Shown here in pieces: positions 1-54,377 of a stretch of 54,377 nt of DNA. The translations under genes were made by a program, and so were the position numbers. This DNA is from a virus. Where the stretch lies: the IMG/VR virus record IMGVR_UViG_3300021170_000026, positions 1-54,377 of that record; one strand, 5' to 3'. Below the pieces are notes generated by a model that was not told the DNA's origin, ran no database searches, and was given only the letters and a program-made list of their open reading frames with translations. Positions within the stretch are counted from its first letter, which is position 1. Each line of letters opens with the position of its first letter.

Positions 1-28
1 CGAATGGCCCGACAACGGAGGGGTAAAC

Positions 29-301
29 GTGACTTTTCTTGAACTGGCGAAAGCCGCAATGCCCGGCGCCTCAGACGCGGATGCGGATTACGCACTCTGG
101 AATCACACGCCGTTCCCGTTCGACAAAAACCCGCGTGTTCTGTTCAAGAAGATCAGCGGCTACCGGAGGGCCTGCGCGAATGGCCTGCGCCTCTGCGAGA
201 CATGCAGCCGGATCGCCGTTAGTGGCTGGAATTGCGAGCGATGCACTGCCGCGCTGAAGGCGTGCAACGTACTTCCGTCAGACCACAGCAAGGGAGAATG
301 A
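29..301 (+). CDS. Small Cys-rich protein, zinc-finger-like
   Basis: A 90-residue hypothetical protein. The GTG start at 29 is preceded by a purine-rich GGAGGGG ribosome site at 17-23. The C-terminal third holds a CxxC...CxxC pattern (CETC, then CERC, then one further Cys) of the kind that can bind one zinc ion. No family is recognised. It is the first gene visible in a compact rightward early cluster. Its stop at 299-301 lies just before the next start at 304. A nucleic-acid-binding or adaptor role is only a guess from the Cys pattern. Confidence 0.6.
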   Translation: MTFLELAKAAMPGASDADADYALWNHTPFPFDKNPRVLFKKISGYRRACANGLRLCETCSRIAVSGWNCERCTAALKACNVLPSDHSKGE

Positions 302-303
302 CA

Positions 304-453
304 ATGCTGACCGGATCGGCCCTTGCTGTAGGAGGGGTGGCCCTGGGCTTGTACGGTGCGACCCGGTTTAACTTCGGCACCATGATCTCTGGATGGATCA
401 TAGCGGGCATTGGCGCGGTGCTGTTTCTTTCCTCTTTCGTGAGCCTCCCATGA
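304..453 (+). CDS. Small two-helix membrane protein
   Basis: A 49-residue protein. The ATG at 304 was chosen over the ATG at 298 because AGGGAG at 291-296 gives normal spacing only to 304. Two hydrophobic segments (about residues 5-18 and 29-46) are separated by a short polar turn (TRFNFGT), which suggests an inner-membrane hairpin. Its stop overlaps the ATG of the next gene. Its function is unknown; small early membrane proteins of temperate phages sometimes act in superinfection exclusion, but nothing in the sequence shows that. Confidence 0.55.
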   Translation: MLTGSALAVGGVALGLYGATRFNFGTMISGWIIAGIGAVLFLSSFVSLP

Positions 454-662
454 AAACAATCACCATGATGCAGCTTCGCAAGTCACCCGGCGAGTATGCC
501 TTCCGCGTCCGCGCGGACGGCGAGAGCTTCATCGTCACCTACCAGGGGAAGCCGTGCTTCAAGATGGTCCCGGTAGAGGACGTGACTGTCGTGCGGCCGG
601 ATGGCTCGTTCAAGGGACCAAAGCCGCTCACGATGGGGCTAGACCTTGGCGGCAAATACTAG
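450..662 (+). CDS. Phd/YefM-type antitoxin-like protein
   Basis: A 70-residue protein starting at ATG 450, which overlaps the stop of the previous gene. The N-terminal 45 residues follow the Phd/YefM pattern: a short strand and helix (TMMQLRKSPGEY), then a strand rich in hydrophobic residues (SFIVTYQGKPCFKMVPVED). In that family the N-terminus binds DNA and the C-terminus neutralises a toxin. No toxin of the RelE, Doc or PIN type is adjacent, so it may act as an orphan DNA-binding regulator or antagonise a host toxin. The family call rests on pattern only. Confidence 0.5.
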   Translation: MKTITMMQLRKSPGEYAFRVRADGESFIVTYQGKPCFKMVPVEDVTVVRPDGSFKGPKPLTMGLDLGGKY

Positions 663-692
663 AACTGAGCTTTCGTCACAGGAGAGAAATCC

Positions 693-908
693 ATGATGCA
701 CTCAGGCATGTGCGCCTGCATGGGGCCGCAGAACGGGGAACCACTGTGCCCTTGCCGGATGCGAGCTGCGCGGAGCTACGATCACCCGCAAGGGCCTTTG
801 CTGAACGCTGGCCCGTATACGCCGCACGGGTGCATCTGCCCGCCGGGATCGGAGGCAACCTGCCAAGGTCTGGCATGCCCGCGCCGCGGCGTGACAGGCT
901 TGCGCTGA
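693..908 (+). CDS. Cysteine-rich hypothetical protein
   Basis: A 71-residue protein. GGAGAG at 681-686 is well placed for the ATG at 693. It is unusually rich in Cys, with nine residues including CACM, CPC, CICPP and two more near the C-terminus, and also rich in Pro and Gly. This suggests a small metal-binding or disulfide-stabilised protein. No family is recognised. It lies in the early cluster with a 30-nt gap behind it, and could be a spurious ORF kept open by high GC. Confidence 0.45.
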   Translation: MMHSGMCACMGPQNGEPLCPCRMRAARSYDHPQGPLLNAGPYTPHGCICPPGSEATCQGLACPRRGVTGLR

Positions 909-921
909 GAGCAGCACCCTC

Positions 922-1113
922 ATGAACCAGATGCTTCTACGGATCGCTTATCTCGAAGGATGCATCGCCTATTGCAAGCGCATCCCGTTCGAGGCGTGGG
1001 AAACGATATACAATCGCAGCACTCCCGCGGCCGAAGTTTCGGAATGGAAGCGGGGATGGACGGATACCGAATACGAGATGGCTCAGAAAGCCGCCGCCGA
1101 ACCATCGCAGTGA
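922..1113 (+). CDS. Hypothetical protein
   Basis: A 63-residue mostly helical, mildly acidic protein starting at ATG 922 with only a weak purine-rich stretch upstream. It contains two Cys near the N-terminus (GCIAYC) and no recognisable motif. It is the last gene before a 102-bp gap that carries a 17-bp direct repeat, so it may be the distal gene of a first early transcription unit. Confidence 0.45.
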   Translation: MNQMLLRIAYLEGCIAYCKRIPFEAWETIYNRSTPAAEVSEWKRGWTDTEYEMAQKAAAEPSQ

Positions 1114-1130
1114 CTTCCAATCCGTACACG

Positions 1131-1185
1131 TGTAAGCGGATCGGCTGTAACATTTCGTGATTGGACAATGTAAGCGGATCGGCTG
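1131..1185 (+). repeat. 17-bp direct repeat, candidate operator
   Basis: The sequence TGTAAGCGGATCGGCTG occurs at 1131-1147 and exactly again at 1169-1185, 38 bp apart start to start, in the only sizeable gap of the early cluster. The spacing is near 3.6 helical turns. It lies upstream of a run of genes that includes an HTH protein at 1691. A repressor or activator operator is plausible. No promoter hexamers are clear. Confidence 0.5.
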
Positions 1186-1215
1186 ATACTCCAATCATCG
1201 AAACGGGAGACGGGC

Positions 1216-1533
1216 ATGGCCAAGATCAAGTACTTCAACGGGACCACGGAACTTCGGGACCCGCACGGCATGGACAATGCCAAGTTCGTCGCCGCCTTCC
1301 CGGGCGTGAAGGGCCTCCGCTACGACGGGTTCCAGATGAAGGTCGGATATCCGGTGACCGGCGGCGCGCTGCTCCCGATCGAGCGGGCCATCGAATACAA
1401 GTCGAACCCCTCCCGGCACGAGTGCGACGCGCGCTGCATCAACGCCACTGGCCGCATCATGCGGTGCGAGTGCTCCTGCGGTGGCAAGAACCATGGCAAG
1501 GGTGCCTTCAACTGCTCTGCGATAGCCGCATGA
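1216..1533 (+). CDS. Phage protein with C-terminal Cys cluster
   Basis: A 105-residue protein; ATG 1216 follows a GGGAGACGGGC ribosome site. The first 65 residues look globular. The C-terminal part has four to five Cys in a compact cluster (HECDARC, then RCECSCGGKNHG), a pattern I associate with small uncharacterised phage and prophage proteins. A bound zinc is likely. Its stop overlaps the next start (ATGA). Function unknown; it begins the second block of early genes after the direct repeats. Confidence 0.6.
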   Translation: MAKIKYFNGTTELRDPHGMDNAKFVAAFPGVKGLRYDGFQMKVGYPVTGGALLPIERAIEYKSNPSRHECDARCINATGRIMRCECSCGGKNHGKGAFNCSAIAA

Positions 1534-1694
1534 GCAAGGAACCCATCGACCTTGGCGCGGCCAAGAAGGAGAGAGAGCGCAAGCATTATGCCGCGCTTAT
1601 TCTCAGGGCCTATGACGATATTGAGCATGCCGACAAACGGGAAGTTCTCGATCGTCAGGCGCAGATGCAAATCAAGGCGCGAGAGCGTCTATGA
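1530..1694 (+). CDS. Small helical hypothetical protein
   Basis: A 54-residue, highly charged, almost entirely helical protein (runs such as KKERERKHYA and REVLDRQAQMQ). Its ATG at 1530 overlaps the preceding stop and its own stop overlaps the ATG at 1691, which supports translational coupling. No domain is recognised. The ATG was chosen for that ATGA coupling; the upstream in-frame extension would read antiparallel to the Cys-cluster gene and lacks a ribosome site. Confidence 0.55.
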   Translation: MSKEPIDLGAAKKERERKHYAALILRAYDDIEHADKREVLDRQAQMQIKARERL

Positions 1695-1891
1695 CCGAGG
1701 ATGACGTGCTGAAGCTCCTCGGTAAGGCTTGTGAGGCTGCCGGAAGCGACCGGCAGTGGGCCATTGCACACGACCTGAGCGCCCAATACGTGGGCGACGT
1801 TCGCCGAAAAAAGCGACCGATTGGACCTTCGATCTTGAAGGCCCTCGGTATCGAGGCAGTGACGACATATCGACGTAGGGGAAAAACATGA
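1691..1891 (+). CDS. Cro/CI-like helix-turn-helix protein
   Basis: A 66-residue single-domain protein. Residues 8-50 fit a Cro/YdaS-type HTH: an initial helix (VLKLLGKACEAAG), helix two (DRQWAIAHD), the turn and recognition helix (LSAQYVGDVRRKK), then RPIGPSILKALGIE. Proteins of this shape are small phage DNA-binding regulators. It is coupled by a 4-bp overlap to the genes on both sides. The 17-bp repeat at 1131-1185 is a natural candidate target but no direct evidence links them. Confidence 0.7.
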   Translation: MTEDDVLKLLGKACEAAGSDRQWAIAHDLSAQYVGDVRRKKRPIGPSILKALGIEAVTTYRRRGKT

Positions 1892-2205
1892 CCGACCCGG
1901 CCATCCTTTTTGTGAAGCCGAAGGCGATCAGCCGCGATGACAAGGCTGCGCTCCAGAAAGCTGGTGTGATCGTTGTCGAGATCGCCGATCCCCACGCGGT
2001 GAACTTTGTTCGCCCCCATGCCGAGCTTTCGAGCGGAACACTTCTGCATTGCGCGGCAGAAGCTATCGACAAACATATTTCGGGACGCGACATCCGCGCG
2101 GATTTTGGGCGTCTTGCTGCTCAAGCTATTCTGACGGCGAAAGCGCATGGGGTGAAGGTTCACCCGCGGGTCGCGAAGATCAAGCAGGAAGGAAAAGTAA
2201 ACTGA
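1888..2205 (+). CDS. Hypothetical protein
   Basis: A 105-residue protein overlapping the HTH gene by 4 bp. An alternating strand/helix pattern (AILFVKPKAIS, then VIVVEIADP, then two helices) suggests a small alpha/beta fold. Phage genomes of Rhizobiales often carry comparable short proteins next to regulators, but I cannot name a family. Good start context comes from the overlap. Function unknown. Confidence 0.55.
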   Translation: MTDPAILFVKPKAISRDDKAALQKAGVIVVEIADPHAVNFVRPHAELSSGTLLHCAAEAIDKHISGRDIRADFGRLAAQAILTAKAHGVKVHPRVAKIKQEGKVN

Positions 2206-2225
2206 CATCACAACGGAGGCCTACA

Positions 2226-2357
2226 ATGAGTTGGCGAAATCCTGACGCTAGGTTCGAGGCAACCGGATGGCCCGCGATCATCATCATCCTAATCTTCAGC
2301 ATCTACTCTTTGGAGGCTGTTCTCCGCACGCTTCTCTGGCTCACTTCTAAGTTTTAG
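2226..2357 (+). CDS. Single-pass membrane peptide
   Basis: A 43-residue protein with ATG 2226 preceded by ACGGAGG at 2212-2218. Residues 14-38 form one long hydrophobic helix (WPAIIIILIFSIYSLEAVL), with short charged ends. It is probably an inner-membrane peptide of unknown role. Confidence 0.5.
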   Translation: MSWRNPDARFEATGWPAIIIILIFSIYSLEAVLRTLLWLTSKF

Positions 2358-2367
2358 GATTGTAACG

Positions 2368-2538
2368 ATGACTCTGCGGCCTGATCCTCCTGAGCTAGCG
2401 AAGGCAATCGACACGCTCCGCACGATCTATTGGCGGGAGTACGGCCGCGGCTGGCGCGAGGCGGTAGAGAACGTCAAGCGAGTGCTTGAGCAACACGCCA
2501 AGCAGGTTGCTGACGGTGAGGCAGAGGCCAACAAATGA
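2368..2538 (+). CDS. Short hypothetical protein
   Basis: A 56-residue ORF from ATG 2368 to TGA 2536-2538, helical and charged with Trp/Tyr in the middle (TIYWREYGRGW). Its stop overlaps the ATG of the next gene at 2535 in the same ATGA style that links the following four genes, which supports it as coding. No known domain. Confidence 0.5.
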   Translation: MTLRPDPPELAKAIDTLRTIYWREYGRGWREAVENVKRVLEQHAKQVADGEAEANK

Positions 2539-2729
2539 ACAAGTTGGAAAAGATGATTGCCCTCACGCGCCTCGAATACGATCCGGCTGTCGCCGCTGAG
2601 ATCGAGCGGCTACGGACGGCTCTACAAGAAATCGCCGATGAGCACCCTCGACCGGGAATGGGGGAGGAATTGCAGAAGATTGCCCGCGAGGCGTTAAATG
2701 ATGAGCAGGATCAGGACAACAAACCATGA
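2535..2729 (+). CDS. Small coiled-coil hypothetical protein
   Basis: A 64-residue acidic protein. Residues 18-60 are predicted helical with heptad-like spacing of hydrophobics (VAAEIERLRTALQEIA). It overlaps its neighbours by 4 bp on both sides. Short proteins of this kind are common filler genes in phage early operons. Function unknown. Confidence 0.5.
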   Translation: MNKLEKMIALTRLEYDPAVAAEIERLRTALQEIADEHPRPGMGEELQKIAREALNDEQDQDNKP

Positions 2730-2956
2730 AGGCCCCTCGCCCCAAGTCGAAGTCGAGGCGCTGTGAGCGGTACGGCATCCTCAACCGCTACGGCGATCTG
2801 TGGACGCCGAGCCCATTTGAGACGCCAGAGGCCGCCAAAAAATATCTTGAGGGCTACTGGCGCAACTTCCCCGGCGGCCCGCATAGCACGCGGCACTTCA
2901 AGATCGTACCCGTGCGCGTAACCGTCACCCCATTGCCGGCGAGTTCTAAGCGATGA
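2726..2956 (+). CDS. Hypothetical basic protein
   Basis: A 76-residue basic protein with a Lys/Arg/Pro-rich start and an aromatic middle (RYGILNRYGDLWTPSPFETPEAA) resembling the small phage modules with a strand-turn-helix that sit upstream of regulators. It is coupled to both neighbours by 4-bp overlaps. No defined family. Confidence 0.5.
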   Translation: MKAPRPKSKSRRCERYGILNRYGDLWTPSPFETPEAAKKYLEGYWRNFPGGPHSTRHFKIVPVRVTVTPLPASSKR

Positions 2957-3189
2957 ACGAGACGATACCCCACAGCGATCCATACATCGCCCCGTCATCG
3001 CTTGGCGTCGTCCTCCGCAAACGGGGCTATTTCTACCGACCTGGATGGGCCGGCTACACTGCGTCGATTGGCGAGGCTGGACGATACGAGCGCGGGGCAG
3101 CCCAACGGCACGCGGCGACCACGGAAGGCGTCACGGTTCATGAGATTTGGGAATTCACTGGTGGGCAAGAATTGGACGGGAAAAAATGA
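2953..3189 (+). CDS. Hypothetical protein
   Basis: A 78-residue protein, ATG 2953 overlapping the preceding stop. It contains a beta-rich aromatic stretch (RKRGYFYRPGWAGYT) and a C-terminal strand (VTVHEIWEF). No family assignment. It shares the ATGA coupling of this operon. Confidence 0.5.
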   Translation: MNETIPHSDPYIAPSSLGVVLRKRGYFYRPGWAGYTASIGEAGRYERGAAQRHAATTEGVTVHEIWEFTGGQELDGKK

Positions 3190-3404
3190 GCCGACTTCGA
3201 TATGTGCGCGCGGCGGGTGTGACGCTCGGCCAGATGCGCGAGAGCATGCAGCGCACGCCTCTTATGGGAATGGGAGACTGTATCCTCGTTTGGGTGAACG
3301 AGGGCGATTTCTGGATGCACCAACCGACCGACGTTGCGACCGAAGATCGCGAGCGCAAGGAATACGAACGTCTTAAGGCCAAGTTTGAGACCGCAGATAG
3401 ATGA
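3186..3404 (+). CDS. Hypothetical protein
   Basis: A 72-residue protein. ATG 3186 was chosen because it overlaps the previous stop; a longer in-frame ORF from 3147 has no ribosome site. It has an N-terminal helix, a hydrophobic strand with aromatic residues (CILVWVNEGDFWMHQ) and a charged C-terminal helix. Unknown function; coupled to the HTH gene downstream. Confidence 0.5.
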   Translation: MSRLRYVRAAGVTLGQMRESMQRTPLMGMGDCILVWVNEGDFWMHQPTDVATEDRERKEYERLKAKFETADR

Positions 3405-3637
3405 ACAGAGATCGAGAACTCAGCACCCGAGAGGTCGCGCAGGAGATCAATGTTCCTGTCGATCTTCTGCGCAAATGGAAGCACCGCGGCGCGCTCAAGC
3501 TCGCGCCTGCCGGGGTGTCTGGACAAGGGCGAGGCATCGAATGCTATTGGTCAGCTGCGGCCGTCGAGGAAGCTCGTGCGTTGGCGGAAAAGCCGCGCGC
3601 TACAGGGCGGCCGAGAACGCGCAATCTCAAGAGGTAA
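3401..3637 (+). CDS. MerR/excisionase-like DNA-binding protein
   Basis: A 78-residue protein. Residues 6-34 read as a winged-helix start of MerR type (LSTREVAQEINVPVDLLRKWKHRGAL), followed by a basic Gly/Arg tail. Such proteins include excisionases, phage repressors and small activators. It closes a five-gene chain of 4-bp overlaps and precedes the DUF5131 gene by 4 bp. Whether it regulates the early genes or assists excision cannot be decided. Confidence 0.6.
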   Translation: MNRDRELSTREVAQEINVPVDLLRKWKHRGALKLAPAGVSGQGRGIECYWSAAAVEEARALAEKPRATGRPRTRNLKR

Positions 3638-3641
3638 TTGA

Positions 3642-4652
3642 ATGGCTGAGCACAGCGCGATCGAATGGACGGACCACACTTGGCAAGTAGTGACGGGTTG
3701 CTCTGTTGTCTCGCCCGGGTGCACCAACTGCTACGCGATGCGGCTCGCCGGGACGCGGCTCCGAAACCATCCGTCCCGCAAGGGTCTCACCACCATGTCG
3801 AAGGCGGGACCGGTGTGGAACGGAACGGTGCGACTCAACGAGGAATGGCTCGACCAGCCGCTCCGCTGGCGCACCCCGGCCATGATCTTTGTGGCGGCCC
3901 ACGGCGACCTCTTCCACGAGGAGGTACCCTTAGAGTGGATCGACCGGGTGTTTGCCGTCATGGCGCTGGCGCCATGGCACACCTTTCAGGTGCTCAGCAA
4001 GCGGTCGTTCCGTATGCGCGAGTACGCCAAGCAGTGGTTCGAGCGCCTCGCCCACCTCGACCCGGTGGTGAACCATCCGACCGGTGCTGCCCCCTTCTCC
4101 AAGTTGGTGGACTGGTCGGTGCTCCCGAAGGTCCTGCCCAACGTGTGGCTCGGAACGTCCGCCGAGGACCAGCCCCGCGCCGACGAGCGCATCCCCGACC
4201 TGCTCGCGACGCCGGCGGCGGTCCGCTTCGTCAGCCTTGAGCCGCTGCTCGGGCCGATCGACCTGCGCAACATCAAGATGGGCTACGCCACGCACCTGGA
4301 CGCGTTGCAGGGCGTGTGGGCGGCGCCGGAGACCGGGCCGAACCTCACCGGCAATCTCGGCTGGGTGATCGTCGGGGGAGAGAGCGGGCCCGGCGCGCGG
4401 CCGATGAATCCGGATTGGGCACGGTCGATCAGGGATCAATGCGCGGCCGCGGGCGTGCCCTATTTTTTCAAACAGTGGGGCGAGTACGCCCCCGGACTAA
4501 CTGGCAGCCAAGCGGTCACCGCAGGCACGACGCGCGGCTTGGACGGTCACCGTTTTCAAGGAACCGACGTGGTCGTCTGGAAGCACGGCAAGAAGCGCGC
4601 TGGCCGGCTGCTCGACGGAGTCGAACACAACGGCATGCCCGGGAACCTGTGA
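3642..4652 (+). CDS. DUF5131 (phage Gp37/Gp68) family protein
   Basis: A 336-residue protein of full family length. The N-terminus has the family signature (SAIEWTDHTWQVVTGC) and a Cys cluster CSVVSPGCTNC (C-x6-C-x2-C, residues 20-30) that resembles an Fe-S or radical-SAM-like cluster site. Further conserved patches are a DLFHE motif, the VLSKR segment and the C-terminal VGGESGPGARP and FFKQWG motifs. The family is widespread in phages and mobile elements and its biochemical role is unknown to me. It follows the HTH gene closely and precedes the integration module. Confidence 0.88.
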   Translation: MAEHSAIEWTDHTWQVVTGCSVVSPGCTNCYAMRLAGTRLRNHPSRKGLTTMSKAGPVWNGTVRLNEEWLDQPLRWRTPAMIFVAAHGDLFHEEVPLEWIDRVFAVMALAPWHTFQVLSKRSFRMREYAKQWFERLAHLDPVVNHPTGAAPFSKLVDWSVLPKVLPNVWLGTSAEDQPRADERIPDLLATPAAVRFVSLEPLLGPIDLRNIKMGYATHLDALQGVWAAPETGPNLTGNLGWVIVGGESGPGARPMNPDWARSIRDQCAAAGVPYFFKQWGEYAPGLTGSQAVTAGTTRGLDGHRFQGTDVVVWKHGKKRAGRLLDGVEHNGMPGNL

Positions 4653-4655
4653 ACA

Positions 4656-5069
4656 ATGTCCGCGGCGGCCGCCCCAATCGTCCTGGAGCGCATTACGATG
4701 GCGGCCGCATGCGCGATCACCGGCAAGGGAGCGCGTGCGCTGCGCGGCATGGCGATCGCCGGGAAAATCCCCGGCGCGGTCAAAATCGGGGGGGAGTGGA
4801 CCTTCGATGAGGCCAAGCTGCGCGGCTGGATCAACGCCCTAGAACAGGAGCAGCAGGTCAAATGCGCAAGCGGCCAAAAGCCCCGAGACATTGCTTCTGG
4901 AATGGCGCGGTCCTCTGGGGCCGGCAGACGATCGGCGGCCAAAAGCGCCGATGGTCGCTACGAACAGACGATGTCAAGGTTGCTGCGCAGGCGGTCGAAG
5001 CCGACCGGAAGCGCAACCTCGAACGGGCGCACCACGGCGCCGGGCGCGTCACCTGGGAGGAGGCCGTGA
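4656..5069 (+). CDS. HTH protein upstream of integrase, possible excisionase
   Basis: A 137-residue ORF starting 3 bp after the DUF5131 stop. Residues 12-65 look like a helix-turn-helix of the excisionase/DNA-binding type (ITMAAACAITGKGARAL, then IPGAVKIGGEWTFDEAKLRGWI). The remainder is Ser/Arg-rich and runs 208 bp out of frame over the start of the integrase gene; that tail may have little function. An alternative ATG at 4698 has a better GGAG site. Position directly before int supports a role as recombination directionality factor or integrase regulator, but this is inference. Confidence 0.55.
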   Translation: MSAAAAPIVLERITMAAACAITGKGARALRGMAIAGKIPGAVKIGGEWTFDEAKLRGWINALEQEQQVKCASGQKPRDIASGMARSSGAGRRSAAKSADGRYEQTMSRLLRRRSKPTGSATSNGRTTAPGASPGRRP

Positions 5070-6022
5070 TCGGCTGGGCCGACACCTACCTCAAGGACCG
5101 CGCCGTCGCGGACACCACCGCGACCCGCTACGCCGTCTCGCTCGAACAGATGGCGCCGTGGCTGCGCGGCACCTACGTCGACGAGGTCGACATGGCGGTG
5201 GTCAAGAAGATCGTCGCGGCGCGGCGCGCGCAGGGGGTGACGTCGGCCACGATCCGGCGCGACCTCGGCGCCCTGGGGTCGGTGCTCTCCCATTGCAAGG
5301 CGGAGGGGCTGCGCGCCGACAACCCTGCGCTCGAGCGGCTCGAGCAGATCAGGGAGAAGCGCGACCCGATCGTGCTGCCGGATCCTGCTCATGTGGCGCG
5401 AGTGATCGAGCGGGCCCCTGGCCTGATCGCGGCGATCGTCCCGGCGGCGCTCGCCACCGGCTGCCGGCTCTCCGAGCTCGTCAATGCCGAGCGCACCTGG
5501 CTCGACCATCCCCGGCGCGAGTTCACGGTGATCGGCAAGCGCAACAAGCGCCGGACCATCAGCCTCGACTATGCCGGCGGCTACGAGTTGCTGCGCGACC
5601 TGCCGGCGCGCCTCGGCTGCCGGTGGCTGTTCTGGCACGGCGACGGCGAGCCCTACCGAAACCTCTCTAGTCGCTTTGCGGCGCTCGCGCGTGAGGTGTT
5701 TCTCGCCGCGTACGACGCGAGGCACGGGACAACCGACACCACAAGGCCGCCGCTGGCGCGGCTCCTGGAGGCCCAGGACGAGGAGGGCTGGGTCGACGTC
5801 GGCTTCCGGCCCTTCCGCTTCCACGACCTGCGCCACCTGCACGCCGTCGAATGGCTGCGGGAGGGGCGATCGATCTACGATCTCAAGGAGCGGCTCGGCC
5901 ACCGCAGCGTCACCACGACCGAGATCTACCTGGAGTTCCTGACGCCGGAGCAGCAGCGCGTGGTGAAGCTGCTGGGGACACAAAAACGGACACAGCAGGC
6001 CCTCGGGGGGCAGGCCGGATAG
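4862..6022 (+). CDS. int: Tyrosine recombinase (phage integrase)
   Basis: A 386-residue site-specific recombinase. The N-terminal region (to about 60) contains the GQKRRWSLRTDD motif typical of arm-binding domains. Residues 65-165 form the SAM-like core-binding domain. The catalytic domain shows Arg202 (ATGCRLSELVNAE), basic residues near 226-231, His321-x-x-Arg324 (FHDLR), His347 (LGHRS) and the nucleophile Tyr356 (TTTEIYLEF), so all the expected residues are present. It would recombine the attP 57 bp downstream with a tRNA-Ser gene. Its last codons overlap the left copy of the 21-bp repeat. Start ATG 4862 gives the usual N-terminal domain. Confidence 0.95.
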   Translation: MRKRPKAPRHCFWNGAVLWGRQTIGGQKRRWSLRTDDVKVAAQAVEADRKRNLERAHHGAGRVTWEEAVIGWADTYLKDRAVADTTATRYAVSLEQMAPWLRGTYVDEVDMAVVKKIVAARRAQGVTSATIRRDLGALGSVLSHCKAEGLRADNPALERLEQIREKRDPIVLPDPAHVARVIERAPGLIAAIVPAALATGCRLSELVNAERTWLDHPRREFTVIGKRNKRRTISLDYAGGYELLRDLPARLGCRWLFWHGDGEPYRNLSSRFAALAREVFLAAYDARHGTTDTTRPPLARLLEAQDEEGWVDVGFRPFRFHDLRHLHAVEWLREGRSIYDLKERLGHRSVTTTEIYLEFLTPEQQRVVKLLGTQKRTQQALGGQAG

Positions 6023-6078
6023 GATGTAAGATGCTGGATCGATTGAGGAAAGAAGGCTTGTCGGAAAATGGCGCTGTC

Positions 6079-6121
6079 CGGTTTAGCAAACCGCCGCCTT
6101 CAGCCACTCGGCCACCTCTCC
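6079..6121 (-). other. attP: attP core: 5' half of tRNA-Ser(GCU)
   Basis: Read on the minus strand, the 43 nt reproduce a tRNA-Ser from its first base through the anticodon stem: acceptor strand GGAGAGG, D arm (GCC...GGC with GAGTGG), and the anticodon arm with loop TTGCTAA (anticodon GCU). Pairing holds for four of five anticodon-stem pairs and then the match stops at 6078, where a G-G mismatch appears; the 3' half of the tRNA is absent. It is therefore an attachment-site core, not a working tRNA gene. Crossover in or near the anticodon loop is expected. Confidence 0.82.
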
Positions 6122-6133
6122 AGGCGGAAAATC

Positions 6134-6160
6134 CTTATGTTTCATCGCCTCTTCCGTCAA
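6134..6160 (-). promoter_or_regulatory. Candidate promoter reading into the tRNA half
   Basis: On the minus strand, TTGACG (6160-6155) and CATAAG (6139-6134) are separated by 15 bp, and the second hexamer ends 12 bp before the tRNA 5' base at 6121. The -35 match is 5/6 and the -10 is about 4/6, with slightly short spacing. If integration replaces the 5' end of the host tRNA gene, such a promoter would be needed to keep it expressed. Confidence 0.35.
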
Positions 6161-6290
6161 CCCGTCGGGGCGTGAATAGCCCGATTCGGCGCATAACTGC
6201 GCCCCCGACGGACACAAAAACGGACACAGCGGACACATCAACCATTTTGAGAAGTTCGCGCCACGTTCTCATGTGGCGAGAGGTGCGGCC

Positions 6291-6692
6291 ATGACGCGCG
6301 TGATCGTCCTCGGCCCGCGCGAGTTCCCCTACCGGGCGCAGATGAAGGCTGTGCTCGACCGGCTGCACCGGCGCCACCGCTTCACGGCCGTGATCGAGAC
6401 GGACGAGCCTGGCGTCGCGCGGATGGCCGGCGACTGGGCGCGCGAGCGCGGGCTCGAGGATCTCAAGCTGCCGCCCGAGACGAAGCTCTACCGCGGGCGC
6501 GCCGGCGCCGTGAACAACGAGCGCATGCTCGCCGAGGCCGACATGGCGATCATCTACGGCGACGCCGGGCCGGACGGGCTCGACCTGCTGGTGCGCGCGC
6601 GGCTGAAGGGCGCCTACGTCTACACGGTCGACGTGGTGAAGGACTGGGGTTTGGTGCTCGACCGGAATCGACGGCAGATCGAGGAGGAGTGA
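6291..6692 (+). CDS. DUF2493 / SLOG-family nucleotide-binding-like protein
   Basis: A 133-residue Rossmann-like protein. The N-terminus (RVIVLGPREFPY) gives the first strand and Gly-containing loop; the middle carries KLPPETKLYRGRAGAVNNERML and the end ADMAIIYGDAGPDG with a further strand, the order of the DUF2493/YspA-like group of the SLOG superfamily. In that superfamily the fold binds nucleotides or NAD-related ligands. ATG 6291 was preferred over GTG 6273 because GAGAGG at 6278-6283 is correctly spaced. It opens the block right of attP. Confidence 0.72.
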   Translation: MTRVIVLGPREFPYRAQMKAVLDRLHRRHRFTAVIETDEPGVARMAGDWARERGLEDLKLPPETKLYRGRAGAVNNERMLAEADMAIIYGDAGPDGLDLLVRARLKGAYVYTVDVVKDWGLVLDRNRRQIEEE

Positions 6693-6693
6693 A

Positions 6694-7347
6694 ATGCACG
6701 GAACAGAGCGCGCAAGATCATCACCCCTATTCGTGCCCTCGATCATGAGGGTCGACGGCAGGCCGGTGCGCGCCTTTCGCATCGTCTGCGGGGGCAAGGA
6801 TTGCGCCCACACGGCCGAAACCCGCATGAACTCGCTCGCCAATGACTCCGACAGGGGCGTGCAGGAGAACAGGCTCGCCACGCGGCGGTTCGCCAACATG
6901 GGCTGGGAGGTTGGTCTCACGCCCGCCCGTCATAGATGCCCAAGCTGCATCGAGAAGCGCAAGCAGGAGGTCAAGCCAATGAGTGTTGTCACGCCGATCA
7001 AGCCGCCTGAGAAGGCGGAGCCGCCGAAGCCGATGGGGCGCGAGGATCGCCGGGTCATCTTCGAGAAGCTCAACGACGTCTACCTCGACGAAAAGCGGGG
7101 CTATTCGGCGCCGTGGACCGACAAGAAGGTGGGGGAGGATCTCGGCGTGCCGCGCGCCTGGGTGACCCAGGTGCGCGAGGAGATGTTCGGGCCGGAGGCG
7201 TCGAACGAGGAAATCCAGAAAACGCTGGCGGCCGCCACTGCTGTCTCGGCCGAGATCAAGGTGCTGCTCGCGCGCGCCGACGAGTTGAAGAAGCTCGGCG
7301 AGGACATCGACAAGCGCCTCGCCGCGGTGCATGGGGCGCTCCGATGA
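6694..7347 (+). CDS. Hypothetical protein with zinc-ribbon-like Cys pairs
   Basis: A 217-residue protein with a strong GGAGGAG site before ATG 6694. Residues 25-95 contain Cys pairs (CGGKDC, then CPSC) that could bind zinc. After a Pro/Lys linker, residues 105-165 look like a small helical DNA-binding unit (YLDEKRGYSAPWTDKK, VGEDLGVPRAWVTQV). The last 50 residues form a coiled coil (IKVLLARADELKKLGEDI). A regulator is plausible, but I know no named family. An internal Met at about residue 96 could begin a shorter form. Confidence 0.6.
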   Translation: MHGTERARSSPLFVPSIMRVDGRPVRAFRIVCGGKDCAHTAETRMNSLANDSDRGVQENRLATRRFANMGWEVGLTPARHRCPSCIEKRKQEVKPMSVVTPIKPPEKAEPPKPMGREDRRVIFEKLNDVYLDEKRGYSAPWTDKKVGEDLGVPRAWVTQVREEMFGPEASNEEIQKTLAAATAVSAEIKVLLARADELKKLGEDIDKRLAAVHGALR

Positions 7348-7472
7348 AGCAGAAGATCGGCCCGCGCGAGCTCGCCTTGCAGGCGCAGCGGGAGGCCGCA
7401 GCCGCAGGGATGCCGAAGCTCAAGGCGCCGAAGGCGCCCCCGCGCAAAGGTCCACGACAGAGGAGGAAGTGA
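7344..7472 (+). CDS. Short basic protein
   Basis: A 42-residue Lys/Arg/Ala/Pro-rich protein overlapping the previous gene by 4 bp. AGGAGG for the next gene lies inside its 3' end. Its composition suggests a disordered nucleic-acid-binding tail. No family. Confidence 0.4.
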   Translation: MKQKIGPRELALQAQREAAAAGMPKLKAPKAPPRKGPRQRRK

Positions 7473-7636
7473 TGGCTTTCGAGCACGGTGCGATCATCCT
7501 CGAGCACTACGGCGATCTCATCCGCATCGGCAAGGAAGGGAAGTGGGTCGAGTTCATCAAGAGGCAAGACCCGCCGCTCTCCCGCAGGGAACTGCTCGCG
7601 CTCATCGAAAAGATGGACAAGGAGCGCACCCAATGA
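7472..7636 (+). CDS. Small hypothetical protein
   Basis: A 54-residue protein with an AGGAGG ribosome site at 7461-7466 and ATG overlapping the preceding stop by 1 base. Two helices are linked by a Pro-rich turn (IILEHYGDLIRIG, then RRELLALIEKMDK). Function unknown. Confidence 0.5.
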   Translation: MAFEHGAIILEHYGDLIRIGKEGKWVEFIKRQDPPLSRRELLALIEKMDKERTQ

Positions 7637-7860
7637 CGCACTACCTCGTGACAGGCACGTCGGCCGCGGAGGTCGAGCGCAAGACAGGGCTGCGCGCCCA
7701 CGACACGCCGCTGGGGACACTGGTCGAAAAGCCGCAGCCGTTTCGGCTTGAGGTCGAGATGGAACGACTGGAGCGCATTTTGCACCCGCACCGCTGCACG
7801 TGCGGCGCTTGGGCGATCGTGCATCAGGCGGGATGCCCGATGTGGAACGTGATTACGTGA
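7633..7860 (+). CDS. Small hypothetical protein with C-terminal Cys cluster
   Basis: A 75-residue protein coupled to the preceding gene by a 4-bp overlap. The C-terminus holds HRCTCGAW and, 12 residues later, a third Cys (AGCPMW), a possible half zinc knuckle. It ends the rightward block; the next gene is convergent and its stop lies 3 bp away. Confidence 0.5.
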   Translation: MTHYLVTGTSAAEVERKTGLRAHDTPLGTLVEKPQPFRLEVEMERLERILHPHRCTCGAWAIVHQAGCPMWNVIT

Positions 7861-7863
7861 AAG

Positions 7864-8310
7864 TCACCCGCCGATCGCACGCTTGGCCTCGGAGAGCGAA
7901 ATCATCCGCCCGTAAAGCGGGCCGGAAAGCCGCGCCGCGATCTGCTGAAGGTGCCAATCCATAGGTGACCGCCAGCCTTTGATGCGTCGGAGCGTATGGG
8001 CGCGCGCCCGCCACCACTCGTATTCCGCGGCGTGCGCGGGGATTTCCTCGTCGAGACGGAACGCGGGATCCGCGATGTAGGCGTCCCACCAGCGCCGGAC
8101 GGCCTTGTCGAGATCCTGGTCCAGTCTCGCCTGGCGCGCGCCGTGCACCGCCTCGTGCGCCATGATGGGCGGCGGGATAGTGCCGCCCTTGGGACTGAAC
8201 ACCTTGTCACCCCAGGAAAAATACACCGGGTGTCGGTCGAGGATCTTGCGCACACCGAAGGCGGCGTCGACCTGATCTATGTTCGGCGGAAGGGCTTCCA
8301 CAACACGCAT
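7864..8310 (-). CDS. Small HExxH zinc-metalloprotease-like protein
   Basis: A 148-residue protein. ATG 8310 is chosen because GGAGGT lies four bases upstream; the open frame continues further but has no ribosome site. Residues 52-56 read HEAVH, the zincin HExxH motif, preceded by a hydrophobic stretch (TIPPPIMA), and acidic residues at 88-96 (DEEIPAHAAE) could give the third ligand. Trp-rich helices follow. I recognise it as a type of small phage protein with a peptidase-like motif, but the substrate is unknown. It lies at the distal end of the leftward lysis block. Confidence 0.6.
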   Translation of the reverse strand: MRVVEALPPNIDQVDAAFGVRKILDRHPVYFSWGDKVFSPKGGTIPPPIMAHEAVHGARQARLDQDLDKAVRRWWDAYIADPAFRLDEEIPAHAAEYEWWRARAHTLRRIKGWRSPMDWHLQQIAARLSGPLYGRMISLSEAKRAIGG

Positions 8311-8481
8311 CTTGACCTCCAGCGAATCGGTGGCACATTCTTCACCGCAGAAGGTGACCTTCGGGTTGCCCGATTTGGTGCCTTGTCCGCACCAGCGCAA
8401 GGAGGAGACCATGAAGTAGCCCGTCCCACGATGGGGTGCCCCACTCACCCCTGGTCCTGACATTGACCCACGTTTTTGATG

Positions 8482-8518
8482 GAGGCGCTCGGAGGACAAC
8501 CGGGCGCCTCGCTTTTTT
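8482..8518 (+). terminator. Rightward rho-independent terminator
   Basis: An 11-bp stem with one weak pair (GAGGCGCTCGG / CCGGGCGCCTC) around the loop AGGACAA is followed by GC then TTTTTT at 8513-8518. It would stop plus-strand transcripts leaving the early block beyond 7860, before they enter the leftward genes. Confidence 0.75.
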
Positions 8519-8523
8519 GGGCA

Positions 8524-8562
8524 CAAAAAAAGACCCCCGCCGCCCGGGTGGGGCGGCGGGGG
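8524..8562 (-). terminator. Leftward rho-independent terminator
   Basis: On the minus strand, a GC-only stem CCCCCGCCGCC with loop CCACCC and its partner strand runs into TCTTTTTTT (8531-8524). It stands 15 bp downstream of the gene ending at 8577 and back to back with the rightward terminator, so this spot insulates both directions. Confidence 0.85.
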
Positions 8563-8576
8563 AATGCTTGGGCGGG

Positions 8577-8747
8577 TCAGGCCGCCAAAGGTGGAGAGGA
8601 AGCCGCAGGTTCCTGCTCGGTGCGCGCCGCCAGCGAGGCCCACGAAATCGCCATCGACAGGTGGAGCTTGCTGGCTGGGTCGGTCGGATTTTGCGCAGCG
8701 TGCAGGTGGTGGACCGCAAGTGCGCGGTAACGCTCTAATTTCAGCAT
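8577..8747 (-). CDS. Small helical hypothetical protein
   Basis: A 56-residue protein. ATG 8747 has an AGGGAGAAGG ribosome site directly upstream. The sequence is helical with a YRALAVHHLHAAQ start and a MAISWASLAART segment, similar in style to the short helical proteins common in Bradyrhizobium-type genomes. A strong terminator follows it at once. Function unknown. Confidence 0.6.
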   Translation of the reverse strand: MLKLERYRALAVHHLHAAQNPTDPASKLHLSMAISWASLAARTEQEPAASSPPLAA

Positions 8748-8815
8748 TGACCTTCTCCCTTGCGCAGGTTTCGAGGGAGAGATTGGTGGACCCAAGTCGC
8801 GTCGGGAGGCTGTAC

Positions 8816-8859
8816 GAAATTGCACACTATGTCCGACATCGGCCATAGCGTGGGATTTC
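8816..8859. repeat. 44-bp imperfect palindrome
   Basis: Arms 8816-8835 and 8840-8859 match at 16 of 20 positions when one is reverse-complemented, around the 4-bp centre ACAT. It occupies much of the 127-bp gap between genes at 8747 and 8875. There is no T-run on either side, so a simple terminator is unlikely; an operator dyad or an RNA-processing hairpin fits better. Confidence 0.6.
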
Positions 8860-8874
8860 AGGTGTGGAAAAGTC

Positions 8875-9156
8875 TCAGGGGCGGCGCGCTCGGTCGGTGT
8901 GGCGCTCGATCTGCCGCAGGACATCGGTCTCGGTGTCGATCTTGCGATTGTTCTCGTCGGCGAACCGGGCGTGGTCGGTCCTCTGTTCCTTGAGCATGTT
9001 ATAGATGCCCTTCAGGAGATCCTGCGTGTCGTCGGTGCGGTGGGGCTTTGCGACGACGCCGCGCCAGATCGCGAGCGCGCCGGCGACAAAGGTACCGACG
9101 ACGAGACCCCATTGCAGGACCGGATAGCCGGACAGGGCATCAATGGGGTCGGCCAT
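8875..9156 (-). CDS. Single-pass membrane protein with coiled coil
   Basis: A 93-residue protein. One transmembrane helix (about residues 14-34, VLQWGLVVGTFVAGALAIW) is followed by a cytoplasmic-type coiled coil (LLKGIYNMLKEQRTDH and onwards to residue 88). Lysis cassettes of Rhizobiales phages often have such a protein next to the endolysin, so a holin-accessory role is possible. Its start overlaps the end of the next upstream gene by 17 bp. Confidence 0.65.
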   Translation of the reverse strand: MADPIDALSGYPVLQWGLVVGTFVAGALAIWRGVVAKPHRTDDTQDLLKGIYNMLKEQRTDHARFADENNRKIDTETDVLRQIERHTDRARRP

Positions 9157-9535
9157 CGGCCATGATCCGGTAGATCGTCACGAACTCGCCGAGCGCCAAG
9201 ACCACATAGACCGGCACGTCGATCGTGACGTATCCGAGCGGATAGGACCACATGACTTGCGAGAGGGCCATCTGGAGCCACAGGAGCGCCCCGACAATGG
9301 CGGCCAGCACGCGCATGACGCGCCCCCATACCGGCCAGTTGCCGTTGGCGTAGAGGCTCGCGGCGCGCAAGCACCCGGACATGAAGAAGATCGCGCACAG
9401 CATCAGCGCGGTGAAGCCGCCGTTTGAGACGGCCGACGGGAACAGCGCGATCACCAGCGCCGCCCCGAGCATGGCGAGCGCGGCCTGCCACTCCGACTGC
9501 CGGTTGACGATCGTGAAGGCGGGGGAAAAGCTCAT
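9140..9535 (-). CDS. Polytopic membrane protein, holin candidate
   Basis: A 131-residue protein with about four hydrophobic segments (near residues 18-33, 40-57, 72-90 and 98-120). The ATG at 9535 overlaps the stop of the o-spanin gene by 4 bp. Its place between the spanins and a second membrane protein, with no other holin-like candidate of this size, makes it the best guess for a holin, but no holin family is recognised. Confidence 0.55.
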   Translation of the reverse strand: MSFSPAFTIVNRQSEWQAALAMLGAALVIALFPSAVSNGGFTALMLCAIFFMSGCLRAASLYANGNWPVWGRVMRVLAAIVGALLWLQMALSQVMWSYPLGYVTIDVPVYVVLALGEFVTIYRIMADGRPH

Positions 9536-9744
9536 GGCTTATCCCAGCAGCCCAGGTCGGCGCCGGCCAGGTTGTGCACTCGCACCTCGCGCACCGTCTC
9601 CGGCGTGTCCTTCGAGGACGAATAGGTGATCTCGCGGAACGCTGCGCATTGTGCCTTTACGGTTGTCGCGGTCGTAGCGGTCTCCGTCGTGAGGCACCCG
9701 CCGAGGGTGAGGCAGGAGGCGGCGCAGAACGCCGCGGCCGCCAT
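9532..9744 (-). CDS. Outer-membrane spanin-like lipoprotein (Rz1-like)
   Basis: A 70-residue lipoprotein. The start at 9744 gives a short signal (MAAAAFCAASCLTL) and a lipobox LGGC, with Cys20 the lipid-modified residue. The mature part is rich in Thr then carries a pattern (CAAFREITYS...VHNLAGADLGCW) that I associate with small phage lipoproteins near lysozymes. It is nested out of frame inside the 3' half of the gene at 9539-10075, as classical Rz1 is in Rz. A longer in-frame start at 9873 is possible but would place the signal 43 residues in. Confidence 0.65.
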   Translation of the reverse strand: MAAAAFCAASCLTLGGCLTTETATTATTVKAQCAAFREITYSSSKDTPETVREVRVHNLAGADLGCWDKP

Positions 9745-10075
9745 TGCTTTCGACGGCCGCGGCCGGTGGACCTTGCGGGACCACCAGAGGAATCGCGGCC
9801 TCCGCGTCTCGGCGCGCTTTCTCAGCCCGCTCCACTGCCGCCGCTTCGCGGGCTTCCCAGATGGCTCGCTCATGACGAACTCCCTCCATGTAGAGCTTCG
9901 GCGCCCCGATGATGAACACGAGATCGAGCACCGCCACGAAGATGGCGAGCTCGCGCGCCTTGGTGAATGGGACGAAATAGAACAGCGCGGCGCAGCCGAG
10001 CAGGATCAGTCCGGCTATGCCGATCTGGGCCCAGATCGAGTTCCACAGCCACTCGATGATGGCGTGCACGATCAT
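9539..10075 (-). CDS. Inner-membrane spanin-like protein (Rz-like)
   Basis: A 178-residue protein from ATG 10075, which overlaps the endolysin stop by 1 base and has an AGGAG site. Two hydrophobic helices (about residues 14-34 and 43-58) are followed by a charged helical segment (HERAIWEAREAAAVERAEKA). From roughly residue 105 the sequence becomes Arg/Gly/Pro-rich, where the nested lipoprotein is encoded in another frame, so this tail is probably constrained by that gene. The nested pair and its place after the endolysin support spanin function; two membrane segments are unusual for Rz. Confidence 0.6.
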   Translation of the reverse strand: MIVHAIIEWLWNSIWAQIGIAGLILLGCAALFYFVPFTKARELAIFVAVLDLVFIIGAPKLYMEGVRHERAIWEAREAAAVERAEKARRDAEAAIPLVVPQGPPAAAVESNGGRGVLRRLLPHPRRVPHDGDRYDRDNRKGTMRSVPRDHLFVLEGHAGDGARGASAQPGRRRPGLLG

Positions 10076-11025
10076 CAGGTGTTCTCCTGTGTGTCGTCGT
10101 AGGCGAGGTGCGCGACGAGCTTCTGAACGTTGATGCGGCCGGTGATGACCATGTAGAGCGCGCCCGAGCCGAGGCCGAGGATGGCGAGGAACATGGTGAG
10201 GTGGATCGGGTCGTTGATCTTGTCCCAGAAGCCCTCGACCGCGGCCCAGGCGCCGGCGCCGTACTGGAGGACGCCACCCCACATGGTGCGCGAGACCTTG
10301 AGCCGTCCCTGCTGGCCGGTCTCGGTGTCGTGGGCCTTGGGGGACTGCTGCGGTGGGACGGGCTCCTCCTCCGGCGCCTGCTCCTGGTCGGGCTCCTGTG
10401 AGGCCGGCGCGGTCGGGGGCGCCTCCTCGAAGCGCGCCTCCGGGTCGAGCTCCATCACGGCCCACAGCACCGCCATGACGCCGATCTGAGGATCCATCAC
10501 GGTCGCGTCGTACACATGATCGCGGATGAACTTGCCCCGCTTCTGCACAGAGGTGCCGCCCCACAAATAGGGACTCGGGATGTTGATCCGAGGACTGCGG
10601 TAGGCCCAACCGTTGAACTTCTCGGCCGCGTACGCGACGTACGCGATCGTCCAATGGCTGACCACGCCGAGCGTGTCGCACACAATATAGGCGTCGTAGC
10701 AGCCCTCCTCCCAGGTGCAGTCCGGATTGGGCGGTCGGTTTGCGGTGACGTTCTTCGTGCGGATCGGCTGGCCGTTGCGATCGCGCATCGCGTCGCCGTT
10801 GTGCGCCCACGACTCGAAGGCGCGGCGCTGGCCGGCCTCGCGTAGGATCAGGCATCCCGCGACGGCCCACGGCACGCGGGTGAGTTTCTCCTGCGCCTTC
10901 AGGCGATCCTTGTGGGCTATCACCCAGCGCGCCTCGGCGAGCGCCTCGCTCGCCTTGACGACGTGCATCCCCTGCCAGAACTTCTCGTATTCCGGCCGGA
11001 CCCGCTCGAAACTGTACTGTGCCAT
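10075..11025 (-). CDS. Lysozyme-type endolysin with C-terminal membrane helix
   Basis: A 316-residue protein with GAGAGGGG before ATG 11025. Residues 1-185 match the phage lysozyme family related to COG5526: VPWAVAGCLILREAG (Glu63 as candidate acid) then the HNGD motif (75-78), WTIAYVAYAAEKFNGWAYR, SPYLWGG and a GKFIRDH segment. Residues 198-240 are a Pro/Glu/Gln linker, and residues 275-296 form a membrane helix. It should cut peptidoglycan at the end of the lytic cycle. The C-terminal anchor is uncommon and may control release. Confidence 0.82.
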   Translation of the reverse strand: MAQYSFERVRPEYEKFWQGMHVVKASEALAEARWVIAHKDRLKAQEKLTRVPWAVAGCLILREAGQRRAFESWAHNGDAMRDRNGQPIRTKNVTANRPPNPDCTWEEGCYDAYIVCDTLGVVSHWTIAYVAYAAEKFNGWAYRSPRINIPSPYLWGGTSVQKRGKFIRDHVYDATVMDPQIGVMAVLWAVMELDPEARFEEAPPTAPASQEPDQEQAPEEEPVPPQQSPKAHDTETGQQGRLKVSRTMWGGVLQYGAGAWAAVEGFWDKINDPIHLTMFLAILGLGSGALYMVITGRINVQKLVAHLAYDDTQENT

Positions 11026-11034
11026 GGTCCCCTC

Positions 11035-11418
11035 TCAATCCGTCGGCGGCGGTGCGAAGAAACACCGCCGTGATCCATCTGGCCGCTTGCAGCGCCAGAA
11101 CTCGCCGTCCGGCGATGGCTGCGCCTCGTTGAACGGCACGATCTCGGTGCGATACGCTTGCCCATCCGCGGCGAGCCGCAGCGTGACGTGATAGCCGTCC
11201 GGGCGCGCCTCGACATCCTTGCCCGGGATGACGAAGCAGTCGCCCTCGCCGCAGCACCATTCGCCTGCGGCATTGCGGTGCCCGCCGCTGCTGATCCACG
11301 AGTCGTGCGCGAATGCCTTGCGCACGAGGTAGACGTCGAACGCAACGAGGGAGAGCGCGATCGCGACGGCGGCGCCGATGGCGAACCGCGCGACACGGCG
11401 GAGGCGCGTGCTCATCAC
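11035..11418 (-). CDS. Secreted Cys-containing protein
   Basis: A 127-residue protein with a basic start and hydrophobic core (AIGAAVAIALSLVAFDVYLV) typical of a signal peptide or anchor, ending near FAHDSW. The exported part has a CCGEGDC cluster and two more Cys near the C-terminus, as in a group of small secreted alphaproteobacterial proteins. A periplasmic or virion-exposed role is possible. Its start overlaps the stop of the next gene upstream by 4 bp. Confidence 0.65.
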   Translation of the reverse strand: MMSTRLRRVARFAIGAAVAIALSLVAFDVYLVRKAFAHDSWISSGGHRNAAGEWCCGEGDCFVIPGKDVEARPDGYHVTLRLAADGQAYRTEIVPFNEAQPSPDGEFWRCKRPDGSRRCFFAPPPTD

Positions 11419-11681
11419 GGCAACCGATAGAGGCCGACCAGCAGCGTGGCGGACGTGCCGGTGGCGAACACCTTGTCGAACTGCCCCTGGAGGGTCGTCC
11501 CCACCGGAACCGCCTTGAAGGTCGGCGTCGAGCCGTCGAGCATCCGCACCTTCACGTCGCCGGTGCCCCCGATGTAGATCGCGCAGAGCGCGGGAGCGAT
11601 GACGGTGGAATCGCTCGTTACGATCGTGATCGACCCCTCCGGCGGAGAAGTCGGGCGGGGGTCGGCATTTACGACTGACAT
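11415..11681 (-). CDS. Small virion-associated protein (unnamed family)
   Basis: An 88-residue, beta-rich protein with GGAGGA before ATG 11681. The pattern (SDSTVIAPALCAIYIGGTGDVKV, then VPVGTTLQGQFDKVFATGT) is one I associate with short proteins encoded among phage structural genes. It follows the terminator of the giant gene, so it may have its own promoter and be transcribed with the lysis cluster. Confidence 0.6.
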   Translation of the reverse strand: MSVVNADPRPTSPPEGSITIVTSDSTVIAPALCAIYIGGTGDVKVRMLDGSTPTFKAVPVGTTLQGQFDKVFATGTSATLLVGLYRLP

Positions 11682-11697
11682 GGGAAGTCCTCCAACG

Positions 11698-11721
11698 AAA
11701 AGCGCCGCCCGAAGGCGGCGC
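11698..11721 (-). terminator. Terminator after the giant gene, cUUCGg loop
   Basis: An 8-bp perfect stem (GCGCCGCC / GGCGGCGC, 11702-11721) closes a loop that is UUCG in minus-strand RNA, followed by UUUU (11701-11698). It stands 33 bp past the stop of the 16.8-kb gene and so ends the late virion transcript. Confidence 0.85.
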
Positions 11722-11753
11722 GAGATTGCGGTGATTCTGGTTTTAAGATTGCC

Positions 11754-14700
11754 CTATTGCAGCCACGGGTGCTTGGCCTCGAACCGCTTGTGCGCAGCCG
11801 CGGCGCGGTCGGCCTGGTCATAGTCCGCCCCTCGGAACACGCGCGCCATCGGCACGCGGGCCGGATTGGCGCTCTGGCCCTGTGCCCAACTGTGCCCGGT
11901 ATCGTAAGCCTCCCCGGCGATCCGACGCTGCGCACCGAAAAACTGATCGAACGCCTCGCGGTAGTCCTCCGGGTGCAGATCGAGCAGTCCTGACTTGTGC
12001 CGATTGCCGCCCGAGATGTCGTTGACGAACTCGGCCAGCTTCTTCCAGCCCTCCCCGGTGCGCTCGTAGCCGTTGATCGGCTTGAAGCCGGAGTAGGCGT
12101 TCGGTCCCTTCTGGAAGAAGAAATCCTCGTGCAGCGGGCGGCCGCGCCAATTCTTGTTCTCGTAGATATGCGCCGGCGTGCGCAGCGCCTCCGGGGTGAA
12201 GTAGTCGTAGAGGTTCCCAGTCTCGCCGAGCGGCGAGAATGCCATCGCCACGGACTTGAGCATCGACTCGGCGTGGGCCACGATGCCCTCCTTGCCGAGG
12301 ATCATTCCGATGATGCTGTTGCCGATGTTGAGGGGGAGTGCCCAGTTGTAGGGCATCGGGATCTTGATCGGCTGCATCCTGCCCTTCGCGTCGTGGTCGA
12401 GAGGGTCCATCAGGATGAAGTTGAGCTCGCGCTCCCATGGCGGAATCTTCTCGAACAGCGGCGTGCCGTCCTTGTCGTTGCCGCCGACGAGGTAGTTCCA
12501 CAGGCCGACGGCGATGTTGGCGCCGATGAGGCCAAGGAAAAGGCCGCGCATGATCTTGGAGCGTGCGAGCGCGGCGCCCATCCGGGTGCCGGTGCGGATC
12601 GCGGTGTTGAAGAACGGCATGAACAGGCCGAGGACGTTCGAGAGCAGCCCGCGCAGCTGGTAGTCGATAGTCGCGTCGCGGGCGCGCAGCGCCGCCTTCT
12701 GCGGGGTCATGCCCTGCCGCTTCGCCTGACTGTAGACCGAGAGGCGAAGCGCGTTGTCCCATGCATTGGTGTAGCGGTCGAGCTTCTCGATCCCGCGGTG
12801 CCACCACGCGCGGAATTGCTTATCGGGACGGCCGGAGAGATCGGCGAGCGCCTTGTCGAGGTGCTCACGGAGGAGTTCGAGGTCACGCGACTGACGGAAC
12901 GCGATCGTGCCACCCTCGCGTTTCATCTCGCGATATTCGACGTGCAGCGGGTTGGCGGGATCGAAGCCGCCACGCTCGACCGCCAGGATGGTGCGCACTG
13001 CATTGCCGACGATCGGAAGCGCGTCCTTGATGTATTGGCTCGAGGAGAAATCGCCGCTCTCGCGAAGCTCCTGCGCGTTGAGCAGGCCCTCGATCGGATA
13101 GCGGAACGCGAAGTGGCGCAGCATGAACTCCGGGCTATAGTGGGTCCACAGCGCCTTTAGCTTATTGAGCGCCTTCAGCAGGATCGCCGCATGCCCGAGC
13201 CCGTACGGGTTCATGCGCTTGATCGCCATCGCGAGCTTTTTGTCTTTGAACACCATGTAGCGGCTTTCACCGCCGATCTTGTAGTGCACCGCCTCGTCGC
13301 GATAGCGGTCCGCAAAGTCGGACACCTTCTCCACTAAGCCAGTGTTCGGGTTGACGACCTTCTTCTCCCGGCCCTGATTGAAAGTGACGATGTCTCGCGC
13401 ATCGGCGCCGAGGCTCCGTAGCGCGGCGACCAACGAACGCAGAAAGCGGAGGCGCTCTCCCCGCTCGATGGTGCGGTAGGCTTGGTCGATCAGGTTGACG
13501 AGCGGATTGTCGGCCCTGGAGCGGCGGCCGAACGCCTGCTTGGTCTCGCGGCCGCGCACGTTGAACTGTCCGCCCACACCGTAGTCCTCGGGCGCGTCCG
13601 GCGGAGGAACCTCCCAGCCGCGCAGCGGCGCGTAGTGCTCGTACATCCTGCGCCAGGCGTCGACGGTCGCGCGGGACTCGAGGCCGTAGCGGACCATCTG
13701 GTTGAGGATGTGGTTGCGGATGGCCTCGATGCGCGGCTCGAGGTCGCGGAACGCCTGCCCGTTCGGCCCGTTCTCGTAGCGGTCGATGATCTCGTCCGCT
13801 TCCTGCTTCGACATGCCCGAGCCGCCGACGATGGTGTCGTCATCGGGCGCCTGCCGAAACTGATGGTCGGCAGGGTACATCTCGCCCATTTTCGCGTTCC
13901 GCTCCTCGGCGTGGAGCGCGTAGAGGTACTCGCCCGCCTGATCGAGCGTGATGCCGTTGCCCTTGAGGTAGTCCTTGAGCGGATCGAGGTGGTCCTTGTT
14001 GAACTCGCCCACCTCGTAGCCGACGCGGCCCGGGAACAGGCGCTTGGCCGTGTAGAACTGATGGACGTCCGGAAGGAGCGAGTTGACCGGCTCGCGGCCG
14101 ATCCGCTCGCCGCTGTTCGAGCCTTGTGGAATGACGCCGGCCTGGAAGCGCCGCTCGACCTCGTTTTGCAGCATGCGGACGCGATGCGACAGGTTCGAGA
14201 CGTGCTCGATGAGCCACGTCGCGGTGTCGCCTTCGAGATACTGGCGGATGCGCTGCGGGACAGTGGGTGGAGGCGTCGTCCCTGGATCGTGCGGCTCGGC
14301 CGCCACGATGGGCTCCTCGGGCATGGCGCGAGCGTAATCCTTTGCCCGCATGCCGGGCCGCTTCGCCGCTGCTTCAGCTTGCGCGCGCTGGTGAATCTCC
14401 TCCAGGCGCGAGCCGAAGCCCTGGTCGGCGCGGCTCTGACGCCCCTTCATGCGGCCCTCGTACGCACTCTGGTACACGTCCTCCCAGGTCTGCCAGCCGA
14501 GCCCGTGGAGGAAGTTCTTCAGCCGCTCGAGGAGCTTCCTGATCTTCTCGAAGATCCAGCGGATGCCGACGTGCAGCCCGCTCCCAGCTCCGCTCTCGCC
14601 GGTCGCCCGCCGTGCGCTCCAGGTCTGGTAGGCCATCGCCTCGATCTCGAACTGATCTGTCTTGGGTCCGATCTTGTCGGCGAGGCGCGGGTTGTTCGCG

Positions 14701-17700
14701 ATCGCGTAGGCGCGCAATTCCGGCCCGTACCGCTTGAGCAGCGCCGCCTCCTGGTCGGTGAGCAGGAGGTCTTGGATCGCGTGGAACGTCTCGTGATACG
14801 TCGACTCGAGCAGCCAGCGCGCATTGCTCTGATCGAGCGCGAGGCGGATGATGTTGAGCGTGGTGGTGAAGGTGCCGGAGGCTTGGGCGAAGTCCTTGTC
14901 GTGGCCGTAGACCGCGCCCTTGTCGATCAGGATGCGGAAGGGAAACTCGACGCTCGCCTTGCGGCCGATTTGGTGCTCGATCAGTTGGCGCAGGAATGCC
15001 TCGATGCGGCGCAGCTTCTCGACCGCCGCGGGGTGCAGTCGATTTTTCGGGACCGGAACGTACTTGACGCCCTTCGGCTCCAGCTTGGACTTGGGCTTGT
15101 CGAACACCGGGAAGCCGCGCGACATGATGTGGCCGCGCATCTGCGGGGTGATGTCGATCGAATGGACCCCGAACGGCCCGGCCATCGTCCCGGCCGGCGT
15201 GCCGGTGGTCTCCCAACCAGTGGGATTGTTGGGGTCGCCCACGTCGCTGCGCGGGATGACGGACCGCCCCACCTCGCCGCCGAACGGCTTGACCAGCTTG
15301 CGCGCCAGCGACGGCATGATGCGGTCGTAGAACTCGCGCTGGCCCTCGCCGCCGATGGTGAGGTCGACATCTCCGCGCAGTTTCGTACGGCCATTGATTC
15401 TGGTGGCCTCGGTGATGAGTTTTGCCGCGATCTCCTTTCCGACGATCCCCGCGAGTTCGGCTTGGTCGGCCACGTCTCGCTTAAGGACACTGCGATCATC
15501 GTGGTCCAGCGCCTCAAGCTCGTAGACGTGCCGGCCATCCACCGTATCGACCGGCCGGAGACTCACCTCGTTGACGTAATGCTCTAGGCCGTACCGCTGC
15601 GCCTGCGTCTCGCCGGTGTCCCACGTCAGCCGGTCGTAGCCGTGCTCCGCCGCGTACCTCAAGACACGCTTGAGCGCCAACTCCGGCCAGGTGGTCTTGA
15701 ACGGCGCGTCGGGGACAGCACGATCGCCTAGGCTTTCAAGCCGGCTGATCTCGGCATTGAGTTCGCCACGTTTCTCGTGGAGGCTCTCCAAGAGCGGGCC
15801 AGGGCGCCGCCCTAGAACGCGCGCGTTGATCTGCGCATTGACTGCATGAAGTTCGGTGTAGAGCCCTTTGATCTTTTCGCGCGCGTCGGCCAGCACTTTT
15901 TCGTCGCGGTATCCCCGCTCCCGCCCCTTCTGGTGCCAGTCGCTTTGGAACTCGGCGACATGCAGCACCTTCTCGCCGTTCGGCCCGACACGATCATCGA
16001 ACCGCACATGCGCCAGGACGTTCGGCTCGGACCAGTGGGATTCACGGAAGGCCGGGTCGGGCGGAATATTCAATTCGTCCGCGCGAGCAAGATCAGCGTT
16101 GGACGCTGTGCCGTCGGACTCTCGCTGCATCAACTCTTTGTATTCGGCGTTCGCGGCCTCATGATCTGCCTGCCTTGGCCGAGGCGGCAGCGTCAGCAGC
16201 ACCTCGCGGTAGTTCTCGCCGCCGGGGAGCTTGTACTGGCCGAACTTGGTGCCTGCCCCGCCTTCTTCCTGCCCCAGCGTGCCCTGTAACGAGTGCGCCG
16301 CGCTGTCGAAACTGTGCCAAGTGGACGTGGCGTGGCCGTCGACCACCGGCTCGTAACCAGCGACCTCGCCATTCTCGTCGTGCAAAATGGAAATGTAGGT
16401 GTCGTCAGGCAGTGACGGATGCTTCATCACCGTGAGGGTGGTGCCGTCGCCCTGGTCGACCGTATCGCCCATGCTCCATTCATCGATGTCGGTCGGCAGT
16501 GTGGAGTTGGCGCCCTCGCCGCCCTTCGTGATCTCCTTGATCTCGATGCTGTTGGCGCGGACGTAGTCGAGCATCTCCTGCTTGGTGATCGGCTTGTCGT
16601 GCGAGGCGATCCACTGCGGCAGGCCGAGCCAGTCCATCTCCTCGACCTTAATTCCCGGCCGGTTTCGTAACGTGGCGATCCATTGCTGCGGAGATGCGAC
16701 CTTGGTTTTCTCGCCCGCGATGACGCGCTCGACCTGGGAGTAGAGGCCGGGTGGGAGCGCCTGCCTGGGCGGCGGCTCGTTCTCCCAGTCCGGCATCGCG
16801 ACGGTGGTGCCCTGCGGCGCGCTCTTGCCCTCGGCCGCCTTGGTGCGCGCGTCGAGCTCGTTGATGATCTCCCTCAGGCGGTCGCGCTTCTTCTTCAGTT
16901 CCTCGGCCTGCGCGAACGGCTTCTTCTTGTCCTCCTTCAGGCCGGGGAGATCGCGCTTCGCCTCTTCGACCTTCCAGGCCATCCACGAGCCGTCGTTCTT
17001 GACCTTCTCGTTGACGTCGCCGACGAGGTGATCAAGCGCGGCGCGCGCGCCGGCGGGGGAGAAATCGCCCTTCTCGTCGCGCTCGTGGTTACCCTGCGCG
17101 ACGTCCTTGCCGTCCTTCTTCAGGATCAGCGAGAGCGTCTCGCCGCCCTTGGTGTGTGCCTCTTGGTCGACGTAGAGGTGCAGATCGTAGCCGATCAAGC
17201 TGCCGATCTTTTCCTCGTCGTATTTCTTCATCTCGCTATCGAGACGTCCGCGGATTTTGTTTGCCTTCTCGGCGATCGCCTTGGATGCCTCGGCGCGGGT
17301 GATGACCGTCTTGCCGTCGATGGTCGCCTCGAACGGACGCTCCCAGTCGCCGAGCGATGCCTTGAGCGCGTCCTCGATCGCGGACTTCGAGGTCAGCCGC
17401 TTGCCGTTCACGTTGACGGTGAACTTCGCGTTCTCGTCGCCGGCCTGCTGCTCGGAGATCGAGTTGCGCCACGCCTGCTCAGCCGAGATGCTCGGCGGGT
17501 ACTCCTGGCCGTCGATGGTGACGCGGCGCGCGTCGACCTTGGCCTTCATGGCGGCGACGCCGGCGTCCAATTCGCGGGAGACCTGCTGCACCTCTTTGAT
17601 GCGCCGCGGGTAGTCCTTGATGACCTCTTCGGCGTTGTGGATACGATCATCGAGGCCGAAGTGCTGGCGGCGGTAGGCGCGCTCGAGCAGTTCGAGCTTG

Positions 17701-20700
17701 CCGATCTGCGCCGCGGTCTTGACGCGTTCCAACTGCAACGGGTCGCCCGACGCCAACGCCGCGATCTCGGCCATGTCGACCGAGTCCTCGTCGTCGAAGT
17801 CCATATTGAAGGCACCCTCGTATTTGCGGATGCCGTTAATCATCTTCAGCTTTTGCGAGTTGAGATCCCACATCTTCGCGTCGATGGTGCGCTCAGTCGC
17901 ATAGGCGAGGATTTCGAGCTCGAAATCGTCTCCGTACTTGTCGAGCAGGCTATTGCCCTGCCGGATGCCGCGGCCCTCGCGCTGCTCGATGTCGGAGGGC
18001 TTCCAGGTGACGTCGGCGTGGTGGAGGCCGACGATGCGCTCCTGCACGTTGGTGCCGGCGCCCATGCGCGGGGTCGAGCCGATCAGCACCCGGACCGTGC
18101 CGTCGTTCACGGCGTCGAACAGCGCCTTCTTCTCGGCGTCGTTCTGCGCCTCCTGGACAAAGCGGATTTCGTCTGCGGGGATGCCGCGCGCGATGAGGTT
18201 GCGCTTCAGTTGATCGTAGGCGTTCCAGCCGCCAGCCTGGGCGGCGCGCAGTTCCTCTATTTCCTGGGGGTTGAACCGGTCGAGCGCGTCCTGCACGGTT
18301 TGCAGCGCGTCCTCGTCATTGGCGAGGATCGCCTCCTCGCGCTTCTTCATCAGCGCGTCGTATTCCGCGATGAGCTTGTCGTCGCCCTTCGATTTCGGAA
18401 CAGAGCGGTCGAGGAACACGAGTTGCGTGCCGGCGTCCTTGTCCCAGTGCTTGTAAATGCGCGCGACGTTGTCCGAGATCACGTCGAGCTTGCCGCCCTC
18501 CTCCTTGCTCGGGGAGAACCGTGATGCCGCACGCGCGTCGAGCGAGACCTTGCGGGCGCGGTCCATGAGGCGCAACCGCTCGGCGTTGCGGATGTCAGGG
18601 TCCGGCTCGTTCGGCAGATCATTGAAACCGGCGACGATCTCCTGAAGGATGCGCTCCTGCTCCTTGGTCGGCTTGACCACCACCTCCTTGCGGCCGCCGG
18701 TCTTGACCTTCGGGACCGGGAAACGCTCGCCCTTGTTGTCCTCGGCGTACCACTTGTCGAGATCGCCCTGGGTCACGGCGTCGGTGACGGAATAGTAGAG
18801 TTCCATCAGCGAGCGCATGTTCGACCAGGACCGGCCCAGCCGCGTCACCTCCTTGAGACCGCCCGCCTCGGTCGGCTCGAACTTCGCTTCCGCCGTCACG
18901 TACTGCGAGCGCCAGGCGTCGAAATTCTCCAGGCCGAGTTCGCGCAACTCGTCCGGCGCGAGGTAGCGCAGCATCGTATACATCTCGACGGCGCTGTTCG
19001 AGATCGGCGTGCCGGTGGCGAAGGCGACGGCGCCGTTCGGATTCTCGCGGAGCGTCCTGATCTTAGTGTAGAGATCGAACGCCTTCTTCGATCCCGACTT
19101 GGTGCCCATTCCTCGGACGCCGGTGAGGTTCGAAGAATAGAACAGGTTTTTGAACTCGTGCGCCTCGTCGACCATGAGATAGTCGACGCCCATCTGCTCG
19201 AAGGTGAGCAGGTTGTCCTTCTTGCGGCCCTTGAGCGCATCGATGCGGCCCTGGATCCGGTTCGCGAGCGCCTCGGCCTCCTTCACGCCGAGCGGCTTGC
19301 GACGCCCGCTGTAGCCCTCGGCCGCTGCCGCCTCCTGCGCCTCTTTGATGGCCTCCTGCGCCATGCGGAGTTCCTCGGTGAGGAATCGCAACTCCGTGTC
19401 CGGCGAGATGTTGATGAAGAAGAACGAGGAGTGCGGGACGATCACGGCGTCCCAATCGCCGGTCGCGATCTTGGCGAACAGCTTGCGGCGGTTCGTCCGG
19501 TCGAACTGGTTTGCGCCGGCGGCCAGCACCTTGGCGGCCGGATAGAGCCGATAGAAATCCGACGTCCACTGCGAGACGAGATGGTTCGGCACCACCACCA
19601 TGGGCTTCTTCGAAAGGCCCATGCGGCGGCGTTCCATGATCGTCGCCACACCGGTGAAGGTCTTTCCCGCGCCGACGACGTGGTCGTACAGCACAAACTT
19701 GGATTGGATGCCGCGCCACGCCGCGTTCAGCTGGTTGCGGCGCAATCGGATGACCGCGTCCGGCACCTTCCCGGGGAGACTGAGGTGCTGCCCGTCCCAC
19801 TGGCGGGTGACGCGCGTGTTGAATTTCGTGTTGAAGATGTCGACGAGCTTGTTCCTGCGCTCGGTGTCGCGGAACACCCACTCGGAGAACTCGTTGGAGA
19901 TTTCGTTCGCCTTCAGCTGGGCGAGCGCGGTCAATTCCTGGTCGAGGTATCGCGTGCCATTCTCATCCGGCTCGGTATAAATCTTAATGGCCCGACTATT
20001 GAGCAAGCGACCGAGCAGCCATTGGAACGACGCATCGTCGGTGCGCCACTGCCGCAGCTTCTCGCTGTCACCATGGACGCCGACGTCCACCTCGAAGGCG
20101 TTCGTCAGCTTGTGGTACTTCACCGTGCCCTTGCCGCCGGCGAGGTGCTGGATGAAGTCCTCGTAGACCTTCGGGGGCACCCAGTTCGCACCGATCACCG
20201 CCTGGACCTGCTCGGCGGTCCACCGCTCCGGCTGCACGGCCTTGAGATCGCGGACGTTGTCCTCAAGCCCCGCCGCCTGCGCCGCCTTGAGCTTCTGCAC
20301 CACATGGCCGGTGAGGTAGGCGTCGCGCGGGACGTGCTGCTGTGCCTCCGGGTCGAGATAGACGAGGGGCTTCGGGCCCTCGGTCATCATCTCGATCGCG
20401 CGCTCCTTCGGCACGCCGAGGAGCCCGGCAATGCGGTCCATGTCGATGTGGCCGAAATCCGAGAGCGAAACCTGAAGGGCCTCGGCCGGCGTCTGCACTC
20501 GCTGCACCGGCTCGAATTTCGGCACCACGCGGGTTTTCAGGATCGGCGCCGGCGTGGCGGACGCGGGCTTGGGCTTTTCACCCAGCCGTTTCGCCTTCGC
20601 TTCCGAGACGCCGCGGCGATAGTTGAGTTCGAGCGCCTGGACGAGCGCACCGTCGGGCATCTCGGAGACCAGCGACGAATTGCCCTGGTCGTTGAGCAGG

Positions 20701-23700
20701 CCATGCCGCTTGGTGAAGCCCTCGTAGGCCGCGCGCAGCTTGGCGCGGTTGGCCTCCATGTCCTTGGCCGGCGCGTCCTCGGACTCGAGCACCAGCTGGC
20801 GCTTGGTGAGATCGCGCAGGTCGACGAGCTCGCGCAGCCGCTTGAACTTCGCCACGCCGAGACGCTGGCCCTGCGGCACCTCGTTGTTCTCGAAATAGGT
20901 GCGCTTGTAGATGAGCCGACCCTGGGCGGTCTTGTATTTCTCGTCGGGCTTGGCGGCGGCCGCCTGCTTCTCCGCCTCGGCGGCCTGAAGGCGAAGGTGG
21001 TGGGCATTGCTGACGTTTTGCAGCTTGTCCTCGGCCTCCGCCCTCGCGCGCATCTGCGCCGCGACCTCGCGCAGAGCGACCTGCTTCAGCTGCGGCTCGA
21101 GCGCGTACCAGCGGCCCTCGGCGTCCTGGAAAAGCTGCTTCGACCATGGCGTGGTCGGGCCCAACCCGCGCCGCGCCATCTCGAAGCCGCCGGAGGGCGT
21201 CTCGCGCTCGTAGACCTGGGAGAGCTTGCCGTCCTTGACCTCGATGTGGCCGGGCTCGTGGCCTTCGACCGCGATCTTGAGCGCCTCCGCCATCTTCTCG
21301 TGGCGGGCGATCGAGCGGTCGAGCACCTCCTTGTTGAGGTCGAGCACGTCCTTCGGCAGTCGCGCGATCGCCTCATCGAGCAGCTTGCTGATGTCCGCAC
21401 CCTTTTCCAGGGTGACCGACAACTCGTTCTCCTTGTGCATCCCGCGCACGAACTCGAATTTGCCCAGAACCATGTGCCGGTTCATGGCGAAGTACGAGTT
21501 GATGTGCACGTCCTCGCCGGCAGGGTCCTTGATCGTGCTGGTGTCGATCCAGTCCGGCAACTCCGCGGCGGCGGTTTTCTTCTCGTCGGGGGAGGATTTG
21601 CGGCTGGCGAGCGTGTCGAGGAGTTCGCGGACCTTGCGCTCCTCGGCCGGCGTGTGCCGCTGCATGAACACGATGTCGGTGACGACGTCGGTGCGCGCGT
21701 TCTCGCGGAACGCGGTCTCGGGCAGGCGGATCGCGCCCAAGAGCTTGCCGCGCGCCGCCATTTCTCTGCGCGAGGTGGGGTCCTGCGCGTCCAAGAGATA
21801 GCGCGACACCACGGCGGCGTGGATGCCACCCGGCTGGAGCACGTCGAGGCCGGCGAGGAAAAACTGATTGTGGATCGAGTGCTCGTTGTATTCCGGCTTG
21901 TATTTGAAATGCAGCTTCTCGGAACCAAACGGCGGGTTGCCGATGTTGAGCACCGCCTCGCCGTCGGAGAGCGGGACATATTGCAGGCCGGAGTGCAGGA
22001 TGGTGTCCTGCGGGTAGAGTTGCTGGGCGATGCGCTGGGTGAGGCTGTCGTACTCGACACCGATGAAGCGCGTATTTCCCGCAAGGTGGTCTGGCACGAG
22101 ACCGAGGAAATTGCCGGTCCCGCTCGACAACTCCATCGTGAGACCGCCCCGGAAGCCGAGACGATCGACCGCCTTCCACATGGCGTCGATGACGGCCTTG
22201 GAGGTGTAGTGGGCGTTGCGGGTCGAGCGGCGGGCCGCGTGCATCTCCTCCTTGGTCAGGAGGGAGGCGAGTTCCTCGGCGCGCGCTTTCCACTCCGGCT
22301 TGTCGGAGAAGGCGTTGGCGAGGCCGCCCCAGCCGACGTAGCGGGCGAGCGCGCGCTGTTCATCCGCGGTCGCGCGGCGGCCGTCACGCTCGATCGCCTT
22401 GAGGATGCGGATGGCCGCGAGGTTGTCGTTGAACTTGACGGTCTCGCCGCCCTTGCCGAGCTCGACCTCGTCGGTGATCCGGAAATTGACCTTGGGGAGA
22501 GACGGCGCCTCCTCGGGCGCTACGTCGGCGGGTTCTTCTGGTATTCCCTTTCGGCTTCCGCGAGTTCTTTTCGCTCCCACGCCGGATGACCCGCCCCGGG
22601 CTCGGGGTCGAGCAGGATGTGGTGCTTCAGCGCCACCTCCTCCGCCTCGTGGGCCTGATACCCCTTGTCCCTCATCAGGTGGTCGATTTCCTTCTGCGCC
22701 AGCAGCGCCGCTCCCCGCAGGGCTTCGCTCAGACGGCCCTCCTGCTTCAGGGCGGCCACCTTCTTCGGCAGCCACTGGACCCAGTGCTTCCTCGCCAGGT
22801 GCTCCAGGTTCGCCACGCTCATGGGCGGTCTCCTCGGTGGGAATATGCGCCTGCGGCTGGGACGCCGCAAGGTCGCCCTCGACGTCCTTCATCGCCTCGC
22901 GGATCGCCTGGGCCCGGGACCACCCGCCGCCGCCCGGGATGACGCCGCCCTTCTCAATCCGGACGCCTTTCTCCACGCGGGTGTAGTAGATGCCGCCGCC
23001 GCGTCCCTCGTGGATCTGGTAGTCGACGCCGCCCACCCGCGTCGCGCCGCGCTCGGTCAGTTCGCGCTCGGCGCGCGCCGCCGGGGTTTCCTTGGTGGCC
23101 TTCGGTTCGCGCTCCTTCTCGCGCGCCATGTCGACGAGGTCGGTCTGCTTGCTCTCGTCGCCGAACAGCCCTTCGTCCGCAGGCTTCTGCGCCTTGGTCG
23201 GCTTGAGCTTCTCGTCCGCCTTGCGCTGCGCCTGCTCGCCCTCGGTGATTTTCTCAGCGCCTGGGATGACGGTCTGCTCGCCGGCGGGTGTGGCCTCGGT
23301 GGTCGGCTCGCCTTTCGTCGGCCAATTCGGGATCGGCTTCGGCTTGATGTTGCCGGAGAGGAAGAACTCATTGTCAGGATCGCGGGAGAATTTCGCCACG
23401 CCTGACCCAGCGACGCGACTGCGCTCGGCAAAATGGGTGGTGACGTCGATATAGACCATGTGCCCGTGGTCGCCAGCCTCGTGCACGTACCACTTCGCGA
23501 TCTCGGGCTTGTCCGTGAACCACCGGCCGCGCGCGTTGGTGATGCCTCGCTCGTCCTGCGCCTGCTTGAGCCATTCCGGCAGCGGCTTCGGCTCGCCAGC
23601 GTATTCGCCGCGATAGAGACGGGTGTGGTTCTCGTTCAGTTTTGGCAGCGCGTCGATCGCCGCCTGCTCGGCCTCGGTCAGGCGCTCGTTGGCCGGCTTT

Positions 23701-26700
23701 TCGCCGCCAGTCTCGCCAGCGCCAGGTGCGTGCCCGCCCGCTTGTGGTACTTCGGCCGCTCCTTCGCCGGCGCGCTCTCCGCCTTCTTGCGCAGGTACTT
23801 CGCGAGATCCCGGTGCTGGGTGGGACTGAGGCTCACTGAAAGTCTCCTCCAACTCATCATAGTGCGGTGCGTCGGGCTCGACCATGCCGCTGTTGAGCTC
23901 GTTGGTGACAAGGGCGCGGTCGAGGGCGTCGTCGGGTGAAAGCCCGTGGTCGACCATCAACTGGATCGCGAGGTTGCGATCCTCGTCCAGGATGGTTCCG
24001 AAGCTGTTTTCGGTCAGGAAGTCGTCGAGGCGGTGGCCCGCGTCGCGCTCCGCCATGTAGCGGCTCTCGTCGTCGGCGCGCTCCTGGGCGTGACGATCGC
24101 CGTGCTCCTGGCCGATGGGGAACTGTTTGTTCCCGCGCATCTCCTCGGCGATCATGTCGAGGATGTCTGCCTCCGTCAGGGTGTCCGGCATGCCCTCGGG
24201 CTGGTTCTCGACGTAGCCGGCCTCACGCATCTGCTCGGTGAGTTCGTGGAGGGAGAGGCCGCCCTTGCGCAGCACCGGTCGCGGACCCTGGTTGGGCGCG
24301 ATCGCGCGGGTGCTCTCGTCGAGGCCCATGTGCCGCAGGTCGGGCGTCGGCGCGAGACCGCCGCGGGCCGCGATGAAGGGAAGAAGGGAGACCGGCCCCT
24401 TTATAACGCGGGGAGCGCGGGGACCTTTGGCAGGCCGCCCTTGCCCGGGCTTGGCGGCTTCGGAAACGCCGGCGGGGCGCTCCCCGCTGGAGGCGCCCCG
24501 CTCCCGGTCGGGGGTACCCCGGCCGCCTTCACCCCCGGCACCGCCGGCTTCGCCTGCGGGGTGTCGCTCGTGATCTTGGGCACCTTCACCGGCTTGGGCG
24601 CGTGGAGTTTCGCCACCTTCGCCGCCGCGTGCAGCACCTTCTGGGTGCTGTTGTTCGGTCGGGGCAGCCTCCCCACCAGCTGCGGCGCTTGATGACGGAG
24701 AGCGTACGCCGCGTTCAGATGGCTGCTTGGGTTCCAGTATTGCGTCGGCTTTTGGGCCATAAATTTTCCTCACCTGATCGGGGGGAAGGCCATCACGGAC
24801 CGCGGCGCGGCCGGCGGCGATCTGGATGGCGTCGGGGGCGCTGTGGCCCTCGTCGCGCATGATCTCGGCCGCCTCGGCGATGTGCGCAGGAGGAACGTCA
24901 TTGAGATTGACGCCGGCCCGCTGGTACTCGGCCTCGACGGCGCCGTAGTGCTCCGGCTCGACCCGGCTCTGTTTCTGCCGGTCCGCGAGCACTTGCTCGA
25001 GCGGCTCGACGCCGACGGTGTTGCCAGGCGACTTGGCCGCATCCATCGCCGCGGTCTGCTCGGGCGCGGTCTGCTCGGTGCCCGCCGCGGAGCGTACCTC
25101 GTTCCCGTCCTGGTCGCGCTCGACGACGGTGGCCGGCTTCTCGCCTGCCTCCATTCGCTTCGCGACGTCGTCCTTGGAGAACGGCCCGAGGCCGAGCAAC
25201 TCGTTCTCGCGGCCCTGGTCGGACAGGGTACGGATCTGCCCCGCGTCGACCTGTTTCGGGTCGTAGTGGAACACGCCGCGCGGGGTGTCGACGCGCTGCA
25301 TGCCCTTGGGCAGCGGGAGTTCCCGTGTCCCCTTCGGGAACATCTGGACCGCACGCTCGCCCTTGACCAGCTGCTCCTGCTGGGCGCGCAGCGTCGCGTC
25401 GGTCTCGGGGACGTTCTGGCCGGTGTCGTTTTCCGGCGAAACCTTTTGCCCTTCAGGGGGTTGGGAAGTGCGATGGCCGGCCGGTGCTGACGTTCCGCCG
25501 CCCTCGCTTTCAGGACCGGCCGCTGGCGGAGGCGTCGCGGCCGGTTCTTCTTTGTTTTCAGCGGCTTGGGCGCCCTCGGCGGGGGCCTGCTCGACGGGCT
25601 TTTTGAGGTTCGCCGGGTTCTTCTTCCATTCCTTGAAGTGATCGACCGAAAACGCAGCCAATCCACCGAATTCGCCTTTCGTCTTGCCGGTGGAACCGAG
25701 ATAGGCGGCCAATGCCTCTTCGGGGCTGCGGAACCCGATGAACCCTTTGTGCTGACGAAACAATCCGCTCTCGCGGTCCTTCTCGTCGAGGACAAAGACG
25801 TGCGGGCTGTCGAGGTGCCTCCCGACGAAGTAGTCGAAGTTGTCCCCGTCGTTGCCGAGCGCGTCCTTGTCCTCCCCGTAGGCGGAGGCCATCGTGGATT
25901 CCCCCGGCTCGCCGGTCTCCGGGACGGTCCAGCGCCGGGTGCCGCCCGCGCCGGTCTGGAGCTTGAGCCGGATGCCGTTCCAGGTCGCGTGCGCCTGCTG
26001 GAAGTTCCCGGCCTCGCCCTGCCGGTGGGTGTGGTCCTCGTCGATGATCGAGGTGGCGCGCTCGAGATCCTCCGCGGTGCGCAGTTCGATGGGGTTGTTG
26101 CGGGAACCGTCGCCCTCCGGCTCGATCTCGGCGAGGCGCGCGGCGCGCTGCTTCGGCGACCAGCCCTTGATGACGTCGTCCGAATAGCCGGCCTCGCGCA
26201 GCCGGGCGTTCGCGGCCTCGAAGTCGCCTGCCGGCTGATCTCGCTCCTGACCAGCCTCGGGCGCTTCCTCATAGACGGCGTCAACCGGTTCACCGTTATG
26301 GCGGACCCATTCGTCGCGCTGGCGAATCGTCTCCGCGGTTGCCGGCTTCGGTGGCCCGAACTGCTTGGCCTCTGCCTGCAACTGGGTGCGGGCGCCCGCG
26401 TAGGCGCTTTCCGGAATTTTCGGCTTTTGGCCACTTCGCTTGCGATTCCACTTCTCATACTGCCGCGCGTAGCGAGGGTCGTTCTTGATCGCGTAGTAAT
26501 GGGCGGCAAAATGCGCGATGTCGTCGACCGAGTAGCCGAGGTTCATCCCATAGTCGCGGTGCCAGATCAGCGTCTCGTGCGTTCCGCGCGGCTCGACCGG
26601 CGTGCGGGCGATGCGGTCGAAATTCGGCCGCGCACCCGGCTCCGCCGGGCCAACGACGCCGCGCTCAGCCGCCGCTCGAAACTCCTCGGGCGATAGCCCC

Positions 26701-28553
26701 TCGGGCGGGACTTCGGGGCCGCGTTTCGGCGCTTCCGGTCCAGGCTCCTGGGCGCCCGTACGGGCTTCGCCTGTCGCGGCGCCCGCGCCCGCTGTCTCAG
26801 CACCCCTGGGACCGCCAGTCTCACCAGGACGCGGCCCGCCGGGCGCCGCGGTGCCAAAATCGCTGTAGTCCTGCTCTTGCTGCTGGGACTGCTCCTGCCT
26901 CTGCTTCTCCGTGTCCGGATGCGCCGCCTTGATGGCCGCCTTCAGGTCCGCGTTCGACATCGCGGCGAGGTGCGCGTCGGTGTAGGTCGGGTCGATCGCG
27001 CGGAGCGTGCTCTTGTAGTTGTCGCGGGTGGGCTTGTAGTTCGGGTTGGTCCGCTTGTTCCCCACAAACCGCGGGTCGAACTCGTCAGCGTGCGGCGGTC
27101 CCGGCGGCGGCCGCGGTTCCCGCTCCTCTTCGCCCTGCCGTTCGTCGCCTGGCGGCGGAGGCGGCTCTCCTTCGCGCCGCCGGTTGCGCAGGTCGTCCTC
27201 GGTCTCCAGGCGGACCTCGGGGCGCCGCGGCCGCGTCCCAGCGCCGCCGAACGCGCCCATGGCTGCGCCGGTCAAAAGCGAGGCGATGACGCGGCGGACG
27301 TCGAAATTCTTGGCGTACCCGGCGGCGCCGGTGGAAAACGAGTAGCCGGCGTCCGGGCCGTACGTGGTGGCGAGTTGCTCGGCGAGAAACTCCTGCATTT
27401 CGCCGATGCCGGCGAAGGCCACGCCGGTCTGCGCCGCGTGCGCGAGCCGCTCGACCGCCCACCCGGCGAAGCCCGGCCACGCGGGCAGGAGCTTCTCGAT
27501 CGGCTTGAACACGAGGTGCAGCGGGATCGCCCCGAGCGCCGCGCCGGCGCCACCCATCGCGACGGCTGCTTTCTGCGCCTGCTCGACCGTGGCGCCCTTT
27601 TGGATCGCGGCGTCGAAGGCGTCGCCCGCCGATTGCAGCCCCATCAGGCCCGCGCCAACCGCAGTGCCGACCGCCGGGCCGCCCACCGCAGTGCCCGCCA
27701 CGATGGCGGGCGCCATACCTGCGAGACCACCCAGCCCCTCGGCGACGCGGCCGGTGATGCTCTGCTTCTGCGTCTCGGACATCGGGAAGGCAGCGTCGGC
27801 CTGCTTTTGCAGGTTCTCGCCAGCTTGGTAGATCGCGCCCTTGCGCGGGTCCTCGGCGCCACCGGAGAGCGCCCCGATTCCTTGGGCGGCGAGTGCTGCC
27901 GGACCGACAATAGGAAGGGTGCGCACCAGCGGCGCCACGTCAGCCAACGCCTTGTTGGCGCTCTCGGCGCCCTTGAGCGTGGCGCCGGCCCCATGCGAGA
28001 GACCTGACCCGAGACCAGAGATGGCAGTCTCGGTGTAGCCAGGCCATTCCCGCTGTTCCGGCGTCGCCTGTTGGGTGGGTGGTGGCGTCGTGTAGGACGG
28101 CATGCCCCCGGCCTGGCCGGCGACCTCAAGCGCGGCATCATCCTGCGCCTGGGTTGGCTGGGCCTGCTGGGTCTGTCCCTCGGCTGGCGTCCCGTACTCG
28201 GAGAAATCCGCGCCGCCACCTTGCGGGGCCTGCGCTGCGGGGGTGCCGTACTCGCTGAAGTCCGCCTCACCCTCTTGCGGGGGTGAGGGGTGGGTGGGTT
28301 CGGTCTTTTGGGGGGAGGGTTGGACGGATTGCTGGGGGCCGGGCGCCCCGAAGTCCTGCGGCTCTACGGGCGGCGGGGTCTGCTGCTGCCGCTTGCGCGC
28401 AAGCGCGGTCGCACCGGTTTTTCTGATGAGACGATTGAGAACCGTCTCGGGATTGACAGGGCTGTCGAGGCCGGGATCTCGGTCCCGGATCAGGTTTTCG
28501 ACCACACGCTCGGGTGAGACCCCGATCGTGTCGTCGAAATCATCGTACGCCAT
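11754..28553 (-). CDS. Giant polyvalent protein (methyltransferase-helicase-zincin-LPD38)
   Basis: One uninterrupted 5599-residue frame. In order: Pro/Gln-rich N-terminus with two ADFSEYGTP repeats (98, 116); Gly/Ala-rich hydrophobic stretch (about 175-300); inorganic-pyrophosphatase-like domain (815-955, GDNFDYF at 903-909); ADP-ribosyltransferase-like segment (about 1640-1740, LYRGEY at 1646); adenine methyltransferase with NPPF at 2206; SNF2-type helicase (GAGKT 2961, DEAH 3129, QREGRG 3524); EFQSDWHQ domain (4105-4470, motif at 4201); zincin HETFH at 4587; LPD38-like C-terminus (about 4800-5599) with a membrane-like helix near 5340. Polyvalent proteins of this kind are packaged and injected; P1 DarB has a similar methyltransferase-helicase core. 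Anti-restriction and genome protection are inferred. Three linkers overlap nested ORFs. Confidence 0.93.
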   Translation of the reverse strand: MAYDDFDDTIGVSPERVVENLIRDRDPGLDSPVNPETVLNRLIRKTGATALARKRQQQTPPPVEPQDFGAPGPQQSVQPSPQKTEPTHPSPPQEGEADFSEYGTPAAQAPQGGGADFSEYGTPAEGQTQQAQPTQAQDDAALEVAGQAGGMPSYTTPPPTQQATPEQREWPGYTETAISGLGSGLSHGAGATLKGAESANKALADVAPLVRTLPIVGPAALAAQGIGALSGGAEDPRKGAIYQAGENLQKQADAAFPMSETQKQSITGRVAEGLGGLAGMAPAIVAGTAVGGPAVGTAVGAGLMGLQSAGDAFDAAIQKGATVEQAQKAAVAMGGAGAALGAIPLHLVFKPIEKLLPAWPGFAGWAVERLAHAAQTGVAFAGIGEMQEFLAEQLATTYGPDAGYSFSTGAAGYAKNFDVRRVIASLLTGAAMGAFGGAGTRPRRPEVRLETEDDLRNRRREGEPPPPPGDERQGEEEREPRPPPGPPHADEFDPRFVGNKRTNPNYKPTRDNYKSTLRAIDPTYTDAHLAAMSNADLKAAIKAAHPDTEKQRQEQSQQQEQDYSDFGTAAPGGPRPGETGGPRGAETAGAGAATGEARTGAQEPGPEAPKRGPEVPPEGLSPEEFRAAAERGVVGPAEPGARPNFDRIARTPVEPRGTHETLIWHRDYGMNLGYSVDDIAHFAAHYYAIKNDPRYARQYEKWNRKRSGQKPKIPESAYAGARTQLQAEAKQFGPPKPATAETIRQRDEWVRHNGEPVDAVYEEAPEAGQERDQPAGDFEAANARLREAGYSDDVIKGWSPKQRAARLAEIEPEGDGSRNNPIELRTAEDLERATSIIDEDHTHRQGEAGNFQQAHATWNGIRLKLQTGAGGTRRWTVPETGEPGESTMASAYGEDKDALGNDGDNFDYFVGRHLDSPHVFVLDEKDRESGLFRQHKGFIGFRSPEEALAAYLGSTGKTKGEFGGLAAFSVDHFKEWKKNPANLKKPVEQAPAEGAQAAENKEEPAATPPPAAGPESEGGGTSAPAGHRTSQPPEGQKVSPENDTGQNVPETDATLRAQQEQLVKGERAVQMFPKGTRELPLPKGMQRVDTPRGVFHYDPKQVDAGQIRTLSDQGRENELLGLGPFSKDDVAKRMEAGEKPATVVERDQDGNEVRSAAGTEQTAPEQTAAMDAAKSPGNTVGVEPLEQVLADRQKQSRVEPEHYGAVEAEYQRAGVNLNDVPPAHIAEAAEIMRDEGHSAPDAIQIAAGRAAVRDGLPPDQVRKIYGPKADAILEPKQPSERGVRSPSSSAAAGGEAAPTEQQHPEGAARGGEGGETPRAQAGEGAQDHERHPAGEAGGAGGEGGRGTPDRERGASSGERPAGVSEAAKPGQGRPAKGPRAPRVIKGPVSLLPFIAARGGLAPTPDLRHMGLDESTRAIAPNQGPRPVLRKGGLSLHELTEQMREAGYVENQPEGMPDTLTEADILDMIAEEMRGNKQFPIGQEHGDRHAQERADDESRYMAERDAGHRLDDFLTENSFGTILDEDRNLAIQLMVDHGLSPDDALDRALVTNELNSGMVEPDAPHYDELEETFSEPQSHPAPGSREVPAQEGGERAGEGAAEVPQAGGHAPGAGETGGEKPANERLTEAEQAAIDALPKLNENHTRLYRGEYAGEPKPLPEWLKQAQDERGITNARGRWFTDKPEIAKWYVHEAGDHGHMVYIDVTTHFAERSRVAGSGVAKFSRDPDNEFFLSGNIKPKPIPNWPTKGEPTTEATPAGEQTVIPGAEKITEGEQAQRKADEKLKPTKAQKPADEGLFGDESKQTDLVDMAREKEREPKATKETPAARAERELTERGATRVGGVDYQIHEGRGGGIYYTRVEKGVRIEKGGVIPGGGGWSRAQAIREAMKDVEGDLAASQPQAHIPTEETAHERGEPGAPGEEALGPVAAEEGGRPEAGGPSERSPAGSGAAGAEGNRPPDEGQGVSGPRGGGGGAEAPHPARPRARGGSSGVGAKRTRGSRKGIPEEPADVAPEEAPSLPKVNFRITDEVELGKGGETVKFNDNLAAIRILKAIERDGRRATADEQRALARYVGWGGLANAFSDKPEWKARAEELASLLTKEEMHAARRSTRNAHYTSKAVIDAMWKAVDRLGFRGGLTMELSSGTGNFLGLVPDHLAGNTRFIGVEYDSLTQRIAQQLYPQDTILHSGLQYVPLSDGEAVLNIGNPPFGSEKLHFKYKPEYNEHSIHNQFFLAGLDVLQPGGIHAAVVSRYLLDAQDPTSRREMAARGKLLGAIRLPETAFRENARTDVVTDIVFMQRHTPAEERKVRELLDTLASRKSSPDEKKTAAAELPDWIDTSTIKDPAGEDVHINSYFAMNRHMVLGKFEFVRGMHKENELSVTLEKGADISKLLDEAIARLPKDVLDLNKEVLDRSIARHEKMAEALKIAVEGHEPGHIEVKDGKLSQVYERETPSGGFEMARRGLGPTTPWSKQLFQDAEGRWYALEPQLKQVALREVAAQMRARAEAEDKLQNVSNAHHLRLQAAEAEKQAAAAKPDEKYKTAQGRLIYKRTYFENNEVPQGQRLGVAKFKRLRELVDLRDLTKRQLVLESEDAPAKDMEANRAKLRAAYEGFTKRHGLLNDQGNSSLVSEMPDGALVQALELNYRRGVSEAKAKRLGEKPKPASATPAPILKTRVVPKFEPVQRVQTPAEALQVSLSDFGHIDMDRIAGLLGVPKERAIEMMTEGPKPLVYLDPEAQQHVPRDAYLTGHVVQKLKAAQAAGLEDNVRDLKAVQPERWTAEQVQAVIGANWVPPKVYEDFIQHLAGGKGTVKYHKLTNAFEVDVGVHGDSEKLRQWRTDDASFQWLLGRLLNSRAIKIYTEPDENGTRYLDQELTALAQLKANEISNEFSEWVFRDTERRNKLVDIFNTKFNTRVTRQWDGQHLSLPGKVPDAVIRLRRNQLNAAWRGIQSKFVLYDHVVGAGKTFTGVATIMERRRMGLSKKPMVVVPNHLVSQWTSDFYRLYPAAKVLAAGANQFDRTNRRKLFAKIATGDWDAVIVPHSSFFFINISPDTELRFLTEELRMAQEAIKEAQEAAAAEGYSGRRKPLGVKEAEALANRIQGRIDALKGRKKDNLLTFEQMGVDYLMVDEAHEFKNLFYSSNLTGVRGMGTKSGSKKAFDLYTKIRTLRENPNGAVAFATGTPISNSAVEMYTMLRYLAPDELRELGLENFDAWRSQYVTAEAKFEPTEAGGLKEVTRLGRSWSNMRSLMELYYSVTDAVTQGDLDKWYAEDNKGERFPVPKVKTGGRKEVVVKPTKEQERILQEIVAGFNDLPNEPDPDIRNAERLRLMDRARKVSLDARAASRFSPSKEEGGKLDVISDNVARIYKHWDKDAGTQLVFLDRSVPKSKGDDKLIAEYDALMKKREEAILANDEDALQTVQDALDRFNPQEIEELRAAQAGGWNAYDQLKRNLIARGIPADEIRFVQEAQNDAEKKALFDAVNDGTVRVLIGSTPRMGAGTNVQERIVGLHHADVTWKPSDIEQREGRGIRQGNSLLDKYGDDFELEILAYATERTIDAKMWDLNSQKLKMINGIRKYEGAFNMDFDDEDSVDMAEIAALASGDPLQLERVKTAAQIGKLELLERAYRRQHFGLDDRIHNAEEVIKDYPRRIKEVQQVSRELDAGVAAMKAKVDARRVTIDGQEYPPSISAEQAWRNSISEQQAGDENAKFTVNVNGKRLTSKSAIEDALKASLGDWERPFEATIDGKTVITRAEASKAIAEKANKIRGRLDSEMKKYDEEKIGSLIGYDLHLYVDQEAHTKGGETLSLILKKDGKDVAQGNHERDEKGDFSPAGARAALDHLVGDVNEKVKNDGSWMAWKVEEAKRDLPGLKEDKKKPFAQAEELKKKRDRLREIINELDARTKAAEGKSAPQGTTVAMPDWENEPPPRQALPPGLYSQVERVIAGEKTKVASPQQWIATLRNRPGIKVEEMDWLGLPQWIASHDKPITKQEMLDYVRANSIEIKEITKGGEGANSTLPTDIDEWSMGDTVDQGDGTTLTVMKHPSLPDDTYISILHDENGEVAGYEPVVDGHATSTWHSFDSAAHSLQGTLGQEEGGAGTKFGQYKLPGGENYREVLLTLPPRPRQADHEAANAEYKELMQRESDGTASNADLARADELNIPPDPAFRESHWSEPNVLAHVRFDDRVGPNGEKVLHVAEFQSDWHQKGRERGYRDEKVLADAREKIKGLYTELHAVNAQINARVLGRRPGPLLESLHEKRGELNAEISRLESLGDRAVPDAPFKTTWPELALKRVLRYAAEHGYDRLTWDTGETQAQRYGLEHYVNEVSLRPVDTVDGRHVYELEALDHDDRSVLKRDVADQAELAGIVGKEIAAKLITEATRINGRTKLRGDVDLTIGGEGQREFYDRIMPSLARKLVKPFGGEVGRSVIPRSDVGDPNNPTGWETTGTPAGTMAGPFGVHSIDITPQMRGHIMSRGFPVFDKPKSKLEPKGVKYVPVPKNRLHPAAVEKLRRIEAFLRQLIEHQIGRKASVEFPFRILIDKGAVYGHDKDFAQASGTFTTTLNIIRLALDQSNARWLLESTYHETFHAIQDLLLTDQEAALLKRYGPELRAYAIANNPRLADKIGPKTDQFEIEAMAYQTWSARRATGESGAGSGLHVGIRWIFEKIRKLLERLKNFLHGLGWQTWEDVYQSAYEGRMKGRQSRADQGFGSRLEEIHQRAQAEAAAKRPGMRAKDYARAMPEEPIVAAEPHDPGTTPPPTVPQRIRQYLEGDTATWLIEHVSNLSHRVRMLQNEVERRFQAGVIPQGSNSGERIGREPVNSLLPDVHQFYTAKRLFPGRVGYEVGEFNKDHLDPLKDYLKGNGITLDQAGEYLYALHAEERNAKMGEMYPADHQFRQAPDDDTIVGGSGMSKQEADEIIDRYENGPNGQAFRDLEPRIEAIRNHILNQMVRYGLESRATVDAWRRMYEHYAPLRGWEVPPPDAPEDYGVGGQFNVRGRETKQAFGRRSRADNPLVNLIDQAYRTIERGERLRFLRSLVAALRSLGADARDIVTFNQGREKKVVNPNTGLVEKVSDFADRYRDEAVHYKIGGESRYMVFKDKKLAMAIKRMNPYGLGHAAILLKALNKLKALWTHYSPEFMLRHFAFRYPIEGLLNAQELRESGDFSSSQYIKDALPIVGNAVRTILAVERGGFDPANPLHVEYREMKREGGTIAFRQSRDLELLREHLDKALADLSGRPDKQFRAWWHRGIEKLDRYTNAWDNALRLSVYSQAKRQGMTPQKAALRARDATIDYQLRGLLSNVLGLFMPFFNTAIRTGTRMGAALARSKIMRGLFLGLIGANIAVGLWNYLVGGNDKDGTPLFEKIPPWERELNFILMDPLDHDAKGRMQPIKIPMPYNWALPLNIGNSIIGMILGKEGIVAHAESMLKSVAMAFSPLGETGNLYDYFTPEALRTPAHIYENKNWRGRPLHEDFFFQKGPNAYSGFKPINGYERTGEGWKKLAEFVNDISGGNRHKSGLLDLHPEDYREAFDQFFGAQRRIAGEAYDTGHSWAQGQSANPARVPMARVFRGADYDQADRAAAAHKRFEAKHPWLQ
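22520..22822 (-). CDS. Nested ORF A in the giant gene, +1 frame
   Basis: A 100-residue protein read out of frame inside the giant gene. ATG 22822 has GAGGAG placed 7 bases upstream. Its sequence looks like a true globular helical protein: HLARKHWVQWLPKKVAAL, LSEALRGAALLAQKEIDHLM, then HEAEEVALKHHILLDPEP, resembling small phage proteins with a fLPk...EG.L...l pattern. In the same bases the giant frame encodes only Gly/Pro/Arg-rich linker just before the methyltransferase. That contrast is the main evidence that both frames are translated. Function unknown. Confidence 0.68.
   Translation of the reverse strand: MSVANLEHLARKHWVQWLPKKVAALKQEGRLSEALRGAALLAQKEIDHLMRDKGYQAHEAEEVALKHHILLDPEPGAGHPAWERKELAEAEREYQKNPPT
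23678..23836 (-). CDS. Nested ORF B in the giant gene, +1 frame
   Basis: A 52-residue protein. The GTG start at 23836 has GGAGGAG upstream at good spacing; ATG codons at 23857 and 23860 lack a ribosome site. The sequence (LSPTQHRDLAKYLRKKAE, then KYHKRAGTHLALARLAAK) has the look of a conserved two-helix phage protein. The giant frame over these bases reads only Gly/Glu/Ala linker between two domains. It shares its relative frame with nested ORFs A and C. Function unknown. Confidence 0.62.
   Translation of the reverse strand: MSLSPTQHRDLAKYLRKKAESAPAKERPKYHKRAGTHLALARLAAKSRPTSA
24401..24760 (-). CDS. Nested ORF C in the giant gene, +1 frame
   Basis: A 119-residue protein. ATG 24760 follows GTGAGGAAAATTT, a fair ribosome site. 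The first 55 residues look ordered (KPTQYWNPSSHLNAAYALRHQ, then NSTQKVLHAAAKVAKLH), and the rest is Pro/Lys/Ala-rich and probably disordered. In these bases the giant frame reads Gly/Glu/Arg low complexity immediately before its SLLPFIAARGG domain (residue 1389). Support is somewhat weaker than for A and B because of the biased tail. Confidence 0.52.
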   Translation of the reverse strand: MAQKPTQYWNPSSHLNAAYALRHQAPQLVGRLPRPNNSTQKVLHAAAKVAKLHAPKPVKVPKITSDTPQAKPAVPGVKAAGVPPTGSGAPPAGSAPPAFPKPPSPGKGGLPKVPALPAL

Positions 28554-30031
28554 CAGGTCTGACCTTCGGGGATCGCTTGCTCCTCGGCCGACATCGCCAT
28601 CTCGTCGTCGTTGGCGGTCTCAAGCGCCGAGGTCTGGTCCCCCTTAGTCTGCTGTCCGGGCGGTCCCTTGGTGCGCTGGTGCACGCCGTTCTTGTCCTGG
28701 AACCACGCTCCCATCGGCACCTGGGAATGGAACTGGTCAGGCGTCATGGTGCGCGCGTCGATGGGTTGGGCTTGGGTGGATCCGCGGAGCAATTCCTCCT
28801 TGACCTTCTGCGGATCGAGACCGAAAGCCTTATAGGTCTGCTCCCGGAAATTCGCCGTGTCCTGCTCGAGCTTTTTGTAGGCGGCAGCAGCTTGTTCCTC
28901 TGTCCATTGGCCGTGAGTGACCATCCCATCGATCGACTTGCGACGCGCGGTGTCGAATGCCTGGATGCGCGTCTCGGCCTTGTTGACCGCGTCCTTGCTG
29001 CCGCCCGTGCCGTTGGCGAGCGAAGCCGCGCGCGCGTTGAGGTACTTCGCCTGGGCCGCCCGATAGACCTCCATGTTGCCCTGCTGCTGGGCGAACATCA
29101 TGTCGCGGAACGAGGTGGACAGTTGGTTGAAGTGCTGGCCCTGCGCCGCACGGTTGTCCTTGGTCTGCTCCTGATTGTTTTTCTCGGCCCCCTCCAGGCC
29201 CTGGCCCGCGCCGCGAGCGAACGAGGCGAATTTTCCCGGGCCCTGGATCTTCGACAAACCGGCGCCGAGACCGGCCGCGAACTGGCGCCCCTTGTCGATC
29301 GGCCGCGTCTCCGGGATGGCGTACGGTGTGTTCGGCTGCGCGGGAGGTGGGGGTGGCGGTGTCGGTCCTTGCGGGGCCAACGACATCGGCGGTCCCGGGA
29401 CCTGGGTCCTGGTCGCGTTCATGTTCATGCCGGGAAGCGGAGGGCCGCCAGCGACCTGCCCCGGCTGCGCGTTCATCGGCGGCGCCTTGACCGGCATGCC
29501 AGGAGGAGCGGGCGGAGGCATCGGCGGTCGCGGCGGCGGCAGCGGCACGTTCTGCGGGGCGGGTGCGGCCTGCGCGCTGTTGCTCATGTTCGCTCCGCCG
29601 GTCGGGATATTCTGCACGGTCGGCGCGACCGTCTGTCCCGCTGCGATCGTCGCCCCATCCGCATCGGGCACGCTCGGCTGCGTCGGCATTGACGGCGGGG
29701 CGTTCTGTCCCTGCATCTGCGGATTCGGCGGTCCGCCCGCCATCGCATTGGTGGCATACCCCTGCGCGCCGGCGCCGATCATGTCGGACAGATCGATGTC
29801 GGTGGGAGTCGGCTGGTTGGTGCCCTCCGCTGTGTAAGGACGCGGCCGCGGCATGGGAACGGGCGGCGCTTGTGGCGCGCTCTGCGGCCGCGGTTGCGGC
29901 ATTGGCACGTGCTGTCCGACACCGGGGGCAGCACCCGCGTCCTGTCCCGGCACCCAGCCGACGCCGGAGGCGCCCTGGTTGCTGAAATCGTCGGGGAGGA
30001 ACGCGCTGAGAAGGTTGTCCATGACGCCCAT
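28553..30031 (-). CDS. Proline-rich internal virion protein
   Basis: A 492-residue protein with AAGGAGCG before ATG 30031. Residues 30-245 are extremely Pro-rich with Gly, Gln and Met (runs of PMPRPRP and PPPPPP type). The C-terminal half is helical and charged (LSTSFRDMMFAQQQGN, AETRIQAFDTARRK). It lies directly upstream of the giant gene with a 1-base TGATG overlap, so both are probably made together. The place and composition suggest an ejected internal-head or channel protein, as in other podoviruses; no family name can be given. Confidence 0.68.
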   Translation of the reverse strand: MGVMDNLLSAFLPDDFSNQGASGVGWVPGQDAGAAPGVGQHVPMPQPRPQSAPQAPPVPMPRPRPYTAEGTNQPTPTDIDLSDMIGAGAQGYATNAMAGGPPNPQMQGQNAPPSMPTQPSVPDADGATIAAGQTVAPTVQNIPTGGANMSNSAQAAPAPQNVPLPPPRPPMPPPAPPGMPVKAPPMNAQPGQVAGGPPLPGMNMNATRTQVPGPPMSLAPQGPTPPPPPPAQPNTPYAIPETRPIDKGRQFAAGLGAGLSKIQGPGKFASFARGAGQGLEGAEKNNQEQTKDNRAAQGQHFNQLSTSFRDMMFAQQQGNMEVYRAAQAKYLNARAASLANGTGGSKDAVNKAETRIQAFDTARRKSIDGMVTHGQWTEEQAAAAYKKLEQDTANFREQTYKAFGLDPQKVKEELLRGSTQAQPIDARTMTPDQFHSQVPMGAWFQDKNGVHQRTKGPPGQQTKGDQTSALETANDDEMAMSAEEQAIPEGQT

Positions 30032-30040
30032 GTTCGCTCC

Positions 30041-31504
30041 TTACGCCGCGAGGCCCATCTGCTCGGCGAGCGGGGCGGTGGTGTCGCGCTTTTTGGGCGC
30101 GGGCTTCTTGGTCAGCTGGTGGTTCGGGATGACGGTGATCGGGTGCTTGGGCACGATCACCTCCGGACCGTTCTCGCCGACGATGGAGGGCCGCCCGACC
30201 GGCGGCGAGCCGCCTGCCGCAAAGCCCATCATCATCGTCGGATCGGTGAGCCCAAAGGAGTCGGACAGCGAAGCGGTCGGGTCCGTAACGCCAGCCGTTG
30301 CGCCAGCGCCTGGGGCGGACCCCATCGACGGAAGGCTGAGCGGGTGGTTGAAGCCGTTCATGAAGGCGCCGCCCGCGGTCGCGTTCGGGTCCTGCTGTTG
30401 CTGCTGTTGCGGCTGTTGCTGCTGGCCCGGCTGCGGCGCGGCAGGCATCATCGCGATCTGCGGCATCGCGTTCGCTTGCGGGGCGGCCACCGCAGGCATC
30501 GCGTTCGGCGTGTCGCTGGCGATCCGCGGGACAACAAGCTCCGGCCCGCGCTCGCCGACCACCGCCGGTTGACCAGCGCCGAGATCGCCGCCGTCGGCCA
30601 GAAACATCATCGCCCCCATGGCGGCAGCTGTCCCGGCCGCCTGCATCCCGGAATTGTCGGGCTTGTACTCGGTCGCGGTCGTCGATGCGGGCATCGCCTG
30701 CGACCCGGCGCCGATGGTCTGATTGAGAAGCTCGGTCGAGAGGTACGGCTGCTGCTGCTGACGCAGGAACTCCTGATATTTCGCGTTGTCCTCCGCCTGC
30801 GACTGCGCCGTCTGCTGCTGGCCCATCTGATTGACGAGACTGGTCGCGCCCTCGCGTCCTGCCTGGAGATTCTCGAGGCCGGTCGCGCCCGCCGCCTCCC
30901 GCTGCAACGCGGTCTCGTTGAGGTTCGCGTTCGTCGTCTGGGCGTTGAGGTTGTTCGAGACGTCCTGGGCTCCCGCGCCGATCGCCGTGTTGAAGGCGTT
31001 GTTGTAGGCGTTGCCGATGAGACCAGTGCGGGCGATGTTCTGCTCGTTGGTGAGGTTCGAGCGATAGAGCGCGTCCTGGCTGTCGTTGCCAAAAGCCCCG
31101 GCCATCGTCGAGTTCGATGCGGCGCCGCGATTCTGCGTGTCGAACTGCTGGCGCTGCTGCTCGAGTTGCGGCGCGAGCGCCTGCATCACGTACTGATTCA
31201 TGTACGGGTCCATCTTCGACGCGATGGTGCTCGCGTTGACGGAGCTCGGACCCGCGGTGGCGGCGTTGTTGATGTAGCCCGCAGCCGTATTCCACGCCGG
31301 GTCGGCGCCGATCGTGTCGGCCATGCCGAACGATTCGTGCTGCTGCCCGGAGATCGGCGCGACCATCTGCCCCGTGTACGCGGTCGGTCCCTGCTGTTGC
31401 AGGTTCTGCGCGAATTTCAGGTTCGAGGTCGCGGCGCCCGACACCGCCGGATTGGCGGTCGACTGGGTCGTCTTACTTCCAGTTTCGGTTGGGCCGAAGC
31501 ACAT
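30041..31504 (-). CDS. Internal virion protein with tape-measure-like GPE motifs
   Basis: A 487-residue Ala/Gln/Asn-rich protein. Residues 1-240 are helical (YMNQYVMQALAPQLEQQRQQF). The C-terminal half contains two copies of a short motif, VGERGPELVVP and VGENGPEVIVP, about 140 residues apart, known from the C-termini of many phage tail or injection proteins. A poly-Gln stretch lies between them. It is coupled to its neighbours and probably forms part of the ejected core together with the two following proteins. Confidence 0.7.
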   Translation of the reverse strand: MCFGPTETGSKTTQSTANPAVSGAATSNLKFAQNLQQQGPTAYTGQMVAPISGQQHESFGMADTIGADPAWNTAAGYINNAATAGPSSVNASTIASKMDPYMNQYVMQALAPQLEQQRQQFDTQNRGAASNSTMAGAFGNDSQDALYRSNLTNEQNIARTGLIGNAYNNAFNTAIGAGAQDVSNNLNAQTTNANLNETALQREAAGATGLENLQAGREGATSLVNQMGQQQTAQSQAEDNAKYQEFLRQQQQPYLSTELLNQTIGAGSQAMPASTTATEYKPDNSGMQAAGTAAAMGAMMFLADGGDLGAGQPAVVGERGPELVVPRIASDTPNAMPAVAAPQANAMPQIAMMPAAPQPGQQQQPQQQQQQDPNATAGGAFMNGFNHPLSLPSMGSAPGAGATAGVTDPTASLSDSFGLTDPTMMMGFAAGGSPPVGRPSIVGENGPEVIVPKHPITVIPNHQLTKKPAPKKRDTTAPLAEQMGLAA

Positions 31505-31995
31505 CAGTGCAACTCCGGTTTTGCTGCCCCGAGCACGGTGGGGCGCGTGAAGCTCACGCCGCTGCTGCGGCGCTTCATGTGTCCGTTGATGATGACCTCT
31601 CGGCCGGCGCGCTTACCGAGCGCGTCCGCCTCGGCGAGGAGCGAGGCGCCGACACCGAGATGGTGGAAGGCCGGATAACAAAAGAACCAGCGGTCCGTGA
31701 TGAACCCAGCTTTCGTGTTGTACCACCAGCGCGGCATGATGAGGCCGAGCGAGCCGATGATGTGCCCGCTCAGACGCGCGACGATGGCTGCCCCATTGTG
31801 CACCACGTCGAGGACACCGCGCATGCTGTCATGCGGGTCGATCGGTGCGTAGAGCACGGGCTGCGCGATAACGCACAGGAAGCGGTGGATCTCGATCGCC
31901 TCCTCGTCGGAGGTGGCGAACGAGATTTCCGCCCGCTCAACCGGTACGGTTTGATCCGCCCTTTTGGAGGTCTGCGATGAGGGTGCAGAGGACAT
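31504..31995 (-). CDS. GNAT-type acetyltransferase-like protein
   Basis: A 163-residue protein with the GNAT order: strand and helix (EAIEIHRFLC), a central strand pair (AAIVARLSGHIIGSLGL), the WFFCYPAFHHLGVGASLLAEAD segment that corresponds to the acetyl-CoA-binding loop and helix, and a final strand (EVIINGH). It would transfer an acetyl group to an unknown target. It lies inside the virion operon, next to a small protein it overlaps by 59 bp, so the exact start is uncertain. Similar genes are known among phage structural genes. Confidence 0.68.
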   Translation of the reverse strand: MSSAPSSQTSKRADQTVPVERAEISFATSDEEAIEIHRFLCVIAQPVLYAPIDPHDSMRGVLDVVHNGAAIVARLSGHIIGSLGLIMPRWWYNTKAGFITDRWFFCYPAFHHLGVGASLLAEADALGKRAGREVIINGHMKRRSSGVSFTRPTVLGAAKPELH

Positions 31996-32194
31996 TGTTG
32001 AAATCCGTTTGAGACGGCGACGCCGGGATGGTGCGCTGCGTGGTGTAAGTGTTGTTGAGGACGAAGTTCGAGGCGATGTCGATCGTGTCGTTGTCGATCG
32101 ATGCCTGCGAGACCATGGACAACTGGCGGAACAGCCAGTCGATCTGCTGCGCCGGCGTCCCGCTCGGGCGCCCCTGCATCATGTACTTGCGCAT
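31937..32194 (-). CDS. Small virion-operon protein
   Basis: An 85-residue protein; ATG 32194 overlaps the stop of the stabilisation-like gene (1-base TGATG). Helical N-terminus (AQQIDWLFRQLSMVSQ) and Asn/Thr-rich middle, with a C-terminal helix. Short proteins of this place and pattern occur between tail and internal virion genes of podoviruses. Function unknown. Confidence 0.6.
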   Translation of the reverse strand: MRKYMMQGRPSGTPAQQIDWLFRQLSMVSQASIDNDTIDIASNFVLNNTYTTQRTIPASPSQTDFNNVLCTLIADLQKGGSNRTG

Positions 32195-33975
32195 CAGTTC
32201 GCCCGGCGCGTGCCCATGGGCCGGACATAGGCGGTGGGCTTGCCGAACCGGAAATACTGCCCGAGGCCGTTGCCCGCGAGGAGGAGCGAGAGGAAGCGCC
32301 CTGCGATTCGAAAATCGACCATACCGCCCCTGGTCATGGTCTCGGTCTCGGTGTCGATCGTTCCCTGATCGATCTCGTCGTAGGCATTGACCGTCGCGGA
32401 AACCGTCCCGGTGAGCGCAAGCCAGTCGAAGCGGACGCCGTCGACCAGCATGTTCGTCCCGCTTTCTTCCAACTCCGTCGGAGCGAGCTCCATGCTCCAG
32501 GAGATCGCGACGCCGTTGTTGTCGTAGCCCTGCTCGTGCTGGTAGATGAAGCCGTCGGTGAAGGGGATGTAGGGCGACGTGTTGCCCTGGGTGAAGTGTG
32601 TCCCCGCGTGCCGACCCTCGTTGAGCGGCCACCAGCATTGCTGGTCGATCGAATAGACCACCGTCTTGGTCGGGTTCTGCTGGCCCGAGACCGTGTAGCA
32701 AAACCGGATCTCGTTGAACTTTGGAATGTAAGTCGCCGTGCAGCTGTAGGCGTAGTTCTGGTCGAGCGCGTCATAGACCGCGCGGCGGATGTCCTCGACC
32801 TGCGGGATCGGGCGGACCGAGCCGTCGTACATGAAGAAGTTGTCGGTCCCCATCCAGAACGCCACGCCGTTGATGGTGACAACCGCGTTGGGACCGATGA
32901 GACCGCAGTCCTTGCCGGCAAGGGACGAGTTGTAGACGTACTGGTTGCCGGAATACTGGAAGAGATAGGCCGCAGCATCCGACCACACCATGCTGACGAA
33001 GGGCCCGAGCACGCGGCCGCCAACCAGCTTGGTTCCCTCCGTGAGGGTGCGGGTGTTCGCAGTATTCGAGGATGCGGGCGTCCAGACGGTGAAATCGCCC
33101 TGCGTGCACCACGCCACCACCATGCTCTCGCGCAGCGCAAAGACGAACCGCTCCGGCGTCACGAAGAGGGCGCGGCAGTCGGTTGGAGCCGAGGCGTCCA
33201 CCTTCACTGCGCGAGGCCACGGCTGCGCCTGCGTCGGATCGAATTGATAGACCGTTCCGCCGTTGTAGGTCGCGACCAGGAACTTGCCGAAGTGATCGAG
33301 CGACCAGACGCGCGGCTCGATCACGATGGTCGAGCTCGAATGGGCCGAGCCGTAGGTCCCGAGGCCGTAACCACCGACGCCGTAGCCGAGGCCGAAGGCG
33401 GGGTTTTCCGTTCCTACTGAAATCTCGAACTGGTAGGCGACGGAAGCGCCGCCACCGGTGGTCGAGGCATTGGCATTGCTGCCGGCCACAAAGGTCAGGT
33501 TGTTCGAGTCGACGATGGTGGCGACGATCCATGTTCCGTTCATCGTGACGGTGGCGACGGCGCTCGCGCCGGAGATGATGAGCGTGTCGCCTGCCTGCGC
33601 GCCATGCGCCGTGAGGGCGAACTGAACCGAGGGAGAGCCGCTCGTCGTCGTGAACGGGTTGCTGCCGGCTGTCCCGCTCGTCCGGATCGGCGTGACGTCG
33701 TTCTGCGCGAAACTCGAGTCGTAGATGTAGAGCTTGCGATAGGTGCCGGTGGCGATGAAGTTGTCGGCCTGGTTGTCGCGCCAGGCGTGAGCGATGCGGG
33801 GCTGCCCGGAGGCCGGGGTCGAGACGGCGACGATGTTGCCGCCGTTCTTCTGCGGCCTCCCGCGGACCCAGCGCACGCCATCGCTGTTGAGCCATCGCCC
33901 TTCAGCGGCTCGCTTGCTCTCGGTGAGGATCACACCCGGCGGGGGCGTGATGGTGAGAGGACGCGCAGCGGCCAT
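32194..33975 (-). CDS. P22 gp10-like DNA-stabilisation/tail protein
   Basis: A 593-residue beta-rich protein. The N-terminus has the family start (TITPPPGVILTES, then GRWLNSDGVRWVRGRPQK). WD/propeller-like repeats include a WCTQGDFTVWTP unit, FFMYDGSVRPIPQ and a VYSIDQQCWWPL unit. These match the packaged-DNA stabilisation proteins of P22-like phages (gp10 group), which plug the portal. Residues about 100-180 are an inserted beta module (NPFTTTSGS...TTGGGAS) also present in the gene at 35593. It lies in the middle of the tail gene group. Confidence 0.75.
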   Translation of the reverse strand: MAAARPLTITPPPGVILTESKRAAEGRWLNSDGVRWVRGRPQKNGGNIVAVSTPASGQPRIAHAWRDNQADNFIATGTYRKLYIYDSSFAQNDVTPIRTSGTAGSNPFTTTSGSPSVQFALTAHGAQAGDTLIISGASAVATVTMNGTWIVATIVDSNNLTFVAGSNANASTTGGGASVAYQFEISVGTENPAFGLGYGVGGYGLGTYGSAHSSSTIVIEPRVWSLDHFGKFLVATYNGGTVYQFDPTQAQPWPRAVKVDASAPTDCRALFVTPERFVFALRESMVVAWCTQGDFTVWTPASSNTANTRTLTEGTKLVGGRVLGPFVSMVWSDAAAYLFQYSGNQYVYNSSLAGKDCGLIGPNAVVTINGVAFWMGTDNFFMYDGSVRPIPQVEDIRRAVYDALDQNYAYSCTATYIPKFNEIRFCYTVSGQQNPTKTVVYSIDQQCWWPLNEGRHAGTHFTQGNTSPYIPFTDGFIYQHEQGYDNNGVAISWSMELAPTELEESGTNMLVDGVRFDWLALTGTVSATVNAYDEIDQGTIDTETETMTRGGMVDFRIAGRFLSLLLAGNGLGQYFRFGKPTAYVRPMGTRRAN

Positions 33976-34034
33976 CAGGGCTGGACTCGCCCGGCCGACG
34001 GTGAGATGCTCGGCGTCAATCCCGGAGCCCAGTC

Positions 34035-34163
34035 ATGCGAATGGACTTTCTCGTGATCGGCCTGATCTGCTTGGCGATCGCTGGCGCATCGATTGCGCTC
34101 GATGGTGAGCCCACCTGCGTCAAACAGGGGGCCGCCTCGGTTCTTTGGCACGGCGCCTGCTGA
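34035..34163 (+). CDS. Small exported peptide on the opposite strand
   Basis: A 42-residue ORF in the 189-bp gap between two minus-strand virion genes. GGAG at 34024-34027 lies 7 bases before ATG 34035. Residues 4-21 are a hydrophobic segment (FLVIGLICLAIAGASIAL), followed by a short polar part with two Cys. It resembles a signal-peptide or anchored microprotein. Being on the opposite strand of a long late operon is unusual and may mean independent expression; a spurious ORF is also possible. Confidence 0.42.
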   Translation: MRMDFLVIGLICLAIAGASIALDGEPTCVKQGAASVLWHGAC

Positions 34164-34164
34164 C

Positions 34165-35592
34165 TCAACGCTTGATGAGGCGGTTGCAGATCGTCGCTGG
34201 CGGGACGACGTTGTGCGCACCACCGCCCGGCGGTGATGCACCGCCTCCAGTCGCTGGAACGGTCGCCGTTATGCCCGTGGTGGCGGTGCTTGTGTTAACC
34301 GTACCTGTGACTTGCAGCGCATTGTTAGCGGCAAGGCTTGAGGATGCGCCGCCTCCTGATGGGACCGTATGAAAATGCCCAGGATCGGTGATCGTGACTG
34401 GATGCGTATGCGCAGGGATTTCTCCGAACGTCAGCGTGTGCGCCTGCTCGCCGCCGGTGGCGTTGAGCTTGGTGCCGTCGATGCCCTGCGTGGTGGACTT
34501 GGTGAGGTTGCCCTTCGCCGTCCCACCAAGGTCGTCGCGGATGAACGGTGCAGCACCGCGTCGGTCCGGCAGATTGAAGGTGGTCGCGGCGTCACCCTGG
34601 CCGTAGGGCAGCGCGCGGATTGCAATGCCGGTCGCCGTTCCGGTCGCGGCCTGCGAGAGCGTCAGGGCGGTCGCGGAATTGATCGAGGCGATCGTCGTGC
34701 CGGTCGGGATGCCGGTGCCCTCGATCAGCGCCCCGACGAGACCCAAACCCCGCAGGTCCACCGTGAGATTGTCGAGCGTCGTGTTGGTGTGGGTGTTGCC
34801 GGTGATCGCAACGCCGCCGATTGAGTTCGGCGCGATCGCGGCAAAGAGCGCGGCGTCGGTCGTGCGGTTCTTGGTCTGCCCGACGGGGAAATACCAGCCG
34901 GTCGGCTCGACGAGGCCGGAGTAATCGATCTCGGCGCCGGACGGGATGTAGGCAACGCCCTGAACCTGGAAGGCGTTCGGCGAAAGGACATTGATGACGC
35001 TCGGGGTGGAGGCGCCAGCGCCAGTTATCTCAAGGACATCGGCGCCGTTGACCGTGACGCAAACGTCCTGCGTTCCCTTGCGGCGGATGCCGGTGCCCTG
35101 CTCGTTGAAGAAGGAAATGCCCGGGGCCGCGAGCGTGCCATCCGGGGCGAAGTATTGCGGATCGCCGAGCGAGGCAGAGCGGCCGACGAAGCAATTATTG
35201 TTGCCGTCGCACCAGACCTTGGCCCAGCCGGAGGGAATGGCGAGCGACGCCGACCCGGACGGCGTCTTGAATGTCAGTGTGTGTCCCGCGAGCGTGCAGC
35301 CGTTGTTGACGAGCCAGATCTTCGACAGGTTCGGCACCTGCACGATCTGATTTGACGCGAGCGTGCCGGAGAGGTCGAGGATCGCGTGGATCGCCCCCGA
35401 CGGCCCGGCCGGCGGCGGAGAGGCGGACAGGTCGAGCGTCCCACCCGTAACCGTCTGCGGGTTGCGCCCCGCGATCGCGAGGTCGACCTCGTCCATGACA
35501 CCGGAGTTGAGCAGCGAGCCCCAGGTGTTGTTGTTGTTGCCGATGCCCTGCTTGAGCAGTCCCAGCAACGCGGTGAACGTGTCGCTCGCCAC
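34165..35592 (-). CDS. Tail fibre with collar-like C-terminus
   Basis: A 475-residue protein, GTG start at 35592 directly after the adaptor stop, with GGAG nine bases upstream. The N-terminal part (LLKQGIGNNNNTWGSLLNSGVM) is the region often found at the base of phage fibres. The middle contains GWYFPVGQT and a GTGIPTGTTIAS module. The C-terminus has a phage-collar pattern (FNLPDRRGAAPFIRDD, then HAHTLTFGEIPAHTHPVTI and GHFHTV). It probably recognises the host surface. The GTGIPxGT module is shared with the gene at 45350. Confidence 0.78.
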   Translation of the reverse strand: MASDTFTALLGLLKQGIGNNNNTWGSLLNSGVMDEVDLAIAGRNPQTVTGGTLDLSASPPPAGPSGAIHAILDLSGTLASNQIVQVPNLSKIWLVNNGCTLAGHTLTFKTPSGSASLAIPSGWAKVWCDGNNNCFVGRSASLGDPQYFAPDGTLAAPGISFFNEQGTGIRRKGTQDVCVTVNGADVLEITGAGASTPSVINVLSPNAFQVQGVAYIPSGAEIDYSGLVEPTGWYFPVGQTKNRTTDAALFAAIAPNSIGGVAITGNTHTNTTLDNLTVDLRGLGLVGALIEGTGIPTGTTIASINSATALTLSQAATGTATGIAIRALPYGQGDAATTFNLPDRRGAAPFIRDDLGGTAKGNLTKSTTQGIDGTKLNATGGEQAHTLTFGEIPAHTHPVTITDPGHFHTVPSGGGASSSLAANNALQVTGTVNTSTATTGITATVPATGGGASPPGGGAHNVVPPATICNRLIKR

Positions 35593-36483
35593 TTACGGGA
35601 TCTCCACGTCGATGATTGAGCCGCGGCGGAAGCCCTCGTTCTCGACCATGATCGAGGACGCGAGAGCGGTGAGGCGCTGCACGAGCTTGTTGTATTCCTC
35701 GGTGTCGCGCATGAAGTCGGCCGCCGCCGCCTGGCACGCGGTGCGCACCAGTTGCGGATAGCGGTTGGTGAGGAAATTGGTGGTGTTCGTCCCGGAGAGC
35801 TTCGCCAGCGACTGGTAGTAGATCAGGTGGCAGGAGCAATCCTGGGTGAAGGCGCCGTCGAACTTGATCGTCTCGTTCCAGATCGCCCAGCTGCGCGGGA
35901 AAGCCTGGACGAGGTTGTCGCACGAGTAGGTAGCGCCAGAACCCCCACCCGATCCTGCCCCACTGGCGGTGGTCCCAAGCACCGTGGTGTCGACCACGAA
36001 ATTGTTCACGTCGGTTATAGAGGTGATCGGGAACGTCCCGTTCGGCGTGATCCCGTTGACCGCCGTTGCACCAGCAATCGTGAACACGCCGCCCTGGTTG
36101 AAGCCGTGGCCGGCGAGATTGACGCTGACCGAGGCGGACAGGTTCGTGGTGGTGAACGGCGACGCCCCGAGGTTGCCGCTCGTGGTCGTGTAGGTGCGGC
36201 GCCGCTTGACGACGCTCTCATCCCGGTGCTGGAACTCCGTGTTCAGCGTCGGGCACCAGATTTCCCCGATCGGATCGAGGAAGCGGGCCGGCAGCACGAT
36301 CTCCGAGTTGCCGGCCGGGATGCGGAAGAAATACTCCGTCATCATCTCGCGGACGCGCAGGGTGCCCCAGAGGAGCGCCTGCATTTCGTCGACGATCGTG
36401 ACCTGATCGAGCTTGGTGTACGGAACCCAGTTGAGCAGGGATCCGGCAACACCTTTGCCGGCGATCAGGGTCGTATAGTCCAC
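35593..36483 (-). CDS. Head-tail adaptor / tail accessory protein
   Basis: A 296-residue protein with GTG start at 36483 and AGGGG upstream. The flanking parts fit podoviral adaptor proteins (VDEMQALLWGTLRVREMM at the start; WNETIKFDGAF, HLIYYQSLAKLS and TNRYPQLVRTACQAAAADF near the end). Between them residues about 107-185 hold a beta module (SPFTTTNLS...FPITSITDVNNF) that is also found in the P22 gp10-like protein downstream, so it looks inserted. Position after the capsid genes supports a connector role. Confidence 0.68.
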   Translation of the reverse strand: MDYTTLIAGKGVAGSLLNWVPYTKLDQVTIVDEMQALLWGTLRVREMMTEYFFRIPAGNSEIVLPARFLDPIGEIWCPTLNTEFQHRDESVVKRRRTYTTTSGNLGASPFTTTNLSASVSVNLAGHGFNQGGVFTIAGATAVNGITPNGTFPITSITDVNNFVVDTTVLGTTASGAGSGGGSGATYSCDNLVQAFPRSWAIWNETIKFDGAFTQDCSCHLIYYQSLAKLSGTNTTNFLTNRYPQLVRTACQAAAADFMRDTEEYNKLVQRLTALASSIMVENEGFRRGSIIDVEIP

Positions 36484-36506
36484 GGGTCGGCCCCTGCCCT
36501 ACCGGA

Positions 36507-37100
36507 TCAGTGCTTGAGGCTCGGGTCGGCAGGACCGAAACCGTCGAGGTAATGGCGCAGCGCCGGACCGACCTGCTCCTCGGGGACCAGTTTCTCGTCG
36601 AGCACTAGATCGATGACGAGATCCTTCTGGCGCGCGTGCACCTTGCCGTAGCGCATCTTCGCAGCCAGCTGCACGAGCCACGGCTCGTAGCGCAGCTGGC
36701 CCCGCAGCCAGGCGGCGAGGTTGACCTCCATCGCGAGCTTCTCGCGGGCCGCCGGCGAGGAGAACTCGTCCACCTGCTCCGGCTCGTCCTCGGGGACGAA
36801 GCGCGCCATGCGCTCGAGTCGCCCCTCGAGGCGCTTAGCCATCGCGTCGGTCCACGGCGGCCGGAACTGCACCGGCTTGCCCTCGGCGTCGTGGCCCGAC
36901 CACGGCTGGCGCTTGCCGGAATCGGGGAACAGGCTGCCGTCGAGCGCGAACGGGAAACCGTCCTGCCAGAAGGCGATGCCGTAGTGCGGATCCTCGGGCG
37001 TGCGGTCGCCGTGCACGGTCGAGTGATCCCGACTGGGGTCGAGGGTCAGCGTCGGCAATTTGCGCGACGGCGCCTCGGCCGTCTGAAGTTCGGTGGTCAT
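36507..37100 (-). CDS. Hypothetical virion-operon protein
   Basis: A 197-residue acidic protein. ATG 37100 with CGGAG upstream; an earlier in-frame Met at 37145 would start inside the hairpin preceding the gene. The first 60 residues are Pro/Gly-rich and resemble a tether (HYGIAFWQDGFPFALDG), and the last 100 are helical (EVNLAAWLRGQLRYEPW). The GIAFWQDG segment suggests a conserved phage domain, but I cannot name it. It lies between the connector and a TPR-glycosyltransferase. Confidence 0.6.
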   Translation of the reverse strand: MTTELQTAEAPSRKLPTLTLDPSRDHSTVHGDRTPEDPHYGIAFWQDGFPFALDGSLFPDSGKRQPWSGHDAEGKPVQFRPPWTDAMAKRLEGRLERMARFVPEDEPEQVDEFSSPAAREKLAMEVNLAAWLRGQLRYEPWLVQLAAKMRYGKVHARQKDLVIDLVLDEKLVPEEQVGPALRHYLDGFGPADPSLKH

Positions 37101-37116
37101 GTCTGCTCCGAAAATG

Positions 37117-37141
37117 AAAAGGCCCGGCGCAATGCCGGGCC
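37117..37141 (-). terminator. Hairpin with T-run inside the late operon
   Basis: Perfect 8-bp stem GGCCCGGC / GCCGGGCC (37121-37141) with a 5-nt loop, followed on the minus strand by TTTTC and more T-rich bases. It lies between the TPR-glycosyltransferase gene and the next gene, so it probably attenuates rather than fully stops late transcription. Confidence 0.7.
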
Positions 37142-37172
37142 TCAAAACGACGGATCCGCCGTCGCGCGGGTC

Positions 37173-38645
37173 TTAAGCGACCTTCGGCAGGCTGGTCGCG
37201 ATGCGGGACTGGATCGAGCGCACGACGCTCGCCCAGTCGCCTTTCCGCGGCTGCCGGATCAGCAGCGCGTCGGGATACCAAGGGGTCGTGTCGCCCCACC
37301 GCCAGCAGGGCTGGTGGCACAGCATGATCCAGGTGTGGGCGCCGAGAGAGGCGGCGAGGTGCGCAACCGAAGTGTCGACGGTGATGACGATGTCGAGCCA
37401 GCCGATCGCGTGCGCGGTCTGCCGCATGTCGGTGAGCTTGTCGGAAAGGTCGGTGAGGTGCCCTGCCTTCACCAGCGCATCGAACTCGATCCGGTCGCGG
37501 TCCGGGACGTCCTTTTGCAGGGAGAAGAACTTGACCCCGGGGGTGCGCCAGAGCGGCCCGAAGGCGGCGATCGGCATCGAGCGATTTGCGTCGTTCGCCT
37601 GGCCCGGGTTACCCGCCCAGGCGATGCCGACGCGGGTGGCTGGATTGTGGAGGCTGTCGCCGATGAGCTTGCCCCAGCGGTCGCAGTCGGGGCAGTGGAA
37701 CATCTGCTCGCGCGGCTCCCAGTGCGGGATGATGCCGAAGAAGCGCGGCAGCGACATGAGCGGCGAGTGCACGTCGTGCGCAGGCAGGTCCGTGTCGCTC
37801 GTCAGCAACTCGACCCCCTCGAAAGCGCCGGCGCACAGCGCGCGCAGCGCGGTGTGGACGTAGAGCAGGATGCGCGCCGGGCCCTTGTCGAGAACACGTT
37901 CCACGTAGCGCATGAACATGATCGAGTCGCCGTGGCCCTGCTCGCCCCAGAGGAGGATGGTCTTGCCGGCGAGGCTTTCGCCGTTCCAGCGCGGGGCCGT
38001 GGAGGGCATCCGGTAGATGCGCTCGCTCGACGCAAAGCGCGCCTCGTACTCGTCCCATGCGTCGGGGTGGCCGAGGTGCAGCTTGGAGATCGCGCGGTTG
38101 TAGCGGGCATCGCGGAAATCCGGATCGCGCGAGAGCGTCGCGTCGAACGAGGCGATGGCCTCGTGGTGACGGCCGAGCTTGTTGAGGGTGCAGCCGCGGT
38201 TGAAGTGCGCCACCGCGTTCTCCGGGACGAGAGCGAGAGCGCGATCGATCGCGGTCAGCGCCGCGTCGTGGCGCCCGACGCGCATCAGCGTGTTGCCGAG
38301 GCTGTTCCAGGCGATGGGATTGTCGGGCTGGAGATGGGTGGAAAGCCGCAGGTCGGCCTCGGACTCGTCGTAGTGGCCGAGCTCGCCCAGAAGCGTGCCC
38401 CGGTTGGAAAGCGCCGCCACATAGCGGCGGTCGGCCTTGAGGGCTCGTTCAAACAAGTAGAGCGCCTGAAACTTGTCCTGGCCGAACAGGAGACCGCCCA
38501 GCCGGTTATAGGCCTTGGCGTTCTTCGGGTCGGCCTTGATGATGGCGCGCAGCACCTTCTCGGCGTCCGCCGGACGGCCTTCCGCCTCGAGCTTTGCGGC
38601 GAGGGCCAGTGCTTCCTCGCCGGTGAGTATCTGTTCGGTTTTCAT
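37173..38645 (-). CDS. TPR protein fused to a GT9-like glycosyltransferase
   Basis: A 490-residue protein with GGGAG before ATG 38645. Residues about 5-210 comprise five to six TPR units (for example AKAYNRLGGLLFGQDKF, VAALSNRGTLLGELGHY, IAWNSLGNTLMRVGRH, AVAHFNRGCTLNKLGRH). Residues 220-485 resemble glycosyltransferase family 9/OGT-like catalytic regions: TILLWGEQGHGDSIMFMRY, GIAWAGNPGQANDANRS and the donor-site-like DIVITVDTSVAHLAASLGA. It may glycosylate a virion or host-surface component. Its place between capsid and connector genes is unusual for a sugar-modifying enzyme. Confidence 0.8.
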   Translation of the reverse strand: MKTEQILTGEEALALAAKLEAEGRPADAEKVLRAIIKADPKNAKAYNRLGGLLFGQDKFQALYLFERALKADRRYVAALSNRGTLLGELGHYDESEADLRLSTHLQPDNPIAWNSLGNTLMRVGRHDAALTAIDRALALVPENAVAHFNRGCTLNKLGRHHEAIASFDATLSRDPDFRDARYNRAISKLHLGHPDAWDEYEARFASSERIYRMPSTAPRWNGESLAGKTILLWGEQGHGDSIMFMRYVERVLDKGPARILLYVHTALRALCAGAFEGVELLTSDTDLPAHDVHSPLMSLPRFFGIIPHWEPREQMFHCPDCDRWGKLIGDSLHNPATRVGIAWAGNPGQANDANRSMPIAAFGPLWRTPGVKFFSLQKDVPDRDRIEFDALVKAGHLTDLSDKLTDMRQTAHAIGWLDIVITVDTSVAHLAASLGAHTWIMLCHQPCWRWGDTTPWYPDALLIRQPRKGDWASVVRSIQSRIATSLPKVA

Positions 38646-38663
38646 GGTCTCCCCAAGCGAAAC

Positions 38664-38685
38664 GGCCCCGGCGTGTGCCGGGGCC
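38664..38685 (-). terminator. Intraoperon hairpin
   Basis: Nine-bp perfect stem GGCCCCGGC / GCCGGGGCC around the loop GTGT. Only GTTTC follows on the minus strand, so the T-run is poor. It stands between the small gene at 38716 and the start of the TPR gene, and may act as an attenuator or mRNA-end stabiliser. Confidence 0.5.
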
Positions 38686-38715
38686 GCCTTCGTAGTTGTC
38701 CTCCGTCGAGAACTC

Positions 38716-39054
38716 TTAGTGGTTCTCGATGATGACGTGGTCGACCGGGCCCGCCGCGCCCACGTCCCCGTCCGCCGGCGCTTCGGCGCCGTCGAGCGAG
38801 TGCGCGAGATTGCGGGTGCCGCCGTGGAAGGCGCGCTCGTCGTCGATGATCGACGACGGGATGTCGAGCGCGAGATCCACGTTGTCCATCGCGACTGCGG
38901 TCAGGATGCTCTGACCCTTGCGATCGACCTTCTCGTGGTGGAGGCCCTCCGACTTGCCGTGTCCGCCGGTGAGAGCCTCGGTGATGAAACCTTCGCTCCC
39001 GCGTGCGACGCGGTCCTTGCCGTAGGGGTCGTGCGGTCCAGGGCCTTTCGCCAT
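38716..39054 (-). CDS. Hypothetical protein
   Basis: A 112-residue protein. Start ATG 39054 is preferred to ATG 39069 because AAAGGA is 7 bases upstream. The sequence is Gly/His/Asp-rich (HDPYGKDRVARGSEG, HHEKVDRKGQS) with a C-terminal strand (PVDHVIIEN). No family is recognised. It lies two genes downstream of the capsid group and could be a minor head protein. Confidence 0.55.
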   Translation of the reverse strand: MAKGPGPHDPYGKDRVARGSEGFITEALTGGHGKSEGLHHEKVDRKGQSILTAVAMDNVDLALDIPSSIIDDERAFHGGTRNLAHSLDGAEAPADGDVGAAGPVDHVIIENH

Positions 39055-39065
39055 GGCACGTCCTT

Positions 39066-39281
39066 TCATTGTTCGAATGAAGTATCCGGCCCCATGGGCG
39101 CAGGCCCGATGGCTCCGGAAACGGGTGGCGGATCGCCCTGACGCCGCGGGCTCGCCCGCGAGAGGCGAGTGAACCCATCGTGAGCCGGCGAGCCGGTGTG
39201 AACGGCGTCGTCGAACTTCTCGATCGGGTGCGGGTCGTTGAGCTTGACCGGCTGGTTGCGCCGGCCTTGGAAGAGTCCCAT
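39066..39281 (-). CDS. Small basic hypothetical protein
   Basis: A 71-residue protein with a strong CCGGAGGA site before ATG 39281. Mostly polar and Pro/Arg-rich (RLSRASPRRQGDPPP), likely disordered. It starts just after the hairpin that follows the capsid-associated gene. Function unknown. Confidence 0.5.
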   Translation of the reverse strand: MGLFQGRRNQPVKLNDPHPIEKFDDAVHTGSPAHDGFTRLSRASPRRQGDPPPVSGAIGPAPMGPDTSFEQ

Positions 39282-39303
39282 TGCGATCCTCCGGGATGAG
39301 GAA

Positions 39304-39319
39304 GGGGGCCGAAGCCCCC
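39304..39319 (-). terminator. Short cUUCGg hairpin after capsid genes
   Basis: A 6-bp stem GGGGGC / GCCCCC with a UUCG loop in minus-strand RNA. No T-run follows. It may be an mRNA-stabilising or pausing hairpin downstream of the abundant capsid transcript. Confidence 0.4.
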
Positions 39320-39325
39320 CTCCGG

Positions 39326-39823
39326 TTACTGGAACGAGATGCCGTGCCAGTCGATGAGGACCTTCACCAAGCCACCGCCGGCCGGCGTACCGCCGGTGCC
39401 GGCAAGATCGGTGATGACGAAGTTGGTGTCCTTCGGGATGCGCCCACCCCACGCGCGGAAGTTCGCATCGAGCGGATAGCCGTCGAGCTCCACGTGGTGG
39501 GCGAAGTCCTGAAGGTTGCGCGGCGGGTTGCCGGTGATGGCTTCCTGCGACGCGCGATGGATGCCGGTGGCGTAGCCGAGGATGGCGGTCGTGCCGAGCC
39601 GATAGCGACCATAGGTCGAATCGGCCGACGACGTGCCAACGTCGATCTCCGGAACCGTGGTCGTGCCGACCAGAGAGGTCGCCACGTCAACCATGATGTC
39701 GCGCACGAAACCGGTGCAGCCCTTCGGGCCGATCATGTTGTGCGTGACGGTGGTGGCGCCGAAGGTCGTGTCGTTGAAAACGTACTCTTCCTTCTGCACC
39801 GAGCCAGCGTGATCGTAAGACAT
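39326..39823 (-). CDS. Capsid-associated protein, possible head decoration
   Basis: A 165-residue beta-rich protein with AAGGAG before ATG 39823. It contains a Thr/Val-rich core (FNDTTFGATTVTHNMIGPKG, then VATSLVGTTTVPEIDVG) and a final strand set (VLIDWHGISF). It lies 30 bp downstream of the capsid gene, the usual place of head decoration or stabilisation proteins. I cannot assign a family. Confidence 0.6.
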   Translation of the reverse strand: MSYDHAGSVQKEEYVFNDTTFGATTVTHNMIGPKGCTGFVRDIMVDVATSLVGTTTVPEIDVGTSSADSTYGRYRLGTTAILGYATGIHRASQEAITGNPPRNLQDFAHHVELDGYPLDANFRAWGGRIPKDTNFVITDLAGTGGTPAGGGLVKVLIDWHGISFQ

Positions 39824-39853
39824 TGTGTCTGTCTCCTTTTCCTGCTGGCCCGA

Positions 39854-40846
39854 TCAGGCCGCCGAGTCCCACATCACGATGCGCGCGTTCGTCGCATCGG
39901 TGTGGACCAAGCCAAACCCGCCGAGGTAGTACCAGGCGATGCCGCGCGACCGACCGTAGTCGCCCGGGATTTTCGCGCGGATCTCTTCCGGGATACACAC
40001 AGCCTCAGTGACCGTGTCCCCTCCCATGATGAAGGCCCAGGACGAGAGACCGTTGGTCCACGCCTGCGCAGTCCCGCCCCACGGATCGTACGTGGTCGCG
40101 TTCGCCGCGCCGCCCTTCGGGATGAAGGTCTGCTCGATGTAGCGGGTCGACTCGTAGCGGCCGATCTCGCCGTTGAAGATCATCGCGAGACCAGTCTCCG
40201 TGTACTGGTGGATGGTCTCGAGGCTGTTCTTCAGGTTTCGCCAGGTGGTCGGATGCGACACGCCGACGTAGTCGTCCGCGGTGAAGGGCGGGATGTTCCG
40301 TTCCTTCATCGTGTCGACGATGGCCTTCGCGTGTCCCGTCCCGTAGGCGAGGTTGTTCGTCACCGAGGCAGTGCTGTTGGTGTCGAGGTTGATCGCCGTG
40401 GCGGAGTTGCCGCCGCTGGGCTCTGCGCGCAGCGGGGTGTTCTTGAACTGCAAATACGATTCGATGTCGAAGTATTTGCGCGCGTCATCTTTCAGCGTCT
40501 TGTCGATGATCGCTGCGACCTGATGCTTCGCCATCGCGAGCAGCTTGCCCGAGTACGGGACGGAGTTGCCCGCCTCGAACACGGTGAGACTGTGCTGCTG
40601 CATGGTGAAACCGGTCTCCGGGATTGGCGCACCCTCATCCAGGCGACGGCCTTGCGTCCCCAAATTCGAGTAGACGTCCCAGAAATACTTATCGCCGCGG
40701 TTGAGACCCTTCTCGGTCCCATCCTCGGCGTCGCACAGCTGTCGCATCTTGGTCAGCGGCTGGACTTGCTGCCGGAGAACGTCCGAAAGCTCGTCGCTAT
40801 ACATGAAGCCGCCTTCCGCAGCGACAGCCCAAAGCTGTCCTGCCAT
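39854..40846 (-). CDS. Major capsid protein, N4-gp56 type
   Basis: A 330-residue protein of typical major-capsid size; AAGGAG precedes ATG 40846. The pattern fits the N4 gp56 family: an early helix (LRQQVQPLTKMRQLCD), a beta-rich region, and the DDYVGVSHPTTWRNLKN, MIFNGEIGRYESTRYIEQT and WAFIMGGDTVTEAV segments. Family members form the icosahedral shell with an HK97-like fold. It follows the scaffold-like gene by 35 bp, as expected. Confidence 0.88.
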   Translation of the reverse strand: MAGQLWAVAAEGGFMYSDELSDVLRQQVQPLTKMRQLCDAEDGTEKGLNRGDKYFWDVYSNLGTQGRRLDEGAPIPETGFTMQQHSLTVFEAGNSVPYSGKLLAMAKHQVAAIIDKTLKDDARKYFDIESYLQFKNTPLRAEPSGGNSATAINLDTNSTASVTNNLAYGTGHAKAIVDTMKERNIPPFTADDYVGVSHPTTWRNLKNSLETIHQYTETGLAMIFNGEIGRYESTRYIEQTFIPKGGAANATTYDPWGGTAQAWTNGLSSWAFIMGGDTVTEAVCIPEEIRAKIPGDYGRSRGIAWYYLGGFGLVHTDATNARIVMWDSAA

Positions 40847-40881
40847 TTAAGGCTCCTTACAGACTTAGCGTTGATGTGAGA

Positions 40882-42180
40882 TCAGGCGACGACGCGACCG
40901 CGTGGCTCCGCGCGTCTGCGTGCCATTGCGGCGACGACTTCGGAGCGGCTGCGTTGCTGCGGCTGCCCCTGGTCTGCTCGCGGTGTCACCGATCGGTTGG
41001 GTTGCTGCGGGATCGTCTCACGACGCTGCGTGCGGTCGACTTTGACCTCGACGCGCGGCTTCGCCGTGGGAATTTGATCCTGCGGGGTCTCGGCCGGGGT
41101 TCCCTTCCACTTCCGGAAATCGCTGACGGCCGTCTCCATGAGATCGTTCATGGGACGGACCTTCGCGCCCTCGTGCCGATAGTGGAGGTGCCAACGGCCA
41201 AGCTCCTTCTGATCGGTTGGATTGGGCAACTGCGCTTCCGTAAAGCCGAGTGCCTTGAGATCCTCGTACTGCATTGCCGCGACGTCGGTCTTGACTGCGG
41301 CGACTGCCTTCGGATCGGAGGCGATGTCGGGATGTTTTGTCTTGAGGTCCTCGAGCGTCTTGAAATTCCGCGCGAGCTCATCGCGTCGGCGGTCCTCTCG
41401 CAACGTCTCTTGGGCTCCTTGTTTGGCCCCCTTCGCGACGACTCCCTCCACGATCGTCTTGAGGGTCTTTGCGGCCTCCTCCGGCGCCTCGAATTGCAGC
41501 TGCTTGACTGCATCGACCCACGGATCGACGGCCTCCTCGGCGGGGTGTTCGCCGCTGGCCTCGGTTCCGGGTGCCGGAGTTTCCGTGGTTTCGCTGCCGG
41601 GGTGTTCGGCGGCCGGGCCACGGACCCGTTGTTCGGTCTGCTGAAGCAGCGTGTTCACGCGCGTCAGTGTGGACGATGCCTCGTCGGCCTTGCGACGCGC
41701 TTCGTCCATGTAACTGTCGCCAGCGAGGCCACGCTGGGCCGCGGCGAGCAATTCCTCTTCGGAGAGTTCGAGCTCCTGGCCGCGCACCTTCACCTTGCGC
41801 TTGACCACCAGAGGCTGCTCGGTCTGCTCGGTCTGCTGCTGCTCCGGCTCGCTCTGCGCGGTCATCTCCGGCGGCACGCCCTGGTTGGCGAACGCGCGCA
41901 ACTCGGCGACGTCGTCGGCTTCCTCGCTGCGCACGCGGCGCTCGCTGAAACGCTTTGCAATCTCGGCGCGCGGGTCCGGCCGGACCTGCGGCGCCTGGCG
42001 CTCCTCGGTCTGCTCCTGAGCGCGGATACCGCCATTTCCTTCGGTGCCGACGTCATCGGGACCGGTGGTCTCAGCCGACTGCTCGATGATCCCATCGCTC
42101 GGATTGCCATCCCGCGGCACCTCTTTCCGGTCGATGCGGCCTTGGGCTTCGGCGATCTGCTCAGCTTTGCTCGGGGGCAT
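40882..42180 (-). CDS. Putative scaffolding protein
   Basis: A 432-residue, highly charged, Glu/Gln/Arg-rich protein just upstream of the capsid gene, with AAGGGAAGGA before ATG 42180. It is largely helical and disordered, with a compact region near residues 125-195 (VKVRGQELELSEEELLAA; helix SYMDEARRKADEASS) and helical stretches (LKTIVEGVVAKGAKQGAQ). Size, charge and gene order are those of scaffolds. Its ORF overlaps the preceding gene by 20 bp. Not identified by sequence motif alone. Confidence 0.7.
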   Translation of the reverse strand: MPPSKAEQIAEAQGRIDRKEVPRDGNPSDGIIEQSAETTGPDDVGTEGNGGIRAQEQTEERQAPQVRPDPRAEIAKRFSERRVRSEEADDVAELRAFANQGVPPEMTAQSEPEQQQTEQTEQPLVVKRKVKVRGQELELSEEELLAAAQRGLAGDSYMDEARRKADEASSTLTRVNTLLQQTEQRVRGPAAEHPGSETTETPAPGTEASGEHPAEEAVDPWVDAVKQLQFEAPEEAAKTLKTIVEGVVAKGAKQGAQETLREDRRRDELARNFKTLEDLKTKHPDIASDPKAVAAVKTDVAAMQYEDLKALGFTEAQLPNPTDQKELGRWHLHYRHEGAKVRPMNDLMETAVSDFRKWKGTPAETPQDQIPTAKPRVEVKVDRTQRRETIPQQPNRSVTPRADQGQPQQRSRSEVVAAMARRRAEPRGRVVA

Positions 42181-42559
42181 AGGTTCCTTCCCTTGTTACA
42201 AGTCCCATTTCAACGGCGTCCTCCTCGCCCTCCTCGGTCTCAACGAGGATGTCGAGTAGCTCTTCGCGTTCCTTCTCGGTAAGCAGCTTGTCGGCCTCCA
42301 AGCCCTTCTGAATCACCTGCTTGATCCAGTCGCACAGCTGCTCGAACCGCCTGACCTCGTATTGCTTCTCGCGAATGCGCTCGCCCTCGGTCGGCGGGAT
42401 GTTGACCAGCGCGACCAATGCGGCCGCCGCCTCGATCTTCGCGAGTTGCAGCATCGCCATGACGGGGCGTAAGCCGTTGGTCGCTGCGAGTTGCGTCTCA
42501 AGCTCCATCGAGATCGCGAACATCTGCGCGACCGCGATGGCCTCCAAAGGCTCTGTCAT
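42161..42559 (-). CDS. Small helical head-operon protein
   Basis: A 132-residue acidic helical protein (AISMELETQLAATNGLRPV, AKIEAAAALVALVN) ending in a Glu-rich tail. Its C-terminus overlaps the start of the putative scaffold by 20 bp. Possibly a head completion or assembly factor. No family known to me. Confidence 0.55.
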   Translation of the reverse strand: MTEPLEAIAVAQMFAISMELETQLAATNGLRPVMAMLQLAKIEAAAALVALVNIPPTEGERIREKQYEVRRFEQLCDWIKQVIQKGLEADKLLTEKEREELLDILVETEEGEEDAVEMGLVTREGTYAPEQS

Positions 42560-42603
42560 GTGATGTCCCAGAAGTTGGCGGCTCGCGGAGCGCGAGTGCC
42601 GCC

Positions 42604-43428
42604 TTAGAGCTCGCCGGTCGCGAAAAGCCCGAGCACGGCTTCAATGGCGTCCTGGACGTCCCGCGCGTCGGCGATCTCGTCCGGCCGCAACGGCGGCGGC
42701 GTCTCGATCGCCGGCAGCGGCGGGAATGGGCGCGCCTCGATCTCGCCGCGCGGTGGCGGCGGTGGTGGAAGCAGCGGTCGGGGCGGATCAGCCTGCGTGC
42801 GCGCCGTCTTGTAGGCGCCGCGGTTGACCTTCGGGCCGCGCCAGATCGACGTGCCGCCCTTGGTGACGTCGATGACGATGGTGCCGGCGCCGGCCGTGAG
42901 ACCGTTGCCGACCAGAATCGCGTTGTCGCCGCCGAGGATCAGTCCGGCCTGGGCCGTGCCAAAGACGCCGGAGAAGAAGGCTTGCAACGCAGCCGAGGCG
43001 CTCCCGGCCTGGGCGGTCGCGCTGACGCCCGTCAGCGGCGCGCTATCGCTCGGCGTGATCGTGCCGGCCTGCGCTGTGGCGGCGACGCCAGTGATCGTCG
43101 CCCCGACCCGCGGGGTAAGGTTCCCGGCGGCCGCGGTGGCGGCGACGCCGGCTACCGTGATGGCAACGGATGGCGTGATCGCGCCGGCCGATGCAGCCGC
43201 CGCCACGCCGGTGACGGCGCCCGCGACGGTCGGCTGCGAGATCGTGCCGGCGCTCGCGGTGGCAGCAACACCAGCGACCGTGACGGCGACGCTCGGCGTG
43301 ATGTTGCCTGCGGTCGCAGTGGCGGAAACGCCGGTGAGGTTGACGTTGAGCGGCGCTCCGGCGAGATTCGGGAGATACTTCTTACGCCTGCGCCAAAGGC
43401 GCGGAAGTTGCCGGACAATAAGGGGCAT
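42604..43428 (-). CDS. Virion protein with eight 20-residue repeats
   Basis: A 274-residue protein. Residues 30-190 form about eight units of 20 residues with the consensus (V/L/I)tGVaATA.AGtiTPsva; the first six are close to each other and the last two are degenerate. The C-terminus is Pro-rich (PPRPLLPPPPPPR) with a final helix. Tandem beta repeats of this kind occur in phage surface or tail proteins. An AGGGG-like site precedes ATG 43428. Repeat number may vary between relatives by slippage. Confidence 0.65.
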   Translation of the reverse strand: MPLIVRQLPRLWRRRKKYLPNLAGAPLNVNLTGVSATATAGNITPSVAVTVAGVAATASAGTISQPTVAGAVTGVAAAASAGAITPSVAITVAGVAATAAAGNLTPRVGATITGVAATAQAGTITPSDSAPLTGVSATAQAGSASAALQAFFSGVFGTAQAGLILGGDNAILVGNGLTAGAGTIVIDVTKGGTSIWRGPKVNRGAYKTARTQADPPRPLLPPPPPPRGEIEARPFPPLPAIETPPPLRPDEIADARDVQDAIEAVLGLFATGEL

Positions 43429-43440
43429 ACAAAGCCCCTA

Positions 43441-43917
43441 TTACGGGGTTTCTTCCCAGCGGATGGTGCCGGAGCAATTGGTCGACGACGGCGCTGCGTT
43501 GAGCGTCAGCCCAAGTCCCTCGCCGGCGAGACAGGCCGCGCGTTCATCGACATCTGCGGGCTGGTACTCCCACGGCAACAGAACGTCCCATGTGTACGAT
43601 TCGAGCGTCTGCGTCGTGGTGCTGCTCGCCTGCGACGTGTCGTTGGCATGAGCAGCCGCCGTCGTGGTCGCTTTGGTGTCGCCATCGTTGACGAGGTTGA
43701 CCGTCGGCGTCGAGCCGCCGGACCCCGCCGTCACGGTCGCACCGGTGTAGCGCTTGAGCGACAACCGAAATTCTGTGGCCGATGTCTGACCGATCGCGCC
43801 GAGGCAAATGTAGCGCAACTTGAGACCATTGGCCGTTCCGGCTTTGACGAAAAAGATGTCCTGCACAGCCGAGATCGCGACGTTCTCGAACTGCATGACG
43901 TAGACACGCGAGCCCAT
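43441..43917 (-). CDS. Small beta-rich virion protein
   Basis: A 158-residue protein, beta-rich with a Thr/Ala/Asn/Ser-rich middle (TKATTTAAAHANDTSQASSTT). The N-terminus (ENVAISAVQDIFFVKAG) and the DVLLPWEYQP segment are similar in style to small phage structural proteins. It lies between the repeat protein and the Gly-rich protein, so a surface or adhesion role is possible. Confidence 0.55.
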   Translation of the reverse strand: MGSRVYVMQFENVAISAVQDIFFVKAGTANGLKLRYICLGAIGQTSATEFRLSLKRYTGATVTAGSGGSTPTVNLVNDGDTKATTTAAAHANDTSQASSTTTQTLESYTWDVLLPWEYQPADVDERAACLAGEGLGLTLNAAPSSTNCSGTIRWEETP

Positions 43918-43920
43918 GCT

Positions 43921-45003
43921 CTATCCCCTTCTGAAAAACACTTTCTTGCGGCGATAGAGACCGCCGAAAGGCGTGTAACTGATCGCGATCAGGCCCTGGA
44001 ATGCGCTGCCGCCACCACCACCGGTGCCGCCCGCCGCGCCTGAGCAGAGAGCCGCACCGCAGCCGCCGCCGCCGCCGCCGCCACCGCCGCCACCACCGCC
44101 GCCGTAGTGACCGCCCGCTCCGCCTGTCGATCCGGGGCTTCCGGGGTTGCCGGCGCCGCCGCAGTTCTGCGGACCACCGGCCCCGTGAGCCCCGACGCTG
44201 CCGCCGCCGCCTGATCCATGCGTCGCGTCAAACTGAGTGCCGTTGGCACCGCCCGCGGTATTGCCGTTGTCGCCCGTCGGAGTGCCGCCCGCGCCGTGCG
44301 GGCCGGCTGCGCCGCCTCCGAGACCACCGTCGCCACCATTGCCGCCGGCCGCGCCCGTGTTGAGGCCACTGCTACCGGCGACCCCCGAGCCCCCGCCGTT
44401 TCCGTTGCCGCCGCTAAACTTCGTCGTGCCGACACCGGACGCGGCAGCACCGCCGGTTGAGCCGGACGCGGCCTTGGCCAGGACCGTGGCCGAGCTAACG
44501 ACCCAGGTATCGCCAGCGCCGACCTGAATGTTGGCGGTGCCACCGGGCGTGAGCGCAAGATTGTTGACCAACGAGAAGGCGCCGCCGCCACCACCGGCCC
44601 CGCCGTTGCCGCCCGTGCCACCTGTCGTGCTGAAGGTGGAGCAGGCCCCAGGGGCGGTCGTTCCGGATGCGCCGGTGGCTCCGCTGCCGCCGCCCGCTCC
44701 GGCGCCGATGGTGTTGACCGTGTTCAGGCCAACGTTGAAATCGGCCGGAACAGGTACGGTCGCGCCCGATGTCGCGAAGAAGAAAAAGGTAACAGCGACG
44801 AAATCATCACGCTGTGACAGCGCGATCCATTCATCGAGGCTGAATGCCTCGCGCTCGACAACGTACTGTCCCGGAACCACCGGATTTTGCTGCGGTGGCG
44901 CAAACCCGCGCCGCACCGCGGCCGTGCCCAGGGAGAGCACCAGCGCCGCGCTCGCGACGAAGCTGAGGTAAACCAGCCCGTTTCTCGGGCCCAGAATTTT
45001 CAC
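43921..45003 (-). CDS. Glycine-rich adhesin-like virion protein
   Basis: A 360-residue protein. Residues 8-33 form a hydrophobic, signal-like segment (VYLSFVASAALVLSLG). From about residue 95 onward it is a long Gly/Ala/Ser/Asn-rich domain (repeats of GGNGG, GAGG and a poly-Gly run), the type found at the ends of phage fibres where polyglycine-II sheets bind host receptors. The C-terminus is basic (YRRKKVFFRRG). A membrane-like N-terminus in a phage fibre is odd. The poly-Gly DNA is a slippage-prone repeat. Confidence 0.65.
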   Translation of the reverse strand: MKILGPRNGLVYLSFVASAALVLSLGTAAVRRGFAPPQQNPVVPGQYVVEREAFSLDEWIALSQRDDFVAVTFFFFATSGATVPVPADFNVGLNTVNTIGAGAGGGSGATGASGTTAPGACSTFSTTGGTGGNGGAGGGGGAFSLVNNLALTPGGTANIQVGAGDTWVVSSATVLAKAASGSTGGAAASGVGTTKFSGGNGNGGGSGVAGSSGLNTGAAGGNGGDGGLGGGAAGPHGAGGTPTGDNGNTAGGANGTQFDATHGSGGGGSVGAHGAGGPQNCGGAGNPGSPGSTGGAGGHYGGGGGGGGGGGGGGCGAALCSGAAGGTGGGGGSAFQGLIAISYTPFGGLYRRKKVFFRRG

Positions 45004-45353
45004 TTGACGACTGTCCCGTCGACCAGGAGCACGCCGGCTTCACCGGCTTCACCAGCCGGCCTCGGCTCCGGCAACGGATGCTGATCGATCGAGCCCGCCG
45101 CCATGTTGACGAAAATCGTATCGGGTTCGAGCACCATGATCTGATGCTCGATGTCCGGCGGTAGCTCGCGATTGGCATCCGCCGGCGTCATCTCGACCGT
45201 GGGTTCGCCCTTGATCTCAAGTCGTGTCCGGCCGCGAATAACCCGGTGCCCATGCGGCGTCGGGTGGAGATGCCACGGCAGACCATCGCCGGGAGCGCCC
45301 TCGAAGACCGAGGCGATGACCCCGTAGGCCACGACCGTACTTACCCGCATCAT
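45000..45353 (-). CDS. Cupin-domain protein
   Basis: A 117-residue protein overlapping its neighbours by 4 bp. It has the double-stranded beta-helix pattern: a first strand with a His pair (GDGLPWHLHPTPHGHRVIRG), the Glu-containing second motif (RTRLEIKG...), and PPDIEHQIMVLEP with a third His. These could bind a metal. Cupins are rare among virion genes; it may be a sugar- or receptor-linked domain or an enzyme. Specific function unknown. Confidence 0.65.
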   Translation of the reverse strand: MMRVSTVVAYGVIASVFEGAPGDGLPWHLHPTPHGHRVIRGRTRLEIKGEPTVEMTPADANRELPPDIEHQIMVLEPDTIFVNMAAGSIDQHPLPEPRPAGEAGEAGVLLVDGTVVK

Positions 45354-46048
45354 GCGATCCGGAGGATGGCATTGACGGCGTCGGCGGTGGGCATGACGGC
45401 AGTGAAGGTGCCGGAGGTAACGGTCTGCGTTCCGCCGAAGTCATGCACCGAGATCGTGCGGCCGTTGAGCGGCGTAGCAGCGGCACCGAGCCGGGTGGAC
45501 GAGTTGTAGATGATGCCGGCGGTGCAGGAGAACGACGCCGAGGTCCACGACGGGTTCGGCGAGAAGTTGGTGATCGCCGTCGTGCCCGACGGATTGGACG
45601 GCGTCACGTTGGTGAGTGCGGTGCCTCCGGACACGTAGCCGGTGCCGGACGTCTCGTCGGTGCCGACGTTGGTCGCGGTGGGCGAGCCGGCACCCGGTGT
45701 CCCGACGTTGGTCTGCGTGCCATCGAAGGTGCGCGTCGGTGACACCTTGATGAGCAGCATCTTGAACACGTCGGCCGTGAACGCGATGCTCGATCCGGCG
45801 GCGCCGGTCGCGGCCTTGCTCATGGTGACTTGCGTCGCCGAGTCGATCGACGCGATGACGGCGCCGGCGGGGATATTCGTGCCGGTGACTGCCATGCCGA
45901 CGGACAGCCCCGCGGTCGAGGCGAGGGCGGTGATCGTGAACACGCCGTTCGACGTCGTTCCGGTCACGCCTGACTGCGTCGCGTTGAAGCAGTGCGTGGA
46001 TTGGAGGAGCTCGACCTTGGCGGAGGTGCAGAAGGCGGTGGTTGCCAT
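45350..46048 (-). CDS. Beta-rich virion protein
   Basis: A 232-residue Thr/Ser/Ala-rich protein. Residues about 35-85 contain a module (FTITALASTAGLSVGMAV, then GTNIPAGAVIASIDSATQVTMSK) that is also present in the collar fibre at 34165. The remainder is beta-rich with GYVSGGTALTNVTPSNPSG. It is translationally coupled to the cupin gene. Probably a capsid-surface or fibre component. Confidence 0.6.
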   Translation of the reverse strand: MATTAFCTSAKVELLQSTHCFNATQSGVTGTTSNGVFTITALASTAGLSVGMAVTGTNIPAGAVIASIDSATQVTMSKAATGAAGSSIAFTADVFKMLLIKVSPTRTFDGTQTNVGTPGAGSPTATNVGTDETSGTGYVSGGTALTNVTPSNPSGTTAITNFSPNPSWTSASFSCTAGIIYNSSTRLGAAATPLNGRTISVHDFGGTQTVTSGTFTAVMPTADAVNAILRIA

Positions 46049-46051
46049 GGA

Positions 46052-46597
46052 TCAGGCCGCCTTTCGCCGCGCCAGCCAGGCGCGGACGTGCGGGTCGCGA
46101 TGGTCGTGGTCGGGGTTTTCGCTTGCCCGGTGGTCCGGGCCGATGGTGTGCCCCTTGGCGACCCAGTCGCGCTCGATGTCGATCGCAGTTGAGAACCACG
46201 AGCCGATGACGCCGCGCACCGCCTCGCGTACCTGCTCGGTCTGGAAGTGCGGCTCGAACACCGTGCCCTTGGCACAGTTCACGACGGTCGCGACGGCATC
46301 CTCGAGCGTCTCGGCGTGCGGCGCGTGTTTGCTCGGATCGAGCGGCTGCGACAGCCGCGCCGTGCCAACCTCGCGGAGCAGCTTGCGCTCCTCGATCTGG
46401 ACGTCGTGGTGGTGCGCCTCGATCTCGTCCTGGATGTCCAGGAGAAGGCGCGGCAGTTCGCGGCGGGCGCGGCGGGCGTCATCCGATTGCGAGGTGGCGT
46501 CGATCGCGATCAGGTCGCCGATCTTCTGGGCCGCCCAATAGGCCAATTTCTCCGGCGGGTGGGCGCCCCCGTCGGTGACGAATCCCTGGATGAGCAT
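46052..46597 (-). CDS. Hypothetical protein next to portal
   Basis: A 181-residue charged, helical protein (ARRARRELPRLLLDIQDEI) with His-rich patches (EAHHHDV, HDHRDPH). It follows the portal gene with a 1-base gap. Its place, between portal and virion genes, fits a head-assembly accessory, but no family is recognised. Confidence 0.55.
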   Translation of the reverse strand: MLIQGFVTDGGAHPPEKLAYWAAQKIGDLIAIDATSQSDDARRARRELPRLLLDIQDEIEAHHHDVQIEERKLLREVGTARLSQPLDPSKHAPHAETLEDAVATVVNCAKGTVFEPHFQTEQVREAVRGVIGSWFSTAIDIERDWVAKGHTIGPDHRASENPDHDHRDPHVRAWLARRKAA

Positions 46598-46598
46598 C

Positions 46599-49379
46599 TC
46601 AGGCTCCTGGTTGAGCGAATGGCGGCAGCGGCGGGGGCGTGCGCTGCGCGGGTGGTGGCATGTTGGGAGACGGCGGCTGGCCGCCGAGCATCATGCCCTT
46701 GATCTGATTGGTGACCGGATCGCGGACAAACTCGATGTAGCGCGCCTGCTGCATCTGCTGCTGTTGCGGCGAGGGCTGCGAGTCCTGCGGCGGCGGCGGC
46801 TCGCCCAAGGCTTGGTCGGTCATGTACGACTGACGCACCGGCGGCTCGCCCTGCTGTGGAGGCGCACCACCTTGCGGCGGCGGGCCTCCGCCACCAGCGG
46901 CGGGTGGCGGTCCGGGCGGCGGGGAAGCGCCAGGGTTGCCCTCTGGCGCCCCGCCGGTGCCGGTACCACCACCCGGTGGCAGCTGTGGCTGCCGCTCCTG
47001 GTGGCCCTGTTGGCGCACGTCCATGCCATGCCGGTGGCCGTGATCGCGCGCCGAAAGCAGCATCTCGTTGTGCTTGTGGCCATGTGTGAAGCCCATATCG
47101 CGGGCGGCCATCAGCTGCTCGATCAGCGAATTGACCTGATCGTCCTCGAGCTCTCGTTCGCCGAGCATCGCCTTCGCGGCGGCCGAGAGCGAGGTGATGA
47201 GAGCAGCCTTTGCCCCGGTGCGGTTCTTCTCGATCTTGGACCTGATCTCGTCCGCCTTGAGATCCATCAGCGGGTCCTGCTGCTTCGGCTGGCCCTGCTT
47301 GAAGAAGCGAGCGCCACCGTCGCGGAAGCCGCCGGCGCCGAACACGTATTCGCAGATCGCCTCGACGTCGATTTCCTTCTCGCCGCGCAAGAACTCGGGC
47401 GACTGGGCGATGATCGGGGCGACGATCTGGAGCACCTGGCCGAACTTCATCAGGCGCTGCTGCGGGTCTCCTGCCCCGAGCCCGACCGAGACGCGCACGG
47501 CGATCTCTTCTTCGATCAACTCGTCGTCGATCTTGGAGACGCCGTACTTGGTGAACAGCTGCGCGCGATCCCCACAGAGCCCGAGGATCACGTCGTCGTG
47601 CTCGTAATACTGCTCGAGGCGGACGATCTGGGCGAGGGTTGGGGCACACCACGTCTCGATCCACACGCGGATGTCGAACTCCTGCACCGCGTTTGCAGAA
47701 CCCGAAACCAGCTTGAGGCCGCCGAGCGTGCGCGAGAGCGCGTTGTTGCTTTCCGCGGTCTGCCCGTTGAACTGCCCCGCGAGGTCGTCCATTTCGAGTT
47801 CGAGCTCGCGCGTGAGCATTCCCACCGATTGCGGGATGTCCTGCGGCCGGTCGAAGGTGACGTCCTTCTCGTCCTGCACCATGATGGTCGAGCCGTACGA
47901 GCGGCGCTTGACCTGATCGAGGTCGACGCCCTTGCCCTTCACCACCTTGGTGACCGGCATGACGTTCTGCTTCACGGCATCGAGGCGCAGGTTGACGATG
48001 TCGTTCAACTCGCCCTGGTGCTGCTGCCAGGACTCCACCGGCGACATGGGGAACACGCGGTGGGCGTCGAGGTTTCCCACCCCCATGGTGAGCGGACGTT
48101 CCCCGAACTGCTCGGGATAGACCTCGCGGGTGGGCTTCGGGTCGGTGAGGAAAGCCCTGTCGCCGGCGCAGAAGAACGTCCAGTCCTCTCCGTCCACCCG
48201 CATGAACACCTCGTAGACCCACACCACCTGGAACTGGGTGCCGGTCTGCGACTCGTCCATGCGATCGATGCCGAGCTCGCGCGAGCGGCGGATCGCCGAG
48301 GTGTCGGTCGTGCCGCTGTCGGTGTTCGCGAGAAGCACCGAAGGCGAGACGTCCTTCCACGGATTGATCGGCGTGTTCTGCCGCTTCCTCACCTCCTCCA
48401 TGTTCATCGGCCACTTGATGATGACGTAGGAGGCGGACTGGATCGGGTCGGTCCACTCTGCGGCAGGGTCGAGGGTGATGTTCTCGGTCGGGATCAGCTG
48501 GCAGTCCGGCCGGTCGATGTCCTTGACCCAAACGTCGCGCTTGACCGTCCGCATCTCGCCGGTGCGGTCGTCCCTCTGCTGCACGGTCTCGACGTGCGAC
48601 TTGCGAAGCTCGAATTTCCAATACTGCTTCGAGACGCACACGCCCATGATGAGCGCGTTCTGCCGGGCCCCCATCGCAACCTGGAACCAGGGCATCGCGG
48701 CTTTGCCGGAGGAGCGGTCGGTCCGATAGTTGACCACCTCCTCCATGAGCGCGGCGGCGGCGCGCTGGCGGGGATCGGCCTCGTTCCCAGGAAGGCAGTT
48801 GATCGCGTCGATGTTGCCGAACAGGGACGCGGCGACCGCGGCCATGTCCTTCTTGACCGACGTTCGCGTCTTTGGGCGGAAGAACTTCGAGCGGCTGCGC
48901 CAGTCGACCCGGGTGTATTTCGAGCCGGTGAAGTGCTGGTTGTTGTAGGCCCGAAGAGATTGCGACCACGCCTTGCGATTGACCTGCGCGATGTAGCGGG
49001 CCGATGTCGCTTCCGCCTCGCGCACGTATTGCAGGAACGGGATCGAGTCCGGGTCGACGTCGCTGCCCTGCTCGGCCTCCCGCTGCGCCTGGTTCTCGAT
49101 CTGGTCGGACGTGCCCGCCATCGTGGCGAGCGTTCCGCTGTCGCCGCCGGCGCCAGTGCGGCTATCGTATCCACCCCCGCTCCACGATCCGCGACCGCCG
49201 GAGCCGACGAACTGCTTGCCCTCGCCGGGTGGCGACGCTGGCGACTGCCCGAGCGGCGGCCCGGCCGAGAACGCGATCGGCCGCGCCTTCGAGCGCGGGA
49301 TCGTCCCCGCCTCGCTCGCGCTATCGCCCCCGGCGATCTTGCCGGGGTCCTCGCCGTGCGGCGTCGTACGAAGTGCCAT
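46599..49379 (-). CDS. Portal protein
   Basis: A 926-residue protein. The core (residues 100-720) matches large podoviral portals: YNNQHFTGSKYTRVDWRSR, a CLPGNEADPRQRAAAAL segment, helical wing and stem (LNDIVNLRLDAVKQNVMP), DLAGQFNGQTAESN and a LVSGSANAVQEFDIRVW crown-proximal stretch. The first 90 residues and the last 190 are Gly/Pro/Gln-rich, probably disordered, making it longer than usual. It forms the dodecameric ring for DNA entry and exit. ATG 49379 overlaps the stop of the preceding gene (TGATG). Confidence 0.87.
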   Translation of the reverse strand: MALRTTPHGEDPGKIAGGDSASEAGTIPRSKARPIAFSAGPPLGQSPASPPGEGKQFVGSGGRGSWSGGGYDSRTGAGGDSGTLATMAGTSDQIENQAQREAEQGSDVDPDSIPFLQYVREAEATSARYIAQVNRKAWSQSLRAYNNQHFTGSKYTRVDWRSRSKFFRPKTRTSVKKDMAAVAASLFGNIDAINCLPGNEADPRQRAAAALMEEVVNYRTDRSSGKAAMPWFQVAMGARQNALIMGVCVSKQYWKFELRKSHVETVQQRDDRTGEMRTVKRDVWVKDIDRPDCQLIPTENITLDPAAEWTDPIQSASYVIIKWPMNMEEVRKRQNTPINPWKDVSPSVLLANTDSGTTDTSAIRRSRELGIDRMDESQTGTQFQVVWVYEVFMRVDGEDWTFFCAGDRAFLTDPKPTREVYPEQFGERPLTMGVGNLDAHRVFPMSPVESWQQHQGELNDIVNLRLDAVKQNVMPVTKVVKGKGVDLDQVKRRSYGSTIMVQDEKDVTFDRPQDIPQSVGMLTRELELEMDDLAGQFNGQTAESNNALSRTLGGLKLVSGSANAVQEFDIRVWIETWCAPTLAQIVRLEQYYEHDDVILGLCGDRAQLFTKYGVSKIDDELIEEEIAVRVSVGLGAGDPQQRLMKFGQVLQIVAPIIAQSPEFLRGEKEIDVEAICEYVFGAGGFRDGGARFFKQGQPKQQDPLMDLKADEIRSKIEKNRTGAKAALITSLSAAAKAMLGERELEDDQVNSLIEQLMAARDMGFTHGHKHNEMLLSARDHGHRHGMDVRQQGHQERQPQLPPGGGTGTGGAPEGNPGASPPPGPPPAAGGGGPPPQGGAPPQQGEPPVRQSYMTDQALGEPPPPQDSQPSPQQQQMQQARYIEFVRDPVTNQIKGMMLGGQPPSPNMPPPAQRTPPPLPPFAQPGA

Positions 49380-49813
49380 CAGGTCGGGATCGGCCGGCCT
49401 TGCACGACCAGCTTGGAGTGGATCTCGCGCGCCGAGAGGAACGCGGCCTGATCGAACACGCTACGGGACAGCTTGTAGCGTTCGAGGATCTCGCCCGCCC
49501 CGTGCAGCACGGCCTTGTCGAGGCTGCCCGCTCGCGGGAGGTTGACCACGTACCAATGGTTCGTGCCCATCAGCAGCGGGATCGAGAACATCACGACCTT
49601 GTTGGCGAGGTCGGCGCGCACGCACCACTCGTAGCCCACCGGAAAGCGGGTCAAGAGGTAGGTGCGGATCCACTTCGCGAGAGTGAGATCCTGCTCCTTG
49701 TACGGGTCCGCCTCGCCGCCGGCCGGCGTGACGTGCTGCACCATCACCGTGGCGTCGTGGACGCCGAAGCCGCGCTCCTCGGTGATGAAGCCTTCGGTGA
49801 TGACCTCGGTCAT
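49379..49813 (-). CDS. Hypothetical protein upstream of portal
   Basis: A 144-residue mixed alpha/beta protein (YKEQDLTLAKWIRTYLLTRFP, YEWCVRADLANKVVMFSIP, then EILERYKLSRSVFDQA). It overlaps both neighbours by a single base in TGATG junctions. The pattern TYLLTRFPVGYEWCVRAD suggests a conserved phage head-operon family, but I cannot name it. Confidence 0.6.
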   Translation of the reverse strand: MTEVITEGFITEERGFGVHDATVMVQHVTPAGGEADPYKEQDLTLAKWIRTYLLTRFPVGYEWCVRADLANKVVMFSIPLLMGTNHWYVVNLPRAGSLDKAVLHGAGEILERYKLSRSVFDQAAFLSAREIHSKLVVQGRPIPT

Positions 49814-50931
49814 CAGGCGGCGCCGACCGTGAAGGTGCCGATCGATTGCAGGACTGCGGCGGAGAGCGACGTCAGGGTGACGTAGAACTTCCGCATCTGG
49901 TTGGTCACCGTCATGGTGCCCTGGAGCGTCCAACCGGCCGCCGTGGTCACCGTGTAGGTGTGGGTGCCGTCGCGGCCGATGATGTCGAGCTCGTAGGTCA
50001 TCCCGGGCTGCGGGTTGACGCCCGCGACCGTCATGGCGGCGACGAGGAGCGCGACCGTCGGCAGCGTGAGGGTGGTGGCGCCGGCCTGGGTGCCGGTCAT
50101 GTCGACCGTGACTTCCTCGGTGCCGCCGGTGAGTTGCGCGCCGGTGAGCGTGATCGAGGCGTTGACCGTCGCGACCGTGTTGTAAGCCTGCTGCGGGGCG
50201 CCGGAGCCGGACAAGACCGTGTGCCACACGCCTGCCGCGGTCGTGAAAAACTCGGCCACGCCGCCAGGTGGGACCGCAAAGGCGTTCGAGGCGCCGAGGG
50301 AGTTGATCTGATCGGTCCCGTTCGGGAACACGTTGAGGATCTTGGCGCCGGCGTTGATGACGCTGATGTTGAGGCCGGGCGCTGCGGCCATAAGGACCGC
50401 GCTGTCGCCGTTGTTGGCCACGGTGGTGAAGCGCGCGATCGACGTGGCGATCGCGGTCGCGGAGCCCTGCCCGCCGCCCGCGTGCGCCGTCAGCGCGTCG
50501 GCGAAGTTGAACGTGGCCTGCGAGCCCGAGAAACCGCCGCCGAGCCCCTGCGCGCGCCAGGCGCCGGCCTCGGTGTTGTTGAACCAGACGATCGAGTTCG
50601 CCATCACGGAGACGCCGGTCGCCCCGGCGACGCCGTTGATGGTGTCGGAGCCCTGCGCGAACACCTGCATCGGATTCGCGCCGGCATTGGTGACGCAGAT
50701 CGAAAGCGCGCCGCCAAGGAAGGAACTGACCGGCGGAAGAACTGCGCTGTCGTTCGCACTCGCCACCGTGGTGAAGGTGCAGAACATCGAGTCGATCGGC
50801 GTGGCGGAAGCGCGTCCGCCGTTGGCGTGCGCCGTCATGCCGGCGTTGAAGGACTCGCACCAGAAGCGGCCGAGCCAGCCGAAGCCAGCTTCCTGCTGAA
50901 CCGTGCCGGCGTCGTTTTGGAATCCGCTCAC
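49813..50931 (-). CDS. Virion protein with a duplicated 95-residue domain
   Basis: A 372-residue beta-rich protein. Residues 33-131 and 146-240 are two copies of one domain (AHANGGRASATPIDSMFCTF and AHAGGGQGSATAIATSIARF; both contain NAG, FAQG or FPNGTD, and end with W), so it arose by tandem duplication. The rest (VNASITLTGAQLTGGTEEVT) is another beta domain. Likely a capsid decoration or fibre protein. It follows a terminator-like hairpin. Confidence 0.65.
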   Translation of the reverse strand: MSGFQNDAGTVQQEAGFGWLGRFWCESFNAGMTAHANGGRASATPIDSMFCTFTTVASANDSAVLPPVSSFLGGALSICVTNAGANPMQVFAQGSDTINGVAGATGVSVMANSIVWFNNTEAGAWRAQGLGGGFSGSQATFNFADALTAHAGGGQGSATAIATSIARFTTVANNGDSAVLMAAAPGLNISVINAGAKILNVFPNGTDQINSLGASNAFAVPPGGVAEFFTTAAGVWHTVLSGSGAPQQAYNTVATVNASITLTGAQLTGGTEEVTVDMTGTQAGATTLTLPTVALLVAAMTVAGVNPQPGMTYELDIIGRDGTHTYTVTTAAGWTLQGTMTVTNQMRKFYVTLTSLSAAVLQSIGTFTVGAA

Positions 50932-50942
50932 ATTGCTCTCCT

Positions 50943-50971
50943 CAAAAAGAAAAGGCCGCCCGAAGGCGGCC
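50943..50971 (-). terminator. Terminator with cUUCGg loop
   Basis: Seven-bp stem GGCCGCC / GGCGGCC (50954-50971) with a UUCG loop in minus-strand RNA and a T-rich tail (50953-50943). It stands between the genes at 50998 and 49813 and probably tunes late expression. Confidence 0.75.
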
Positions 50972-50997
50972 CGCGACGATCTCGATGTGGTGGTGGA

Positions 50998-51570
50998 TCA
51001 GCCCACGAGGGCGCTGTAGGGACTGCCCTCGCTATCGACGGAGATCAGCGCGTCGTTAGCGTCGGGGAACTGCACGCGAAGGTCGGTGTAGGTGTTGCCC
51101 CGCACCGTGAAGGTCCTGACGATCTGGGCGGAGCGATCGCGGAACAGCGTGTTGCTGTCGCCTGGCGCGACCGTCATGTCGGACGCGACCGCGTCGTTCA
51201 CGATGCGCAGCGCGTAGCCCATGTTTGGAACAGCACCCACGATGTCGGCGAACATCTGCGCCGCCGTCCGCATCGTCAGCACGCCCGGCGAGCCCGAGGT
51301 GTTGACGAAGGTGACGAAGTCGTAGCCGACCCCCGTGAGGTCGCCTTGCGCGAAGGTGGCGGGCCCGGAATAGGCCTGGGTCACCATTTTGTTCGGCGTG
51401 TTGTAGGCGCCGCGCTTGTAGGGGTCGGCCACCAGCACCTTGCCGGACGAGGTGACGTACTCGACCTCGCGGTGCTTCCTGCGCTCGAAATCCGGGTCGG
51501 CGACCAGCACCATCGAGAGCCACGGGACTTGGACCGTGGCGCCTTTAGTCGGGGGGCGGTAGAGCGCCAT
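50998..51570 (-). CDS. Beta-rich structural protein
   Basis: A 190-residue protein, beta-rich with several aromatic strands (QVPWLSMVLVADPDF, REVEYVTSSGKVLVADPYKRG). The region MRTAAQMFADIVGAVPNMGYAL is helical. Its gene is the first after the zinc-ribbon genes, and a terminator follows. The presence of VADP twice suggests a small internal repeat. Function unknown; probably a virion component. Confidence 0.55.
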   Translation of the reverse strand: MALYRPPTKGATVQVPWLSMVLVADPDFERRKHREVEYVTSSGKVLVADPYKRGAYNTPNKMVTQAYSGPATFAQGDLTGVGYDFVTFVNTSGSPGVLTMRTAAQMFADIVGAVPNMGYALRIVNDAVASDMTVAPGDSNTLFRDRSAQIVRTFTVRGNTYTDLRVQFPDANDALISVDSEGSPYSALVG

Positions 51571-51833
51571 CAGTCATGCCCCGGCGGGACGCCATTCGGG
51601 AACGATGGCAACGGCCCCTGGATCTCGGCGCCCTCCGCCTCGACCTTGGTCATCGGCGTCGGCCGGAAGCCGGCGAAATTCAGCGTCTGCTCGTGCTTGC
51701 AGCGCGGGCAGGTCGCCCGATCGCCGCGGCCGCGCTCGTGCAGGAACACCTCCCCGCAATCGCACGCGACCGGCGAGGCGTTCGGCGCCTCCCGCCCCCA
51801 CAGGCGCTCGGGCTTCTTGTCGAGGATCTTCAC
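51570..51833 (-). CDS. Zinc-ribbon protein, paralogue of ParA-like N-terminus
   Basis: An 87-residue protein. GTG 51833 was chosen because it overlaps the stop of the ParA-like gene by 4 bp and starts the domain (KILDKKPERLWGREAP). Four Cys at 24, 26, 42 and 45 (CDCGE...CPRC) form a zinc ribbon. The same arrangement, with GREAP before it, is found at the N-terminus of the next protein upstream, which shows that the two share this module. The C-terminal 40 residues are Pro/Gly-rich. Adaptor or partner of the ATPase is an inference. Confidence 0.68.
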   Translation of the reverse strand: MKILDKKPERLWGREAPNASPVACDCGEVFLHERGRGDRATCPRCKHEQTLNFAGFRPTPMTKVEAEGAEIQGPLPSFPNGVPPGHD

Positions 51834-52699
51834 GCCGCCGCCTCCCCAGCGAGCTTGCCGAGGCCGATGCGGTCGAACTCGGCCCACACCCTCTGGATCC
51901 ACGCCCAAACCTCGCCGCGCAACATGCGCGACTCGCCCTTCATGCCGTAGAGGCCGAACAACTGATTCTTGAGGTCCACATCCTCGGCAGCGCGCCCTTC
52001 GAGGTGCGGCACCGCGATGGTGGTCGATGCCAGCGACTCGAGCACAGGGCCAAGCTCCGGATCGTTGGCCCAGCCGAAATAGCCCTCGTTCTCCGAGATG
52101 TAGTTCTTGACGAGGAAATGCAGCGAGCCCCCGCCAATCGCGGCGCGCGTCGTCGGCGCCTCGCCGAGGGACTCGCGGGTCGGGCCGAGCACATGCAGCA
52201 GCACCAGCGCGACGGCGTCCTGCTTGACCTCATCGAGCAGCCGCGCCTTGTCGAGCGTACGGACCAGATGCGAGAGCATCCCGGCCTTCACATCGATCAG
52301 CGTGATCGGCGAGAGCTTGTCGAACACCGCCATCTGGTCGCCGATGTCGTCCATGTCGCGGACTTCCGCGCTCGGCACGAACCGCTTGAACACGCCCTTC
52401 GGGATCTCGGTGTCGATGGCCCGGAACTGGATGTTGGACTTGGCGAGATATTCCGCCACAGCGCGCGAGACGGTGGTCTTGCCGACGCCGCCTTTGTCGG
52501 CGCCGACCATGATGATCAGCGGTTTCACGGTTCTTCCCTTCGGTTGGGCGATCGGCTCGACCGCCTTGCAGCTGGGGCAGGTCACGGCCTCGCCGAGGCG
52601 CCGCTCCCAGATGAAATGCTCGCCGCACCCGCACTCGATGTGCAGGCCGTCAGGCGCCTCGCGGCCGCGCAGCCGGTCGGAGCGCGCCAGCAGCCTCAC
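51830..52699 (-). CDS. ParA-like ATPase with N-terminal zinc ribbon
   Basis: A 289-residue protein. Residues 11-46 form a zinc ribbon (Cys23, 25, 41, 44). From residue 60 a ParA/MinD-type P-loop ATPase begins: deviant Walker A GADKGGVGKTT (66-76), the switch-like helix SRAVAEYLAKS, VFDKLSPITLIDVKAG (Walker B region) and a C-terminal domain that is less typical. ParA proteins bind ATP, dimerise and position DNA or cargo. In a late phage gene cluster next to terminase it may act on DNA or head localisation instead of plasmid partition; no parB or centromere is adjacent. Confidence 0.8.
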   Translation of the reverse strand: MRLLARSDRLRGREAPDGLHIECGCGEHFIWERRLGEAVTCPSCKAVEPIAQPKGRTVKPLIIMVGADKGGVGKTTVSRAVAEYLAKSNIQFRAIDTEIPKGVFKRFVPSAEVRDMDDIGDQMAVFDKLSPITLIDVKAGMLSHLVRTLDKARLLDEVKQDAVALVLLHVLGPTRESLGEAPTTRAAIGGGSLHFLVKNYISENEGYFGWANDPELGPVLESLASTTIAVPHLEGRAAEDVDLKNQLFGLYGMKGESRMLRGEVWAWIQRVWAEFDRIGLGKLAGEAAA

Positions 52700-52704
52700 G
52701 CAGT

Positions 52705-52920
52705 TCAGTATTCGCCGTTGAGCAGCACGAAGGCCCTCGGACTGTCCGTACTGAGCCGCCGCAGCGTGAACGGCTTGGTCTCGTCGAGCCCATGCTCGTG
52801 CAGCGCGGCCTGCAAGAGTCGGCGCGCCTCATCTTCCGATCCGGCGGTCACCACAGAGCACACGCCAACCGGGTAGTAGCCATCGTGATCGGTGCAAACG
52901 TAAATTTCGATCGTGCTCAT
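52705..52920 (-). CDS. Small hypothetical protein downstream of terminase
   Basis: A 71-residue protein coupled to the terminase stop by a 4-bp overlap. Strand-helix-strand pattern (EIYVCTDHDGYYPVGVCSV, then SEDEARRLLQAALHEHG) typical of a small alpha/beta fold. Function unknown. Confidence 0.6.
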   Translation of the reverse strand: MSTIEIYVCTDHDGYYPVGVCSVVTAGSEDEARRLLQAALHEHGLDETKPFTLRRLSTDSPRAFVLLNGEY

Positions 52921-54377
52921 GCGTCGTAGCTCATCTCCGGCAACTCATCCTCGTGGATCGGCTCAGTAGCTCCAACCTCGAGCACCTGCGGCTTCTGCGG
53001 GTCGAGCTCGAAGATGCGCGAGCACGCATCGAGGAAGTCGTCATGCGTCGCATACGGATGACGCGATGCCTCGGCGATGAAGTGCCGCGTGAGGTCGTAG
53101 ACCTCGTTGTTCTCGTCGCGCCGCGCGATCGCGGTCACGATGCGGGACTTCTGCTCGGTCTGCGCGCAGTAGCGTTGCGACCGGGTGAGACCCTGCACCG
53201 GCCGGTAGATGACCTGGCCGATGTTGAACGGGCACGGCTTGTCGGGCGTGCCCTCGATCTTCATCTTGGCGTCGTGGTTCTTCTGGTCGGCGTCGGTCCA
53301 CACCGTCCAGTAGGACCGGTTGAGATACGGCTCGCGACCGCCGTGGTCGGGGTGCCACGCCACGATGGGCAGGAAGAAGCGCCCTTCCCGCACGTCCGGC
53401 TCCAGCCGCTCGATGCGGTCGTTCTTGGAGTGCCGGCCCTGGCGAGGAGTGTTGATCTCCTCGATGAGAAACTCCTTGCCCTCGCGCTCCTTGTACTCCT
53501 CGATCACCTCGAGGTCGGACTGCATGCCGTACTGCTCGTAGCCGATCCTCACCAACTGCACGCCGCGGTGGCTCGACCACTTCGCCTCCAGCTGCTTGAT
53601 GTACTGCCACCGCTGCGAGAGCTTCATGCGGTGGCAATAACCGTCGAGCAGGTACTTGTTGCCGACAGTGTCGACACCGATCACGGCGATCGCGGTGCGG
53701 TCGGAGCGTTGCGTCGACCCCTTCGAGGGATCGCACATGATGTAGACGTTCATCACCGACGGGATGATGTCGTAGGTCTTGAACCACGTCGTGCGGAACG
53801 TGGCCTCGTTGCCCGCGATCGGGTTCAAGAGCATCTGCGCCGAGACGGTCGACCGCTGGTCCCGCTTGATCTCGGCCCAGCGCGCGGCTGAGAGAAACAC
53901 CGGCTTGCCGTTGAGCGTCCCGTCGTCGGTCGCCGGGTAGATGCGCGGCATGAGCGACTTGCGCTCGATGATGATGCCGTTCGTGTCAGCGAAGTGATAG
54001 CGCGTCCCAGGCATCCATTTGCGGGTGCCCTCGTGGGTGCCGAGGTTGTCGGCCATTTCCCACCGCGCCGTCGTCTTGGCGATCAGGTCCTCGGACAGGT
54101 AGTCCTGGGTGACCACGTCGTCATAGACGTGCAGGCGAAAGTGGCGCGACGTCGGCTGGCCGTCGATGAGACCGTGCGCCTCGACCGTCGCCTCTTTCGG
54201 ATTGCCGCGACGCTTGACGGTGATACCGCGCGCCACGCCCCACTTGGCGGGGCGGCCGTCGCCGGCGGTTTTCGATTTCGGGTTGGCGTAGAGGACGTCC
54301 GAGTACAACAGCTTGAGATAGTCGTTGTTCTCGAGCTCCTCCTTGATCTGCGAGAGGAACTCCTGTGCGATCGGCTT
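52917..54377 (-). CDS. terL: Terminase large subunit, partial (5' end outside window)
   Basis: The open frame runs off the right edge, so only about 486 C-terminal residues are present; the N-terminal part with Walker A is missing. A TTG at 54308 is an internal codon and not a start. Visible features are HVYDDVVTQDYLSED (the ATPase coupling/Walker B region), VKRRGNPKEATVEAHG, and the RNase-H-like nuclease domain (MCDPSKGSTQRSDRTAIAVIGVD with Asp residues, followed by GVQLVRIGYEQYG and a later HDDFLDACS). It packages and cuts the genome. It is the first gene of the leftward late operon seen here. Confidence 0.9.
   Translation of the reverse strand, partial: KPIAQEFLSQIKEELENNDYLKLLYSDVLYANPKSKTAGDGRPAKWGVARGITVKRRGNPKEATVEAHGLIDGQPTSRHFRLHVYDDVVTQDYLSEDLIAKTTARWEMADNLGTHEGTRKWMPGTRYHFADTNGIIIERKSLMPRIYPATDDGTLNGKPVFLSAARWAEIKRDQRSTVSAQMLLNPIAGNEATFRTTWFKTYDIIPSVMNVYIMCDPSKGSTQRSDRTAIAVIGVDTVGNKYLLDGYCHRMKLSQRWQYIKQLEAKWSSHRGVQLVRIGYEQYGMQSDLEVIEEYKEREGKEFLIEEINTPRQGRHSKNDRIERLEPDVREGRFFLPIVAWHPDHGGREPYLNRSYWTVWTDADQKNHDAKMKIEGTPDKPCPFNIGQVIYRPVQGLTRSQRYCAQTEQKSRIVTAIARRDENNEVYDLTRHFIAEASRHPYATHDDFLDACSRIFELDPQKPQVLEVGATEPIHEDELPEMSYDA

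Follow-up and report, generated by a model that had tools for sequence, protein, structure and literature searches.

Does the 100-codon open reading frame (ORF) inside the giant gene of this virus encode a protein of its own, or is it a by-product of the codons of the gene around it? The window, meaning the whole 54,377-nucleotide stretch analyzed, is a virus record (IMG/VR IMGVR_UViG_3300021170_000026). Its largest gene (11754-28553, minus strand) has 5,599 codons and is predicted to encode a polyvalent, DarB-like methylase/helicase, based on the ORF translation, domain searches, and the annotations of its relatives (DarB-like antirestriction, DNA methylase, or SNF2 helicase). The searches place an inorganic pyrophosphatase (InPase)-like domain (PF18823) at 25623-26024, an SNF2-related helicase domain (PF00176) at 19146-19676, and the LPD38 polyvalent-protein domain (PF18857) at 11850-12455, all on the minus strand. 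Polyvalent proteins are very long phage proteins that combine numerous unrelated enzyme and LPD-type domains, and the giant satisfies this with InPase, SNF2, and LPD38 domains in a single 5,599 amino acid product. With its methylase it belongs among the polyvalent/DarB-like antirestriction proteins of Iyer et al. 2017 (PMC5512222). The nested ORF (22520-22822, minus strand; 100 codons and a TAG stop) is in the giant's +1 frame, and the first 500 giant codons directly 3′ of it (21018-22517, minus strand) are strongly conserved and form an N6-methyltransferase-type domain that opens with the motif LGKGGETVKFNDNLAAIRILK.

The initial annotation had inferred a real nested gene, and not a chance ORF, from the ORF itself, its start signals, and the low complexity of the other frame. 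These features are present as described: the ATG is preceded at 7 nt by a Shine-Dalgarno sequence, GAGGAG (22830-22835, minus strand), and across the same bases the giant frame yields a low-complexity product rich in Gly, Ala, Pro, Glu, and Arg. The argument built on them is insufficient, because +1 ORFs of such length are expected by chance in the giant. In the window giant, 12 +1 ORFs that begin with ATG reach 80 codons or more, and one of these has 562 codons. Synonymous shuffles that keep its protein yield 7.3 (sd 2.0) +1 ORFs with 100 or more amino acids, and 79% of the shuffled versions keep the nested stretch free of stops. The length of the nested ORF alone is no more than chance, and such ORFs are common at this GC content. 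What lies above chance is the conservation of the encoded protein, the start codon, the Shine-Dalgarno sequence, the frame, and the position.

Profile searches found relatives of the nested protein in 75 viral and 11 bacterial loci, and in the phage loci it is in the +1 frame inside ORFs of thousands of codons. A tblastn search of GenBank found relatives in 12 phages (21 records) of Agrobacterium, Sinorhizobium, Ochrobactrum, Klebsiella, Erwinia, Pseudomonas, Vibrio, and Microcystis. The phage records examined have the small protein in the giant's +1 frame, and none of the 12 phages has a separate CDS annotated for it. The GenBank record of Pseudomonas phage Itty13 has long opposite-strand ORFs annotated in the giant's place.

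For an unbiased sample we fetched 80 viral loci by the giant's methylase domain only, without reference to the nested frame. The nested family is encoded in 78 of them, in the +1 frame every time, and lies no more than 150 nt upstream of the methylase domain in 76. In the remaining two loci (L177 and L191), the corresponding position holds +1 ORFs of another kind, without a significant profile match. Synonymously shuffled giants matched the family profile in 4 of about 400 sequences (around 1%), none in the +2 frame, with a best E of 1.3e-5 compared to 6e-38 for real giants.

The family also occurs as stand-alone bacterial genes with no long ORF around them (L089, L091, L092, L094, and L097), and further stand-alone copies were found in Burkholderiaceae. 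The initial annotation had proposed a search for homologues outside the overlap as a check, and the nested gene passes it. The methylase module is absent from 9 of the 11 genomes with a stand-alone homologue. Among 398 random Pseudomonadota genomes, only one had the family and that one was the query genome itself; therefore we consider the family to be phage- or island-borne. A plasmid search using a stand-alone member gave no match.

In L112, two superfamily members are adjacent stand-alone genes (1492-1716, plus strand, and 1922-2245, minus strand), one of the window type and the other of the type found in Burkholderia phages. In Pseudidiomarina (L097:6962-7747), the homologue is near type I restriction-like genes and is fused to a hydrophobic, membrane-like C-terminal tail. 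Pfam is silent on this tail, and fusion partners yield no usable hint.

Could the small domain be made without a start of its own? Programmed +1 frameshifting from the giant frame would give an N-terminal part of the giant that ends in the small domain. A product of this shape is encoded in Sinorhizobium phage PBC5: there the giant's upstream part continues directly, without a shift, into the nested frame and terminates at its stop codon. Several features of the family make us regard frameshifting as improbable. Of 64 non-redundant cases, 59 start with ATG and 5 with GTG, and a Shine-Dalgarno match of at least 4 precedes 89% of nested starts compared to 33% of the remaining +1 ATGs of those giants (P = 6e-25). 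Roughly one locus in three has an in-frame stop 1-12 codons upstream of the nested ATG, which leaves almost no room for a shift site. Together, the conserved starts and Shine-Dalgarno sequences and the close upstream stops favor internal initiation. The stand-alone homologues begin at the same Met, no shared slippery sequence was seen in the upstream sequences (inspected by eye, without a formal scan), and the PBC5 case could come from one indel or from an error in sequencing.

The PBC5 giant (L007:8733-9309) is split: its upstream half enters the nested frame and stops at the nested stop, and from 8733 onward the giant frame is open as the downstream half. A natural fusion would explain this, and so would one indel or an error in sequencing.

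Conservation of the protein could in principle follow from selection that acts on the giant frame, with the ORF itself due to chance and to the codon bias of a GC-rich gene. The number of long +1 ORFs expected in the giant and the occasional profile match in shuffled giants are compatible with this reading. The pattern of change by codon position is not. In a +1 nesting, nested position 2 is the giant's wobble site and nested position 3 is giant position 1. For 14 pairs picked from different groups (some within one clade), divergence at giant wobble sites is 0.060 in the first 75 nested codons and 0.24-0.36 in the flanks, and the ratio of giant position 3 to position 1 changes is 0.41 in the overlap compared to 1.7-4.1 in the flanks. 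The giant's wobble sites are thus frozen while its first positions vary. In 99 of 101 pairs, conservation is higher for the nested protein than for the giant residues, although these pairs overlap in membership and are not independent, and a sliding scan located the flip in codon positions at the nested gene in most pairs tested. Conservation tracks the nested frame and not only the giant frame, as the initial annotation's suggested comparison of change in the two frames would have it for a real gene. With homologues that lack any giant frame, and with 78 matches in 80 real giants compared to 4 in about 400 shuffled ones, we reject the chance reading, which is contradicted by both the codon-position tests and the shuffles and to which we assign next to no weight.

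The codon-position results argue that both frames are coding and that the nested frame dominates within the overlap. The sequence-based criteria for an overlapping gene are satisfied: homologues exist, some without the partner frame; the initiation signals (ATG or GTG and Shine-Dalgarno) are its own and are conserved; and the nested frame shows selection over and above what acts on the partner frame. Coding by both frames is supported by the wobble excess of the giant's flanks and by giant domains in frame on either side. One stretch of DNA is, as inferred from these comparisons, encoding two proteins under selection.

We conclude, at a probability of roughly 0.88 and without expression data, that the nested ORF is a genuine gene for a small TnpV-like protein, translated from its own start on the giant's mRNA, with a linker of the giant read through the same bases. 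The homology, the fixed frame and position, the conservation of start and Shine-Dalgarno sequence, and the selection in the nested frame have been established by computation; translation is inferred. Ribosomes would start internally at the nested Shine-Dalgarno sequence and ATG and produce an all-helical protein of about 11 kDa. Other ribosomes would read the giant frame over the same bases into a low-complexity linker that may tolerate almost any residue. The linker is directly before the N6-methyltransferase/SNF2-helicase module. The initial annotation's verdict of a real gene is upheld, on comparative evidence that it did not have.

AlphaFold2, run with 67 family members, gave a confident five-helix model (mean pLDDT 87). 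Sequence and fold searches of the PDB found no solved structure that resembles the model. The sole match in a viral fold library is Q8W6J4, which we take to be the PBC5 protein carrying the nested-family domain. Nearly invariant residues are H13, W14, P19, L25, G29, A38, L49, G54, E59, A60, and E74.

The window protein has no Pfam match, and searches of Pfam, NCBIfam, and PADLOC with this protein or its family gave only chance-level matches, with the exception of TnpV (PF14198). The TnpV model is matched by 22 of the 67 members at E ≤ 1 (best 5.9e-6), five times more matches than the next Pfam family has, and a profile-profile comparison (hhalign) against nine TnpV sequences gave an E of 8.6e-5 and a probability of 60%. 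The best family member scores 26.7 bits and does not reach the curated Pfam cut-off of 27 bits. Given the sub-cut-off score and the hhalign probability of only 60%, a distant relationship to TnpV is probable on sequence grounds and is not proven. We name the window protein TnpV-like, not TnpV, since it falls below the threshold. Both it and the TnpV of Tn4451 and Tn6104 are small helical proteins of mobile elements with distant similarity in the core, but neither the N-terminal part of TnpV nor its insert before the last helix is present in the window protein.

All 67 members also match PHROG 938, a family labelled endolysin, of which the last 102 positions are the nested family. We rejected endolysin as an identity: the window protein is a 100 amino acid helical protein that matches only the C-terminal tail of the profile, and there is no Pfam lysis domain. 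Apparently the match comes from a fused PBC5-type sequence that seeded the family, and the label probably does not describe the small domain.

The classical TnpV of Tn4451-type elements is stand-alone, as are those of phiNJ3 and Pusillibacter, and they differ in this from the nested window gene. Elsewhere genuine TnpV genes are nested. Genuine TnpV (E 2e-21 to 5e-42) occupies the +1 frame inside a methylase/SNF2 frame in a Virgibacillus plasmid (L205) and in three gut contigs (L200, L202, and L206), and the same was found by alignment in L211. These genes share both frame and neighborhood with the nested phage family. L207 and L210 also have TnpV in +1 within a long open frame, of unchecked domain content. 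The record of L210, a Cohnella plasmid, has TnpV annotated and the long frame unlisted (its gene table is known to be incomplete). These plasmid and gut elements have a different N-terminal part from that of the viral giants. In Streptococcus suis, integrative and mobilizable elements (IMEs) that carry tnpV insert into snf2 genes (PMC9815147); this association is distinct from nesting and should not be confused with it. The corresponding position in Burkholderia Lessievirus phages is occupied by a +1 ORF that has a strong Shine-Dalgarno sequence (AAGGAGGTTGCTCAAAATG) and looks similar to TnpV, although Pfam does not confirm a TnpV identity. The codon test on four of these phages points the same way in protein conservation, with a weak wobble-site signal.

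A TnpV-like gene in the +1 frame of the linker before methylase-SNF2 might be one ancient dual-coding cassette, common to phages of Pseudomonadota and cyanobacteria and to mobile elements from Bacillota and from the human gut. The small protein would then be co-translated with the giant antirestriction machinery and serve as its obligate partner. We regard this as a real possibility at somewhat under even odds. The constant neighborhood suggests that the small protein may be an accessory factor of the adjoining methylase-helicase module; this is the least certain step of our proposal, an inference that we make only tentatively, with a little less conviction than the shared cassette. The stand-alone copies, 9 of 11 of which are in genomes that lack the module, speak against strict dependence on it and argue that the small protein can also act alone.

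Those copies also fit a reading in which the nested gene is real and translated but has a function unrelated to the giant, as a free-standing accessory protein of mobile elements (such as an excision or regulatory factor) that hitch-hikes in a tolerant linker. Several of the stand-alone homologues are beside terminase-like or restriction-modification genes, and the TnpV of Tn4451 was postulated to act in excision by its likeness to lambda Xis (PMC3158075). An excision role fits poorly with phages such as Klebsiella phage LASTA, and hitch-hiking does not readily account for a placement beside the methylase domain kept in 78 of 80 viral giants, or for the same placement in plasmid and gut elements whose N-terminal part differs. 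We give an unrelated function about the same standing as the shared cassette, a serious contender short of an even chance.

The term overprinted, used for the nested ORF by the initial annotation, holds for the overlap and probably not for the direction it implies. Homologues of the small protein exist where there is no overlap. The small gene is therefore more likely the older of the two, with the giant's linker added over it later, as far as sequence comparison can indicate. Overlapping genes of viruses and bacteria (reviewed in PMC8227390) may likewise be same-strand and +1, with one frame structured and conserved and the other of low complexity; their nested frame is usually young and lineage-restricted, unlike the pair described here, where relatives of the nested protein occur without the overlap and the two frames are found together across widely differing hosts. 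P1 DarB has neither the linker nor the nested ORF, and no nested homologue was found in P1 darB. TnpV, an overlap, or an alternative frame were not found in the text of Iyer et al. 2017 (PMC5512222), and the nested gene is outside its description. We found no report of it in full-text literature on the overlap, the nested gene, TnpV, DarB, or polyvalent proteins, although subscription papers were outside the search and an earlier mention cannot be excluded.

Other regions of these giants deserve mention. The 562-codon ATG ORF of the window (24770-26458, minus strand) is in the giant's +1 frame and is long even for this GC content. Rhizobial giants (L042:7312 onward and related) have an extra domain (EGPFGPILRGYEGKWREAALELERRQSGDAI...) between the nested gene and the methylase domain. 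In the rhizobial giants L043 (13600-13830), L040, and L045, a second +1 region, about 2,160-2,230 codons after the nested start, is depleted in giant-wobble change and encodes a small conserved protein (FDTLQKWKDWQASVSQWSARDPERQAYLKQARQIIREKS). Relatives of this protein are under the giants of Agrobacterium phage Atu_ph08 and PBC5, with a weak match in Ruegeria phage 45A6. This region is likely another nested gene, as judged from its sequence.

The giant is among the largest phage genes. Annotation pipelines suppress same-strand overlaps, and a conserved protein in nearly all such giants has been missed; where TnpV is annotated, the surrounding giant can be missing, as in the Cohnella plasmid. 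This is a rare prokaryotic overlap with statistics beyond reasonable doubt, in which stand-alone homologues give the direction of overprinting. To our knowledge, the TnpV family has long been without a proven function, and the overlap provides a new context for it. For DarB-like polyvalent proteins, the nested gene provides a candidate partner that can be tested. If the ancient cassette is real, a large part of natural TnpV would be a hidden overlapping gene.
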